This document shows, in pieces, positions 1 through 46,497 of a stretch of DNA of 46,497 nt. The position numbers and the translations under genes are program-made. Every line of letters begins with the position of its first letter. Position 1 is the stretch's first letter. The DNA lies in the NCBI GenBank assembly GCA_035691305.1, contig DASSJF010000070.1:1-46497 (forward strand). The letters run 5' to 3'. The DNA comes from a bacterium (lineage in GTDB: Bacteria; Sysuimicrobiota; Sysuimicrobiia; Sysuimicrobiales; Segetimicrobiaceae). The notes under the pieces are model-generated. The model had not been told where the DNA came from, did not search any database, and worked only from the letters and a program-made list of their open reading frames with translations.

Positions 1-66
1 GAAGCGGCATCGAACGTCCTTCTGACTCCCGTCAGCGAGCGGGACCACGCGAAAAAGCCTTTGATG

Positions 67-140
67 TGGTGGGCCCGCCAGGGATCGAACCTAGATCCGC
101 CGGTTATGAGCCGGATGCTCTGCCGTTGAGCTACGGGCCC
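67..140 (-). tRNA. tRNA with CAU anticodon (elongator Met or Ile2)
   Basis: The minus strand folds into a complete cloverleaf: a 7-bp acceptor stem (GGGCCCG with CGGGCCC), a short D-arm, an anticodon loop CTCATAA with CAT at 108-106, a four-base variable loop, a T-loop TTCGATC, discriminator A and an encoded CCA at 69-67. Pair 27-43 of the anticodon stem is mismatched (T-C). The perfect G1-C72 pair excludes initiator tRNA. CAU could belong to elongator Met or to the lysidine-modified Ile2 tRNA; the GGGCC acceptor start resembles Ile2 tRNAs, but I cannot settle this by eye. Confidence 0.93.
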
Positions 141-148
141 GCGACGAA

Positions 149-154
149 ATTATA
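149..154 (-). promoter_or_regulatory. Extended -10 promoter of the CAU tRNA
   Basis: On the minus strand TGC precedes a perfect TATAAT, making an extended -10 box. It ends 8 nt before the mature tRNA 5' end, so transcription would start at or within about two bases of the tRNA. No good -35 box is visible, which is usual for extended -10 promoters. The box lies in the short gap after the sugar permease gene, so the tRNA can be transcribed independently of it. Confidence 0.65.
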
Positions 155-184
155 GCACGGCCGGGCGGCGCGCTATCTCCGCGG

Positions 185-1024
185 TCAGCCCTTGAGCCCC
201 GAGAACATGAAGCTCTCGACGAACCGCCGCTGGAACAGAACGAAGAGGACGAGGAGGGGCAGAATCACGATCACGGTGCCGGCGGCGATCAGATTCCACT
301 GCGCCGCCGCTTCCGCGGATTGCGTGAACGACGCGAGGCCGACCGTGACGGTGCGGGCCCGATCGGTGTCCGTGATGATCAACGGCCACAGAAATTCGTT
401 GTAGTGGTAGACGACGCTCACGATCGAAAACGCCACGAGCGTCGGCCGGGCCAGCGGGATGAACACGTGCCACAGCGTCCGAAACGTCGTGCACCCGTCG
501 ATCGCCGCGGCGTCCTCGAGGTCGCGAGGGACGCCGCGGAACGTCTGGCGCAGCAAGAACGTGCCGAACGCCGAGGCGAAGTAGGGGATCATGATCGCGA
601 GCCGCGTGTTAAGGAGCCCGAGCGTCTTGATCGTGACGAAGTTCGGAAGGATCAGCGACGACGGCGCGACCATCAGCTGCAGCAGGAAGAGACGGAAGAG
701 CAGATCCCTGCCGGGAAACTCGATCCGCGCGAACGCGTACGCGGCGAGCGTGATCGTGACCAGCTGCGCGCCGAGCACGCCGAACACCACGACCGCGGTA
801 TTGTAGTATAGGCGCACGAACGGCGCCGAGTTCCAGGCCTCGCGGAAGTTGGCGAGCGACGGATGCTGCACCCACAGCGAGGCGATCTGGCTGCCGAGGG
901 AGCCGGGCGGCCGAAACGACGTCGAGACCGCCCACAGCAGCGGAAACACCCAAATGAACGCGAGCGCGCCGACGCCGAGCGCCCAAAGGACCGTCGCGAC
1001 CTGCCGGGCCGATCGCCTGGTCAC
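185..1024 (-). CDS. Carbohydrate ABC transporter permease, MalG-type (CUT1)
   Basis: This 279-residue inner-membrane protein has about six hydrophobic segments and is one half of the channel of a CUT1-family sugar importer. The cytoplasmic EAA loop that docks to the ATPase is visible near residues 175-200 (EDAAAIDGCTTFRTLWHVF). The length and the C-terminal FQRRFVESFMFSGLKG tail are typical of MalG-like permeases. It starts at GTG one base after the stop of the MalF-type partner, so the two are translationally coupled. It is the last gene of the transporter operon, and no ATPase gene follows before the tRNA. The substrate cannot be read from the sequence. Confidence 0.92.
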   Translation of the reverse strand: MTRRSARQVATVLWALGVGALAFIWVFPLLWAVSTSFRPPGSLGSQIASLWVQHPSLANFREAWNSAPFVRLYYNTAVVVFGVLGAQLVTITLAAYAFARIEFPGRDLLFRLFLLQLMVAPSSLILPNFVTIKTLGLLNTRLAIMIPYFASAFGTFLLRQTFRGVPRDLEDAAAIDGCTTFRTLWHVFIPLARPTLVAFSIVSVVYHYNEFLWPLIITDTDRARTVTVGLASFTQSAEAAAQWNLIAAGTVIVILPLLVLFVLFQRRFVESFMFSGLKG

Positions 1025-1025
1025 G

Positions 1026-1973
1026 CTACACCTCGTAGTGGATCCGCCGCTCGAGCAGCCCGAAGCTCACCGCGGCGATCCCCATCAGGACCGCGAGCAG
1101 AAACATCGTCAGCGCGGCGGCCTTCCCGAAGTCGAAGAACATGAAAGCGGTCTGGTAGATGTAGAACAGCAGCACGTTCGTCGTGTTGTCCGGCCCGCCG
1201 GCCGTCATGATCCAGATCTGGTCAACCGACTGGAACGCGTTGATGCTGGCGATCACGAGAACGAACAGCGTCGTCGGGCCGAGCAGCGGAAAGGTGATCC
1301 GCCGGAAGACCTGCCACGGAGACGCGCCTTCGATCCGCGCCGCTTCGTACAGCTCGGCGGAGATCGTCTGCAGGCCGGCGAGATAGAACAGCATGTAGTA
1401 GCCGGCGTTCTTCCAGATCGTGACGAGCATGACGGCCGGCAGCGCCCAGGTCGGGTCCTGCAGCCAGTGGGCGTTCCCGCCGACGATCCGCTTGAGATAG
1501 ACGTCCATGAGGCCGTAGCCTGGCGTGTAGACGAACAGCCAGATCGCCGCGGCGCCGATGAGTGGCAGCAGCGCCGGATAGAAGAACGCGGTGCGGAACG
1601 GCGTGACGAGCAGGTGCGCCCGGTTCAGGAGGAGCGCGAGCGTCAGCGCGAGGGCGACGGTGACCGGGACGGTGCCGGCGAGGAACTCCGCGCTGTTGCG
1701 CACGACCTGGTGGAAGATGGGGTCCGCGGCGATCGCAAGGTAGTTGCCGGCGCCGACGAACGCGTGGCTGCGGACGGTGGCGGTGGCGCGGTAGAGGCTC
1801 AGTTCCGCCGACGTCAGGATCGGGTAGTAAGTGAAGATGGCAAGAAACGCGAGCGACGGCAGCAGAAAGAGATAGCCCTGCGTCGCGGCACGGCGGCGGC
1901 GGCGGCGCGCGGACGCGGACGTCGTGGTGGCCGGGCCCGCCGTTGGAAGCGTCGAGGCGTGGGTTTGCGCCAC
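1026..1973 (-). CDS. Sugar ABC transporter permease, MalF-type (CUT1)
   Basis: This 315-residue permease is the second channel subunit of the importer. A basic cytoplasmic N-terminus with a run of arginines precedes the first membrane helix (GYLFLLPSLAFLAIFTYYPI), the usual opening of UgpA/MalF proteins. The EAA loop is at about residues 205-225 (YEAARIEGASPWQVFRRI). The GTG start at 1973 has no strong ribosome binding site, so the start is uncertain by a few codons. It lies between the binding-protein gene and the MalG-type permease, downstream of an intercistronic stem-loop. Confidence 0.92.
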   Translation of the reverse strand: MAQTHASTLPTAGPATTTSASARRRRRRAATQGYLFLLPSLAFLAIFTYYPILTSAELSLYRATATVRSHAFVGAGNYLAIAADPIFHQVVRNSAEFLAGTVPVTVALALTLALLLNRAHLLVTPFRTAFFYPALLPLIGAAAIWLFVYTPGYGLMDVYLKRIVGGNAHWLQDPTWALPAVMLVTIWKNAGYYMLFYLAGLQTISAELYEAARIEGASPWQVFRRITFPLLGPTTLFVLVIASINAFQSVDQIWIMTAGGPDNTTNVLLFYIYQTAFMFFDFGKAAALTMFLLAVLMGIAAVSFGLLERRIHYEV

Positions 1974-1988
1974 GGAGACGAGAACGAA

Positions 1989-2020
1989 ACCGGTGGGCCG
2001 CCGCCTGTCGGCCCACCGGT
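1989..2020 (-). promoter_or_regulatory. Intercistronic stem-loop between binding-protein and permease genes
   Basis: A perfect 12-bp inverted repeat (ACCGGTGGGCCG at 1989-2000, its complement at 2009-2020) with an 8-nt loop sits between the binding-protein stop and the MalF-type start. No T-tract follows on the minus strand, so it is not a standard intrinsic terminator. By analogy with the malE-malF junction it probably stabilises the upstream binding-protein message and lowers permease expression. Confidence 0.6.
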
Positions 2021-2072
2021 AGCCCGCCTAGGGCCTCACGGCCGCCGGCCCGCGCGGGTCACGCTGCATCCG

Positions 2073-3383
2073 CTAATACTTGGACAGCAGCTGCGTCGCA
2101 TCGCGCTGCGCGCGGTCGAGCGCCGCCTGCGTGGTCAGCCGGCCCGACTGCGCCGCCTGGATCGCCGTCACCAGCATCGCGCCGATCTGATCCACGTCGT
2201 GGATCGTCATCTGCTCGCCGGCGAAGCGCAGCTGGGAGGTGGCGGTGAGCGCCTGCGGCACCTGCCTCAGGTACGCGGCGAACGCCGGCGTAGAGAGCTC
2301 CGTCTTGCGGATCGGCACATAGCCCGTCCCGATACTCCAGCGGGCGGCGTTGGCCGGCTGGGTCATCCAGGCGATGAACGTCCACGCCGCCTGCACGTGG
2401 TCCGCCGGCGTGTGGTTGAAGATGTAGAAGCTGCCGCCGCCCGTGGGCGCGCGCGTCACGGCCTTGCCGGCCGGCAGGTACCCCGCGCTCCAGTCGAACT
2501 TCGCGTTCGTCCGAATGAACGTCATGTTGCCGGTGGTCGAGTAGATCATCGCCGCCTTCTGCTGGATGAAGTCCTGGGGCACTTGGTTCCAGAACGCGAC
2601 GCTGGTAGGCCCGGTCGGATGGACCTTGTACTTGTTCTGCAGGTCGATGACGAACTGCAGCGCGCCGACCGCCTCCGGCGAGTTGAACTTCACCCATTTT
2701 CCGGCCTTCGTATCGAAGAAATTGGCGCCGGCCTCCATCAGCCATCCTTGAAACACCCACGGGGACGTGTCGCCGAGCGGAATCTCGACGCCCCACTGAG
2801 TCGTCTGCCCGCTCGAGTCGCGGACCGTCAGCTTCTGCGCGTAGGTCAGCAGTTCGGCCCAGTCCTTCGGCGCGCGGCTCGGGTCGAGCCCCGCCTTCCG
2901 GAATAGGTCGCGGTTATAGTAGAAGATCGGCGTGCTGCGCTGCCACGGGATGCTGTAAGTGTGACCGCCCGTCTGCGCGTTGAGGAGCAGCGCGCCGTAG
3001 AAGTCGTCGAGCCAGGCTTTGCCGCCGCTCTTGGCGATGAGGTCGTCGAGCGGAATGATCGCGTCCCGGTCGAGCAGCGAGAAGAGCTCGGGGGTGTCGA
3101 GCACGGCGACGTCGGGCGGGGTGCCGCCGAGCACCGCGGTCATCGCCTTGGCCATCGTCTCCACGTAGTTGCCGGCGAAGACCGGCTCGACGTGGATGCC
3201 GGGATGGGACCCGTTGAAGTCGTTCACCATCGCGGTCATCAGCGCGTTCAACGGTCCGGAGGCCCCGACCGGATAATAGTAGCGAAGCGAGACGGCGCCT
3301 TGCGCGCCGGCGCCCTGAACGCCGCCGATCGCCGCCAGCAGCAGTACCGCGAGTAACAGTGCGTAGCGTGTGTAGCGTTTCAT
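2073..3383 (-). CDS. Extracellular solute-binding protein of a sugar ABC importer (family 1, UgpB-like)
   Basis: This is the periplasmic or lipid-anchored ligand receptor of the importer. The 436-residue protein opens with a signal peptide (MKRYTRYALLLAVLLLAAIGG) and has the family-1 hallmark IPWQRSTPIFYYNRDLFRKAG near residue 140, as in UgpB-like glycerol-phosphate or oligosaccharide binders. No lipobox cysteine is evident. I chose ATG 3383 because a strong GGAGGGAG lies just upstream. A GTG 21 bases earlier would put charged residues before the signal peptide. It is the first gene of a binding protein-MalF-MalG operon. A TATCGT -10-like box at 3408-3403 could drive it. The ligand is unknown. 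Confidence 0.92.
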   Translation of the reverse strand: MKRYTRYALLLAVLLLAAIGGVQGAGAQGAVSLRYYYPVGASGPLNALMTAMVNDFNGSHPGIHVEPVFAGNYVETMAKAMTAVLGGTPPDVAVLDTPELFSLLDRDAIIPLDDLIAKSGGKAWLDDFYGALLLNAQTGGHTYSIPWQRSTPIFYYNRDLFRKAGLDPSRAPKDWAELLTYAQKLTVRDSSGQTTQWGVEIPLGDTSPWVFQGWLMEAGANFFDTKAGKWVKFNSPEAVGALQFVIDLQNKYKVHPTGPTSVAFWNQVPQDFIQQKAAMIYSTTGNMTFIRTNAKFDWSAGYLPAGKAVTRAPTGGGSFYIFNHTPADHVQAAWTFIAWMTQPANAARWSIGTGYVPIRKTELSTPAFAAYLRQVPQALTATSQLRFAGEQMTIHDVDQIGAMLVTAIQAAQSGRLTTQAALDRAQRDATQLLSKY

Positions 3384-3547
3384 CGTGTCTCCCTCCCCTC
3401 GCACGATACCCGGGATGGTTCTCCCCGATCGCGGCGGTCCCTTTGGTGCCGGCCGAGCGAAGTGGTTGAAAACGACGACGATCGGCCGGCGGTGGGGGTG
3501 GTGCCGCGATCACAGGAAAGGTTCGTATCCCCACGAACAGTAGGGGC

Positions 3548-4336
3548 GTGCGGCCCCAGCGCGTCGATTCGGTCGAGCCGTCCGGCATTCGCGTGGGGCG
3601 CGGCGGCGCGTCCCCCGAGGAGAAGGTCCGGTACGTCCGCCGGATGTTCGGCGCCATTGCCCCGCGGTATGACCGAGCCAACCTATTCATCAGCGCCGGC
3701 CTGCATCGGCTGTGGAAGCGGATCACCGTTGGCCTCGCGAACGTGCGGCCGGGAGCCCGCGCCCTCGACGTCTGCTGCGGCACGGGCGATATTGCCCTGA
3801 TGCTGGCGCAGCGAGTCGGGCCGGACGGCCGCGTGGTCGGCCTCGACTTCACCCCGGAAATGATCGACATCGCCCGCCGGCGGGCGGCGGCTGCGGGGTT
3901 CGCGTCCGTCTGCCGCTTCGTTCCCGGCGACACCCAAGCACTGCCGTTTGCCGATGGGACGTTCGATGTGGTGACCGTAGGATTCGGGATCCGGAACGTA
4001 GGAGATCCGCCGCGGGCGCTGCGGGAGTGGTGCCGCGTCCTGCGGCCCGGCGGCCTCGTCGCGGTGCTCGAATTCAGCCGGCCGCGCAATCCGGTGATCC
4101 GGCGCCTCTACAACGGCTATTCATTCACCCTCATGCCGTGGCTCGGCCGGACGGCGACCCGGCATCCCGACGCCTACCTGTACCTGCCGGCGTCGGTGCG
4201 CGCGTGGCCCGATCAAGAGGCGTTCGGCGCGATGCTGCGACGCGCCGGGTTCGAGGGAGTCCGCTACCGCAACTTCGGCTCGGGGATCACGGCGGTTCAT
4301 CTGGCCATTCGGCCGTCCGCGTCCGCGACGGTCTGA
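3548..4336 (+). CDS. menG: Demethylmenaquinone methyltransferase
   Basis: A 262-residue class I SAM methyltransferase of the UbiE/MenG family, which adds the C-methyl group in the last step of menaquinone synthesis. Visible landmarks are RRMFGAIAPRYDRAN near the N-terminus, the SAM motif LDVCCGTGDIALMLA, FGIRNVGDPPRALREWCRVLRPGG and the LPLE/EFSRP region followed by NGYSFTLMPWLGR, all characteristic of UbiE. It probably starts at GTG 3548 after AGGGGC. The first about 25 residues are poorly conserved, so a later start is possible. It is the first gene of a plus-strand run; the ReoM-like gene follows after 10 bases. Confidence 0.9.
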   Translation: MRPQRVDSVEPSGIRVGRGGASPEEKVRYVRRMFGAIAPRYDRANLFISAGLHRLWKRITVGLANVRPGARALDVCCGTGDIALMLAQRVGPDGRVVGLDFTPEMIDIARRRAAAAGFASVCRFVPGDTQALPFADGTFDVVTVGFGIRNVGDPPRALREWCRVLRPGGLVAVLEFSRPRNPVIRRLYNGYSFTLMPWLGRTATRHPDAYLYLPASVRAWPDQEAFGAMLRRAGFEGVRYRNFGSGITAVHLAIRPSASATV

Positions 4337-4346
4337 GGGGTGACGT

Positions 4347-4628
4347 ATGGGGGAACATGAGAAGACTGGGGTCTTCCAGGTCGGCGTCCACCAGATGCGG
4401 GATGTCGGCGAGGTGCTGCGGTACGTGTTTGACGCGCTCCGGGAGCGTGGATATAACCCGACCGATCAGGTTGTCGGGTACCTCGTCTCCGGCGACCCGA
4501 CCTACATCACGAGTCACCGGGATGCGCGGACCCTGATCCGGCAGCTGGACCGGGGGCGGCTGCTCGAGGAACTGGTTCGGAGCTATGTGGACACGAAGAT
4601 GGGGGGAAAGGCCGCTGGCCAGCATTGA
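4347..4628 (+). CDS. reoM: IreB/ReoM family regulatory phosphoprotein (DUF965)
   Basis: This 93-residue protein matches the IreB/ReoM family along its length: [41 protein letters not shown] and [10 protein letters not shown] correspond to the family's conserved core. In Listeria, ReoM controls ClpCP-dependent degradation of MurA and is phosphorylated on Thr7 by a PASTA kinase. In Enterococcus, IreB is the kinase partner that restrains cephalosporin resistance. Here a threonine is also residue 7 (EKTGVFQV), followed by a hydrophobic stretch as in ReoM. The GAGGGG ribosome site overlaps the preceding stop. The 3' end overlaps the proposed murA start by 44 bases, so regulator and target are encoded together. 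Confidence 0.88.
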
Positions 4629-5904
4629 GGTTGCGCAAGACACCCGGGTCGAACGGCTCCTGATCGAAGGCGGCCGGGCGCTCCGCGGCCGCCTCCGTGT
4701 TGCCGGCGCGAAGAACAGCTCGCTCGCGGTGATCGCGGCCGCCGCGCTGGCCGCGGACGTCTCGACGATCGAAAATGTCCCGCGGTGCCGGGACGTCTTC
4801 ACGCTGCTCGCCATCTTGAGGGCCCTCGGCATGCGGGCCGAGTTCACCCGCTCCGGACGGCTCGAGGTCGATGCCCGGCGCATCGACACGCACGTCGCGC
4901 CCTACGATCTGTGCCGCCAGATGCGCGCGTCGTACTACGCGGCGGGGGTGCTGCTGGCACGGCTGGGACGGGCGGAAGTTCCGCTGCCGGGCGGGGACGA
5001 CTTCGGGACGCGGCCGGTCGACTTCCACATGCGGGGCTTCGAAGCCCTCGGCGCGCGCATCACGACCCAGCACGGCTACCTCAAGGCCGAGGCGCGCGAG
5101 ATCGCGCCGGCGACGTTCTACGTGCCCCGGAGCAGTGTAGGGACGACGATCAACGTCATGCTGGCGGCCGCCCGGACGCGCGGCCTCACGACCCTGCAGA
5201 ACGCGGCCCGCGAGCCGGAGGTCGTCGACACCGCGGTGTTTCTCTCACTGCTCGGCGCGCGTGTGCGCGGCGCGGGGACTCCGACCGTCACCGTCGAGGG
5301 GACGCCGGACCTGCGCGGGGCGACCCACGCGATCATCCCCGACCGCATCGAAGCCGGCACCTACGTGATCGCCGCGGCCGCGACGCACGGGGACATCCTC
5401 GTGGAGGGCCTGATCTCCGAGCACGTCACCGCGCTGCTGACGAAGCTGTCGGACGCGGGCGCCACGATTGACTCCGACCCCCTCGGCGCGCGGGTCCGCG
5501 TGGAGCGGGATCTGCGGCCGATCGAGATCGATACGGCGCCGTATCCGGGGTTTGCGACGGACTACCATCCGCAGTGCGCGGCGATGCTCGCCGGCGTCCT
5601 CGGGCAGAGCGCGATCCGGGAGACGGTGTTCGAGAACCGCTTCCAGTACACCCCCGAACTGCGCCGCATGGGCGCGGAACTACGGGTGGACGGTGATACC
5701 GTGATCATCAACGGCGTGCCCCGTCTCAGCGGCGCGTCGGTCGAGGCGCTGGACATCCGCGCCGGCGCGGCGGTCGTGATCGCCGGGCTCACCGCGCAGG
5801 GGACGACCGAGATCTCGAACATCGAGCACCTCGACCGCGGTTACGAGGGAATGGAAGACAAGCTCCGCAGCCTCGGGGCGGAGGTCCAGCGCGTCAAGAT
5901 CTAG
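4585..5904 (+). CDS. murA: UDP-N-acetylglucosamine 1-carboxyvinyltransferase with Cys-to-Asp active site
   Basis: MurA transfers enolpyruvyl from PEP to UDP-GlcNAc, the committed cytosolic step of peptidoglycan synthesis. The 439-residue protein has the expected length plus about 18 extra N-terminal residues. It shows the GAKNSSL motif with the conserved lysine, [15 protein letters not shown] and GFATDYHPQ. The loop that usually reads GGCxIGxRPVDLH reads [13 protein letters not shown], so the catalytic cysteine is Asp138 (codon 4996-4998). This substitution gives intrinsic fosfomycin insensitivity in mycobacterial, chlamydial and borrelial MurA. The start is uncertain: ATG 4585 lies inside reoM, and CTG 4615 is the only other candidate before the conserved core, just after GGGGGAAAGG. 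Confidence 0.93.
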
Positions 5905-5920
5905 CGGACTCCGATGCGGG

Positions 5921-5926
5921 TATACT
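5921..5926 (+). promoter_or_regulatory. -10 box of tRNA-Val
   Basis: TATACT ends six bases before the mature 5' end of tRNA-Val, so transcription would start at or next to nucleotide 1 of the tRNA. No convincing -35 box is visible in the 17 bases between murA's stop and this box. Confidence 0.6.
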
Positions 5927-5932
5927 GTGCGG

Positions 5933-6007
5933 GGGCGAGTAGCTCAGCGGTAGAGCACCTCGCTTACACCGAGGGGGTCGCGGGTTCGACTCCTGCCTCG
6001 CCCACCA
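5933..6007 (+). tRNA. tRNA-Val (UAC)
   Basis: A complete cloverleaf: acceptor stem GGGCGAG/CTCGCCC, D-arm AGCTCAGCGGTAGAGC, 5-bp anticodon stem CCTCG/CGAGG closing loop CTTACAC with anticodon TAC at 5965-5967, T-arm around GTTCGACTC, discriminator A and encoded CCA at 6005-6007. It sits between murA and a block of minus-strand orphan genes. No copy of its 3' end is visible downstream, so I do not call it an attachment site. Confidence 0.95.
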
Positions 6008-6085
6008 GTGACTATGACGTTCTGAATATGAGCGCACCGCCAGGTCTCCGCCGAACGTTGCCGTGATGCCCGTCCGGGGACGCGC

Positions 6086-6457
6086 TTACTTGGCTTCGGA
6101 GGGCGGTCGAATCCTGTTGCCCACCCAAACAAGCAGTGACGCCCAGCCCACGCTGCCCGCGGCCAACAACGCACTCGCCAGGAGCAGCCACGTCACGTTA
6201 TCGGCGCGGGCACCTCTGGCCAGATAGATTTCAGGAAGGCCCGTCAGTTGGAGCAGATACCCGATACCCTGTGGCCACCCCGCGTCGCGGTACGCCGCAT
6301 TGCCCACCCAAAGCGCGCCGATGCGTGCCACGCTGAGGAGACACGCGAGCCGCCATACCGTAGACCGTCCGAACCGGGACCGGGGAGCCCGCACGGCGAG
6401 ACGGGCGAGCGAGGCAGCCGACGCGACAATGATTACGACGAGGAGGAGGCTGATCAT
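6086..6457 (-). CDS. Small membrane protein of unknown function
   Basis: The 123-residue product has an N-terminal hydrophobic helix (MISLLLVVIIVASAASLARL), a second amphipathic-hydrophobic segment around residues 35-55 and a strong helix near the C-terminus (LLLASALLAAGSVGWASLLVWV), suggesting three or so membrane spans. I do not recognise a family. The start lacks a clear ribosome site, and the gene lies alone 22 bases after the next upstream gene in the same direction. With its two neighbours it forms a three-gene minus-strand block between tRNA-Val and the thioesterase operon. Confidence 0.55.
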   Translation of the reverse strand: MISLLLVVIIVASAASLARLAVRAPRSRFGRSTVWRLACLLSVARIGALWVGNAAYRDAGWPQGIGYLLQLTGLPEIYLARGARADNVTWLLLASALLAAGSVGWASLLVWVGNRIRPPSEAK

Positions 6458-6479
6458 ACGAGATGCGACCGACGAGAAT

Positions 6480-7082
6480 CTATGGTCCCCCGTCCGGCGG
6501 TGGGTTCCGGAACTCCGGGAAGCGGGCGCGTCGTGTGCCGAAACTCGTGACCACGGCGTCGGCGTCCGCGACCCCGGTAAGGAATTTCAAGAGACCGTCT
6601 TTTTCCCGTCGCGCGCTCGCAACCCGGTAGCCCGCGTCCGATAGCGCCTGTAGGATGTCGCGGTAAACGGGGCTTAGATACGATTCGAGCCAGGTGTGCG
6701 CGCCGAGCGCCGTGCGGGCATCCTCGGACAGGAGCACGACCCACTGCAGCGTCCCCTTCGCGTTGTCGTAGATGTCGACGAGGCTCTTGAGATGGTCGAG
6801 GTCGAGGGACACCGATGCCACATCCGCCACGACGCCGTACGCCATCCCGCGCCACCACGCCGGTTTGAAGTATCGGAAGACCACGCCGCGGATTTCCGAC
6901 TCCAAGTCGTGCCCATCGGCGACCTGCCGGTGTTCGGTCACGACGCCGACGACGCGTTGCATGTTGAGGTTGCGTAACTCCCAGAAGGTCCAGCCGGGCT
7001 CGTGGAGATCGATCCGCGGCCGCAGCGCGCGTCGCCCTGTCGCCGCAGCGACGGCAGCGGACAAATCCAGGGTCGATGACAT
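6480..7082 (-). CDS. Hypothetical cytosolic protein (200 aa)
   Basis: The ATG start has a near-perfect Shine-Dalgarno sequence (AAGGAGG, spacing 5), so this is very likely a real gene. The 200-residue protein is soluble and mixed alpha/beta in character, with recognisable stretches such as FRYFKPAWWRGMAYGVVADV and KGTLQWVVLLSEDARTALG, and a proline-rich C-terminus. I see no signal peptide, membrane span or known catalytic motif and cannot name a family. It is preceded by another orphan gene 55 bases upstream in the same direction. Confidence 0.7.
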   Translation of the reverse strand: MSSTLDLSAAVAAATGRRALRPRIDLHEPGWTFWELRNLNMQRVVGVVTEHRQVADGHDLESEIRGVVFRYFKPAWWRGMAYGVVADVASVSLDLDHLKSLVDIYDNAKGTLQWVVLLSEDARTALGAHTWLESYLSPVYRDILQALSDAGYRVASARREKDGLLKFLTGVADADAVVTSFGTRRARFPEFRNPPPDGGP

Positions 7083-7137
7083 TTCCGCCTCCTTGGCGAC
7101 TCCGGCCGGGGGTTCGGGGAAACCGGACCCGTGCGCT

Positions 7138-7635
7138 CTACCGGCGATACAGCCGTTCGCCGACGGCGACGATCAGATTGTCGGCCATCTCGGCTTCCGC
7201 GTCCGTGAGTTCGTCCTGGTCCGATGCGCGAACCTGTCGAAGCGCCTCGTAGAGGGCCCCCCAGCCGTCCGTGAACGGCGAGGGCAACGGATAACCGGAC
7301 AGGATGTGCCGCAGCGCCCGAAGGCATCGCCGGTCGCACCACGCCTCGACGAGACACCGAAGCGCGGCGAAGAGTTCGTCGTTCGTGGAAATCGCCGTCG
7401 TCGCGGGCTGCGGTTCCGGCGCGAGCCACGGAAACCGGCTTCTGGCTTCGTGCTCCGCCAGATCGGCTGTCTCAAAGACCGATGACGCGCTATGGAGCCG
7501 CCGCCATCCCTCCGCCACCAGCCGCCCCTCGTACACGTTCTGGAACCGCTTCTCGACCCTGAGGTCGTAATGGCCGTCCGCCCGCTCGGCGATGAGCACG
7601 CGCCGGGCGCGGTCCGGACTGTAGAGACTCTTCAC
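7138..7635 (-). CDS. Hypothetical two-part protein (165 aa)
   Basis: The N-terminal about 70 residues look like a small beta-rich domain that ends with EHEARSRFPWL. After a linker rich in Pro, Ala and Thr, residues 85-165 form an acidic, helical domain ending DELTDAEAEMADNLIVAVGERLYRR. I recognise the general look of paired small hypothetical proteins but no named family, and make no functional claim. The GTG at 7635 has no obvious ribosome site. It is the first gene of the three-gene minus-strand block. Confidence 0.6.
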   Translation of the reverse strand: MKSLYSPDRARRVLIAERADGHYDLRVEKRFQNVYEGRLVAEGWRRLHSASSVFETADLAEHEARSRFPWLAPEPQPATTAISTNDELFAALRCLVEAWCDRRCLRALRHILSGYPLPSPFTDGWGALYEALRQVRASDQDELTDAEAEMADNLIVAVGERLYRR

Positions 7636-7833
7636 AATGCGAGACGTGTTGTCGGCTCCACGGGTCGGCTACAGGCCGGCGTTGCCCTCAGTGAACAGCT
7701 GCCCGCCTCCGATTCGGCGGACTTGCCACCTCCCCTCCGTGCCGGCGAGACCGTCCGGGGTCCGTATCTTCGCCCGGCCGGCCCCATGCCGAGGCGAGAG
7801 GGACGATCGCGGTGACAGTGAAAAAGTAAGGTC

Positions 7834-8289
7834 ATGGCCGCGAAGTCCACGACCGGCCCGGCGCAGCCCCGGCATCCTCTGATTGAGAAAGCCTTTGCGT
7901 CCGAGGTTCCGGTTGCGGCGCTCATCGGGTTTCACGTCGAAGAGGCGGGCGACGGGCGCTCGGTTCTCTCGTTCCGGGCCGGTCCGCAGCACGCGAACCC
8001 GATGGGGACGCTTCACGGCGGCGTGCTGTGCGACGTAGCGGACGCGGCGATGGGCCTCGCGTTCGCGACGACGCTGGCACCCGACGAGTCGTTCACGACG
8101 GTGTCGCTCGACATCAACTTCTTTCGCCCGGTCTGGCAGGCGACGCTGCGGGTCGAGGGCCGAGTGGTCAACCGCGGCAAGAGCTCGGGCTACGTCGAGT
8201 GTGACGTCACGGACCGGGACGGCCGGTGGATCGCCAGGGCGCACTCGACCTGCTTCGTCCTGCGGGGGGAGCAAGCGAAAGGGCGATGA
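7834..8289 (+). CDS. PaaI-type hotdog-fold thioesterase
   Basis: A 151-residue hotdog-fold protein of the PaaI/acyl-CoA thioesterase family, expected to hydrolyse an acyl- or aryl-CoA thioester in the cytosol. The signature NPMGTLHGGVLCDVADAAMG holds the conserved His-Gly-Gly, followed by the usual central strand region (TTVSLDINFFRPVWQATLRVEGRVVNRGKSSG, given only to locate the domain core at about residues 88-120). It starts at ATG 7834 after AAGG. Its stop overlaps the next gene's start as ATGA, making it first in an operon with a HAD phosphatase and two glycoside-active enzymes. The substrate is unknown. Confidence 0.87.
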   Translation: MAAKSTTGPAQPRHPLIEKAFASEVPVAALIGFHVEEAGDGRSVLSFRAGPQHANPMGTLHGGVLCDVADAAMGLAFATTLAPDESFTTVSLDINFFRPVWQATLRVEGRVVNRGKSSGYVECDVTDRDGRWIARAHSTCFVLRGEQAKGR

Positions 8290-9032
8290 CGCGGTCCCGG
8301 ATCCGCGCGTTCATCTTCGACCTCGACGGGACCCTCGCCGAGACCGAGCGCCTGAAGGCGCTTTCGTACGCCGCCGCGGCGCGTGAGCTGCGGCCGGACC
8401 TCACCGAAAACCGTGTCGTGGACGCGTTCAGCGAGTTCGTCGGCCAAACGCGGGACGATATGGCGCGTAACCTGACCGTCCGGCTCGGGCTGGAGGAGAC
8501 GGCGGGTGCGCGGATGACGGAGTTCGGCGTGCGCGAGCCGTGGCAGGTGCTGTCGGCCATGCGCACGCGCCGCTATCGGGAGGTGCTCGCCGACCGCGGG
8601 CTGCTGCGCGCGCAGCGATATCCCCACAACATCGCGCTTCTTCACTGGGCGCGCGGGGAAGGGTACCGGACGGCGCTGTGCAGCATGTCGCACCGCGACG
8701 AAATCCGGAAGGTCCTCGATGCGCTCGACCTCGCCGGCTGTTTCGATGTGATCGCGAGCGTCGACGACGTCTCGCGCCCGAAGCCGGACCCGGAGATCGA
8801 CCTGCTCGTCGCGCGCCGGCTCGACCTCGCGCCGGCGGAGTGTCTCGTGATCGAGGACTCGCCGCCGGGCGTGCGGGCCGCGATCGCCGCGAACATGGCC
8901 GTGATCGCGGTCACCACGCCGCTGACACGGGAGAAGTTTCGGGACGGCGCGCTGCTGGACCGCCACTGGGTCGTCGGTGATCCCGCGACGCTGATGACGG
9001 TGGTGCGGGAGCGCCTCGAGGCGGTCGCGTGA
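8286..9032 (+). CDS. HAD-superfamily phosphatase (beta-phosphoglucomutase/phosphatase-like)
   Basis: A 248-residue HAD hydrolase with a helical cap domain. Motif I is [13 protein letters not shown] at residues 9-21 (both aspartates present), motif II is the CSMSH serine region, motif III is the lysine in SRPKPDPE, and motif IV is [12 protein letters not shown]. The family includes phosphoglycolate phosphatase, beta-phosphoglucomutase and sugar-phosphate phosphatases. I set the start at ATG 8286, an ATGA overlap with the thioesterase, because motif I follows directly. Its own stop overlaps the GH63-like gene. The context suggests dephosphorylation or isomerisation of a sugar phosphate from the adjacent glucan enzymes. 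Confidence 0.88.
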
Positions 9033-11737
9033 TGGCCGGCGATGCCGAACGCCGCCGGCTCGTCGAGGCGCACGCGGGACGCGCGCCGTGGTACAAATGG
9101 GGCCCGTATCTGTCGCAGCGGCAGTGGGGCACGGTGCGCGAGGACTACTCCGCCGGCGGCACAGCCTGGGACTATTTCCCGCACGACCACGCCCGTTCGC
9201 GCGCCTACCGGTGGGGAGAGGACGGCCTGCTCGGCATCTCCGACGACCGCGGGCGGCTGTGCTTCGCCCCGGTGCTCTGGAACGGCGCCGATCCGATTTT
9301 GAAGGAGCGGCTCTTCGGCCTCAACACGTTCGAAGGCAATCACGGCGAGGACGTCAAGGAATACTACTTCTTCCTCGACAACACGCCGACGCACTCGTAC
9401 ATGCGCGCGCTGTACAAGTATCCCCAGCGCGCGTTTCCATACGCGCAGCTGGTCGCCGAAAATCACCGGCGGGGCCGGGACGCGCCGGAGTTCGAGTTGA
9501 TCGACACCGGCATCTTCGACGAGGGCCGGTATTTCGATGTCACGGTCGAGTATGCGAAGGCGGCGCCGGAGGACATCCTTATCCGAATTACCGCCGCGAA
9601 CCGCGGGCCGGAGTCGGCGCCCATCCATCTTTTGCCGACGTTGTGGTATCGCAACACCTGGGCGTGGGGATCGGGCGAGGCCGCGCCGGAGATGCGGGCG
9701 ATCGCGGGGCCGCGCCCGGGGGGGGCCTGGCAAACCGTGCGCGTCCTTCACTCCGTGATCGGCGACTACCGGTTGGCCTGCGCCGGTGATCCCGCGCTCC
9801 TGTTCACGGAGAACGAGAGCAACGCGGAACGGCTGTGGGGCGTGCCGAGCCGGACGCGCTACGTCAAAGACGGCATCAACGCCGCCGTCGTCGAGGGGCG
9901 AGCGGATGCCGTCAACCCGGAGGCCGCCGGCACCAAGGTCGCGGCCCACTACGTCTTCACGCTCGCGCCCGCCGAGTCGCGGGCCGTGCTGCTGCGCTTG
10001 TCGAGAACCGGCTCCGATTTCGACGCGGCCGGCCGGTCCGCCGTCAGACCGTCCGCCGGCGGGGCGCCGCCGTTCGTGGGCGCGGCGGACGTTTTCCTGG
10101 CCCGGCAGGCAGAGGCCGACGCGTTTCATCGGGCGCTCGGGCCCGAGGGGGCCTCGGACGACGCCCGCCTGGTGCAGCGTCAGGCGCTCGCCGGCCTGCT
10201 CTGGAGCAGGCAGCATTACCGCTACGATGTGCGGCGGTGGCTGGAGGGCGATCCCGCGGGTCCCGTGCCGCCGGCGCAGCGCAGGCGGGGCCGCAACGCC
10301 GGCTGGGACCACGTCGATGCCGCCGACGTGATCTCGATGCCCGACACGTGGGAGTATCCGTGGTTCGCGGCGTGGGACTTGGCGTTCCAGTGCGTCCCGC
10401 TCGCCCTCGTGGATCCCGAGTTCGCCAAGCGACAGCTGATCCTGATCATGCGCGAATGGTACATGCACCCCAACGGGGAGCTGCCGGCGTACGAATGGGC
10501 TTTCGGCGACGTCAACCCGCCGGTGCACGCGTGGGCCGCGTGGCGCGTCTACGCCATCGACCGCGTGGTCCGCGGGAAACCGGACCGGGGTTTCTTGGAG
10601 CGCGTCTTCCACAAGCTGCTGCTCAACTTCACCTGGTGGGTGAATCGGAAGGACGCGGAAGGCCGGAACATCTTCCAGGGCGGATTTCTCGGGCTCGACA
10701 ACATCGGGATCTTCGACCGCAGCCAGCCGTTGCCCACCGGCGGCCACCTCGACCAAGCCGACGGGACCGCGTGGATGGGCATGTTCTGCCTCAACATGCT
10801 GATGATCGCGATGGAGCTGGCGCGCGAAGACAACGCCTATGAGGACGTCGCGACGAAGTTCTTCGAACACTTTCTGTTCATCGGCGCCGCCCTCAACAAC
10901 ATCGGCGGCACCGGCATCCCGCTGTGGAACGACCGCGACGAGTTCTACTACGACGTGCTGCACTTGCCCGATGAGACCTACCGGTCGCTCGAGATCCGAT
11001 CCGCGGTCGGTCTGCTGCCGCTCTTTGCGGTGGAGACGATCGAACCGGCGTTGCTCGCGCGCCTGCCGGAATTCCGGTCGCGCGTCGAATGGGTGCTTGC
11101 GAACCGCGCGGATCTCGCCGGCCTGATTTCACGCTGGCACGTGCCCGGAGCGGGGGAACAGCGGCTGCTCGCGCTGGCGCGCGGACACCGGATGAAGCGC
11201 GTGCTGCGCCGGGTGCTCGATCCGCAGGAGTTTCTGAGCGACCACGGCGTGCGCATGATGAGCAGGTATCACTTGGAGCATCCGTACATGCTCGACGTCG
11301 GCGGCCGGTCGTATCGCGTTGCGTACGAGCCGGCCGAGTCGCGCACGGGCCTGTTCGGCGGAAACTCGAACTGGCGCGGTCCGATCTGGTTCCCGATCAA
11401 CTTCCTGCTGATCGAGGCGCTGTGCCGGTTTCACACTTACTACGGCGACGATTTTTTGGTGGAGCACCCCACCGGCTCGGGGAGGCTGCGGACGCTGCGG
11501 GCGATCGCGGTCGATCTGGGCGGCCGCCTCACGCGGATCTTCCTCCGGGACGAGCGCGGCCGCCGCGCCGTCTTCGGCGGAAACGAGCGCTTTCAGACCG
11601 ACCCGAACTGGCGCGACTACCTGCCGTTCCACGAGTATTTTCACGGCGACCACGGGGCCGGCCTCGGCGCGAGCCACCAGACCGGGTGGACCGCGCTCGT
11701 GGCCACGTTGCTGGCGGACCCGCCCTGGGGCCGTTGA
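9029..11737 (+). CDS. GH63-like glucosidase (MGH1-type glycoside hydrolase)
   Basis: A large (902-residue) soluble protein of the bacterial glucosidase family related to GH63 and mannosylglycerate hydrolase. An N-terminal beta-sandwich region ([33 protein letters not shown]) precedes an (alpha/alpha)6 barrel containing [16 protein letters not shown] near residue 440, where the catalytic acid of this family is expected, and [17 protein letters not shown] near residue 785. There is no signal peptide, so it probably acts on cytosolic alpha-glucosides. The start is GTG 9029 (GTGA overlap with the HAD gene) or ATG 9032. Its stop overlaps a TTG start of the glycogen debranching gene, so the two are made together. 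Confidence 0.85.
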
Positions 11738-13728
11738 TCTCCTTCGGGCGGGCGATCTGCGGCGATCTGCCGTCGGCGCTGCGGCGCGAGTGGCTCGTCA
11801 CGAACGGGATCGGCGGGTATGCGTCGGGCACGCTCGCGGGGGTCAACACCCGACGGTATCACGGGCTGCTCGTCGCGGCCCTCGCCCCGCCGGTCGGGCG
11901 GACGGTGCTGGTGGCGGGGCTCGTGGAGTTCGCCGTCGTGGACGGGCGGCGGCATCCGCTGTCGGCGCACGAGTTCGCCGGCGGGACCGTCGAGCCGGCC
12001 GGCCACCTCCACCTCGAGCGGTTCGATCTCGACGGTATGCTGCCGGTCTGGACGTACGCGGTCGACGACGCGTTGATCGAGCGCCGTGTGTGGATGGCCG
12101 AGGGCCGCAACACGACGTACGTCCGCTACCGGCTCGCGCGCGGCGGCGGCCCCATCGCGCTCCACATTACGCCGCTCGTCACGCGGCGCGACTTCCACGC
12201 GCTGCGGTCGGGCGCGGGCTGGCGCCCCGACGTCGGCGTCGCCGCCTCGGGCATCGCGATCCGCGCCGACGGCGCGCCGCCGTACCGCCTGCTCGCGCCG
12301 CGCGGCCGGTTTACGCTCGACGGAATGTGGTGGTGGAACTTTCTGCACCGCGAGGAGACCGCGCGCGGCCTGGACGACCGCGAGGATCTCTACGCGCCGG
12401 GGGCGTTCGAACTATCGCTGTCGGAGGGCGAGCCCGCGGTGCTGGTCGCGACCGCGGAAGAAGCGCCCGATCTCGACGCCACGGCGTCGCTCGGCGAGGC
12501 CCGCGCGCGGCAGGAGGCGCTCCTGCGCCTGGCGGGCGCCGAGCGCGCGGATCCGGTCGTCCGGCAGTTGACGCTGGCGGCGGACCAGTTCGTCGTCCGG
12601 CGCGGGGCCGGCCGCTCGGTGCTCGCGGGCTACCATTGGTTCAACGACTGGGGCCGCGACGCGATGATCGCGCTGCCGGGCCTGACGCTTGCCACCGGAC
12701 GCCCGGACGACGCCGCGGCGATTCTCCGGACGTTCGTGGCGGCCGTCCGTGACGGCCTCCTTCCGAACCACTTCTCCCACTACGCATCCGGCGAGCCGGC
12801 GTACAACACCGCGGACGCGTCGCTCTGGTTCGTGCTGGCGGCGGCCGCGTACCTGGCGGCCGTCCGCGAGCGGGGATCGCCGGAGGACCGGGAGCTGTCC
12901 GCCGGCGTGCGACGGGCCGTGGGTGAGGTCGTCGACCGGTACGCGGCCGGCACCCGCTATGGGATCGGGATGGATCCGCGGGACGGTCTGATGCGCATCG
13001 GCGAGCCCGGCGTCCAGCTCACGTGGATGGACGCGATGGTGGGCGACACGATCGTCACGCCGCGCACCGGCAAACCGGTCGAGATCAACGCGCTCTGGTA
13101 CAACGCGCTTCGGGCCGCGGCGCAGTTGTCGGACGGCGGCCGCGACGCCGACCGGTACGAGGCGCTGTCGGCACGCGTGCGGGCCTCGTTTGGCGCCCGG
13201 TTCGTGCGGCCGGGCCGCGACTCGCTCGCCGACGTCGTCGACGGGGTGGACGGCGACGACCTGAGCGTGCGGCCGAACCAGATCTTTGCGGTGTCGCTGC
13301 CGTTCCCGCTGCTGGAGGGGGAGGCGGCGGCGGCCGTCGTCCGCGCGGTCGGGCGCGCGCTGCTGACCTCGTACGGACTGCGCTCGCTGGCGCCGGACGC
13401 GCCGGGGTATCGCGGGACCTACGAAGGCGATGTGCTGCACCGCGATTACGCCTACCACGAGGGCACCGTGTGGGCCTGGCTGCTCGGACCGTACGCCGAA
13501 GCCTACCATCGGGTCACGGGGGACGCGGCCGGCGCGCTCGATGTGCTGCGGCCGTTCGAACACCACCTGAGGGACGGGGGACTTGGTACGATATCAGAGA
13601 TCTTCGACGGCGACCCGCCGCACCGTCCCCGCGGCTGCATCGCGCAGGCCTGGAGCGTGGCCGAGGTGCTGAGGGTATGGCGGAAACTTCGGGAGGCTGC
13701 GGGGTGGCGTTCTCGCACGGCGCGGTGA
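11734..13728 (+). CDS. Glycogen debranching enzyme (GH133-type, GDE_N plus GDE_C)
   Basis: The 664-residue protein has a GDE_N domain ([32 protein letters not shown]) and a C-terminal amylo-alpha-1,6-glucosidase barrel with [18 protein letters not shown] around residue 305, the family's catalytic-acid region. It removes alpha-1,6 branches from glycogen or related glucans. The frame has no ATG or GTG near the conserved N-terminus. TTG 11734 overlaps the upstream stop as TTGA and places the conserved sequence about 20 residues in. Coupling to the GH63-like glucosidase suggests a joint pathway of cytosolic alpha-glucan turnover. Confidence 0.88.
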
Positions 13729-14327
13729 CCGAGGTACCGGCGCTGCTTCTCACGCGGCGCACGGTGCGGTTCTACAAACCCGATCCCGTACCGGATGCGA
13801 TCGTGCGCACGCTGCTCGAAGCGGCGGCCTGCGCGCCGACGGCGCACAACGCGCAGCCGGTGCGGTACGTCGTGATCCGGTCGCCGGAGGCGAAGCGGCG
13901 GCTCGCGGACCGGATGGCCCGCCGGTGGCGGCGGGACCTCGAGAAGGGCGGCACGCCGGAAGCATCGATCAAGGTGGAGCTGCGGTTCTCGACCCGGCGC
14001 TTCAGCGACGCGCCGCTGCTCATTCTGGCGGGCTACACGATGGCGGAGATGGACGTCTATCCCGACCGTGCGCGGCGGGCGGCCGAAGACACGATGGCGG
14101 TGCAGAGCGCGGCGGCGGGCATTCAGAACCTACTGCTCGCGGCGTCCGTGAACGGCCTCGGGGCCTGCTGGTGCTGTGCGCCGCTCTTTTGCGCCGGCAT
14201 CGTGCGGCGGGCGCTCGATCTCCCGGACGATTTCGTGCCGCAGGCGCTGCTCACGATCGGCTACCCGGCGCATACGCCGCCCGTGCCCCCACGCAAGCCC
14301 CTCGACGCGATCGTCGCCTACCGCTGA
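13704..14327 (+). CDS. FbiB-C-like nitroreductase, candidate dehydro-F420-0 reductase
   Basis: A 207-residue nitroreductase-fold flavoprotein. Its sequence tracks the C-terminal domain of actinobacterial FbiB: RRTVRFYKPDPVPDAIV, AACAPTAHNAQPVRYVV, and especially YPDRARRAAEDTMAVQSAA, GLGACWCCAPLFCAGIVRR and LDLPDDFVPQAL. In mycobacteria that domain reduces dehydro-F420-0 to F420-0 with FMN. Here it stands alone, five bases upstream of cofD, without the CofE ligase domain. I favour GTG 13704 because GGGAGG precedes it by seven bases; ATG 13677 is in frame. It overlaps the 3' end of the debranching gene. The reductase role is inferred from similarity and position. Confidence 0.82.
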   Translation: MAFSHGAVTEVPALLLTRRTVRFYKPDPVPDAIVRTLLEAAACAPTAHNAQPVRYVVIRSPEAKRRLADRMARRWRRDLEKGGTPEASIKVELRFSTRRFSDAPLLILAGYTMAEMDVYPDRARRAAEDTMAVQSAAAGIQNLLLAASVNGLGACWCCAPLFCAGIVRRALDLPDDFVPQALLTIGYPAHTPPVPPRKPLDAIVAYR

Positions 14328-14332
14328 GTTCC

Positions 14333-15325
14333 GTGATCACCGTGCTCTGCGGCGGCGTGGGCGGCGTCAAGCTCGTGGACGGCCTCGCGTCCGTGCTGCG
14401 CGATCCGGCGGACCTGACTGTGATCGTCAACACCGCGGACGATTTCGAGCATCTCGGCCTGTCCATCTCGCCGGACGTGGACACCGTCTTGTACACGCTC
14501 GCCGGTCTCGTCAGCGATGAGCGCGGGTGGGGGATCGAGGGCGAGACGTGGGCGGCGATGGAGATGCTCGGCCGGTACGGCCTGCCGGTGTGGTTCCGGC
14601 TCGGCGACCGTGATCTCGCGACCCACATCGCGCGCACGCTGTGGCGGCGCGCCGGGCGCCGTCCGACCGACGTCACGGCCGCGCTGGCGGCGGCGCTCGG
14701 GGTGAAGCCGCGGGTGTTGCCGATGACGGACGGCCGGGTCGCGACCTTCGTCCACACGCCCGACGGGCGGCTGCCGTTTCAGGAGTACTTCGTGAAGCGG
14801 GGCGCGCGCGACCCCGTGCGCCGCATCGAACTGGAAGGCATCGAGACCGCGGACCCGTCGCCGGAGGTCTTCCGGGCGATTCGCGACTCCGCGCTGATCA
14901 TCGTCGCGCCGAGCAATCCGCTCGTCAGCGTCGGCCCGATTTTGGCGCTGCGCGGCGCGGCCGGGGCCCTCGCCGCAACCCGCGCGCTCCGTATCGCGGT
15001 CACGCCGCTCATCGGCGGCACCGCCGTGAAGGGGCCGACGGTCGAGATGATGCGCGGCGCCGGCATGCGGGCCGACGCGGCCGCGGTCGCCGAACTCTAT
15101 GCCGCGTTTCTCGACGTCTTCGTCCTCGACGCGCGCGACGAGGGCGCGGCGGACGCGGTCCGGGCGGCGGCGACGCCGGGCCGGCCGTTCGACGTCGAAT
15201 GCGCCGATACGCTGATGGCCGACCGGGCGGGCAGGCGGCGCCTCGCGCGCGACGTGCTTCGCATCGCCGCTGCGCGCGGGGTGGCAGCGGACACCGTGCC
15301 CGCCGACCGCGGCTCGGAGCGATGA
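14333..15325 (+). CDS. cofD: 2-phospho-L-lactate (or enolpyruvyl) transferase of F420 biosynthesis
   Basis: CofD/FbiA joins the activated three-carbon unit from CofC to the deazaflavin Fo, forming F420-0 or dehydro-F420-0. The 330-residue protein opens with ITVLCGGVGGVKLVDGLA, the nucleotide-binding glycine loop, followed by VNTADDFEHLGLSISPDVDT, which marks the family and supplies metal-binding aspartates, and later SNPLVSVGPIL and TPLIGGTAVKGPT. It starts at GTG 14333, five bases after the nitroreductase stop. Its stop overlaps cofC as ATGA. The placement beside an FbiB-C-like reductase suggests the PEP-derived route. Confidence 0.95.
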   Translation: MITVLCGGVGGVKLVDGLASVLRDPADLTVIVNTADDFEHLGLSISPDVDTVLYTLAGLVSDERGWGIEGETWAAMEMLGRYGLPVWFRLGDRDLATHIARTLWRRAGRRPTDVTAALAAALGVKPRVLPMTDGRVATFVHTPDGRLPFQEYFVKRGARDPVRRIELEGIETADPSPEVFRAIRDSALIIVAPSNPLVSVGPILALRGAAGALAATRALRIAVTPLIGGTAVKGPTVEMMRGAGMRADAAAVAELYAAFLDVFVLDARDEGAADAVRAAATPGRPFDVECADTLMADRAGRRRLARDVLRIAAARGVAADTVPADRGSER

Positions 15326-15957
15326 GAGCGCGCGCGATTGTCCCTCAGAAGCGTCTGCTCGAGGCGAAGAGCCGGCTCGAAGGCGCGCTCTCGGCGGCGG
15401 ACCGCGCGGCGCTGAGCCTCGCGGTGTTGTCGCACGTCTGCGCGGCGCTCAAGGCCGCGCCGAGCGTCGAGAGCATCGTCGTTATGACGCCGGATCCCGC
15501 GGCGCGGCGGCAGGCCGCGGCCTGGGGCATTCCGGCGATCCCCGACCGGCGGCCGGGCCTCAACGACGCGCTGGAGCAGGCGATGCGCAACGGCGGCGCG
15601 CCGCACGCTGTGCTCATCGTAGCTGCGGACCTGCCGCTCCTCGCGCCCGAGGACGTGGAGGCGCTGCTGCGCTCCGCCGGGCCCGGACGCCTTGTGCTCG
15701 CGCCCTCGAAGGAAGGGACCGGGACGAACGCCGTGGCGGTGCCGCCCGGAATGGTGTTTCATCCCGCCTATGGCGGGGGCAGCCTTTGGGCGCATCGGCG
15801 CGCCGCCCGCGCGGGCGGACACGAGGTCGTTGAGGTCCGGCGGCCCGGCCTCGCGTTCGACCTCGATACCCAGGAGGATCTTCGCGCGCTGCGCTACTGC
15901 GATGTTTTCGTGCCGGCGGCCGCCGTGCCGGACGCCGCCCGGTTTGGGTGGCGGTAG
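15322..15957 (+). CDS. cofC: 2-phospho-L-lactate/PEP guanylyltransferase of F420 biosynthesis
   Basis: CofC (FbiD in mycobacteria) condenses 2-phospholactate or PEP with GTP to give the CofD donor. The 211-residue nucleotidyltransferase has the N-terminal PQKRLLEAKSRL motif, RRPGLNDALEQA, the metal site VLIVAADLPLLAPEDV, LAPSKEGTGTNAVAV and a final FDLDTQEDL. All match the CofC fold. The ATGA overlap with cofD implies coupled translation. The last 64 bases overlap, tail to tail, the 3' end of cofH on the other strand, with no terminator between them. Confidence 0.93.
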   Translation: MRARAIVPQKRLLEAKSRLEGALSAADRAALSLAVLSHVCAALKAAPSVESIVVMTPDPAARRQAAAWGIPAIPDRRPGLNDALEQAMRNGGAPHAVLIVAADLPLLAPEDVEALLRSAGPGRLVLAPSKEGTGTNAVAVPPGMVFHPAYGGGSLWAHRRAARAGGHEVVEVRRPGLAFDLDTQEDLRALRYCDVFVPAAAVPDAARFGWR

Positions 15958-17231
15958 CGGTAGCGATCCAACTTGATCAGCTGATGGTAGCTGCCGAACC
16001 GCAGGCGGTCCGAGGCGGCCACGTCGAGCGGCTCCGGCGTCTCGGCGTCCCTCCCGTCGAAGACCCGCCGGATTCCGTAGGTCGTCGTGCGCTCGGCCGG
16101 GACGCGGCCCGTGTCGCGGATGAGGCGACGGAGCTCGGCCGGGGGAATCAGCTGGCCGAAGCCGGCCCCCGCAGCCGTGGAGATGCTCTCGTTGATGAGC
16201 GTGCCGCCGACGTCGTTGGCGCCGGCGGTCAGCAGCAGCTGCGTCACGCGCGGGCCTTCCTTCACCCACGACACCTGCAGGTTGGGAATCGCCCACCCGA
16301 GCACGACGCGCGAGACCGCGTGTACCCTGAGGACTTCCATGCCGGTGGGGCCGGGCCGCAGTCCCGGGACGAGGCCCTTCTGCCACATCGGCGCCTCGGT
16401 GTGCACGAAGCTCAGCGGCACGAACTCGGTGAAGCCGCCGGACCGCCGCTGCAGGTCGCGCAGCAGCACGAGGTGCCGCGCCTGGTGGCCCGGCGTCTCC
16501 GCGTGCCCGAACATGATCGTGGACGTCGTTGGGATGCCGAGCTCGTGGGCCGTCGTGATGACCTCGATCCACTGCGCCGTCCGGATGCGGCCTGGGGCGA
16601 TCCGGTCGCGCAGTTCGTCGTCGAGAATCTCCGCCGCGGTCCCCGGCAGGCTGCCCACGCCCGCCGCCTTGAGCTCGCGCAGGTACTCGCGGATTGTGCG
16701 GCCCGACCGGACCGAGCCGTACAGCACCTCTTCCGGCGAGAACCCGTGGATGTGGATCTCCGGCAGCGCGGCCTTGACCGCGCGGGTGAGGTTGATGTAC
16801 ATGTCGCCGTCCATCTTGGGGGGCAGCCCGGCCTGGATGCAGACCTCGGTCGCCCCGAGGTCCCACGCCTCGCGCGCGCGGCGGACGATCTCTTCCTCGG
16901 GGAGGAAGTAGCCTTCTTCCTCCCGGAAGTCGCGGCTGAACGCGCAGAAACCGCAGCCTTTGATGCAGACGTTCGTGAAGTTGATGTTGCGGTTGACGAC
17001 GTAGGTCACCAGGTTGCCGGTCTGCTCGCGCCGCAGCTGATCGGCGGCCGCGGTGAGCGCGAGCAGGTCGCGCCCGGCGGCGCCGAGCAGCGTCTCCGCT
17101 TCCTCCGCGGTGACGTCGCCGCCGGACAGCGCGCGGTCGAGCGGCCGCGCGACGGCGGGCGTGAGGTCGGCGAGCAGGCGCTCGACCGGGCGGCCGGGGT
17201 CAGGCCGAAGCGCGTCCAAGCCGGTATCCAT
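15894..17231 (-). CDS. cofH: Fo synthase subunit 2 (radical SAM CofH)
   Basis: CofH is a radical-SAM enzyme that attaches the tyrosine-derived hydroxybenzyl radical to 5-amino-6-ribitylamino-uracil, the first step of the deazaflavin chromophore. The 445-residue protein has NRNINFTNVCIKGCGFCAFSR with the CxxxCxxC cluster motif, EVCIQAGLPPKMDGDMYI, HIHGFSPEEV, TIMFGHAETPGHQARH and GANDVGGTLINESIS, all diagnostic for CofH. The start is ATG 17231 preceded by AAGGAGG. The start overlaps the end of cofG by 32 bases. It is the last gene of the hemA-cofG-cofH operon and converges on cofC. Confidence 0.95.
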   Translation of the reverse strand: MDTGLDALRPDPGRPVERLLADLTPAVARPLDRALSGGDVTAEEAETLLGAAGRDLLALTAAADQLRREQTGNLVTYVVNRNINFTNVCIKGCGFCAFSRDFREEEGYFLPEEEIVRRAREAWDLGATEVCIQAGLPPKMDGDMYINLTRAVKAALPEIHIHGFSPEEVLYGSVRSGRTIREYLRELKAAGVGSLPGTAAEILDDELRDRIAPGRIRTAQWIEVITTAHELGIPTTSTIMFGHAETPGHQARHLVLLRDLQRRSGGFTEFVPLSFVHTEAPMWQKGLVPGLRPGPTGMEVLRVHAVSRVVLGWAIPNLQVSWVKEGPRVTQLLLTAGANDVGGTLINESISTAAGAGFGQLIPPAELRRLIRDTGRVPAERTTTYGIRRVFDGRDAETPEPLDVAASDRLRFGSYHQLIKLDRYRYRHPNRAASGTAAAGTKTSQ

Positions 17232-18435
17232 GGTGTAGCGGTCCTCCTTCAAGGTATCCGTCGGCGTCCGCGGCGGCGCGCAGCCGGCCGGCAAGAGACG
17301 GCGGGATGTAGTCGGGACGGTGCAGGACGTACTCGGGGTACACCGGCAGCCGCGGGCGCAGGGTCAGACCGGCGGCTTCGGTGCGTTCCCGCAGGATCCG
17401 AATCTCGGGCCAGGGTGCTTCGGGATTGACGTAGTCGATCGTCAGCGGCGAGATCCCGCCCCAGTCGTTGATGCCTGCCTCGAGGTAGGTCTCGTAGCCG
17501 CGCGCCGTGAGGTTGGGCGGCACCTGGATGTTCATCTCGGGGCCCAGCACGAGGCGCGCCGCGGCGGCGGTCCGCGCGACGTCCGCCGTGTTCGGCTCGT
17601 CCGCCCCGGCCATCGGCGTCGCCGGCTTCGCCCGGAAGTTCTGCACGATCACTTCCTGAATATGTCCCCAGCGCGCGTGCGACTCGCGGATCGCGAGGAG
17701 CGTGTCGGCGCGCTCCGCCGCGGTTTCGCCGATGCCGATCAGCAGGCCGGTCGTGAACGGGATGCGCAGCGCCCCGGCCGCTTCCATCGTTCGCAGGCGC
17801 ACGCGAGGCCGCTTGCTCGGCGCCCGCTCGTGCGGGCCGCCCGGGCCGCAGAGCCGCTCGCTCGTGTTTTCCAGCATGAGGCCCATCGAGACGCTCACGT
17901 CCCGCAGCGGCGTCATCTCGCCCCGGCTCATCGTGCCGGGGTTGAGGTGGGGCCACAGCGCTGTTTCGCGGAGGACCAGCTGCGCCGCCTCGCGCAGGTA
18001 CGACAGGGTGCTGCGGTGGCCGCGCCGCCGCAGCCACTCGCGCGCCTCGGGAAACCGCTGCTCCGGCCGCTCCCCCAGCGTGAACAGCGCCTCGGCGCAG
18101 CCGAGCCGCTCGCCGGCGCGCGCGACGTCGAGCACTTCCTCCGGGGTCATGTACAGATGCGGGTCGGAGGCGGGGTCGGTGCGGAACGTGCAGTAGCCGC
18201 ACGTGTCGCGGCACAGGCGCGTGAGCGGGATGAAGACTTTGGGCGAGTACGAAACGACCCGGCCTTTGCTCCGCTCGCGCAGCGAGCGGGCCGCGGCGTA
18301 CAGCGCTTCGAGTTCGTCACCGGCGCAGGTCAACAGGCGCACCGCGTCGTCGCGCGTCGCCGGCCCGCCGGCGAGGATTCGGTCGAGCGTGGGGGCGAGC
18401 GGTGGTCTGGCGCCGAGACCGGTCGAGGGTGCCAC
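17200..18435 (-). CDS. cofG: Fo synthase subunit 1 (radical SAM CofG)
   Basis: CofG completes cyclisation to 7,8-didemethyl-8-hydroxy-5-deazariboflavin (Fo). The 411-residue radical-SAM protein shows PLTRLCRDTCGYCTFR with CxxxCxxC, GCAEALFTLGERPEQR, MLENTSERLC, IPFTTGLLIGIGET, VIVQNFRAKPATPM and EAGINDWGGISPLT, the CofG pattern. In Actinobacteria CofG and CofH are fused as FbiC; here they are separate but overlapping. The start is GTG 18435; a clear ribosome site is not visible. It lies 33 bases after the aminolevulinate synthase stop. Confidence 0.95.
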   Translation of the reverse strand: MAPSTGLGARPPLAPTLDRILAGGPATRDDAVRLLTCAGDELEALYAAARSLRERSKGRVVSYSPKVFIPLTRLCRDTCGYCTFRTDPASDPHLYMTPEEVLDVARAGERLGCAEALFTLGERPEQRFPEAREWLRRRGHRSTLSYLREAAQLVLRETALWPHLNPGTMSRGEMTPLRDVSVSMGLMLENTSERLCGPGGPHERAPSKRPRVRLRTMEAAGALRIPFTTGLLIGIGETAAERADTLLAIRESHARWGHIQEVIVQNFRAKPATPMAGADEPNTADVARTAAAARLVLGPEMNIQVPPNLTARGYETYLEAGINDWGGISPLTIDYVNPEAPWPEIRILRERTEAAGLTLRPRLPVYPEYVLHRPDYIPPSLAGRLRAAADADGYLEGGPLHHGYRLGRASA

Positions 18436-18468
18436 GAGCCAGAGTTCGCGTCCGGAAAGGCGGAAGTC

Positions 18469-19704
18469 CTACCGTGCGAAGGCCCGCGGAGTTGCCGCGG
18501 GGTGGTGGAGCGCCCGCCGGCGCCACACCGTACCCAGCGCCGCGACGAGCCGGTCCATCTCGGCGTCGTCGTGCAGCGGGGTGGGGGTGATCCGCAGGCG
18601 CTCCGTCCCGACCGGGACCGTCGGGTAGTTGATCGGCTGCAGATAGATGCGGTGGCGGATCAACAGTTCGTCGGAGAGGGCCCGGCACAGGGTCGCGTCG
18701 CCCACCATGAACGGCACGATGTGGCTCGGCGTGTCTTTGACCGGGAGCCCCGCTGCGGCGAGCAGGCGCTTGAGCCGCGAGGCCCGCTCCTGGTGCCGCG
18801 CGCGCTCTTCCGAATGCGTCTTGAGATAGCGCACGCTCGCCAGCGCGCCGGCCGCGATCGCCGGCGGCAACGCGGTCGTGAAGATAAAGCCCGGGGCGAA
18901 GCTGCGCACGCAGTCGACGAGCGCCGCCGGGCCGGCGATGTACCCGCCCGTGACGCCGAAACCCTTCGCCAGCGTACCCTGGATCACGGTGAGACGGTGT
19001 AGGACGCCGTCCCGCTCCGCGATGCCGCCGCCGCGCGGCCCGTACAGCCCCACCGCGTGGACCTCGTCGAGATAAGTGAGCGCCCCGTGACGGTCGGCGG
19101 CGTCGCACAGCGCGTCCAGGGGCGCGATGTCGCCGTCCATCGAATACACCGACTCGAGGCACACGAGTTTCGGCCGGTCCGCCTCGACCGATCCCAGCAG
19201 CCGCTCGAGATCCGCCGGGTCGCTGTGCCGGAAGATGTGCTTCTCCGCGCCGCTCCGCTTGATGCCCTCGATCATCGATGCGTGGTTCGAGGCGTCGGAG
19301 AAGATGACGCAGCCGGGCAGCAGCCGCGCGATCATGCTGATCGCGCCCTCGTTCGCCGTATAGCCCGAGGTGAACAGGAGCGCCGCGTCCTTGCGGTGCA
19401 AATCGGCGAGCTCCCGCTCGAGCAGCACGTGATGGTGGCCGGTGCCCGAGATATTGCGGGTGCCGCCGGCCCCGGCCCCGCACCGGCGGAGCGCGTCGGC
19501 CATGGCTTCGAGCACGACCGGGTGCTGGCCCATGCCGAGGTAGTCGTTCGAGCACCACACGGTTACCTCGATCGGCCCGTCCGGCGCGTGCCAGGTGGCG
19601 CGCGGGAAGCCGCCGCACCGCCGCTCGAGATCGGCGAAGGCGCGGTACCGGCCGTCCGTTTTGAGCCCGGCGATCGCGCCGGCGAAGAGTGCGTCGTAAT
19701 TCAT
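18469..19704 (-). CDS. hemA: 5-aminolevulinate synthase (Shemin/C4 pathway)
   Basis: This PLP enzyme condenses glycine and succinyl-CoA to 5-aminolevulinate, the haem precursor. The 411 residues match ALAS rather than its KBL or BioF relatives: [95 protein letters not shown], the lysine in [12 protein letters not shown] and [17 protein letters not shown] use ATG 19704, which has GAGGGGG upstream. The in-frame ATGATG at 19743 is part of the promoter -10 box. It leads an operon with cofG and cofH. Confidence 0.9.
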
Positions 19705-19738
19705 CGATCCGATCCCCCTCGATCCGTTTACAGAGAGC

Positions 19739-19744
19739 ATCATA
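19739..19744 (-). promoter_or_regulatory. -10 box of the hemA-cofG-cofH operon
   Basis: TATGAT on the minus strand lies 34 bases upstream of the hemA ATG, leaving a leader of about 28 nt that contains the GAGGGGG ribosome site. No good -35 hexamer is visible. A divergent -10 box for the methyltransferase lies 20 bases away on the other strand. Confidence 0.5.
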
Positions 19745-19763
19745 CGCCCCGGTGCCGGCCCGG

Positions 19764-19769
19764 TATACT
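19764..19769 (+). promoter_or_regulatory. -10 box giving a leaderless methyltransferase transcript
   Basis: TATACT ends six bases before the GTG start at 19776, so the expected transcription start coincides with the start codon. There is no room for a ribosome binding site. Confidence 0.55.
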
Positions 19770-19775
19770 GGTCGC

Positions 19776-20603
19776 GTGGACTCCTTTCTCCGCTCCAACC
19801 AGGCGATGTGGGACGTCTGGGCCCGCCACCACGTAGTCTCGCCGTTCTACGACGTCGCAGGCTTCAAAGCGGGTGCGCGCCGGAGCCGGGTGGGGCTCGA
19901 CGCGCTCGAGACCCGGCTCGTCGGCGACGTCACCGGGAAGTCGCTGCTCCACCTGCAGTGCCACTTCGGGCTCGACACCCTGTCGTGGGCCCGGCGCGGC
20001 GCCGTCGTAACCGGCGTCGATTTCTCCGGCGAGGCGATCGGCGCGGCGCGAGCGCTGGCGGCGGAAACCGGCATCCCCGCGACGTTCGTCCAGAGCGACG
20101 TCTACCAGTCGCCGTCCGCGCTGGACGGGGAGTTCGACATCGTGTTCGCGTCGCACGGGGTGCTGTGCTGGCTGCCGGACCTCGACCGGTGGGCCGGGGT
20201 CGCGGCCCACTTTCTGCGGCCTGGAGGCCGACTTTATTTGATCGAGGTGCACCCGTTTCCGCTTATCTTCGATGACCGACAGGCGGACCGGGAGCTGCGC
20301 GTCGGTTATCCTTACTTTCATCCTGAAGGGCCGCTGCGGATGGAGCGGCGTGGCTCGTACGCGGTGCCGGACGCTCCCGTCGACAGCGTCATGTACGAGT
20401 GGGTGCATCCGCTCAGTGATGTCCTGGGGGCGATCACGCGCGCCGGACTGCGGCTCGACGGGTTCGAGGAGTATCCGTACCTCGGGTGGGCGATGTTCCC
20501 GTGGATGGTCGAGCGCCCGGACGGCATGTGGGAGCTGCCGGAAGGAATGTTGCCCCTGCCGCTCATGTTCTCGCTCGCCGCGGTCAAGGCCGGCCCGCCG
20601 TGA
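19776..20603 (+). CDS. Class I SAM-dependent methyltransferase
   Basis: A 275-residue methyltransferase with the Rossmann SAM motif [20 protein letters not shown] near residues 50-70, then [17 protein letters not shown] and the post-II region [17 protein letters not shown]. An aromatic C-terminal part ([20 protein letters not shown]) suggests a hydrophobic substrate. The GTG start lies directly after a -10 box, so the message is probably leaderless. Its stop overlaps the next gene as GTGA. Coupling to a geranylgeranyl-reductase-like enzyme hints at a quinone or isoprenoid substrate, but this is inference. Confidence 0.85.
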
Positions 20604-21838
20604 ACGGCGCGGCGCCCGCCGAACATGACGTGATCGTCGTCGGGGCGGGGCCCGCCGGGTCCGCCGCCGCGTACGCGCTCGCGTCCGGCGGCGTCCGGGT
20701 ACTGCTGCTCGACAAAGCGCTGTTTCCGCGGGAAAAGGTCTGCGGCGACGGCCTCACACCTCGCGCCGTCGCGGCGCTCGACGGCATGAACCTGCTGGAC
20801 CGTCTGCGTCCGCTCGGCCACGCGGTCGGCGACATCGTGGTCACCGCGCCAGGCGGGGGACGCGTGGCGGCCGCCGTGCCGGGCGGCACGGGCGCGGGCC
20901 GTCCGCCGATGCTGGTCGTACCGCGGATTCACCTCGACGACGCGGTTCGAACGCGCGCGGTGGAGGCGGGGGCCTCGTTCGAGGGTGGCGCCGAGGTCGA
21001 GGACATCCGTCGTGAGAACGGTCTCGTCGCGGTCCGCGCGTTGCGCGCCGGCCGGCGCGCAACGTACAGCGCGCGTCTTGCGATCGTTGCGACCGGCGCG
21101 TCGCTCGTGTTGCCGCAGCGGCTGCGGGCGCTGCGGCGTCCGCCGGTGATGATGCTGGCCGCGCGCTCGTACGTGCCGGCGCCGTCCGCGGACGCCTCCT
21201 CGCGGATCGAAATCCGGTTCGCGGGGGTGCCGCTGCCCGGGTACGGATGGATCTTCCCGATTTCCAGTTCGGCCGTGAACGCCGGCGTGGGATTTTACCC
21301 GCGCGGCCGGGGCCCGGCGCCTTCGGCGCGCGAGGTCTGCCGGCGGTTCGTGGGGGCGATCGACGCGCGCGCCGGCCGGGACCGCGGCGGACCGTACCCG
21401 ATCCGCAGCTACCCGCTTCGCGTGGACTTCCCGGCGTCGCGGGTCCACGCGGACGGCGTGCTCTTCGCCGGCGAGGCCGCCGGTCTCGTGAACCCGCTCA
21501 CCGGCGAGGGGATCGACTACGCGCTCGAGTCGGGGCGCATCGCCGCGGATCACGCCGCGGCGTTTCTTGCGGACCGCGACCGGTCATCCCGCGGATTCGC
21601 CGCCGCCGCCTCCGCCTACGAGCGCGCGCTCCGCGACCGGTTCGAGCGTCTCTTTGCCGTCTGCCGGATCCTCCGCGACACGGCCGCGCGGCCCGCGCTG
21701 CTCAACCGGCTGGTGGGGATCGCGGGCCGCCGCGACGATCTCACGATGGGGCTCGTGAACCTTGTGCTGGGCAATCGCGAACCGCTCGCCGCGGGATCGA
21801 TCCGCGCGAGGCTGGGACGCCTGCTGCTGGCGCGGTAG
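20600..21838 (+). CDS. Geranylgeranyl-reductase family FAD-dependent oxidoreductase
   Basis: A 412-residue flavoprotein of the geranylgeranyl reductase family, which saturates double bonds of polyprenyl chains such as menaquinone tails. Landmarks are DVIVVGAGPAGSAAAYALA (FAD dinucleotide loop), LFPREKVCGDGLTPRAV (the family's CGDG signature), YGWIFPISSSAVNAGVGF and LFAGEAAGLVNPLTGEGIDYA near residue 295. It starts at GTG 20600, overlapping the methyltransferase stop. It ends one base from the convergent amidohydrolase gene. With menG in the same window, a menaquinone-modifying role is plausible. Confidence 0.86.
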   Translation: MNGAAPAEHDVIVVGAGPAGSAAAYALASGGVRVLLLDKALFPREKVCGDGLTPRAVAALDGMNLLDRLRPLGHAVGDIVVTAPGGGRVAAAVPGGTGAGRPPMLVVPRIHLDDAVRTRAVEAGASFEGGAEVEDIRRENGLVAVRALRAGRRATYSARLAIVATGASLVLPQRLRALRRPPVMMLAARSYVPAPSADASSRIEIRFAGVPLPGYGWIFPISSSAVNAGVGFYPRGRGPAPSAREVCRRFVGAIDARAGRDRGGPYPIRSYPLRVDFPASRVHADGVLFAGEAAGLVNPLTGEGIDYALESGRIAADHAAAFLADRDRSSRGFAAAASAYERALRDRFERLFAVCRILRDTAARPALLNRLVGIAGRRDDLTMGLVNLVLGNREPLAAGSIRARLGRLLLAR

Positions 21839-21839
21839 G

Positions 21840-22730
21840 CTAGGGCAGGTGCAGTATCCGGCGCGCGTTGCCCTCGAAGATCGCGTGTGTGTCCTCGTCG
21901 GAAATTTCGAGGTCCCTGAAGATCTGCTGCTGCTCGCGCAGGATCTTTTCGCGGTACTCGCCGGGCGCGGTGGAGTCCGTGCCGAAGAGGATACGCCGCG
22001 GCCCGAACGCTCGGAGGAGATCCCGGAAGACCTGATCGAGCCCGGGCGCGCCCGGCGTGTACTCCCGCCAGTTGTTCGTCCCCGACGTGTCCGTCCAGAT
22101 GTTCTCCGTGTGATACGCGAGGAACAGCGCCTCGCGCAGGAAGCCGGCGCCGCAGTGCGCGATGCCGAAGGTGATCTCCGGGAAGTCGCGCGCGACGCTC
22201 GAGAGCGGCAGCGGATTCGCGTAGGTCAGGTCGTAGATCGGCGCGACCGTGATTCCGAAGTGATAGAGGACGGGCAGACCCTGCGCCGCCGCGGCTTCGT
22301 AGACCGGATAGACGGCCCGGTCGCTGGCCTGAAAGCGCTGGACCGGCGGATAGAGCTTGAGTCCGCGCAGGCCCCACGCGCCGAAGCGCGCCACGGTCGC
22401 GGCCGCATCCGGCGCCGTGGGATCGACGACGCTGCCCCAGGCTTGGAAGCGGTCCGGGGCGAGCCGCACGAACTCGGCGAGCTCTTCGTTGCCCTCGCCG
22501 ATCGCGATGAACACGCCGGTGCCGATGCCGGCTTTGTCGAACACCGCCTTCCACCTCGCGGCGTGCTCGGCGATGCTCACGCCCTCGAGGCCATCGAACC
22601 GGCGCGCGACGCGCCCGGATTGCCCCGCGAAGAACTCGCGCGCCTGCGGCCGCAGCGGCCACGGGCGCGCGCGCAGACGCTGAAACATCGAGGCGGTCGC
22701 AAGGTGCAGGTGCGCGTCGGTGATGGGCGT
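21840..22730 (-). CDS. Amidohydrolase-family protein with apparent ACG start
   Basis: A TIM-barrel metal-dependent hydrolase of the amidohydrolase-2 family (296 residues as drawn). The first conventional start, ATG 22688, lies after the metal-binding HxH motif. Upstream in the same frame the sequence reads PITDAHLHLATAS, which belongs to the protein. That extension has no ATG, GTG or TTG before a stop, but ACG 22730 stands eight bases after a perfect AGGAGG and would give MPITDAHLHL. Further motifs are LRGLKLYPP, LPVLYHFGI, ITFGIAHCGAGF and ILFGTDSTAP, covering the remaining metal ligands. The substrate is unknown. Confidence 0.8.
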   Translation of the reverse strand, partial: TPITDAHLHLATASMFQRLRARPWPLRPQAREFFAGQSGRVARRFDGLEGVSIAEHAARWKAVFDKAGIGTGVFIAIGEGNEELAEFVRLAPDRFQAWGSVVDPTAPDAAATVARFGAWGLRGLKLYPPVQRFQASDRAVYPVYEAAAAQGLPVLYHFGITVAPIYDLTYANPLPLSSVARDFPEITFGIAHCGAGFLREALFLAYHTENIWTDTSGTNNWREYTPGAPGLDQVFRDLLRAFGPRRILFGTDSTAPGEYREKILREQQQIFRDLEISDEDTHAIFEGNARRILHLP

Positions 22731-22845
22731 GGCGGACTCCTCCTGTGCTCAGCGCGCCGGGAGCCGCGGATCCGGCGGGGGCTCGCCCGGGTTCGTGCTC
22801 GAGAACGTTCGGCGGCGCGCCGTCGCTTTCTTAGTCGCTTCCATC

Positions 22846-22851
22846 AATATA
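22846..22851 (-). promoter_or_regulatory. Candidate -10 box for the amidohydrolase gene
   Basis: TATATT on the minus strand lies in a locally AT-richer patch of the 225-bp divergent intergenic region, about 115 bases before the proposed start. No -35 match is evident. The region 22731-22955 otherwise shows only the plus-strand -10 box. Confidence 0.3.
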
Positions 22852-22923
22852 CGTCTACGTCACGGAGCGCGTGCCCGCGCGACTTCTTGGATCGATCTTC
22901 ACGCTCTCTTCACAGTCCGGGGG

Positions 22924-22929
22924 CATAAT
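22924..22929 (+). promoter_or_regulatory. Candidate -10 box for the acyltransferase-like membrane protein
   Basis: CATAAT lies five bases before an in-frame GTG (22935) and 26 bases before ATG 22956. If GTG 22935 is used, the transcript would be leaderless. If ATG 22956 is used, the leader is about 20 nt with a GGGGGCGA purine stretch. Confidence 0.4.
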
Positions 22930-22955
22930 CGACGGTGGCAGCGGGGGCGAATCGC

Positions 22956-24068
22956 ATGAATCATTCGAACGCCCGTCGGCTACTATCGTTGGACGCGTTT
23001 CGCGGCGCCGTGATTGCCGGGATGCTCGTCGTCAACAACGTGCCCTGGACGAGCGCGACGCCGCGCCAGTTGATGCACGCCCCGTGGGGCCAGGGTGTCA
23101 CGTTCACCGACATGATTCTGCCGTGGTTCGTGCTCGCCATGGGCGTCGCGGTACCGCAGAGCCACGCCGCGCGCGGCGCGGCCTGGCTGCGGATCTGGCG
23201 GGTCGTCCGGCGCGCGGTGCTGCTGGCCGGCCTCGGCGTCCTGCTCAATTCGCTCGAAGTCCACCGGTTCGTCCTGAACATCGACGTCCTGCAGTTGATC
23301 GGACTCGCGTATCTCGTCGCGGCGGCGTTCGGCGGACTGCCGATGCTCGCGCGCCTCGCGGCGGCCGCGGTCCTGCTCGGCGCGCACGCGGCGCTGCTGG
23401 CGTTCGTGCCGGCGCCCGGCGCGGCGGCGGGCAGTCTCCTCCAGGGCCACAACATCGTGCAGTACCTCAACGACGCGTATCTCGCCCATTACCACCTTGC
23501 GGGCCTGCTGTCCGTCGCGCCCGCGGCCGCGCTCGCGTTGATCGGTGGGGCGGCCGGCGAGATGCTGCGGCGCGGCGTGCTGTCGGGGCGGGAGGACGAG
23601 TCGCGGGCGATCCATCCGGCGGCGGCCGCGGCCGCGGTCGGTCTCGGCGGGCTCGCGCTCGCCGGCGCCGGCTGGGCGTGGGGCGGCGTGTTGCCGCTCA
23701 GCAAGCCGCTGTGGACGGCGTCGTACGCGCTGCTGGCCGGCGGCTTCGGGCTCGCGCTGCTGGCGGCGTTCTACGCGCTTGCGGACCTCGCGGGCTGGCG
23801 CGCCGTCGCCGCGCCGCTCGCGGTCCTCGGCGTGAACGCGATCGTCGCGTACGTGGCGCCGATTCTCTTCAAGGTGCTGGTGCTCGACGCGCTGCACGCG
23901 CACACGGCCGCGGGCGCCTTCGTCTCGCTGGAGTCCGCGATCATCGCCTCGCTCGTGGACCGGCTCGGAACCGTGCCGGCGCTCTGGCTCTACACCGGCG
24001 CGTACGTGGTCGTGTGGTGGCTTGGGCTGGTGCCCCTGTACCGCGCCCGAATCTTCGTTCGCGTCTAG
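22956..24068 (+). CDS. DUF5009/HGSNAT-like multispan acyltransferase family protein
   Basis: A membrane protein of about 370 residues with roughly ten hydrophobic segments. The opening RRLLSLDAFRGAVIAGMLVVNN and the following ILPWFVLAMGVAVPQS are typical of the heparan-alpha-glucosaminide acetyltransferase-like (DUF5009/NagX) family. Its members are thought to move acetyl groups across the membrane onto sugars. The conserved histidine of the family may be in PWGQGVTFTD or in the loop GHNIVQYLNDAYLAHYH. I chose ATG 22956 because homologues begin close to the LDAFRG motif; GTG 22935 adds seven residues. It is transcribed divergently from the amidohydrolase. Confidence 0.82.
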   Translation: MNHSNARRLLSLDAFRGAVIAGMLVVNNVPWTSATPRQLMHAPWGQGVTFTDMILPWFVLAMGVAVPQSHAARGAAWLRIWRVVRRAVLLAGLGVLLNSLEVHRFVLNIDVLQLIGLAYLVAAAFGGLPMLARLAAAAVLLGAHAALLAFVPAPGAAAGSLLQGHNIVQYLNDAYLAHYHLAGLLSVAPAAALALIGGAAGEMLRRGVLSGREDESRAIHPAAAAAAVGLGGLALAGAGWAWGGVLPLSKPLWTASYALLAGGFGLALLAAFYALADLAGWRAVAAPLAVLGVNAIVAYVAPILFKVLVLDALHAHTAAGAFVSLESAIIASLVDRLGTVPALWLYTGAYVVVWWLGLVPLYRARIFVRV

Positions 24069-24090
24069 CGCGTCCGCGCTCCCGTTAGGA

Positions 24091-24096
24091 TAAAAT
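24091..24096 (+). promoter_or_regulatory. -10 box of the seven-repeat secreted protein operon
   Basis: TAAAAT ends nine bases before ATG 24106. Transcription would begin within about three bases of the start codon, so the message is nearly leaderless and lacks a ribosome site. Confidence 0.5.
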
Positions 24097-24105
24097 AGAA
24101 CAAGC

Positions 24106-25386
24106 ATGCGACCGCGAGCGCTCCGGCTCCGCGCGGCCGTTCCGGCCGCGCTTCTCGTCGTCCTGTTCGCGACGTTCCCGCCCCCGCTGCGCGGGGCCAC
24201 GCCCGCAGTAGACGTTCCGGGCGCGACCGCGGCCGCCCCGCCGCCGTCTGCCGCTCGGAGTCCCGTCGCGTCGCTGCGGCTGATCGTGCGCACGGGCGAC
24301 CGCGCCCCGGACGGCGGCACCTACACCAAGCTCGCCGACCCGGCGCTCAACGACGCGGGCGACCTTGCCTTCGGCGCCGAGACCACCGCGCAGGAGAGCG
24401 CGCAGGCGCTGTTTCTCCGGCACGCCGGGCGCACGACGACGCTCGTGGCAGCCGGACGGCTCGCCGCAACGGGCGGTACCTTCGCCACGTTCAGCGACGT
24501 CGTCCTCAACAACAAGGGCACCGCCATCTTCCTCGGCCGGACGACGGCCCGCGATGCCCGTCTGGGAATCTACGCGGTGCGGAACGGCGTGCTCGCGCCG
24601 GTCGTGATCACGGGGCAGCCGGCGCCGAGCGGCGGCGTCTTCACAGACTTTGCGAACGCGACGATCAACGACGACGGGGTGATCGCCTTCGTCGGGCGGA
24701 CCAACGGGACCGGCACGGAAGGCATCTACACGAGCAGCGGCGGGAAAACAACGGCGCGCGTGATGGGCGGCTGGCCTGCGCCGACGGGTGGGCTGTTCCT
24801 GTTCTTCCTCGACGGCAGTCCGGCGCTCAACGACCGCGGCCAGATCGCCTTCGTGGCGGCGACCACCGAACACGCGACCCAGGGCGTGTACGTGCTGACC
24901 GGCGACCGCGTGGTGCCGGTCGTCACCACCGACGACCTGGCGCCGGTCGGCGCACGCTTTACCGAGTTCGGCTTCGTCAACCTGACCCGCGACGGGACGG
25001 TCGGCTTCGTCGGGCGGTCGGCGCGGGGCGCGGTGCACGAGGCGCTCTACGCGACGGGACGCGAGGCGCTCGTGACGCTCGCGCGCGTGGGCGACACGGC
25101 CGACGACGGGGTGCCGTTCCCGACCTTCACGAACGTCCTGATGAACAGCGCGGAGGACACCGTGTTTGAACCCGGCATCGTGCGCTTCCCCGACGTATAC
25201 CCGCACACGATCTATCTCGCCCGCCGCTCCGGGGTTGCCGTGATCGCCCGGGAAGGCGAAGCCGCGCCCGGCGGGGCCAAGTTCACCGCGTTCAGCCAGG
25301 CGATCATCAATGACCACCGGCAGGTGGCGTTCGTCGCGGAGACCGACGACGGCCGGCACGGCATCTACCTCATGACGCTTCGATGA
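24106..25386 (+). CDS. Secreted protein with seven NxxGxxAF-type repeats
   Basis: The 426-residue protein starts with a signal peptide (basic MRPRALRLR, then a hydrophobic core ending near RGATPA) and a Pro/Ala-rich linker. The rest is seven repeats of about 50 residues, each with an AP-x-GG-x-F element followed by IN-D-G-x-IAF-VG and GIY. Well-formed copies include NDAGDLAF, NDDGVIAF and NDRGQIAF; repeats 5-7 are degenerate. The pattern matches the 'choice-of-anchor tandem repeat NxxGxxAF' family, but no C-terminal anchor is present. Seven repeats would suit a seven-bladed beta-propeller (inference). Its stop overlaps the next gene as ATGA. Confidence 0.82.
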   Translation: MRPRALRLRAAVPAALLVVLFATFPPPLRGATPAVDVPGATAAAPPPSAARSPVASLRLIVRTGDRAPDGGTYTKLADPALNDAGDLAFGAETTAQESAQALFLRHAGRTTTLVAAGRLAATGGTFATFSDVVLNNKGTAIFLGRTTARDARLGIYAVRNGVLAPVVITGQPAPSGGVFTDFANATINDDGVIAFVGRTNGTGTEGIYTSSGGKTTARVMGGWPAPTGGLFLFFLDGSPALNDRGQIAFVAATTEHATQGVYVLTGDRVVPVVTTDDLAPVGARFTEFGFVNLTRDGTVGFVGRSARGAVHEALYATGREALVTLARVGDTADDGVPFPTFTNVLMNSAEDTVFEPGIVRFPDVYPHTIYLARRSGVAVIAREGEAAPGGAKFTAFSQAIINDHRQVAFVAETDDGRHGIYLMTLR

Positions 25387-26141
25387 GCGCCGAGCCTTCC
25401 CCGGGCGCGAGTCCCGTCACCGCTTCGGAGGGCCTCGCCGCGCTGGCGGCGCTCTGGGCCGTGCAGCAGGCCGATCGGCAGCTCGCGGCGCTGCGGGCCG
25501 AGCGCGCCGAACTGGACGACGGGACGGCGCTGCGGGAGGAAACCGAGACCGCCCGGGCCGCGGCGCAGGACGCGGCGGACCGGTTGCACGCCGCGCTGGC
25601 CACGCAGCGCGATCAGGAGCTGCGGCTGGCGACGACCGAATCGAAGCAGAAGAAGGCCGAAGGCGATCTGTACGGCGGCCGCGTCTCCAATCCGAAAGAG
25701 CTGGCCGGCCTGGAAGAAGAGATCGGCGTGCTCGCCAAGGCCCGCGACCATCTGCAGGACAGTATTCTCGGCCTCTTCGACGAGGTCGAGCGGCTCAGAG
25801 GCGAGGAGGCGGAACGCGGGGCCGCGGCCCGCGCGCTCGACGAGCGGCTCGCCGCGCACCTGGCGGCCTTCGAGCGGGAGCGCGCTCGGACCGACGCGGG
25901 GATCGCCGCGAAGGAAGCGGAGCGGGCCGGCCTCGCGGCGGCGGTCGACGCGCGGCTCCTCAAGAAGTACGAAAGCATCGCAGCCCAGGAGGGCGGCATC
26001 GGAATGGTCGCGATCGCGGGGGGATTCTGCGGAGGCTGCCACAACGACGTGCCGGCGCGATTCGTCTCGCGGGTGCGCGCCGGCGACGTGGTCACCTGCG
26101 AGCGCTGCCACCGGATTCTGTATCTCGACGGTCCGCAGTGA
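25383..26141 (+). CDS. Zinc-ribbon coiled-coil protein (COG1579/DUF164 type)
   Basis: The 252-residue protein has a long charged, heptad-like helical region from about residue 15 to 190, rich in Ala, Glu and Arg. A C-terminal C4 zinc ribbon follows: GGFCGGCHNDVPARF and VVTCERCHRILYL, with two CxxC pairs. This is the architecture of the COG1579 family, whose function is not well defined. It often lies next to RNase H-like genes and RNase P RNA, as here, suggesting a nucleic-acid link. It begins at an ATGA overlap and ends in a GTGA overlap with the RNase H-like gene. Confidence 0.86.
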   Translation: MSAEPSPGASPVTASEGLAALAALWAVQQADRQLAALRAERAELDDGTALREETETARAAAQDAADRLHAALATQRDQELRLATTESKQKKAEGDLYGGRVSNPKELAGLEEEIGVLAKARDHLQDSILGLFDEVERLRGEEAERGAAARALDERLAAHLAAFERERARTDAGIAAKEAERAGLAAAVDARLLKKYESIAAQEGGIGMVAIAGGFCGGCHNDVPARFVSRVRAGDVVTCERCHRILYLDGPQ

Positions 26142-26617
26142 CGGCCGGCCGCCGGCGGTCGGGCGCCCGGGGCGCCGTGGGCTCCCGCCGGGGGGCGGCG
26201 GGTCCGCTGTCTACCGTGACGATCTGCATTGACGGCGCGTCGCGCGGCAACCCGGGCGACGCGGCGATCGGCGTGCTGGTGCTGGCGGATCACTCGATGG
26301 TGCGGGAGATCGCCGAGCGTATCGGCGTCGCGACCAACAACGTCGCGGAGTACAAGGCGCTGCTCCGGGGACTCGACGAGGCCGCCGCGCTCGGCGCTAC
26401 CACCGTGCACATCCAGAGCGACAGCGAGCTGCTCGTCCGCCAGGTTCAGGGCAAATACAAGGTCCGTAACGAAGCCCTCATCCCGCTGTACCGCGAAGCG
26501 CTGGCCCGCCTGCGCCGCTTCGGCCACGTGCACATCTTCCACGTGCCGCGCACCCGCAACGCGGGCGCGGACGGCCTCGCGAACCGGGCGCTGGATACCC
26601 TGGTGCGTCCGTCCTGA
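26138..26617 (+). CDS. Ribonuclease HI-like protein
   Basis: The product (up to 159 residues) has the RNase H fold with all acidic catalytic residues: Asp in VTICIDGASRGNPG, Glu in NNVAEYKALLRGL, Asp in IQSDSELLVRQVQG and Asp in TRNAGADGLANRAL. Family members cleave RNA in RNA/DNA hybrids. The KYKVRNEALIPLY stretch is common to the short bacterial RnhA-like subgroup. GTG 26138 overlaps the previous stop, but the first 25 residues are Arg/Gly-rich and not conserved, so a start nearer 26213 is possible. It is directly upstream of the RNase P RNA gene. Confidence 0.87.
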   Translation: MTAGRRRSGARGAVGSRRGAAGPLSTVTICIDGASRGNPGDAAIGVLVLADHSMVREIAERIGVATNNVAEYKALLRGLDEAAALGATTVHIQSDSELLVRQVQGKYKVRNEALIPLYREALARLRRFGHVHIFHVPRTRNAGADGLANRALDTLVRPS

Positions 26618-26709
26618 CCCGCGGTGACTGGCGGTCACCAACGGGCCGGGCGGCTTACCGCGCGACGGCGTGGCAACACGCACGCCCGGGCGCGGGACGC
26701 TTTCACCGG

Positions 26710-26739
26710 TTGAAGGCCCCCTCGCACCCGTGTTACCAT
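26710..26739 (+). promoter_or_regulatory. Promoter of rnpB
   Basis: TTGAAG (26710-26715) and TACCAT (26734-26739) are separated by 18 bases and resemble -35 and -10 hexamers. The predicted start, about seven bases beyond the -10 box, coincides with the first base of the RNase P RNA P1 helix at 26746. It is the best-formed two-box promoter in the window. Confidence 0.7.
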
Positions 26740-26745
26740 TGCCAT

Positions 26746-27095
26746 CGGGAGCAGGCTAGGCGGCCGCGAGCAGCACATCGCTCGAGGAAAGTCCGGGCTC
26801 CATAGGGCAGGGTGCTGGGTAACGCCCAGTGGGGGCGACCCCGAGGAGAGTGCCACAGAAACATACCGCCGCCGCGCGAAGCGATTCGCGTGGCGGCAAG
26901 GGTGCAAGGGTGCGGTAAGAGCGCACCAGCGGCCGGGCGACCGGCCGGCTCGGCAAACCCCACCCGGAGCAAGGTCACGTAGGGGGAGATGAGGCGGCCC
27001 GCCGATCCCCGGGTAGACTGCTGGAGGCGCCGGGCAACCGGCGCCCTAGAGAGATGGCCGCCCTCGACAGAACCCGGCTTATCGGCCTGCTCCCG
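26746..27095 (+). ncRNA. rnpB: RNase P RNA, bacterial type A
   Basis: The catalytic RNA of RNase P, which matures tRNA 5' ends. All landmarks are present: the P1 helix formed by CGGGAGCAGGC at the 5' end and GCCTGCTCCCG at the 3' end, GAGGAAAGTCC at 26784-26794, ACAGAAA at 26855-26861, GGGTGCAAGGGTGCGGTAAG, the CAAACCCCACCCGGAGCAAG block, AGAGAGATGG around 27048 and the final ACAGAACCCGGCTTAT before P1 closes. The order and length fit the ancestral type A fold. It has its own promoter; the exact 3' end beyond P1 is not defined. Confidence 0.96.
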
Positions 27096-27173
27096 TTTCC
27101 GATGCTTCGTTTCGCCAACGCAGCCGCACGTACCATTCAACACGCCGCTGGACGCGGGAAGGATAGGTGTCCG

Positions 27174-28343
27174 ATGAAAGGACTCCAGTTCGCCGCCGAG
27201 TGGTCGCCGAGGCCCGACTATCGCGTGTCCGAATTCGAAGAACGCACCGGTAAGGCCGTGACCGGCTCCAGCGTCTGGCGGCACCCCCAACTGGGTCTCG
27301 TCGACGTCGTCGAACCGAGGCTGGGCCCCTGGGACGTGCGGCTGCGGCCGCGCGCGTGCGGCGTCTGCGGCTCCGACGTGCACTTCCTCGAGACCGACAA
27401 GGACGGCTACATCCTCTACCCCGGCCTGACGAAGTTTCCGGTCGTGATCGGTCATGAGTTCAGCGGCCAGGTCGTCGAGACCGGCGCCGAGGTGAAGGAC
27501 CTCCGCGCCGGCGACCTCGTCACGGTCGAGGAGATGATCTGGTGCGGCCACTGCGTTCCATGCCGCAACGGCTGGCCGAACCAGTGCGAAAACCTCGAGG
27601 AGATCGGCTTCACGATCAACGGCGCGATGGCGGACCAGCTTGTCGTCGGCGCCAAGTACTGCTGGCCGCTCACCGCGCTCGCGGAGGCGTACGGCGGAGA
27701 AGACGCGGCCGCGGAAGCCGGGGCGATGTGCGAGCCGACGAGCGTGGCCTACAACGGCATGTTCGTGCGCGGCGAGGGGTTCAAGCCGGGCGGCGTCGTC
27801 GCCGTATTCGGCACGGGGCCGATCGGGTTTGCCGCGATCGCGCTCGCGCGCGCGGCGGGGGCGAGCCGGGTTATCGCGTTTGAAGTGAGCCCGACGCGCC
27901 AGGCCCTCGCGCGGAAGGTCGGGGCCGACGAGGTACACAGTCCCGTGGACCTTGATGCGGCCGGCTCGAGCCCGCACGAGGCCATTCTCGCGGCCAGCGG
28001 CGGCCGCGGCGCCGACATGATGGTGGAGGCCGCGGGGGCGCCGACGCGGACGGTGCCGGAGATGGAGCAGGCGCTCGCGATCGGCGGGCGGATCGTCATC
28101 ATCGGCCGGGCGGCGGAGCGCGCGCCCATGTACCTCGAGCACCTGCAGACCCACGCTTCGCAGGTCTTCGGGGCGCAGGGCCACTCCGGCTACGGGACCT
28201 TCCAGAACGTGATCCGCTTGATGGCCTCCGGCCGCATCGATCTGCGGCCGATCATCACGAGCCGGTTTCCGCTCGCCGAGGCGCGCGATGCGGTGCTGCG
28301 AGCCAGCAAGCGCCAGGACGGCAAAGTGATGGTCCGGATCTGA
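27174..28343 (+). CDS. Zinc alcohol dehydrogenase family, likely scyllo-inosose 3-dehydrogenase (IolM-type)
   Basis: A 389-residue medium-chain dehydrogenase. The catalytic zinc site CGVCGSDVHF and the GHE motif (VVIGHEFSGQVVE) are present; the structural-zinc lobe is reduced (EEMIWCGHCVPCRNGWPNQC). The Rossmann loop is VFGTGPIGFAAIALA. The N-terminal WSPRPDYRVSEFEERTGKA, the phrase LYPGLTKFPVVIGHEF and NLEEIGFTINGAMADQ closely resemble the Thermotoga inositol-pathway dehydrogenase. That enzyme oxidises scyllo-inosose to the diketo-inositol. The start is ATG 27174 with a GGAAGG site, just after rnpB. IolN- and IolO-like genes lie 6-8 kb downstream on the same strand, supporting this assignment. 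Confidence 0.82.
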   Translation: MKGLQFAAEWSPRPDYRVSEFEERTGKAVTGSSVWRHPQLGLVDVVEPRLGPWDVRLRPRACGVCGSDVHFLETDKDGYILYPGLTKFPVVIGHEFSGQVVETGAEVKDLRAGDLVTVEEMIWCGHCVPCRNGWPNQCENLEEIGFTINGAMADQLVVGAKYCWPLTALAEAYGGEDAAAEAGAMCEPTSVAYNGMFVRGEGFKPGGVVAVFGTGPIGFAAIALARAAGASRVIAFEVSPTRQALARKVGADEVHSPVDLDAAGSSPHEAILAASGGRGADMMVEAAGAPTRTVPEMEQALAIGGRIVIIGRAAERAPMYLEHLQTHASQVFGAQGHSGYGTFQNVIRLMASGRIDLRPIITSRFPLAEARDAVLRASKRQDGKVMVRI

Positions 28344-29161
28344 GGCCCTACCGGCTGCTCGTAACCGACGTCGACGGCACGCTCGTTCCGGAGAACAAGA
28401 TCGTGCCGGCGGGCGTGATCGAGGCGATCCATCGGGCGCAGGACCGGGGCGTCAAAGTCTGCCTCGCCACCGGGCGCCCTTGGCAGGCGACGGAGCCCTT
28501 TGTGGAGGCGGTGCGCGCCGACACACCGGTCATACTCTACAACGGCGGGCTGATCTACGATTTTGCGCACAACCGCGTGCTCTCGCGCACGGCGGTGCCG
28601 CAGGCGACGGCCCGGGCGGTGCTGCCGGTACTGCGCCGGTTTTCCAATACCTCGCCGCTGCTGTTTCTCCACGGCGAGGTCTACGCGGAGCGGATCACGC
28701 CGCTCACGAGGCTGTACGAACATCGGGACCGGCCGCTCGTGATTCTCGAGATAGACAGCTTCCAGCGCCTGCTCGACGAGTCGCCGGACGAGGATCCGCT
28801 CAAGATGCTGGTCATCGGCGAGCCGCCGGACCTCAAAGCGCTCGACGAAGCGCTCGGTACCCTGCCCGTGCCGGTCAACCGCGTATTCTCCCAGAAGGAC
28901 TATCTCGAGATTCTGCCGCAGGGCAACAACAAGGGGCGCGCGCTGCCGGTGCTGGCCCAGGCGGCCGGTGTGACGCTCGCCGAGACCGTCGCAGTCGGCG
29001 ACGCGCACAACGATCTCGCGATGATCCAGGCCGCCGGGCTCGGCGTCGCGGTGGAGACGAGCCCGCCGGACGTCGTCGCCGCGGCCGCGTGGACGTGCCC
29101 GCCGCCGGAGCAGGAAGGCCTGCGCGTCGTGATCGACCGGCTGCTCTTCAACGAAGGGTAG
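28340..29161 (+). CDS. Cof-type HAD hydrolase with apparent CTG start
   Basis: A HAD phosphatase of the Cof/IIB class (273 residues as drawn). Motif I, LLVTDVDGTLVPENK, lies upstream of the first conventional start (GTG 28403), so the gene must begin earlier. The frame contains no ATG, GTG or TTG there. CTG 28340 overlaps the dehydrogenase stop as CTGA and puts motif I at residues 6-20. Motif II is LATGRPWQATE, and the conserved lysine and motif IV appear as NKGRALPVLAQ and VGDAHNDLAMIQAAG. The substrate, probably a sugar phosphate or nucleotide, is not predictable. Confidence 0.86.
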   Translation: MRPYRLLVTDVDGTLVPENKIVPAGVIEAIHRAQDRGVKVCLATGRPWQATEPFVEAVRADTPVILYNGGLIYDFAHNRVLSRTAVPQATARAVLPVLRRFSNTSPLLFLHGEVYAERITPLTRLYEHRDRPLVILEIDSFQRLLDESPDEDPLKMLVIGEPPDLKALDEALGTLPVPVNRVFSQKDYLEILPQGNNKGRALPVLAQAAGVTLAETVAVGDAHNDLAMIQAAGLGVAVETSPPDVVAAAAWTCPPPEQEGLRVVIDRLLFNEG

Positions 29162-29169
29162 GGTCGCGG

Positions 29170-29946
29170 ATGAGCCGAGGCATCGCCGTTTTCGCCGGTA
29201 TTCAGGCCGACGCCATCCGGGCGATCGCCCGCGAGGCCGAGGCGGCCGGCTACGGGTCGTTCTGGGTCAACCATCCGCCGGCGGCCGACGGGCTCGCGGC
29301 CCTCGGCCGGGCGGTCCGCGAGACGCGCCGCGCGGAGTTGGGCGTCGGCGTGATCCCGCTGCAGAGCCGCGCGCCCGCGAGCATCATCGAGGGCGTGCGC
29401 GCGAACGCGCTGCCGCTCGACCGGCTGGTGCTCGGGGTCGGGAGCGCCAATCCCGGCGCGCTGCCCCGGATGCGGGACGGGGTCGCGGCGCTGCGGGGTG
29501 CGCTCTCGTGCCGGATCTACGCCGGGGCCCTCGGCCCGAAGATGTGCCGCCTCACGGGCGAGCTGTTCGACGGCGTGCTGCTCAACTGGCTGACCCCGGC
29601 GTATGCGCGCCGGTCCGCGGAGTGGGTGCGCGCCGGGGCCGCCGAGGCGGGGCGCCGGGCGCCTCGCCTCGCGGCCTACGTGCGGGTGGCGATCGGCCGG
29701 GCCGCGCGCGAGCGCCTTGCCGGCGAGGCGAAGCGGTACGGGGCGATCCCGGCGTACGCGGACAACTTCGCGCGGATGGGGGTCGCGCCGATCGAAACCT
29801 GCATCGCGGTGGACGACCCCGCCGCGGTGCCGTCCGCCCTCGCGGCCTGGAATGGCGCTGTCGACGACGTCGTTATCCGGGTGATTCCCGCCTCCGACAC
29901 CGCGGAGGACCACCTCGTGGTGGTGCGCGCGGCGAAGCCGAACTAA
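29170..29946 (+). CDS. LLM-class (luciferase-like) F420-dependent oxidoreductase
   Basis: A compact (258-residue) member of the bacterial luciferase-like TIM-barrel family, whose closest groups use F420 as hydride carrier. Supporting motifs are AIAREAEAAGYGSFWVNH, LGVGVIPLQSRAPASI, DRLVLGVGSANPGA, ALGPKMCRLTGELFDGVLLNWLTP (given to locate the core at about residues 117-140) and IETCIAVDDPAAV. It is shorter than the usual 300-350 residues. The organism makes F420 from the cof genes in this window, so the cofactor assignment is consistent. The substrate is unknown. The ATG start is eight bases after the HAD stop. Confidence 0.82.
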   Translation: MSRGIAVFAGIQADAIRAIAREAEAAGYGSFWVNHPPAADGLAALGRAVRETRRAELGVGVIPLQSRAPASIIEGVRANALPLDRLVLGVGSANPGALPRMRDGVAALRGALSCRIYAGALGPKMCRLTGELFDGVLLNWLTPAYARRSAEWVRAGAAEAGRRAPRLAAYVRVAIGRAARERLAGEAKRYGAIPAYADNFARMGVAPIETCIAVDDPAAVPSALAAWNGAVDDVVIRVIPASDTAEDHLVVVRAAKPN

Positions 29947-29974
29947 TCCGGGCGGCCGTCCCGTTGGGGGACCG

Positions 29975-30835
29975 ATGCCTGAACTTCCGTTCGTCACCAC
30001 GGTCGTAGAAAACCTCGCGCCGCTCGTTCGGGGGCGGACCGTCGACGAGGTGGTCGTCCGCGGCGTGTCGGTGCTGAAGACGTTCGATCCATCGATCGCC
30101 GATCTGCGCGGCCGCCGGGTGCTCGGCGTGCGCCGGCGAGGCAAGTTGCTCGTGCTCGACTTCACCGGCGATCTCGTCCTCGTGATCCATCTCCGGCGCA
30201 ACGGACGGCTCAAGGCGGTCCCGCGCGGGACGGGCCGCACCGCCCGGGACCTCGCGTTCGTGCTGGTGCTCGACCGCGGGCCCGACATCCAGATGATCGA
30301 GATCGGCTCTAAGAAGGCCGCGTCGGTCTGGCTGTATTCCGCCGGGCGCCTCGCCGAGGCGGAGCCCCTGCTCGGCCTCGGCATCGAGCCGCTCTCTCCC
30401 GAGTTCACGGCGGACGCGCTCGCGCGGGCGCTGCGGGGCGCGCGGATGCGGCTGAAAGCCTTCCTCGTCACCCAGCGGTACGTCGTCGGCATTGGCAACA
30501 CGTACGCGGACGAGATCCTGTGGGAGGCGCGTCTCTCGCCGCAGGCGATGACGACGTCGCTCGACGAGGGCGAGATCGGGAGGCTGCACGACGCGATCGC
30601 CTCGACACTCCGGCGCGGGATAGAGGTCCACCGCGGCGCGGCCGCGGGCGGCCTGCCGATGAAGGAGCCCCTCGAAGGGCTCGCCGTCCACCGTAAAGGC
30701 GGCGAGCCGTGCCCGCGCTGCGGCGCCCGGGTCGCCGTCATCTACTACGAGGACCGGGAGACCTACTACTGTCCCGTCTGTCAGGCAGCAGGGAAAGTCT
30801 ACGCCGACCGGCGGAGATCGAGATTACTTCGTTAA
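29975..30835 (+). CDS. Fpg/Nei-family DNA glycosylase, divergent
   Basis: A 286-residue formamidopyrimidine-DNA glycosylase-family protein for base-excision repair of oxidised bases. The catalytic Pro2-Glu3 (MPELP) and the lysine in RRGKLLVLDF are kept, as are the helix-two-turn-helix IGNTYADEILWEARLSP and the C-terminal zinc finger (CPRCGARVAVIYYEDRETYYC...CQ). The usual MPELPEVET reads MPELPFVTT, and the intercalation-loop region LVIHLGMSGRL reads LVIHLRRNGRL, so the void-filling methionine is replaced by arginine. Base specificity may therefore differ from classical MutM. The start ATG follows GGGGGACCG. Confidence 0.87.
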   Translation: MPELPFVTTVVENLAPLVRGRTVDEVVVRGVSVLKTFDPSIADLRGRRVLGVRRRGKLLVLDFTGDLVLVIHLRRNGRLKAVPRGTGRTARDLAFVLVLDRGPDIQMIEIGSKKAASVWLYSAGRLAEAEPLLGLGIEPLSPEFTADALARALRGARMRLKAFLVTQRYVVGIGNTYADEILWEARLSPQAMTTSLDEGEIGRLHDAIASTLRRGIEVHRGAAAGGLPMKEPLEGLAVHRKGGEPCPRCGARVAVIYYEDRETYYCPVCQAAGKVYADRRRSRLLR

Positions 30836-30851
30836 CGGGGAGGCGGTGCGT

Positions 30852-32036
30852 GTGCGATACAAGTACCTGATCGTCGGCGGCGGGATGACCGCGGACGCGG
30901 CGATCGACGGCATACGGCAGATCGATCCGTCGGGCTCCATCGCGATCGTCGGATCCGAGCCGCACCCCCCCTACGATCGCCCGCCGCTCACCAAAGCGCT
31001 CTGGAAGGGACGCCCGCTCGACAGCGTCTGGCGCAAGACCAACAGGGCCGGCGCGGACCTGAAACTCGGCCGGACGATCACCGGTCTCGACCTGCGCCGG
31101 AAGCAGGCGGCGGACGATCAGGGAACGGTTTACGAGTGGGACAAGCTCCTGTTCGCGACCGGCGGCACGCCCCGGCGGCTCGACGCCCCTGACGGTGATC
31201 GCGTCCTCTACTACCGGACGCTCGACGACTATACGCGGCTCCGCGCGCTCACCGAGCGGGGGGAGCGGTTTGCCGTCATCGGGGCCGGGTTCATCGGGTC
31301 GGAGATCGCGGCCGCGCTCGCGATGAACAACAAGCGCGTCACCCTGCTCTTTCCCGGCGAGGGCATCGGAGGGCGCGTCTATCCGCGGGAGCTGTCGCAA
31401 TTCCTGAACGGCTACTACCGGGACAAAGGCGTCGACCTGCAGCCGGGACAGCGCGTCGCGGCGATCGAAGCGGCGGGAGACAAGACCCGCGTGCGCACGC
31501 TGGGCGGGATGGACGTGACCGTCGACGGCGTCGTCGCCGGGCTCGGTATCGAGCCGAACATCGGGTTGGCGCGGTCGGCCGGGCTGGAGACCACCGATGG
31601 CGTGGCCGTGGACGAGATGCTCCGGGCCGGCCACCCGGACGTGTACGCCGCGGGCGATGTCGCGCTCTTCTACAACCCGGCGCTCGGCCGGCGCATCCGC
31701 GTCGAGCACGAAGACAACGCGAACACGATGGGCAAGGCGGCGGGGCGAAACATGGCCGGCGAAGCGGAGCCGTACCATCATCTGCCGTTCTTCTATTCCG
31801 ACCTGTTCGACCTCGGATACGAGGCGGTGGGGGATCTCGATTCTCGCTTCGAGACGGTGGTCGACTGGAAGAAGCCGCACCAGGAAGGCGTCGTGTACTA
31901 CCTGGGGGACGGCCGGGTTCGTGGAGTGCTCCTGTGGAACACCTGGAACCAGGTCGACGCGGCGCGGCGCCTGATCGCCGAACGCGGTCCGTTCCGGCCG
32001 GCCGATCTCAAGGGCCGGCTGCCGGAGACCGCATGA
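30852..32036 (+). CDS. FAD/NAD(P)-dependent oxidoreductase (AIF/ferredoxin-reductase type)
   Basis: A 394-residue pyridine nucleotide-disulfide oxidoreductase-fold protein. The FAD loop is KYLIVGGGMTADAAIDG at the N-terminus, with EPHPPYDRPPLTKALW typical of AIF and ferredoxin-reductase-like enzymes. The NAD loop is FAVIGAGFIGSEIAAALA near residue 145, and the second FAD contact is DVYAAGDVALF. A reductase C-terminal domain follows. No redox-active CxxC is present. I use GTG 30852, eight bases after GGGGAGG; GTG 30846 is too close to that site. Its stop overlaps the MbfA-like gene as ATGA, implying joint function. Confidence 0.87.
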   Translation: MRYKYLIVGGGMTADAAIDGIRQIDPSGSIAIVGSEPHPPYDRPPLTKALWKGRPLDSVWRKTNRAGADLKLGRTITGLDLRRKQAADDQGTVYEWDKLLFATGGTPRRLDAPDGDRVLYYRTLDDYTRLRALTERGERFAVIGAGFIGSEIAAALAMNNKRVTLLFPGEGIGGRVYPRELSQFLNGYYRDKGVDLQPGQRVAAIEAAGDKTRVRTLGGMDVTVDGVVAGLGIEPNIGLARSAGLETTDGVAVDEMLRAGHPDVYAAGDVALFYNPALGRRIRVEHEDNANTMGKAAGRNMAGEAEPYHHLPFFYSDLFDLGYEAVGDLDSRFETVVDWKKPHQEGVVYYLGDGRVRGVLLWNTWNQVDAARRLIAERGPFRPADLKGRLPETA

Positions 32037-33232
32037 GCGGTGCCCCGCCGGGCGGCACGCAGTCGAGCGCCGCCCGGTCGGCGGTCGGGCGCGACGTGGT
32101 CGTCGACCGCCTCCTCACCGCGTGGCGCGGTGAGATCCAGGCCCGCATGGCCTATGAGCTGCTGGCCGCGCGCGAACGAGATCCGAACCGCGCGAAGATT
32201 CTGCGACGAATGGCCGATGCGGAGCGCGGGCACCGCGCGCGCCTGGAAGCGCGGCTGACTGAACTCGGCGCCGCCGTGCCCGATCCCGCGTCGGTTCGCC
32301 TGCCGTTGTGGACGCGCCTTCAGATCGCGCTCGCGCCGACCGAGAAAGTGCTCGCCTGGCGCGAATCGCTCGAGAACGACGAGGTCGCGGACACCTACGG
32401 CCGTCCCACGGGCGACGCGACGACCGATCGGCTCTTCCAAGAGATCCGCAAGGACGAACGCTCGCACTCGCTCGCCGACGATGAAATGCGCTCGGGCGCC
32501 GCGGCCGGGTCGGAGACGCCGGAAGGGCGTCTCAGGCGGATCCTCGGCCGCGAGCGCTGGCATCAGTCGGGCTCCAGCTGGATCTCGGGCGCGGTGTACG
32601 GGGCGAACGACGGGCTCGGCGCGGTGTTCGGGATCGTCGCCGGCGTGTCCGGCGCGACCGGCGGCTCGAGCCTCGTGCTCACGGCCGGCCTGGCCGGCGC
32701 GGTCGCGTCGGCGATCTCGATGGCCGTCGGCGCGTTCCTCGCCGAACGGTCGGCTTCAGAGGTCGCCGCGGCCAACATCGCCGGCGAGCGGCGCGAGATC
32801 GAGGAGAATCCCGAAGAGGAGCGCGAGGAGCTCTCGCTTTTCTACCAGCTGAAGGGGCTTCCGGAAAAAGAAGCCGGCGAGCTCGCCGCGCGGATCGGTG
32901 GGACGCCGGAGTCGATGCTGCGCACGATGGTGACCGAAGAACTCGGCGGCGCCGGCGAAGACGGCAACCCGGTGCAGGCCGGGATCGCCGCGGGGCTGAG
33001 CACGGGGCTCGGCGCGTTCATCCCGGTGCTGCCGTTTTTCTGGCTCCAGGGCACCTCGGCCGTGCTGTGGGCCGCGCTGATTTCGCTTGTCGCGCACTTC
33101 CTCGTCGGGGCGGCCAAGTCGCTCTTTACGCTGCGCAGCTGGTGGTCCTCGGGCCTCGAGATGACGGCGGCGGGGTTGATCGTCGGCGGCGCGACCTACG
33201 TGCTGGGCGTGATTTTCAAAGTCGCAACCTAG
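32033..33232 (+). CDS. Ferritin-like/VIT1 fusion (MbfA-type iron transporter)
   Basis: A 399-residue fusion. Residues 20-160 form a rubrerythrin-like four-helix di-iron domain with Glu in WRGEIQARMAYE, ExxH in DAERGH, Glu in RESLENDEV and a second ExxH in KDERSH. The C-terminal half is a VIT1/CCC1 transporter: SGAVYGANDGLGAVFGIVAG, MAVGAFLAERSASEVAAANI and three further helices. MbfA proteins of Rhizobiales with this architecture export iron and protect against peroxide. Coupling to a FAD reductase (ATGA) fits iron redox handling. The partner relation is inference. Confidence 0.88.
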   Translation: MSGAPPGGTQSSAARSAVGRDVVVDRLLTAWRGEIQARMAYELLAARERDPNRAKILRRMADAERGHRARLEARLTELGAAVPDPASVRLPLWTRLQIALAPTEKVLAWRESLENDEVADTYGRPTGDATTDRLFQEIRKDERSHSLADDEMRSGAAAGSETPEGRLRRILGRERWHQSGSSWISGAVYGANDGLGAVFGIVAGVSGATGGSSLVLTAGLAGAVASAISMAVGAFLAERSASEVAAANIAGERREIEENPEEEREELSLFYQLKGLPEKEAGELAARIGGTPESMLRTMVTEELGGAGEDGNPVQAGIAAGLSTGLGAFIPVLPFFWLQGTSAVLWAALISLVAHFLVGAAKSLFTLRSWWSSGLEMTAAGLIVGGATYVLGVIFKVAT

Positions 33233-33249
33233 CCCCGATTCGTACCACG

Positions 33250-34110
33250 GTGAGCGGGCGTCTGCTCGCGTACACGCTCGTGACGGCGCCGCGCACGCGT
33301 CCCGCGTCGCTGCTCGCGGTTCTGCACGGATTCTTCGGCGCGGGCCGGAACTGGCGGACCGTTGCGCGCGGTCTCGTCGACGCGCGGCCGGAGTGGGGCG
33401 CCGTGCTCGTCGATCTGCGGCTGCACGGCGCGTCGCAGGGGTTCGCGCCGCCGCACACGCTGGACGCCTGCGCGGGCGACGTGGAGGCCCTCGCCTCGGC
33501 GCTGGACCTGCCGGTGCGCGCGGTGCTGGGGCATTCCTTCGGCGGCAAGGCCGCGCTCGCATACCTCGCCCGCGCGGCGCGCGCGCAGACGCCGCTCCGC
33601 CAGGTCTGGGTGGTCGACGCCGACCCGTCGGCGGGGGCGCCGGCGGGAAGCGCATGGGCGATGCTGCGCGCGGTCAGTGCGCTGCCGCCCGTGTTCCGCA
33701 CCCGCGAGGAATGCACCGCGGCGATCGAGCGCTCTGGGTTCGACCGGCGGACCGCGGAGTGGATGACGGCGAATCTCGAGCGCACGCAAGACGGGTATCG
33801 CTGGCGGCTCGATTTCCCGGCGCTCGAGATGCTGCTGCGCGATTTCTTCCGCGCGGACCTTTGGCCCGTCGTCGAAGCCGTGCCGGCGGATGCGCGGCTG
33901 GTGGTGGTGAAGGCCGTGGGCTCGAGCGTCATCCCGGAGGCGTCGGTGTCGCGGCTCGAGGCGATCGGACGCGCCGGCGGCCGCGTCGTGGTCGAGCGGG
34001 TCGCGGGCGGCCACTGGCTCAACGCCGACAATCCCGAGACGATGACGGCGCTGCTGGCGGCGCGTCTCCCCGCGGACGCGCGGACCCCGCCGGCCGGCGC
34101 CTCGGGGTAG
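33250..34110 (+). CDS. Alpha/beta-fold hydrolase
   Basis: A 286-residue alpha/beta hydrolase with the oxyanion HGFFGAGRNW motif, nucleophile elbow GHSFGGKAALAYLA (serine near residue 97), a central VVDADPSAG and the catalytic histidine in GGHWLNAD. The arrangement resembles the YbfF/esterase and MenH-like groups, so it may be a carboxylesterase or an acyl hydrolase. GTG 33250 is taken as the start since the conserved strand LLAYTLV follows. It lies 17 bases after the MbfA-like gene and probably belongs to the same operon. Confidence 0.82.
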   Translation: MSGRLLAYTLVTAPRTRPASLLAVLHGFFGAGRNWRTVARGLVDARPEWGAVLVDLRLHGASQGFAPPHTLDACAGDVEALASALDLPVRAVLGHSFGGKAALAYLARAARAQTPLRQVWVVDADPSAGAPAGSAWAMLRAVSALPPVFRTREECTAAIERSGFDRRTAEWMTANLERTQDGYRWRLDFPALEMLLRDFFRADLWPVVEAVPADARLVVVKAVGSSVIPEASVSRLEAIGRAGGRVVVERVAGGHWLNADNPETMTALLAARLPADARTPPAGASG

Positions 34111-34121
34111 GGGGCGGCGCG

Positions 34122-34331
34122 ATGTCACCGGGAGCCGGACTGTGCATCGCCCTCGTCTCCGGCACGTTCTTCTTTGAGCTGATCCTATTCGTCGTGGTCT
34201 TTCTGCTGATTCGGCTGCGGCATCCGTGGGGCGGCCGCGTGACGGCGCGGCTCATCGCCACCGCGTCGATCCTGTTCTTGGCGAGCTTCGCGTTCCTCGG
34301 CGTGCTCGCGCTCGGCTACGGGTGCGGATAG
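34122..34331 (+). CDS. Small two-helix membrane protein (69 aa)
   Basis: The 69-residue peptide has two hydrophobic helices: LVSGTFFFELILFVVVFLLI and LIATASILFLASFAFLGVLA, separated by a basic loop (RLRHPWGGRVTAR). ATG 34122 follows GGGGCGGCGCG after the hydrolase stop. I do not recognise a family. Its position as last gene of the FAD-reductase/MbfA/hydrolase run suggests an accessory membrane role, which is only a guess. Confidence 0.6.
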   Translation: MSPGAGLCIALVSGTFFFELILFVVVFLLIRLRHPWGGRVTARLIATASILFLASFAFLGVLALGYGCG

Positions 34332-34439
34332 ACGCACGGACGTGACGCGGCGGCTCCCTCGGCGCGCCGGTTTCCAGGGAACGCTGCGCTCGTCCCGAAG
34401 TCTCGCGGCGCGGTGAAATCTTCCATTCGGGGGTCGACA

Positions 34440-35405
34440 GTGGCGAAGTGGACGATCCCGCCGAAGGGCGGGCACATGGACAAGCGCACCGGGATCTATC
34501 TCCAGAACATGACCGGCCATGAGGTCGACGAACGGCTGAAAAAGAACGACGTCCTGATCGTTCCGCTCGGCGCGACGGAGACGCACGGCGCGCACGCGCC
34601 GCTCGGCGAGGACGTCTTTCTGGTCTGCCGGATGGCGGAGGAGGTGGCGGCGCGCACGGGCTGCACCGTCGCACAGCCGGTGTGGTACGGTTCGCACCCG
34701 TACCATCACCTCGGGATGCCGGGTACGGTCGTCATCCCCGAGGAGACCTTCGCCGGCTACGTGCGGGCGATGATCGCCGGGTTCTGGAACATGGGGTTCC
34801 GCAAGCAGATCCTGTTGAACGGGCACGGTCAGGAGTACGTCATCCCGACGGCGATGCACCAGTTCGCGAAGAAGTACCGGGTGCCGAGCCTGCTGCTTCT
34901 CGTGAACTGGTACCATCCGATCCGCGACCATTTCAAGCTGACCGCGGAAGGCGGACAGTACGAGACGCCGTTTATTCACGCGGACGAAGTCGAGACCTCG
35001 TGGTCGCTCGCGCTCTTCCCCGAGCTGATCGACATGAAGTACGCGCCGGACAATACGGTGCAGGGCTTCCTGCCCGGCGACCACGTCGACAAGGCCGGCA
35101 ACCTCCTCAATCGGCCGATCAACTGGTACAGTCAGGTCGGCGCCGGGCCGATCGAAGTCAAGGCGTATATCGAGGGCGTCGTCGGCCGGAGCAGCATCGC
35201 GCGCGCCGAGAAGGCGTACGCGGGCGTGGAGCAGCTGCTCGACTACCTGGAGCGGCTCGTCACCGACGTGCACCGCACATTCCCGCCGGGCAAGCTTCCG
35301 CCGATCGAGATGATGACCGAGCGGGATCCCCACGAACTCGACGCGGTGCTCCGCGGTCCCCGCAACGGCGGCAAGAGCATCTACAGCCTCGGCTATCCGC
35401 CGTGA
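34440..35405 (+). CDS. Creatininase-family hydrolase, likely 3-dehydro-scyllo-inosose hydrolase (IolN-type)
   Basis: A 321-residue creatininase-fold metal hydrolase. Metal and catalytic motifs are VPLGATETHGAHAPLGEDV, GSHPYHHLGMPGT, ILLNGHGQEYVIPTAMHQ and FIHADEVETSWSLALFPE. The MDKRTGIYLQNMT opening, the unusual NGHGQE and the PGKLPPIEMM tail resemble the Thermotoga inositol-pathway hydrolase IolN, which opens the diketo-inositol ring, rather than creatinine amidohydrolases. GTG 34440 follows GGGGGTCGACA; GTG 34413 and ATG 34476 are alternatives. It is coupled by GTGA to the IolO-like epimerase, strengthening the assignment. Confidence 0.84.
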   Translation: MAKWTIPPKGGHMDKRTGIYLQNMTGHEVDERLKKNDVLIVPLGATETHGAHAPLGEDVFLVCRMAEEVAARTGCTVAQPVWYGSHPYHHLGMPGTVVIPEETFAGYVRAMIAGFWNMGFRKQILLNGHGQEYVIPTAMHQFAKKYRVPSLLLLVNWYHPIRDHFKLTAEGGQYETPFIHADEVETSWSLALFPELIDMKYAPDNTVQGFLPGDHVDKAGNLLNRPINWYSQVGAGPIEVKAYIEGVVGRSSIARAEKAYAGVEQLLDYLERLVTDVHRTFPPGKLPPIEMMTERDPHELDAVLRGPRNGGKSIYSLGYPP

Positions 35406-36226
35406 GGCTGGCGTACACGATCTCGGTCTCGCCGACCCGGTTCGCCGCGGTCGCCGCGGCCGATATTCAGGAAACGATCCCCGCGCTCGCCGGGCTCGGA
35501 TTCGACGGCGTCGAGATGGCCGTGCGCGACCCGGGCCGGATGGACCTGGAAGGGCTGGCGGCCGCGGCGGAGCGGTCGGGGGTCGCGGTGCCGGCGATCG
35601 GGACCGGGCAGGCGTACGTGGAGGAAGGTCTGAGCCTGACCGCGCCGGACGAACAGGTGCGGGCGCGGGCGGTGGCGCGCCTTCTCGCGCAGATTTCAGT
35701 GGCGCGGCGGCTCGGCGCGCTGCTGATCGTCGGGTTGATCCACGGGCCGGTCCCGCCGGCGACGGACCGCCCCGTCGCGGAAGAGCGCCTCCTGACGGGG
35801 CTCGGAACGGTCGCCCGGGCGGCGCGGACGGCGGACGTGCGGATGGTCATCGAGCCGATCAACCGCTACGAGACGAACTGGCTGAACACGGTGGACGAGG
35901 TGCTGGACCTCATCGGCCGTCTCGGCGAGGACAACGTCGGTGTGCTGCCGGACACGTTCCACATGAATATCGAAGAGAGCGATGTGCCCGCGGCCCTCCG
36001 CCGCGCCGGCGCGCGTCTCTTCCACGTCCACGTCGCCGACAGCAACCGGCGCGCCCCGGGGTGGGGGCATCTGGATTTCGAGCCCGTCGTTCGGACGTTA
36101 GGCGAGATGGGGTACCCGGGTTTTCTGTCGGCCGAGATCCTGCCGACGCCCGGCGTGCTCGACGCCGCCCGGCGGACGATCGCGACGCTGCGTCCTCTCG
36201 TGCCGCGGCAGGCCCTGTCCGCGTGA
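35402..36226 (+). CDS. TIM-barrel sugar epimerase, likely 5-keto-L-gluconate epimerase (IolO-type)
   Basis: A 274-residue xylose-isomerase-like TIM-barrel protein. It shares with the Thermotoga IolO enzyme the phrases FDGVEMAVRDPGRMD, PAIGTGQAYVEEGLSLTAPD, MVIEPINRYETNWLNT, LPDTFHMNIEESDVP and FHVHVADSNRRAPGWGH. Metal ligands (Glu, Asp, His, Glu) lie in those motifs and in LSAEILPTPG. IolO converts 5-keto-L-gluconate to D-tagaturonate after ring opening by IolN. The GTG start overlaps the IolN-like stop. Its own stop overlaps a 24-codon reading frame. Confidence 0.86.
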   Translation: MRLAYTISVSPTRFAAVAAADIQETIPALAGLGFDGVEMAVRDPGRMDLEGLAAAAERSGVAVPAIGTGQAYVEEGLSLTAPDEQVRARAVARLLAQISVARRLGALLIVGLIHGPVPPATDRPVAEERLLTGLGTVARAARTADVRMVIEPINRYETNWLNTVDEVLDLIGRLGEDNVGVLPDTFHMNIEESDVPAALRRAGARLFHVHVADSNRRAPGWGHLDFEPVVRTLGEMGYPGFLSAEILPTPGVLDAARRTIATLRPLVPRQALSA

Positions 36227-36300
36227 TGCAGGAACCGTGGAACCGCGAACAGCGTTTGGAGATCGTGCACTCCGCGACGGACGCGTGGGCGATGCGCTGA
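36226..36300 (+). CDS. Possible 24-residue coupled small ORF
   Basis: ATG 36226 overlaps the epimerase stop (TGATG) and opens a 24-codon frame (MQEPWNREQRLEIV, then HSATDAWAMR) that stops 28 bases before the next gene. The peptide has no signal or membrane span. It may be a real small protein, a coupling leader, or the remnant of a gene. It is too short to judge from composition. Confidence 0.25.
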   Translation: MQEPWNREQRLEIVHSATDAWAMR

Positions 36301-36328
36301 GTCCGGTTCGAGAGGAGGAGAGAACGCA

Positions 36329-37321
36329 ATGGCCACGCCACGAATCTACGTGACCCGGTTGCTGCCGGGTCCGGGCCAGGAGTTGCTGCGTCGCGCGCAG
36401 GTCGAGGTGCGGAGCTGGGACCGTGAAGACGTTCCGGTGCCCCGCGACGCACTGCTGCGCGAGGTCGTCGACGCCGACGGGATCGTGTGCTGCCTGACGG
36501 AGAAGATGGACGCGGAAGTCTTCGATCGGATGACGCGGTGCCGCGTCGTCTCGCAGATCGCCGTCGGATTCGACAACATCGACGTCGCGGCCGCGACGCG
36601 CAAGGGCATTCTTGTCACGAACACCCCGGGGGTGTTGACCGAGACGACCGCCGACATGGGGTGGGCACTGCTCATGGCGGCCGCGCGGCGCGTCGCGGAG
36701 GGCGACAAGTTTACGCGGTCGGGGCAGTGGAAGACCTGGGAGATCATGGGGTTCACAGGCCAGGACGTGCACGGGGCGACGCTGGGGATCGTGGGCATGG
36801 GCCGGATCGGGCAGACGGTCGCGCGGCGGGCGATGGGGTTCGACATGCCGATACTGTACAGCGACGTGCGCCGGGCGCCCGAGTCGCAGGAGCGCGCGCT
36901 TGGCGCCCATCATGTCCCGCTCGACGACCTGCTGCGCGAGGCGGACTTCGTCGTCATCACGGCAGCCCTGACCCCGGAGACCCGTCACCTGATCGGCGAG
37001 CGGGAACTGGGGCTGATGAAGCCGACCGCGATTCTCGTCAACATCGCCCGCGGTCCGATCGTCGACCAGCGGGCCTTGTATCGCGCGCTGGTCGACAGGA
37101 AGATCTGGGGGGCCGGGATCGACGTCTTCGAGGTCGAGCCGGTGCCGGCGGACGAGCCGCTCTTGAAGCTCGACAACGTGGTGATGCCGCCCCACCTCGC
37201 CAGCGCCAGCGTCGCCACCCGGCTCAAGATGGTGACGCTCGCGGTCGAGAGCTGTCTCGCCGCTCTGCGCGGCGACGTGCCGGCGAACACCGTGAACCGC
37301 GAGGCGCTCGACCGGAGCTGA
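36329..37321 (+). CDS. D-2-hydroxyacid dehydrogenase, copy 1 (GyaR/GhrB type)
   Basis: A 330-residue NAD(P)-dependent dehydrogenase that interconverts 2-keto acids and D-2-hydroxy acids, such as glyoxylate, hydroxypyruvate or 2-ketogluconate. Visible elements are SQIAVGFDNIDVAAATRKG, TLGIVGMGRIGQTVARRAM (NAD loop), the arginine in VNIARGPIVDQRAL, the glutamate in VFEVEPVPADEP and the histidine in MPPHLASAS, completing the Arg-Glu-His triad. GGAGGAG precedes ATG 36329. It is followed by a close paralogue sharing the stop/start TGATG. Its place after the inositol genes suggests a sugar-acid substrate. Confidence 0.9.
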   Translation: MATPRIYVTRLLPGPGQELLRRAQVEVRSWDREDVPVPRDALLREVVDADGIVCCLTEKMDAEVFDRMTRCRVVSQIAVGFDNIDVAAATRKGILVTNTPGVLTETTADMGWALLMAAARRVAEGDKFTRSGQWKTWEIMGFTGQDVHGATLGIVGMGRIGQTVARRAMGFDMPILYSDVRRAPESQERALGAHHVPLDDLLREADFVVITAALTPETRHLIGERELGLMKPTAILVNIARGPIVDQRALYRALVDRKIWGAGIDVFEVEPVPADEPLLKLDNVVMPPHLASASVATRLKMVTLAVESCLAALRGDVPANTVNREALDRS

Positions 37322-38313
37322 TGGCCGCCCCCTGCGTCTATCTGACCCGTCCGCTGCCGGAGCCGGCGACGCGCCTGCTGCGCGAGGCGCCGATAGAGCT
37401 CCGTAGCTGGCACCGCCACGACGCGCCGGTCCCACGCGACGTGCTGCTCCGCGAGGTCGTCGACGCCGAGGGCGTCGTCTTCGTCGTCACGGAGAAGATG
37501 GATGCGGAAGTGATCGACCGGATGAACCGCGGCCGGGTGGTCTCCCACGTCGGCGTTGGCTACGACAACGTCGACGTGGCGGCTGCGACGCGCAAGGGCA
37601 TCTTCGTCACGAACACCCCCGGGGTGTTGACCGAGACGACCGCCGACATGGGGTGGGCGCTGCTCATGGCGGCCGCGCGGCGCGTCGTGGAAGGTGACAA
37701 GTTCACGCGGTCCGGTCACTGGAAGACCTGGGAGTTCATGGCCTTCACCGGGCAGGACGTGCACGGCGCGACGCTCGGGATCGTGGGCATGGGCCGGATC
37801 GGCTACGCGATCGCGCAGCGGGCGACCGGTTTCCGAATGCCCGTGCTGTACACCAACCGCAACCGCTTGGCGGAGGAGCAGGAGCGCGCCGTGAACGCCC
37901 GCCACGTGCCGCTCGACGAACTGCTCGCGCGGTCCGACTTCGTGATCATCTCCGCGGCCCTGACGCCGGAGACACGGCATCTCATCGGCGAGCGCGAGCT
38001 CGGCCTGATGAAGCGTACCGCCGTGCTCGTCAACATCGCGCGCGGACCGATCGTCGACCAGCGGGCGCTCTACCGCGCGCTGGTCGACAACAAGATCTGG
38101 GCCGCGGGCCTCGACGTCTACGAACAGGAGCCCGTGCCGGCGGGCGAACCGCTGCTCAAACTGGATAGCGTCGTGCTGCCGCCGCATCTCGGAAGCGCGA
38201 GTATGGCGACGCGTGTCAAGATGGCCACGATGGCTGTCGAGAACTGCCTCGCCGGCGCGCGCGGCGAGATCCCGCCGAACGCGGTGAACCCGGAGGCGCA
38301 GGAGCGCCGGTAG
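37321..38313 (+). CDS. D-2-hydroxyacid dehydrogenase, copy 2
   Basis: A paralogue of the preceding gene with the same 330-residue length and no gaps visible. The NAD loop (TLGIVGMGRIGYAIAQRAT), VNIARGPIVDQRAL, YEQEPVPAGEP and LPPHLGSAS keep the Arg-Glu-His triad. Differences cluster in the N-terminal substrate domain and at the NAD-binding strand end (YTNRNRLAEE here, YSDVRRAPES in copy 1), where cofactor choice is set; the TNRNR arginines may favour NADPH. ATG 37321 overlaps the first copy's stop. Confidence 0.9.
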   Translation: MAAPCVYLTRPLPEPATRLLREAPIELRSWHRHDAPVPRDVLLREVVDAEGVVFVVTEKMDAEVIDRMNRGRVVSHVGVGYDNVDVAAATRKGIFVTNTPGVLTETTADMGWALLMAAARRVVEGDKFTRSGHWKTWEFMAFTGQDVHGATLGIVGMGRIGYAIAQRATGFRMPVLYTNRNRLAEEQERAVNARHVPLDELLARSDFVIISAALTPETRHLIGERELGLMKRTAVLVNIARGPIVDQRALYRALVDNKIWAAGLDVYEQEPVPAGEPLLKLDSVVLPPHLGSASMATRVKMATMAVENCLAGARGEIPPNAVNPEAQERR

Positions 38314-38329
38314 GCGGGCGGAGGCCGTG

Positions 38330-39100
38330 GTGACCAACGGCATGAAGGCTATGCTGCGGTCCGGGCGGCCGGCACTCGGTCTGTCGGTGATGATTCCGTC
38401 GCCGCAGGTGGTCGAGATGGCCGGACGCCTGGGCTTCGATTGGGTGCTGATCGACTGCGAGCACGGCTCGATCGGACGCGAGACCGTCGAGTTGATGGCG
38501 ATGGCTGCGCAGGCCGGCGGGACGACCCCGATCGCGCGTCCCGCGTCCAACAGCCCGGAAGCAATTCTCCAAGTGCTGGAGGCGGGCGCGCTCGGAGTCC
38601 AGGTGCCGCACATCGGCACGGCGGACGAGGCGCGCGCGGCCGTGGCCGCCGTCAAATATCACCCTCTGGGTTCGCGCGGGCTTGCGGCCGGCACGCGGCC
38701 GGCCGGCTACGGCTTCGGGGAGCCGGCCGCGGAGTACGTGGAAGCCTCCAACCGCGAAACGCTCGTCTGCGTGCAGATCGAGGATACCCGTGGGCTCGCC
38801 AACCTGCCCGAGATTCTCGCCGTGCCCGGGGTCGACGTTTTCTTCATCGGGCCGTCCGATCTTGCCCAGGCGATGGGATTTCCCGGCCGCAGCGACGCGC
38901 CCGAGGTGCGCGCGGCGATCGACGGCGCCTTCCGGACGATTCTCGCCGCCGGGAAGGTGGCGGGATCCACGGGCTCACCCGAGGTGATCCCGGGCCTCAT
39001 CCGTCGCGGCATCCGGTACACCTACACCCACCTTGCGCGCCTCCTGGGGCAGGCGGGCCGGTCATTCTTGGATCAGGCGCGCGAGGCGGCCCCGCGGTAG
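38330..39100 (+). CDS. HpcH/HpaI-family aldolase
   Basis: A 256-residue class II pyruvate-type aldolase of the HpcH/HpaI (2-keto-3-deoxyglucarate aldolase-like) family. Motifs are GFDWVLIDCEHGSIGRE, TTPIARPASNSPEAILQ, VQVPHIGTADEA, LVCVQIEDTRGLANL with the metal-binding glutamate, and VFFIGPSDLAQAMG. It would cleave a 2-keto-3-deoxy sugar acid to pyruvate and an aldehyde. GGAGG is five bases before GTG 38330; GTG 38327 is adjacent. Its position after the hydroxyacid dehydrogenases makes a sugar-acid degradation branch likely. Confidence 0.87.
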   Translation: MTNGMKAMLRSGRPALGLSVMIPSPQVVEMAGRLGFDWVLIDCEHGSIGRETVELMAMAAQAGGTTPIARPASNSPEAILQVLEAGALGVQVPHIGTADEARAAVAAVKYHPLGSRGLAAGTRPAGYGFGEPAAEYVEASNRETLVCVQIEDTRGLANLPEILAVPGVDVFFIGPSDLAQAMGFPGRSDAPEVRAAIDGAFRTILAAGKVAGSTGSPEVIPGLIRRGIRYTYTHLARLLGQAGRSFLDQAREAAPR

Positions 39101-39121
39101 GAGTCCGGCGCACCGCCGGGC

Positions 39122-39127
39122 TATAAT
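39122..39127 (+). promoter_or_regulatory. -10 box of the zinc-ribbon/DUF5317 pair
   Basis: A perfect TATAAT lies 27 bases before ATG 39155, giving a leader of about 20 nt with a GGAGGG ribosome site at 39144-39149. No -35 box matches well. Confidence 0.5.
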
Positions 39128-39154
39128 GACCGTACGGGATTTCGGAGGGCGTCG

Positions 39155-39427
39155 ATGAGCATGCGCTGTCCGCAGTGCGGCCGTCCCAACATCGTGAGCC
39201 ACGTCACGATTCGTTGGGCGCACGCGCGCGGCTCGCTCATCCCCGAGCGCGGATACTACTGCGTTGCCTGCGGCAACGCGTTCGATGAGCCCCGGCCTCA
39301 GCGGGGGTCGTTTGTGTTCCGGTCGGTGCAGGTGCCGTCGGTTACCCCGGCGATCCGGCGGCTTCAGGAAAGCGCGGACATCGTGGTCGTCCGGCACCGC
39401 ACCGGGATGCGCGAGGTCTTGTACTGA
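39155..39427 (+). CDS. Small zinc-ribbon protein (90 aa)
   Basis: The 90-residue protein has an N-terminal zinc ribbon: CPQCGRPNIVSH and, 22 residues on, YYCVACGNAFDEP, giving two CxxC pairs. The C-terminal half (VTPAIRRLQESADIVVVRHR) has no recognised motif. A GGAGGG site and an upstream TATAAT support expression. I do not recognise a specific family. Its stop shares bases with a CTG that is the likely start of the DUF5317 gene. Confidence 0.75.
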   Translation: MSMRCPQCGRPNIVSHVTIRWAHARGSLIPERGYYCVACGNAFDEPRPQRGSFVFRSVQVPSVTPAIRRLQESADIVVVRHRTGMREVLY

Positions 39428-40014
39428 TCCTCGTGCTTGCCGTGCTGGCCGGCCTGGCGGCCGGCCGGCTTCGCGGCGGCCGCCTCGTCAACGTCACGCG
39501 CCTCAACCCTCGATGGCTGCCTATGCTGGTGCTGGGCGTGGCCGCCGTGGCGGCCGCGCGCGGCGCCGTTCTGCCCGTCGCCGCGGCGCGCGCGTGCGTG
39601 GTCGGCGGCTATCTGTTCGCGCTGGCCGCGCTTCTGGTCAATTTGAAAATCCCGTGGCTCTGGCTCGCGCTCACCGGGGGCGCGCTCAACGCTGTCGTGA
39701 TCGCCGCGAACGGCGGCCGGATGCCGGTGTCCGCGGCGGTTCTGCGCGTGGTGTCGCGGTCTCTCGTGCTCGGCGGGGCGACGGGGCCGTTCTACGTCCT
39801 CGCCGGCCCGGGCACGGCTCTTGCGCCGCTCGGCGACACGCTGCCGCTCGTCGTAGGCGGTGCGGGCGTCGTCCTTAGTCCCGGTGACATCCTGCTCGCC
39901 GCCGGGATTGCGACGACGCTGCAAGCCGCGATGGTGGTTCGGGCGGAGGCGCCGCAGCCGGGAGTGTCGTCGCCTGGTGATCCTTCCCGCGGCAACGGCG
40001 ACCGGCCCGGATAA
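39424..40014 (+). CDS. DUF5317-family membrane protein with apparent CTG start
   Basis: A 196-residue protein with about five hydrophobic segments and a Pro/Gly-rich tail. The DUF5317 character is seen in the N-terminal LAVLAGLAAGRLRGGRL, in WLALTGGALNAVVIAANGGRMPVS and in the later LPLVVGGAGVVLSPGDILLA. The usual N-terminus of this family is MIxLLALLLGL. Starting at CTG 39424, which overlaps the upstream stop as CTGA, gives exactly that shape (MILVLAVLAGL). Starting at the first GTG (39433) would remove three residues of the helix. An intrinsic terminator follows. Confidence 0.78.
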   Translation: MILVLAVLAGLAAGRLRGGRLVNVTRLNPRWLPMLVLGVAAVAAARGAVLPVAAARACVVGGYLFALAALLVNLKIPWLWLALTGGALNAVVIAANGGRMPVSAAVLRVVSRSLVLGGATGPFYVLAGPGTALAPLGDTLPLVVGGAGVVLSPGDILLAAGIATTLQAAMVVRAEAPQPGVSSPGDPSRGNGDRPG

Positions 40015-40085
40015 CGAAACGCGGCGGAATATGCCGCGGCGGAGCGCATAGCCGAACACCAGTGCGGTAATCTAATCGTGGGGAC

Positions 40086-40111
40086 GATCGCGCGAGCGCG
40101 CGGTCTTTTTT
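40086..40111 (+). terminator. Intrinsic terminator after the DUF5317 gene
   Basis: GATCGCGC at 40086-40093 pairs with GCGCGGTC at 40098-40105 around a GAGC loop, followed by six T residues. The 8-bp stem contains one G-T pair. It separates the DUF5317 transcription unit from the dcw cluster. Confidence 0.8.
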
Positions 40112-40141
40112 CTTGTTTGTAGACGTCTAGATGCAGGAGTA

Positions 40142-40187
40142 TGGGGGCATGTGGAGAATCGTGGGGGTCTGTAGGGAATGGTGGGGA
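40142..40187 (+). promoter_or_regulatory. MraZ operator: five boxes with 10-bp period
   Basis: Five 6-base boxes, TGGGGG, TGGAGA, TGGGGG, TAGGGA and TGGGGA, begin at 40142, 40152, 40162, 40172 and 40182, exactly ten bases apart. E. coli MraZ binds repeats of TGGGN spaced by five bases in its own promoter. Here a box recurs once per helical turn, so all face the same side. Autorepression of the dcw cluster is the natural reading. The promoter itself, perhaps using TTGTTT at 40113-40118, is not clear. Confidence 0.72.
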
Positions 40188-40242
40188 GTGGGTATCCCAC
40201 GGCACGCGCGACGAGGCGGGGAGCGATTGCGGTCGGCGGCGG

Positions 40243-40665
40243 ATGCTCAGGGGCGAAGCGCAGTACGCGCTGGACGACAAAGGGCGGGTGGTGATTCCGC
40301 CCAAATTTCGGGCGATCATGGGAGACCGCATCATCGTCACCCGGTGGACCGACCCGTGCCTCTTTGCGTTTTCCGCGCCGGAATGGCAGTCGCTTGAAGA
40401 GAAGCTGCGGACCCTGCCGCTCGGCCAGCACGAAGCGCGGCGCTACGTGCTCTCCGCGGCCGAGGATTGTGAACTGGACCGGCAGGGCCGAATCTTTCTC
40501 GCGCCCCATCTGCGCGACCATGCCGGCATCACGCGGTCGGTAACGATCATTGGGGTGGGGGGACACCTGGAGCTCTGGAGCACTCCCACCTGGCGCAGGA
40601 GGCTCCAGAAGGTTCGGAAGGCGCCGGAGGAACTGGCGCAGCAGCTCCAAGCGCTGACGCTGTAG
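40243..40665 (+). CDS. mraZ: Transcriptional regulator MraZ
   Basis: MraZ is the SpoVT/AbrB-like regulator that opens the dcw cluster and represses it. The 140-residue protein begins MLRGEAQYALDDKGRVVIPPKFR, the standard MraZ start, and has the second repeat CELDRQGRIFLAPHLRDHAG with the DxxGR signature. It forms ring-shaped oligomers that contact spaced repeats. ATG 40243 is chosen because it matches the family start; the frame is open for 34 codons upstream, but that stretch is the operator. Five operator boxes lie 56-101 bases upstream. Confidence 0.94.
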   Translation: MLRGEAQYALDDKGRVVIPPKFRAIMGDRIIVTRWTDPCLFAFSAPEWQSLEEKLRTLPLGQHEARRYVLSAAEDCELDRQGRIFLAPHLRDHAGITRSVTIIGVGGHLELWSTPTWRRRLQKVRKAPEELAQQLQALTL

Positions 40666-40699
40666 GCGGTGGGTCGTGCTGGCGACGGTGGCCGTGTGG

Positions 40700-41719
40700 A
40701 TGGGTGTATCGGAATCCTCGCACGCGACGGTGCACGTCCCGGTGCTGGTGGACGAGGTGCTCACGCACCTCGCGCCGCGGCCCGGCGCGGTCATCGTTGA
40801 TGCGACCCTCGGCGAGGGCGGGCACGCCGAGGCAATACTGCGGAAGATCGCGCCCGCCGGACGGCTCATCGGGCTCGACCGCGACGGCGAAGCGCTGGCG
40901 CGCGCGGAAGAACGGCTGCGCCCGTTCGGACAAAACGTGACATTGGCCCAGGCGAACTTCGGCGATCTGGACGAGGCGTTGGACGTGCTCGGCGTGGCGG
41001 CGGTGGACGGGGTGCTGCTAGACGTCGGGGTCTCGACGCGCCAGCTCACGGAGGCGGAGCGCGGCTTCAGCTTCGACCGCGTCGGGCCGCTCGACATGCG
41101 CATGGACCGCGAAGAGTCCCGGACGGCCGCCGACCTCGTGAACACGCTGTCCGAGCGCGACCTCGCCGATCTCATCTACCGGTACGGCGAAGAGCGCGCG
41201 TCGCGCAAGATCGCCCGGCAGATCGTGGCACGCCGTCCGCTCCGCACGACGCGCGATCTCGCGCGCGCGGTCGAGGCGGCGGTGGGGGCCGGCCGCGGAC
41301 GGCTCCATCCGGCCACGCGCACGTTTCAGGCGCTGCGGATCGCCACCAACCGCGAGATCGACTCGCTCGAGCGCGCGCTCCCGCAGGCGGTGCGACGCCT
41401 CCGTCCGGGCGGACGTCTCTGCGTCATCGCGTTCCACTCGCTCGAAGACCGCGTGGTCAAGACGACGCTCGCCCGGTTCGCGCGCGGCTGCACCTGCCCG
41501 CCGGGCCTGCCGGAGTGCCGCTGCGGCGGCGAGCGGCTCGTGCGGATCTTGACGAAAAAGCCGGTCACACCGTCGGCGGCCGAGGTGGCCCGCAACCCCC
41601 GCGCGCGCAGCGCGCGGCTGCGGGCGGCCGAGCGGCTAATCGACGACGGCGCATCCCGCCGCCTAGTCCCGTCCCGGGGCGACAGCGGCGTGGCGCGGCC
41701 GCGGCGGAGCGGCATCTAG
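40700..41719 (+). CDS. rsmH: 16S rRNA (cytosine1402-N4)-methyltransferase
   Basis: RsmH (MraW) methylates C1402 of 16S rRNA in the P site. The 339-residue protein shows VHVPVLVDEVLTHL, VDATLGEGGHAEAIL (SAM loop), LIGLDRDGEAL, DGVLLDVGVSTRQL, GFSFDRVGPLDMRMD, FQALRIATNREIDSLE and VIAFHSLEDRVVK, all standard. A cysteine-rich CTCPPGLPECRCGG insert near the C-terminus is usual for the family. ATG 40700 is preferred for closeness to the HVPVL motif; GTG 40676 is possible. It follows mraZ and its stop overlaps the ftsL-like start. Confidence 0.95.
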   Translation: MGVSESSHATVHVPVLVDEVLTHLAPRPGAVIVDATLGEGGHAEAILRKIAPAGRLIGLDRDGEALARAEERLRPFGQNVTLAQANFGDLDEALDVLGVAAVDGVLLDVGVSTRQLTEAERGFSFDRVGPLDMRMDREESRTAADLVNTLSERDLADLIYRYGEERASRKIARQIVARRPLRTTRDLARAVEAAVGAGRGRLHPATRTFQALRIATNREIDSLERALPQAVRRLRPGGRLCVIAFHSLEDRVVKTTLARFARGCTCPPGLPECRCGGERLVRILTKKPVTPSAAEVARNPRARSARLRAAERLIDDGASRRLVPSRGDSGVARPRRSGI

Positions 41720-42180
41720 TGTTGGCGCTCGAACGGCAACATCGTGTTTATCCGGTGCTTCTGCCGGAATCTTGGGCCGAAGGGGGGGAGGCGACCCGGC
41801 GTCGGCGGAGACGTTATCCGGTAGTTTCGGCACTCACGATCGCAGCACTCGCGGTACTCCCGTTCATCGCATACGTCGCAGCCGTATCCAACGCCGCACA
41901 CATCGGCTACCAGATACTACACCTGTCGCAGGACATCGCCGCCCTAGAGATGGACCACGAACGTCTCCAGGCCACCGCCTCCTCCCTGAGGGCCCCGGAC
42001 CGCATCGAGCGATTGGCCGTGACGCGCCTCGGCCTCCGCTCCCCCGGCGCGCACCAGATCGCCGCGATCCGGCTGCCGCGCATCGCCGTCCGTGCCGACG
42101 ACCGCCGGTCCGGGCTGTGGCAGCGGTTCGGCGCGTACTTCCACCGCAGCGAGGCGCAGGCCGCACCGGCGCCGCGATGA
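41719..42180 (+). CDS. ftsL: FtsL-like cell-division membrane protein
   Basis: A 153-residue bitopic protein in the dcw position of ftsL. A basic cytoplasmic segment (RRRRRRYP) precedes one membrane helix (VSALTIAALAVLPFIAYVAA), then a coiled-coil-like stretch (HLSQDIAALEMDHERLQATA) and the FtsL/DivIC-type RIERLAVTRLGLRSPG motif. It would recruit the divisome partners FtsB and FtsI. The start GTG 41719 overlaps the rsmH stop (TAGTG); TTG 41722 is adjacent. A 40-residue Arg/Ala-rich tail is longer than usual. Confidence 0.8.
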   Translation: MLALERQHRVYPVLLPESWAEGGEATRRRRRRYPVVSALTIAALAVLPFIAYVAAVSNAAHIGYQILHLSQDIAALEMDHERLQATASSLRAPDRIERLAVTRLGLRSPGAHQIAAIRLPRIAVRADDRRSGLWQRFGAYFHRSEAQAAPAPR

Positions 42181-42239
42181 GCCGTAATCGGCGGGTCCGC
42201 GCGCGCCGTCTCGCGCGCCTCCGTCCGATCACGGGGTAG
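42177..42239 (+). CDS. Possible 20-residue Arg-rich coupled ORF
   Basis: ATG 42177 overlaps the ftsL-like stop as ATGA and opens a frame of only 20 codons (MSRNRRVRARRLARLRPITG) ending 13 bases before the ftsI start. It could couple translation to ftsI or be fortuitous. The composition, one third arginine, is unlike a folded protein. Confidence 0.2.
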   Translation: MSRNRRVRARRLARLRPITG

Positions 42240-42252
42240 GTGACGACGCGAC

Positions 42253-44097
42253 GTGCGCCGTTCCCCACGGCCGCGCCGGCGCCGCCGCACATCGGACGGA
42301 TCGCAGTTTCCTCGACCGCGCCGCGCCGCCGCGCCGTCGCCGGGTGACGGCGGCCCGGGCGTGCCGCGGGGGCGCCTCGCGGCGCTCGCCGTCGTCTGGA
42401 TCGTCGCGTTTGCCCTCCTCGCGATGCGCATGGTCGACCTTCAGGTGGTGCGCGGAGGCGCGCTCGGCCGTCTCGCCATGCGCCAGCAGCTCGAGTCGCT
42501 GCGGCTTCCGGGCCGCCGCGGGCTGATCGTCGACCGCGCGGGCCGCCCCCTTGCGATCAACGTCGAAGTCGACTCGGTCTACGCGGTGCCCAGGGCCATC
42601 GACGATCCCGACGTCTTCGCGCGCGCGGTCGGCCCCGCGCTGGGCCTCCCGCCGCAGGAGGTCCGCGCCCGCCTCACGCGCGGCGGGCCGTATTTCGCCT
42701 GGCTCGCGCGGCGGCAGCCCGCGGCGGTGGCGGACCGCCTCCGCGCGCTGAATCTCGGTGACGCGGTCGGAATCGTCGCGGAGGCGAAGCGCGCATACCC
42801 GGCGGGCACGCTCGCGGCGAATGTGCTCGGGTTCACCGGCACGGACGACGCCGGGCTCGCCGGTCTCGAACTGCAGTACGACCCGCTGATGCGCGGCACC
42901 GGCGGGATGGGGGTGGCCGATCGCGACGCGATCGGCCGTGAGCTCGTCCAGACGCAGCGCATCGTGACCCCGCCGCGCGACGGCGCCACGCTGGTGCTGA
43001 CGATCGACGAAGTGATCCAGCACATCGCGGAGCGCGAGCTCGCCCGCGCCGTCCAGCAGGCGCACGCCCGCGCCGGTCTTGCGATCGTGATGGATCCCGA
43101 GACGGGCGCGCTCCTCGCGCTGGCGGCGGTGCCGTCGTTCGATCCGAACCGCTACCAGAATGCGCCGCCGGCGCTCTGGAAAAGCCCCGCGGTCGCCGAC
43201 GTGTACGAGCCCGGCTCGACGTTCAAGTTGATCCTCGCCGCGGCCGCGCTCGACAGCCGCGCCGTGACCCTCGACGACCGCTGGACCGATCCCGGCAAGA
43301 TCCGCATAAACGGCGCGACGATTCACGACGCGGAGCCGAACGAGCACTTCGCGTCGCTCGGGCTCGCCGACATCATCAAGTACTCCAGCAACGTCGGCGC
43401 CGCGCAGGTCGCGACCCGGCTCGGCAAGGACGCGATGTACCGCTACATCCGGCAGTTCGGGTTCGGCCGGCCGACCGGCGTCGATCTGCCGGGCGAGGTC
43501 GCGGGGCTCGTGCGGCCGATCGCGCAGTGGTTCGGGCCGACCCTTCAGAACATCGCCTTCGGGCAGGGCATCTCCGTGACGCCGATCCAGCTGCTGGTCG
43601 CGGCGTCGTCGTTCGGTACAGACGGGCTCGCGGTGCGGCCGCACGCGGTCGCCGTCGTCCGCGATGCGTCGGGGCGGGTCATCGCCACGCCCGGCGACGG
43701 CACCCGCCACCGGGTCATCGACGCGGACGTGGCCGGACAGGTGCTCGCGATGATGCGGGAGGTGGTCCGCGCCGGCACGGGCGTGAAGGCCCAGGTCGAC
43801 GGGTACGCGGTCGCCGGCAAGACCGGCACCGCGCAACGGCCCGGGCCGCGCGGCGGCTACGAGCCGGGCGCCTACGTGGCCTCGTTCGTGGGCCTCGTTC
43901 CGGTGCCCTCACCGAAGTTGGCGATCCTGGTCGTCGTCGACCGGCCCCGCGGCGTCTACTTCGGCGGGGACGTCGCCGCGCCGGTCTTCCACGAGATCGC
44001 GCGCCAGGCGCTGTGGTACCTGCGCGTGCCGCCGGAGGACACGCCGCAGGCGGCGATGACTCCACCCGCGGGGGCGGGCCCGGCGCCATCCCGTTGA
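42253..44097 (+). CDS. ftsI: Division transpeptidase, penicillin-binding protein 2 (FtsI/SpoVD)
   Basis: A 614-residue class B PBP that cross-links septal peptidoglycan. An Arg/Pro-rich cytoplasmic tail and one membrane helix (LAALAVVWIVAFALLAMRMV) are followed by a dimerisation domain (RGLIVDRAGRPLAINVEV) and the transpeptidase domain with EPGSTFK (catalytic serine near residue 322), YSSNVGAA (SxN) and AGKTGTA (KTG). No PASTA repeats follow, as in FtsI rather than SpoVD of spore formers. The GTG start at 42253 is not preceded by a strong ribosome site. It lies between ftsL-like and murE genes. Confidence 0.94.
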   Translation: MRRSPRPRRRRRTSDGSQFPRPRRAAAPSPGDGGPGVPRGRLAALAVVWIVAFALLAMRMVDLQVVRGGALGRLAMRQQLESLRLPGRRGLIVDRAGRPLAINVEVDSVYAVPRAIDDPDVFARAVGPALGLPPQEVRARLTRGGPYFAWLARRQPAAVADRLRALNLGDAVGIVAEAKRAYPAGTLAANVLGFTGTDDAGLAGLELQYDPLMRGTGGMGVADRDAIGRELVQTQRIVTPPRDGATLVLTIDEVIQHIAERELARAVQQAHARAGLAIVMDPETGALLALAAVPSFDPNRYQNAPPALWKSPAVADVYEPGSTFKLILAAAALDSRAVTLDDRWTDPGKIRINGATIHDAEPNEHFASLGLADIIKYSSNVGAAQVATRLGKDAMYRYIRQFGFGRPTGVDLPGEVAGLVRPIAQWFGPTLQNIAFGQGISVTPIQLLVAASSFGTDGLAVRPHAVAVVRDASGRVIATPGDGTRHRVIDADVAGQVLAMMREVVRAGTGVKAQVDGYAVAGKTGTAQRPGPRGGYEPGAYVASFVGLVPVPSPKLAILVVVDRPRGVYFGGDVAAPVFHEIARQALWYLRVPPEDTPQAAMTPPAGAGPAPSR

Positions 44098-44138
44098 CCC
44101 GCGCGGCGGCGCGGGCGCTAATTTGGGCATTTTGATGA

Positions 44139-44144
44139 TATGCT
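44139..44144 (+). promoter_or_regulatory. Candidate extended -10 box before murE
   Basis: TGATATGCT provides an extended -10 element (TGn then TATGCT) in the 66-bp ftsI-murE gap, which is AT-richer than its surroundings. The leader would carry the GGAGGAG site at 44151-44157. Confidence 0.35.
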
Positions 44145-44163
44145 CAGCGCGGAGGAGTACCGG

Positions 44164-45669
44164 ATGCGTGTGAGAGACCTGGTGGCCGCGCTGGCCGCGC
44201 AGGATGCCGGGACGGCGAACGGCGCCGCCGTCTCCGTCGTGGGGGACCCGGGCCGGGAGTTCACCGGGCTCTCGAACGACTCGCGGAGCGTGCGGTCCGG
44301 CGACCTGTTCGCGGCGATCCGGGGCTTCGCCCAGGACGGGCACCGCTACGCGGCGGACGCCGTGCGGCGCGGCGCGGCCGTCCTGCTCGTCGACCACCCC
44401 CTCACCGATCTGGCCGTCACCCAAGTCGTGGCGCGGGATACCCGGCGCGCCTTCGCGGCGGCCGCGGCCGCGTTCTACCGCCACCCCTCACGCGAGATGC
44501 GGCTGTGCGGCATCACCGGCACGAACGGCAAGACGACGACGACGTTTCTCATCGACGCGATCCTTCGCGCGGTCGGCCGGCGCAGCGCCGTGATCGGCAC
44601 GCTTGGAGTCCAGACGGACGGCGCCGCCGTGGAGTTTCACGCGACGACGCCGACGACGCCCGAAGCCTCCGATCTGCAGCGGCTCCTGCGCGAGATGGCG
44701 GACCGCGGTGTGCAGGACGTGACGATGGAGGTGACGTCGCACGCCCTCGAGCTCGACCGGGTCGCCGGCTGCAGGTTCGTCACCGCGGTGTTCACGAACC
44801 TCACGCAGGACCACCTCGACCTGCACGGTACCCTCGCGGCGTACCGGGACGCGAAGGCGCGGCTGTTCGCGATGGTGGACCCCGACGGCGTCGGCATCGT
44901 GAACGCCGACGATCCGTACGCCGCCGCGATGGCCGAGGCGAGCCGCGCGCCGGTGTGGACGTACGGCGTCGGCGGCTCCGCGCGCATTCGCGCGGAAGGG
45001 GTGACGCTCACCCCGCGCGGCACCACGATGACCGTCGTCTGGCCGGACGGGCGCATGTCGCTCGCGCTGCCGCTGCCCGGGCGCTTCAACGTCAGCAACG
45101 CGCTCGCGGCGTTCGCGGTCGGTCTCAGCCGGGGCGTGCCGGCGGACGCGATGCGCGGGGTCCTCGCGACCACGGCGGGCGTACCGGGCCGGTTCGAGCC
45201 CGTCGACGAGGGCCAGCCGTTCGCGGTGATCGTGGACTACGCGCATACTCCGGACAGTCTCGAGCAGGTCCTGCGGCTCTCCGCGGAGATCGCGCAGGGC
45301 CGGCGGATCGTCGTCTTCGGCTGCGGCGGCGACCGCGACCGCACGAAGCGGCCGATCATGGGCCGCATCGGCACGACGCTCGCCGACTACGCGTTCTTCA
45401 CTTCCGACAATCCGCGCAGCGAAGATCCGGACGCGATCCTGCGCGAGATCGAGGCGGGCGTGCCGGACGCGCGCAACTACGCGAGCCACGCGGACCGCCG
45501 CGTGGCGATCGAGCACGCGATCGCGATGGCGCGGCCCGGCGACGTCGTCGTCATCGCCGGCAAGGGACACGAGACTTACCAGATCGTCGGCGACCGGGTG
45601 ATCGACTTCGACGACCGCGCGGTCGCCCGAGAGGTGCTCCGGGCGCGTTTCGCCGGGAAGACCCCGTGA
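44164..45669 (+). CDS. murE: UDP-MurNAc-tripeptide synthetase, meso-diaminopimelate type
   Basis: MurE adds the third stem-peptide residue in the cytosol. The 501-residue ligase shows SRSVRSGDLFAAIRG, the ATP loop GITGTNGKTTTTFLI, TTPTTPEASDLQ, TMEVTSHALELDRV, FTNLTQDHLDLHGT with the carbamylated-lysine region, and GCGGDRDRTKRPIM. The substrate motif reads SDNPRSEDP, the DNPR form used by meso-diaminopimelate enzymes rather than the lysine type. ATG 44164 follows GGAGGAG by six bases; the earlier ATG 44140 lies in the putative -10 box. The stop overlaps murF as GTGA. Confidence 0.95.
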   Translation: MRVRDLVAALAAQDAGTANGAAVSVVGDPGREFTGLSNDSRSVRSGDLFAAIRGFAQDGHRYAADAVRRGAAVLLVDHPLTDLAVTQVVARDTRRAFAAAAAAFYRHPSREMRLCGITGTNGKTTTTFLIDAILRAVGRRSAVIGTLGVQTDGAAVEFHATTPTTPEASDLQRLLREMADRGVQDVTMEVTSHALELDRVAGCRFVTAVFTNLTQDHLDLHGTLAAYRDAKARLFAMVDPDGVGIVNADDPYAAAMAEASRAPVWTYGVGGSARIRAEGVTLTPRGTTMTVVWPDGRMSLALPLPGRFNVSNALAAFAVGLSRGVPADAMRGVLATTAGVPGRFEPVDEGQPFAVIVDYAHTPDSLEQVLRLSAEIAQGRRIVVFGCGGDRDRTKRPIMGRIGTTLADYAFFTSDNPRSEDPDAILREIEAGVPDARNYASHADRRVAIEHAIAMARPGDVVVIAGKGHETYQIVGDRVIDFDDRAVAREVLRARFAGKTP

Positions 45670-46497
45670 GCGCGATCGCGATCTCGGCGGCCGAAGCCGC
45701 GCGGCTCGCTCGCGGGACGGTCGTGCGCGGCGACCCTGCGACGCGGGTGTGCGGCGCGGCGATCGACAGCCGGGACGTCGAGCCCGAGATGCTGTTTGTC
45801 GCGCTGCGCGGTGAGCACACGGACGGCCACCGCTTCATCGACGACGCGTTTCGCGCCCGCGCCGCCGCGGCGCTGGTGGCCGGCGACGTCGCGTCGGCGC
45901 CGGAGTGGGCGGTGCTGATCCGCACGGACGACACGCTGCGGGGTCTGCAGCGGCTCGGCCGCGGCCTGCGGGACCGCCGTCCGCTGCGCGTCGTGGCCAT
46001 CACGGGAAGCGTCGGCAAGACCTCGACCAAGGAGATGACCGCCCTCGTCCTCGCGGAGCGCTTCGAGACGGCGCGGTCCCCGGAGAACTGGAACACCGAG
46101 ATCGGCGTGCCCTTGGTGCTCGCCAACCTGCCGGAGACCGCGTCGGTCGTGGTGCTCGAGTTCGCGATGCGCGGGCCGGGACAGATCCGCGAGCTGGTCG
46201 AGATCGCGCGGCCGGGAATCGGCGTCGTGACCGTGATCGGCGAATCGCACATGGATTTCTTCGAGACCCGCGAGCAACTCGCCGCGGCGAAGGGCGAGCT
46301 GATCGAAGGCCTGCCCGCCGACGGCGTCGCGGTGCTGAACGCCGACGACCCGCTGGCGATGAACCTCGCCCGGCGGGGCCCCGCGCGCGTCATGACGTTC
46401 GGGTTCGGTGACGCGGACGTCGCGGCGCGCGAGATCCGGACGCGGCCCGGCGAGGGCAGCACGTTCGTGCTGCGCGCCGGCGGGGAGGAAGCCTCCG
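45666..46497 (+). CDS. murF: UDP-MurNAc-tripeptide:D-Ala-D-Ala ligase, cut by window end
   Basis: MurF adds D-Ala-D-Ala to complete the pentapeptide precursor. The first 277 residues are visible and remain open to the window edge. Landmarks are GAAIDSRDVEPEMLFVALRG, the ATP loop VAITGSVGKTSTKEMTA, SPENWNTEIGVPLVLANL, VLEFAMRGPGQIRELVEI and VVTVIGESHMDFF, the standard MurF order. The GTG start overlaps the murE stop (GTGA). The C-terminal third lies outside the window. Confidence 0.95.
   Translation, partial: MSAIAISAAEAARLARGTVVRGDPATRVCGAAIDSRDVEPEMLFVALRGEHTDGHRFIDDAFRARAAAALVAGDVASAPEWAVLIRTDDTLRGLQRLGRGLRDRRPLRVVAITGSVGKTSTKEMTALVLAERFETARSPENWNTEIGVPLVLANLPETASVVVLEFAMRGPGQIRELVEIARPGIGVVTVIGESHMDFFETREQLAAAKGELIEGLPADGVAVLNADDPLAMNLARRGPARVMTFGFGDADVAAREIRTRPGEGSTFVLRAGGEEAS

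Follow-up and report, generated by a model that had tools for sequence, protein, structure and literature searches.

The locus lies in the window, a stretch of 46,497 nucleotides that makes up the whole of contig C70. The draft genome, G000, has 3,578,218 bases in 87 contigs and a completeness of 96.33. The genome belongs to the phylum CSP1-3 (Sysuimicrobiota), which is described as never cultivated (PMC11604079). Two genes of one strand meet there in four bases, CTGA:

27174-28343 (+): iolM-type scyllo-inosose 3-dehydrogenase gene, ATG at 27174, stop TGA at 28341-28343 (NF041097)
28340-28343 (+): CTGA junction, CTG 28340-28342 of the HAD frame over TGA 28341-28343, the iolM stop (direct reading)
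28340-29161 (+): Cof-type HAD hydrolase gene with CTG 28340 as its putative start (TIGR00099, PF08282, dN/dS)
28355-28357 (+): second in-frame CTG, an alternative start (list of NTG codons in frame)
28367-28384 (+): HAD motif I, DVDGTL (translation; Pfam match from profile position 1)
28403-28405 (+): GTG, the earliest ATG, GTG or TTG of the HAD frame (ORF list, codon list)

The upstream protein scores 543.5 bits against NF041097 (cut-off 450), with residues 1-388 on positions 1-388 of a profile of 389, and its nearest named matches come from metagenome genomes at 78-82% identity. The downstream protein scores 159.4 bits against TIGR00099 (cut-off 137), and its PF08282 match begins at profile position 1. 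It resembles the Cof-type HAD-IIB phosphatases (TIGR00099; PDB 3niw, YidA 1rkq) in its full-length match and in having motif I near the N-terminus; beside them the protein looks ordinary and its start codon is the sole oddity. Searching a collection of genome contigs gave 44 loci with an IolM alignment and no relative with the HAD protein, and a collection of viral contigs gave one weak match.

The first-pass annotation had read the junction as a CTG overlapping the dehydrogenase stop, with motif I upstream of every ATG, GTG or TTG of the frame, and both readings hold. The HAD frame has no stop from 27956 to 29161, and the only NTG codons between 27956 and 28405 are CTG 28340, CTG 28355 and GTG 28403. 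Translation from CTG 28340 would give a product beginning (M)RPYRLLVTDVDGTLVPENK and containing the DxDGT motif I, which a start at GTG 28403 would lose. With the query numbered from the codon that follows CTG, its residue 3 or 4 pairs with chain residue 5 or 6 of the two best solved relatives, so that a start at CTG 28340 would yield a normal N-terminus. The earlier description of this CTG as the only sensible start was right in that no ATG, GTG or TTG precedes motif I, but it overlooked CTG 28355. That codon is in frame and ahead of motif I, and its use would give M-LVTDVDGTL; that product would lack most of the strand preceding motif I, and G002, a congener, has CTC in place of this codon. 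The HAD frame also holds no ATA, ATT or ATC from 28250 to motif I. We consider it unlikely that translation begins at CTG 28355 or some other non-standard codon nearby.

In its geometry the junction is a variant of a well-known type and not a new kind of system. The -4 overlap has been given as ATGA or GTGA (PMC10666635) and as NTGA (PMC12548453); here, too, the genes run on one strand and share two bases (NTG over TGA), and the arrangement is conserved between species, with CTGA in G000 and in both its congeners, G001 and G002. What departs from the type is the start codon, which is CTG where ATG, GTG or TTG would be expected.

We compared the HAD start across the family (12 genomes) and the order (43 genomes). 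A HAD match is present in 12 of 12 and 36 of 43 genomes, respectively, and the start region could be read in 31 genes (32 rows, two of which are one gene); five of the matched genomes (G014-G017 and G027) yielded none. In 19 of these 31 genes the distance from an ATG or GTG to motif I is 8 codons; from CTG 28340 it is 9. Only the genes of G000 and G002 lack any ATG, GTG or TTG in codons -40 to -3, the sole such codon ahead of motif I in G002 being a GTG 2 codons before it. The CTGA behind iolM is kept in both congeners (L002 in G001, L003 in G002), so the CTG start withstands the test named in the first-pass annotation, under which ATG or GTG at this site in relatives would have refuted it. 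In G001 the CTGA is kept, but with extra codons and an in-frame ATG 11 codons after the CTG, which means that the CTG is not needed there. It should be noted that retention of CTGA at this junction is explained in part by iolM itself, through its final Ile codon and its TGA stop. By their coordinates, iolM and the HAD gene are not adjacent in other genera, so that among the 12 genomes the junction is limited to the genus of the window. In G005, G011, G008, G003 and G004 some 1 to 4 kb separate the two genes on a common contig; in G010 the distance is about 27 kb.

Three other explanations of the junction can be weighed on these data. A base-calling or assembly error at 28340 might be suspected in draft genomes of many contigs; it is hardly credible when the same CTGA is read between iolM and HAD in three separate genomes, and when amidase and AEC transporter genes, described below, also show CTGA in all three. 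The HAD gene might instead be decaying after loss of its start, as two of the three congeners are without a standard one. We think this very unlikely: the frame is open, dN/dS values of 0.24 (G000-G001), 0.18 (G000-G002) and 0.16 (G001-G002) indicate purifying selection and speak against decay, and PolX and the amidase, among others, show a like pattern. The third explanation, a -1 frameshift at the end of iolM yielding an IolM-HAD fusion protein, had been named in the first-pass annotation as a possible refutation. The HAD frame does lie -1 relative to iolM, and its 128 codons ahead of the CTG are open. By eye there is no slippery run before the TGA, HAD in other genera has an ATG or GTG start of its own and follows unrelated genes, and the other CTGA genes also start separately in relatives; fusion thus finds no support and appears quite remote.

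To see how unusual such junctions are, we surveyed 1,105,328 bases of G000 (61 stretches including the window, 31% of the genome) with our own simple codon-usage gene finder, and applied the identical count to samples of 0.8 Mb of G010, from another genus, and 0.4 Mb of G001, from the same genus. A gene was called start-less when codons -20 to +12 around its coding onset held no ATG, GTG or TTG. A C before a TGA stop is in itself ordinary (120 of the 387 TGA stops in the same-strand pairs that were sampled). Tight junctions of the G000 sample with a codon one base ahead of TGA comprise 47 ATGA, 74 GTGA, 7 TTGA and 30 CTGA; in the window itself the ATGA, GTGA and TTGA junctions mentioned in the first-pass annotation are present. 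Of the 30 CTGA junctions 6 have a start-less gene, and of the 215 other tight junctions 5 do (P = 0.0006, one-sided Fisher test); the control consists of 117 junctions in the third register, 7 NTAA, 29 NTAG and 62 in frame. An ATG sharing one base with TGA belongs to the register of NTGA and not to the third register of this control. CTGATG junctions, as at 37318 in the window, were not counted as CTG starts, since ATG follows immediately.

Orthologs of the five start-less CTGA genes besides HAD were read across the family. An AtzE-like amidase has CTGA, with no ATG, GTG or TTG in codons -25 to +10, in all three congeners, and its six close orthologs from other genera (L123-L128, 64-68% identity) all have ATGA or GTGA at the same column; five more distant loci (L129-L133) start 1 or 2 codons earlier. 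For G006 (L127) the junction is the same one, the gene ahead of the amidase having a similar C-terminus that likewise ends in Arg. Here the N of NTGA changed and the overlap stayed. An AEC transporter gene, found in 6 of 12 genomes, has CTGA in all three congeners (G001 also has a GTG 9 codons on), and the three non-congeners carry GTG, GTG and TTG at the CTG column. PolX has CTGA in two of the three congeners, G000 and G001, and an ATG one codon on in G002, while all nine other genomes have GTG at or adjoining the column. A SpoIIIAA-like ATPase gene (L072:13133, minus strand) was dropped, a GTG 10 codons on being common to the three congeners. A CLP1-like gene (L085:14933, minus strand) is ambiguous, with GTG at +10 in G000 and G001 and at +11 in G006 (L280). 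In G002 the CLP1-like gene (L279, on contig C61) has no ATG, GTG or TTG near its start, and between the CTG of its CTGA and a conserved Trp the distance is 4 codons, the CTG coming first.

After this check the count, HAD included, is 4 of 30 CTGA against 5 of 215 (P = 0.015), or 5 of 30 with the ambiguous CLP1-like gene (P = 0.003). In the G010 sample none of 19 CTGA junctions is start-less (control 7 of 116), nor is any of the 13 in the G001 sample (control 3 of 87). The AEC gene of G001 lies within the latter and was passed over by the count owing to its GTG 9 codons on. On this comparison of a few genes the CTGA habit is only tentatively a trait of the genus, and its strength there is likewise tentative. 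A survey of genes in general found no overall excess in G000: those without ATG, GTG or TTG in codons -25 to +10 of the onset number 47 of 831 there, against 27 of 526 for G010 and 17 of 316 for G001. Many of these rows look like errors of onset estimation, which makes the survey uninformative on CTG outside overlaps.

One of the five start-less control cases was also compared across relatives. At G000:C37 (L084:10066-10069) one gene ends on the TAG of a GTAG sequence, and the gene behind it has no ATG, GTG or TTG in codons -25 to +10. The GTA sits in a column that holds ATG in 8 of 8 genomes of other genera (L292-L299). GTAG recurs in G001 (L290) behind a like upstream C-terminus, so the junction is without an NTG codon in two species; G002 has a GTG two codons on. 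The gene could also start at the following GTC instead of the GTA. Other odd starts were noticed in genes whose type was judged by eye. NUDIX-like genes of G000 (L087, minus strand, 1606) and G010 (L164, plus strand, 8400) have no ATG, GTG or TTG near the onset. A permease-like gene (L107:5371-5500, G000:C41) has none before its first hydrophobic stretch and shows an in-frame ATC 6 bases behind GGAG.

If CTG 28340 is used, ordinary 30S initiation guided by a Shine-Dalgarno sequence might suffice, the overlap being incidental or merely letting the upstream ribosome unfold the site. Pairing was predicted against an assumed 16S tail. With this assumed tail the mean is -6.2 at ATGA and -4.6 at GTGA junctions, and the G000 amidase (-6.6), AEC (-5.3) and PolX (-5.2) sites fall within that range, as 30S initiation would have it; over the congeners, pairing with the same assumed tail is fair at the amidase and PolX CTGs and at two of the three AEC CTGs. 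The HAD CTGs of G000 and G002 reach only -3.5 on the assumed tail, which is weak. Against 30S initiation also stand the GTAG case, without any NTG, and the weakness of CTG as a start in the systems tested (PMC11497404, PMC4633059). We regard this explanation as possible but doubtful.

We also looked for a changed initiator tRNA. The full initiator tRNA gene of G000 (L209) is identical in G001, G002 and G005, the last from another genus, so no decoding change is seen there; the initiator-tRNA arm pattern matches in 9 of the 12 family genomes, and G000, G001 and G002 each show a single IF3_C match above the cut-off. A second arm match in G000 (L201, C43:24701-24713 and around) covers only the 3' part of that tRNA, joined to an unrelated 5' part, and resembles the attachment site that an integrated element would have.

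The reading we favour, at a rough probability of 0.55, is that the CTG starts are real and conserved and that coupled reinitiation probably serves them. The common feature of the CTG sites is the overlapping stop, which favours a restart by the just-terminated ribosome, as for ATGA and GTGA. A ribosome ending iolM at TGA 28341-28343 would remain on the mRNA, move back one base and initiate HAD at the overlapping CTG with initiator tRNA, that is, by termination-reinitiation at a 4-nt overlap. The overlap would compensate for the poor pairing of CUG and so may rescue the CTG, and the same process may operate at several operon junctions of the genus where relatives carry ATGA or GTGA. The sequences establish the junction itself, the lack of other starts, the conservation and the orthologous junctions with a different N; from them we infer translation from CTG, its occurrence by reinitiation and the enabling role of the stop.

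The first-pass annotation had further suggested that the site is set by reinitiation at the stop and not by the start codon itself, and this is plausible. The over-representation of start-less genes at CTGA overlaps counts for it, as do the amidase, where N changed and the overlap was kept, and the GTAG junction, lacking NTG in two species. Shine-Dalgarno-like sequences at the G000 amidase, AEC and PolX genes, and the fact that CTG is still an NTG, call for caution. The observation is now stronger than the window alone could show: congeners keep the CTG, and unrelated genes show the pattern again. A wider claim can be put forward tentatively: that in this genus an overlapping stop relaxes the start-codon rule, with just-terminated ribosomes restarting at whichever triplet spans it. 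CTG, and once GTA (in GTAG), would then serve as conserved starts with the ordinary initiator tRNA.

Termination-reinitiation has been described for ATGA and GTGA (PMC6728339; PMC10666635; PMC12548453), and PMC6728339 contains no occurrence of CTGA, CTG or CUG. The junctions studied here share with these systems the 4-nt geometry, the register and the co-directed genes, and the amidase has ATGA or GTGA in relatives; they differ in that N is C, and their coupling is putative. CUG is said not to be common as a bacterial start (PMC11497404), and a paucity of CTG starts is described in mycobacteria (PMC4633059). As in such rare cases, CTG here replaces ATG, GTG or TTG, but these CTG starts are conserved between species and placed on stop codons. 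A literature search over titles and abstract openings found no report of CTG starts at stop overlaps.

If the stop and not the codon marks the restart site, the identity of the start codon would be relaxed within operons. Gene finders limited to ATG, GTG and TTG would then put the starts of such proteins in the wrong place or truncate them, which here would cost the catalytic motif. Orthologous junctions alike in all but the N of NTGA form a natural series on how far restart needs a good start codon, and such a series bears on the undecided 30S and 70S models of coupling.
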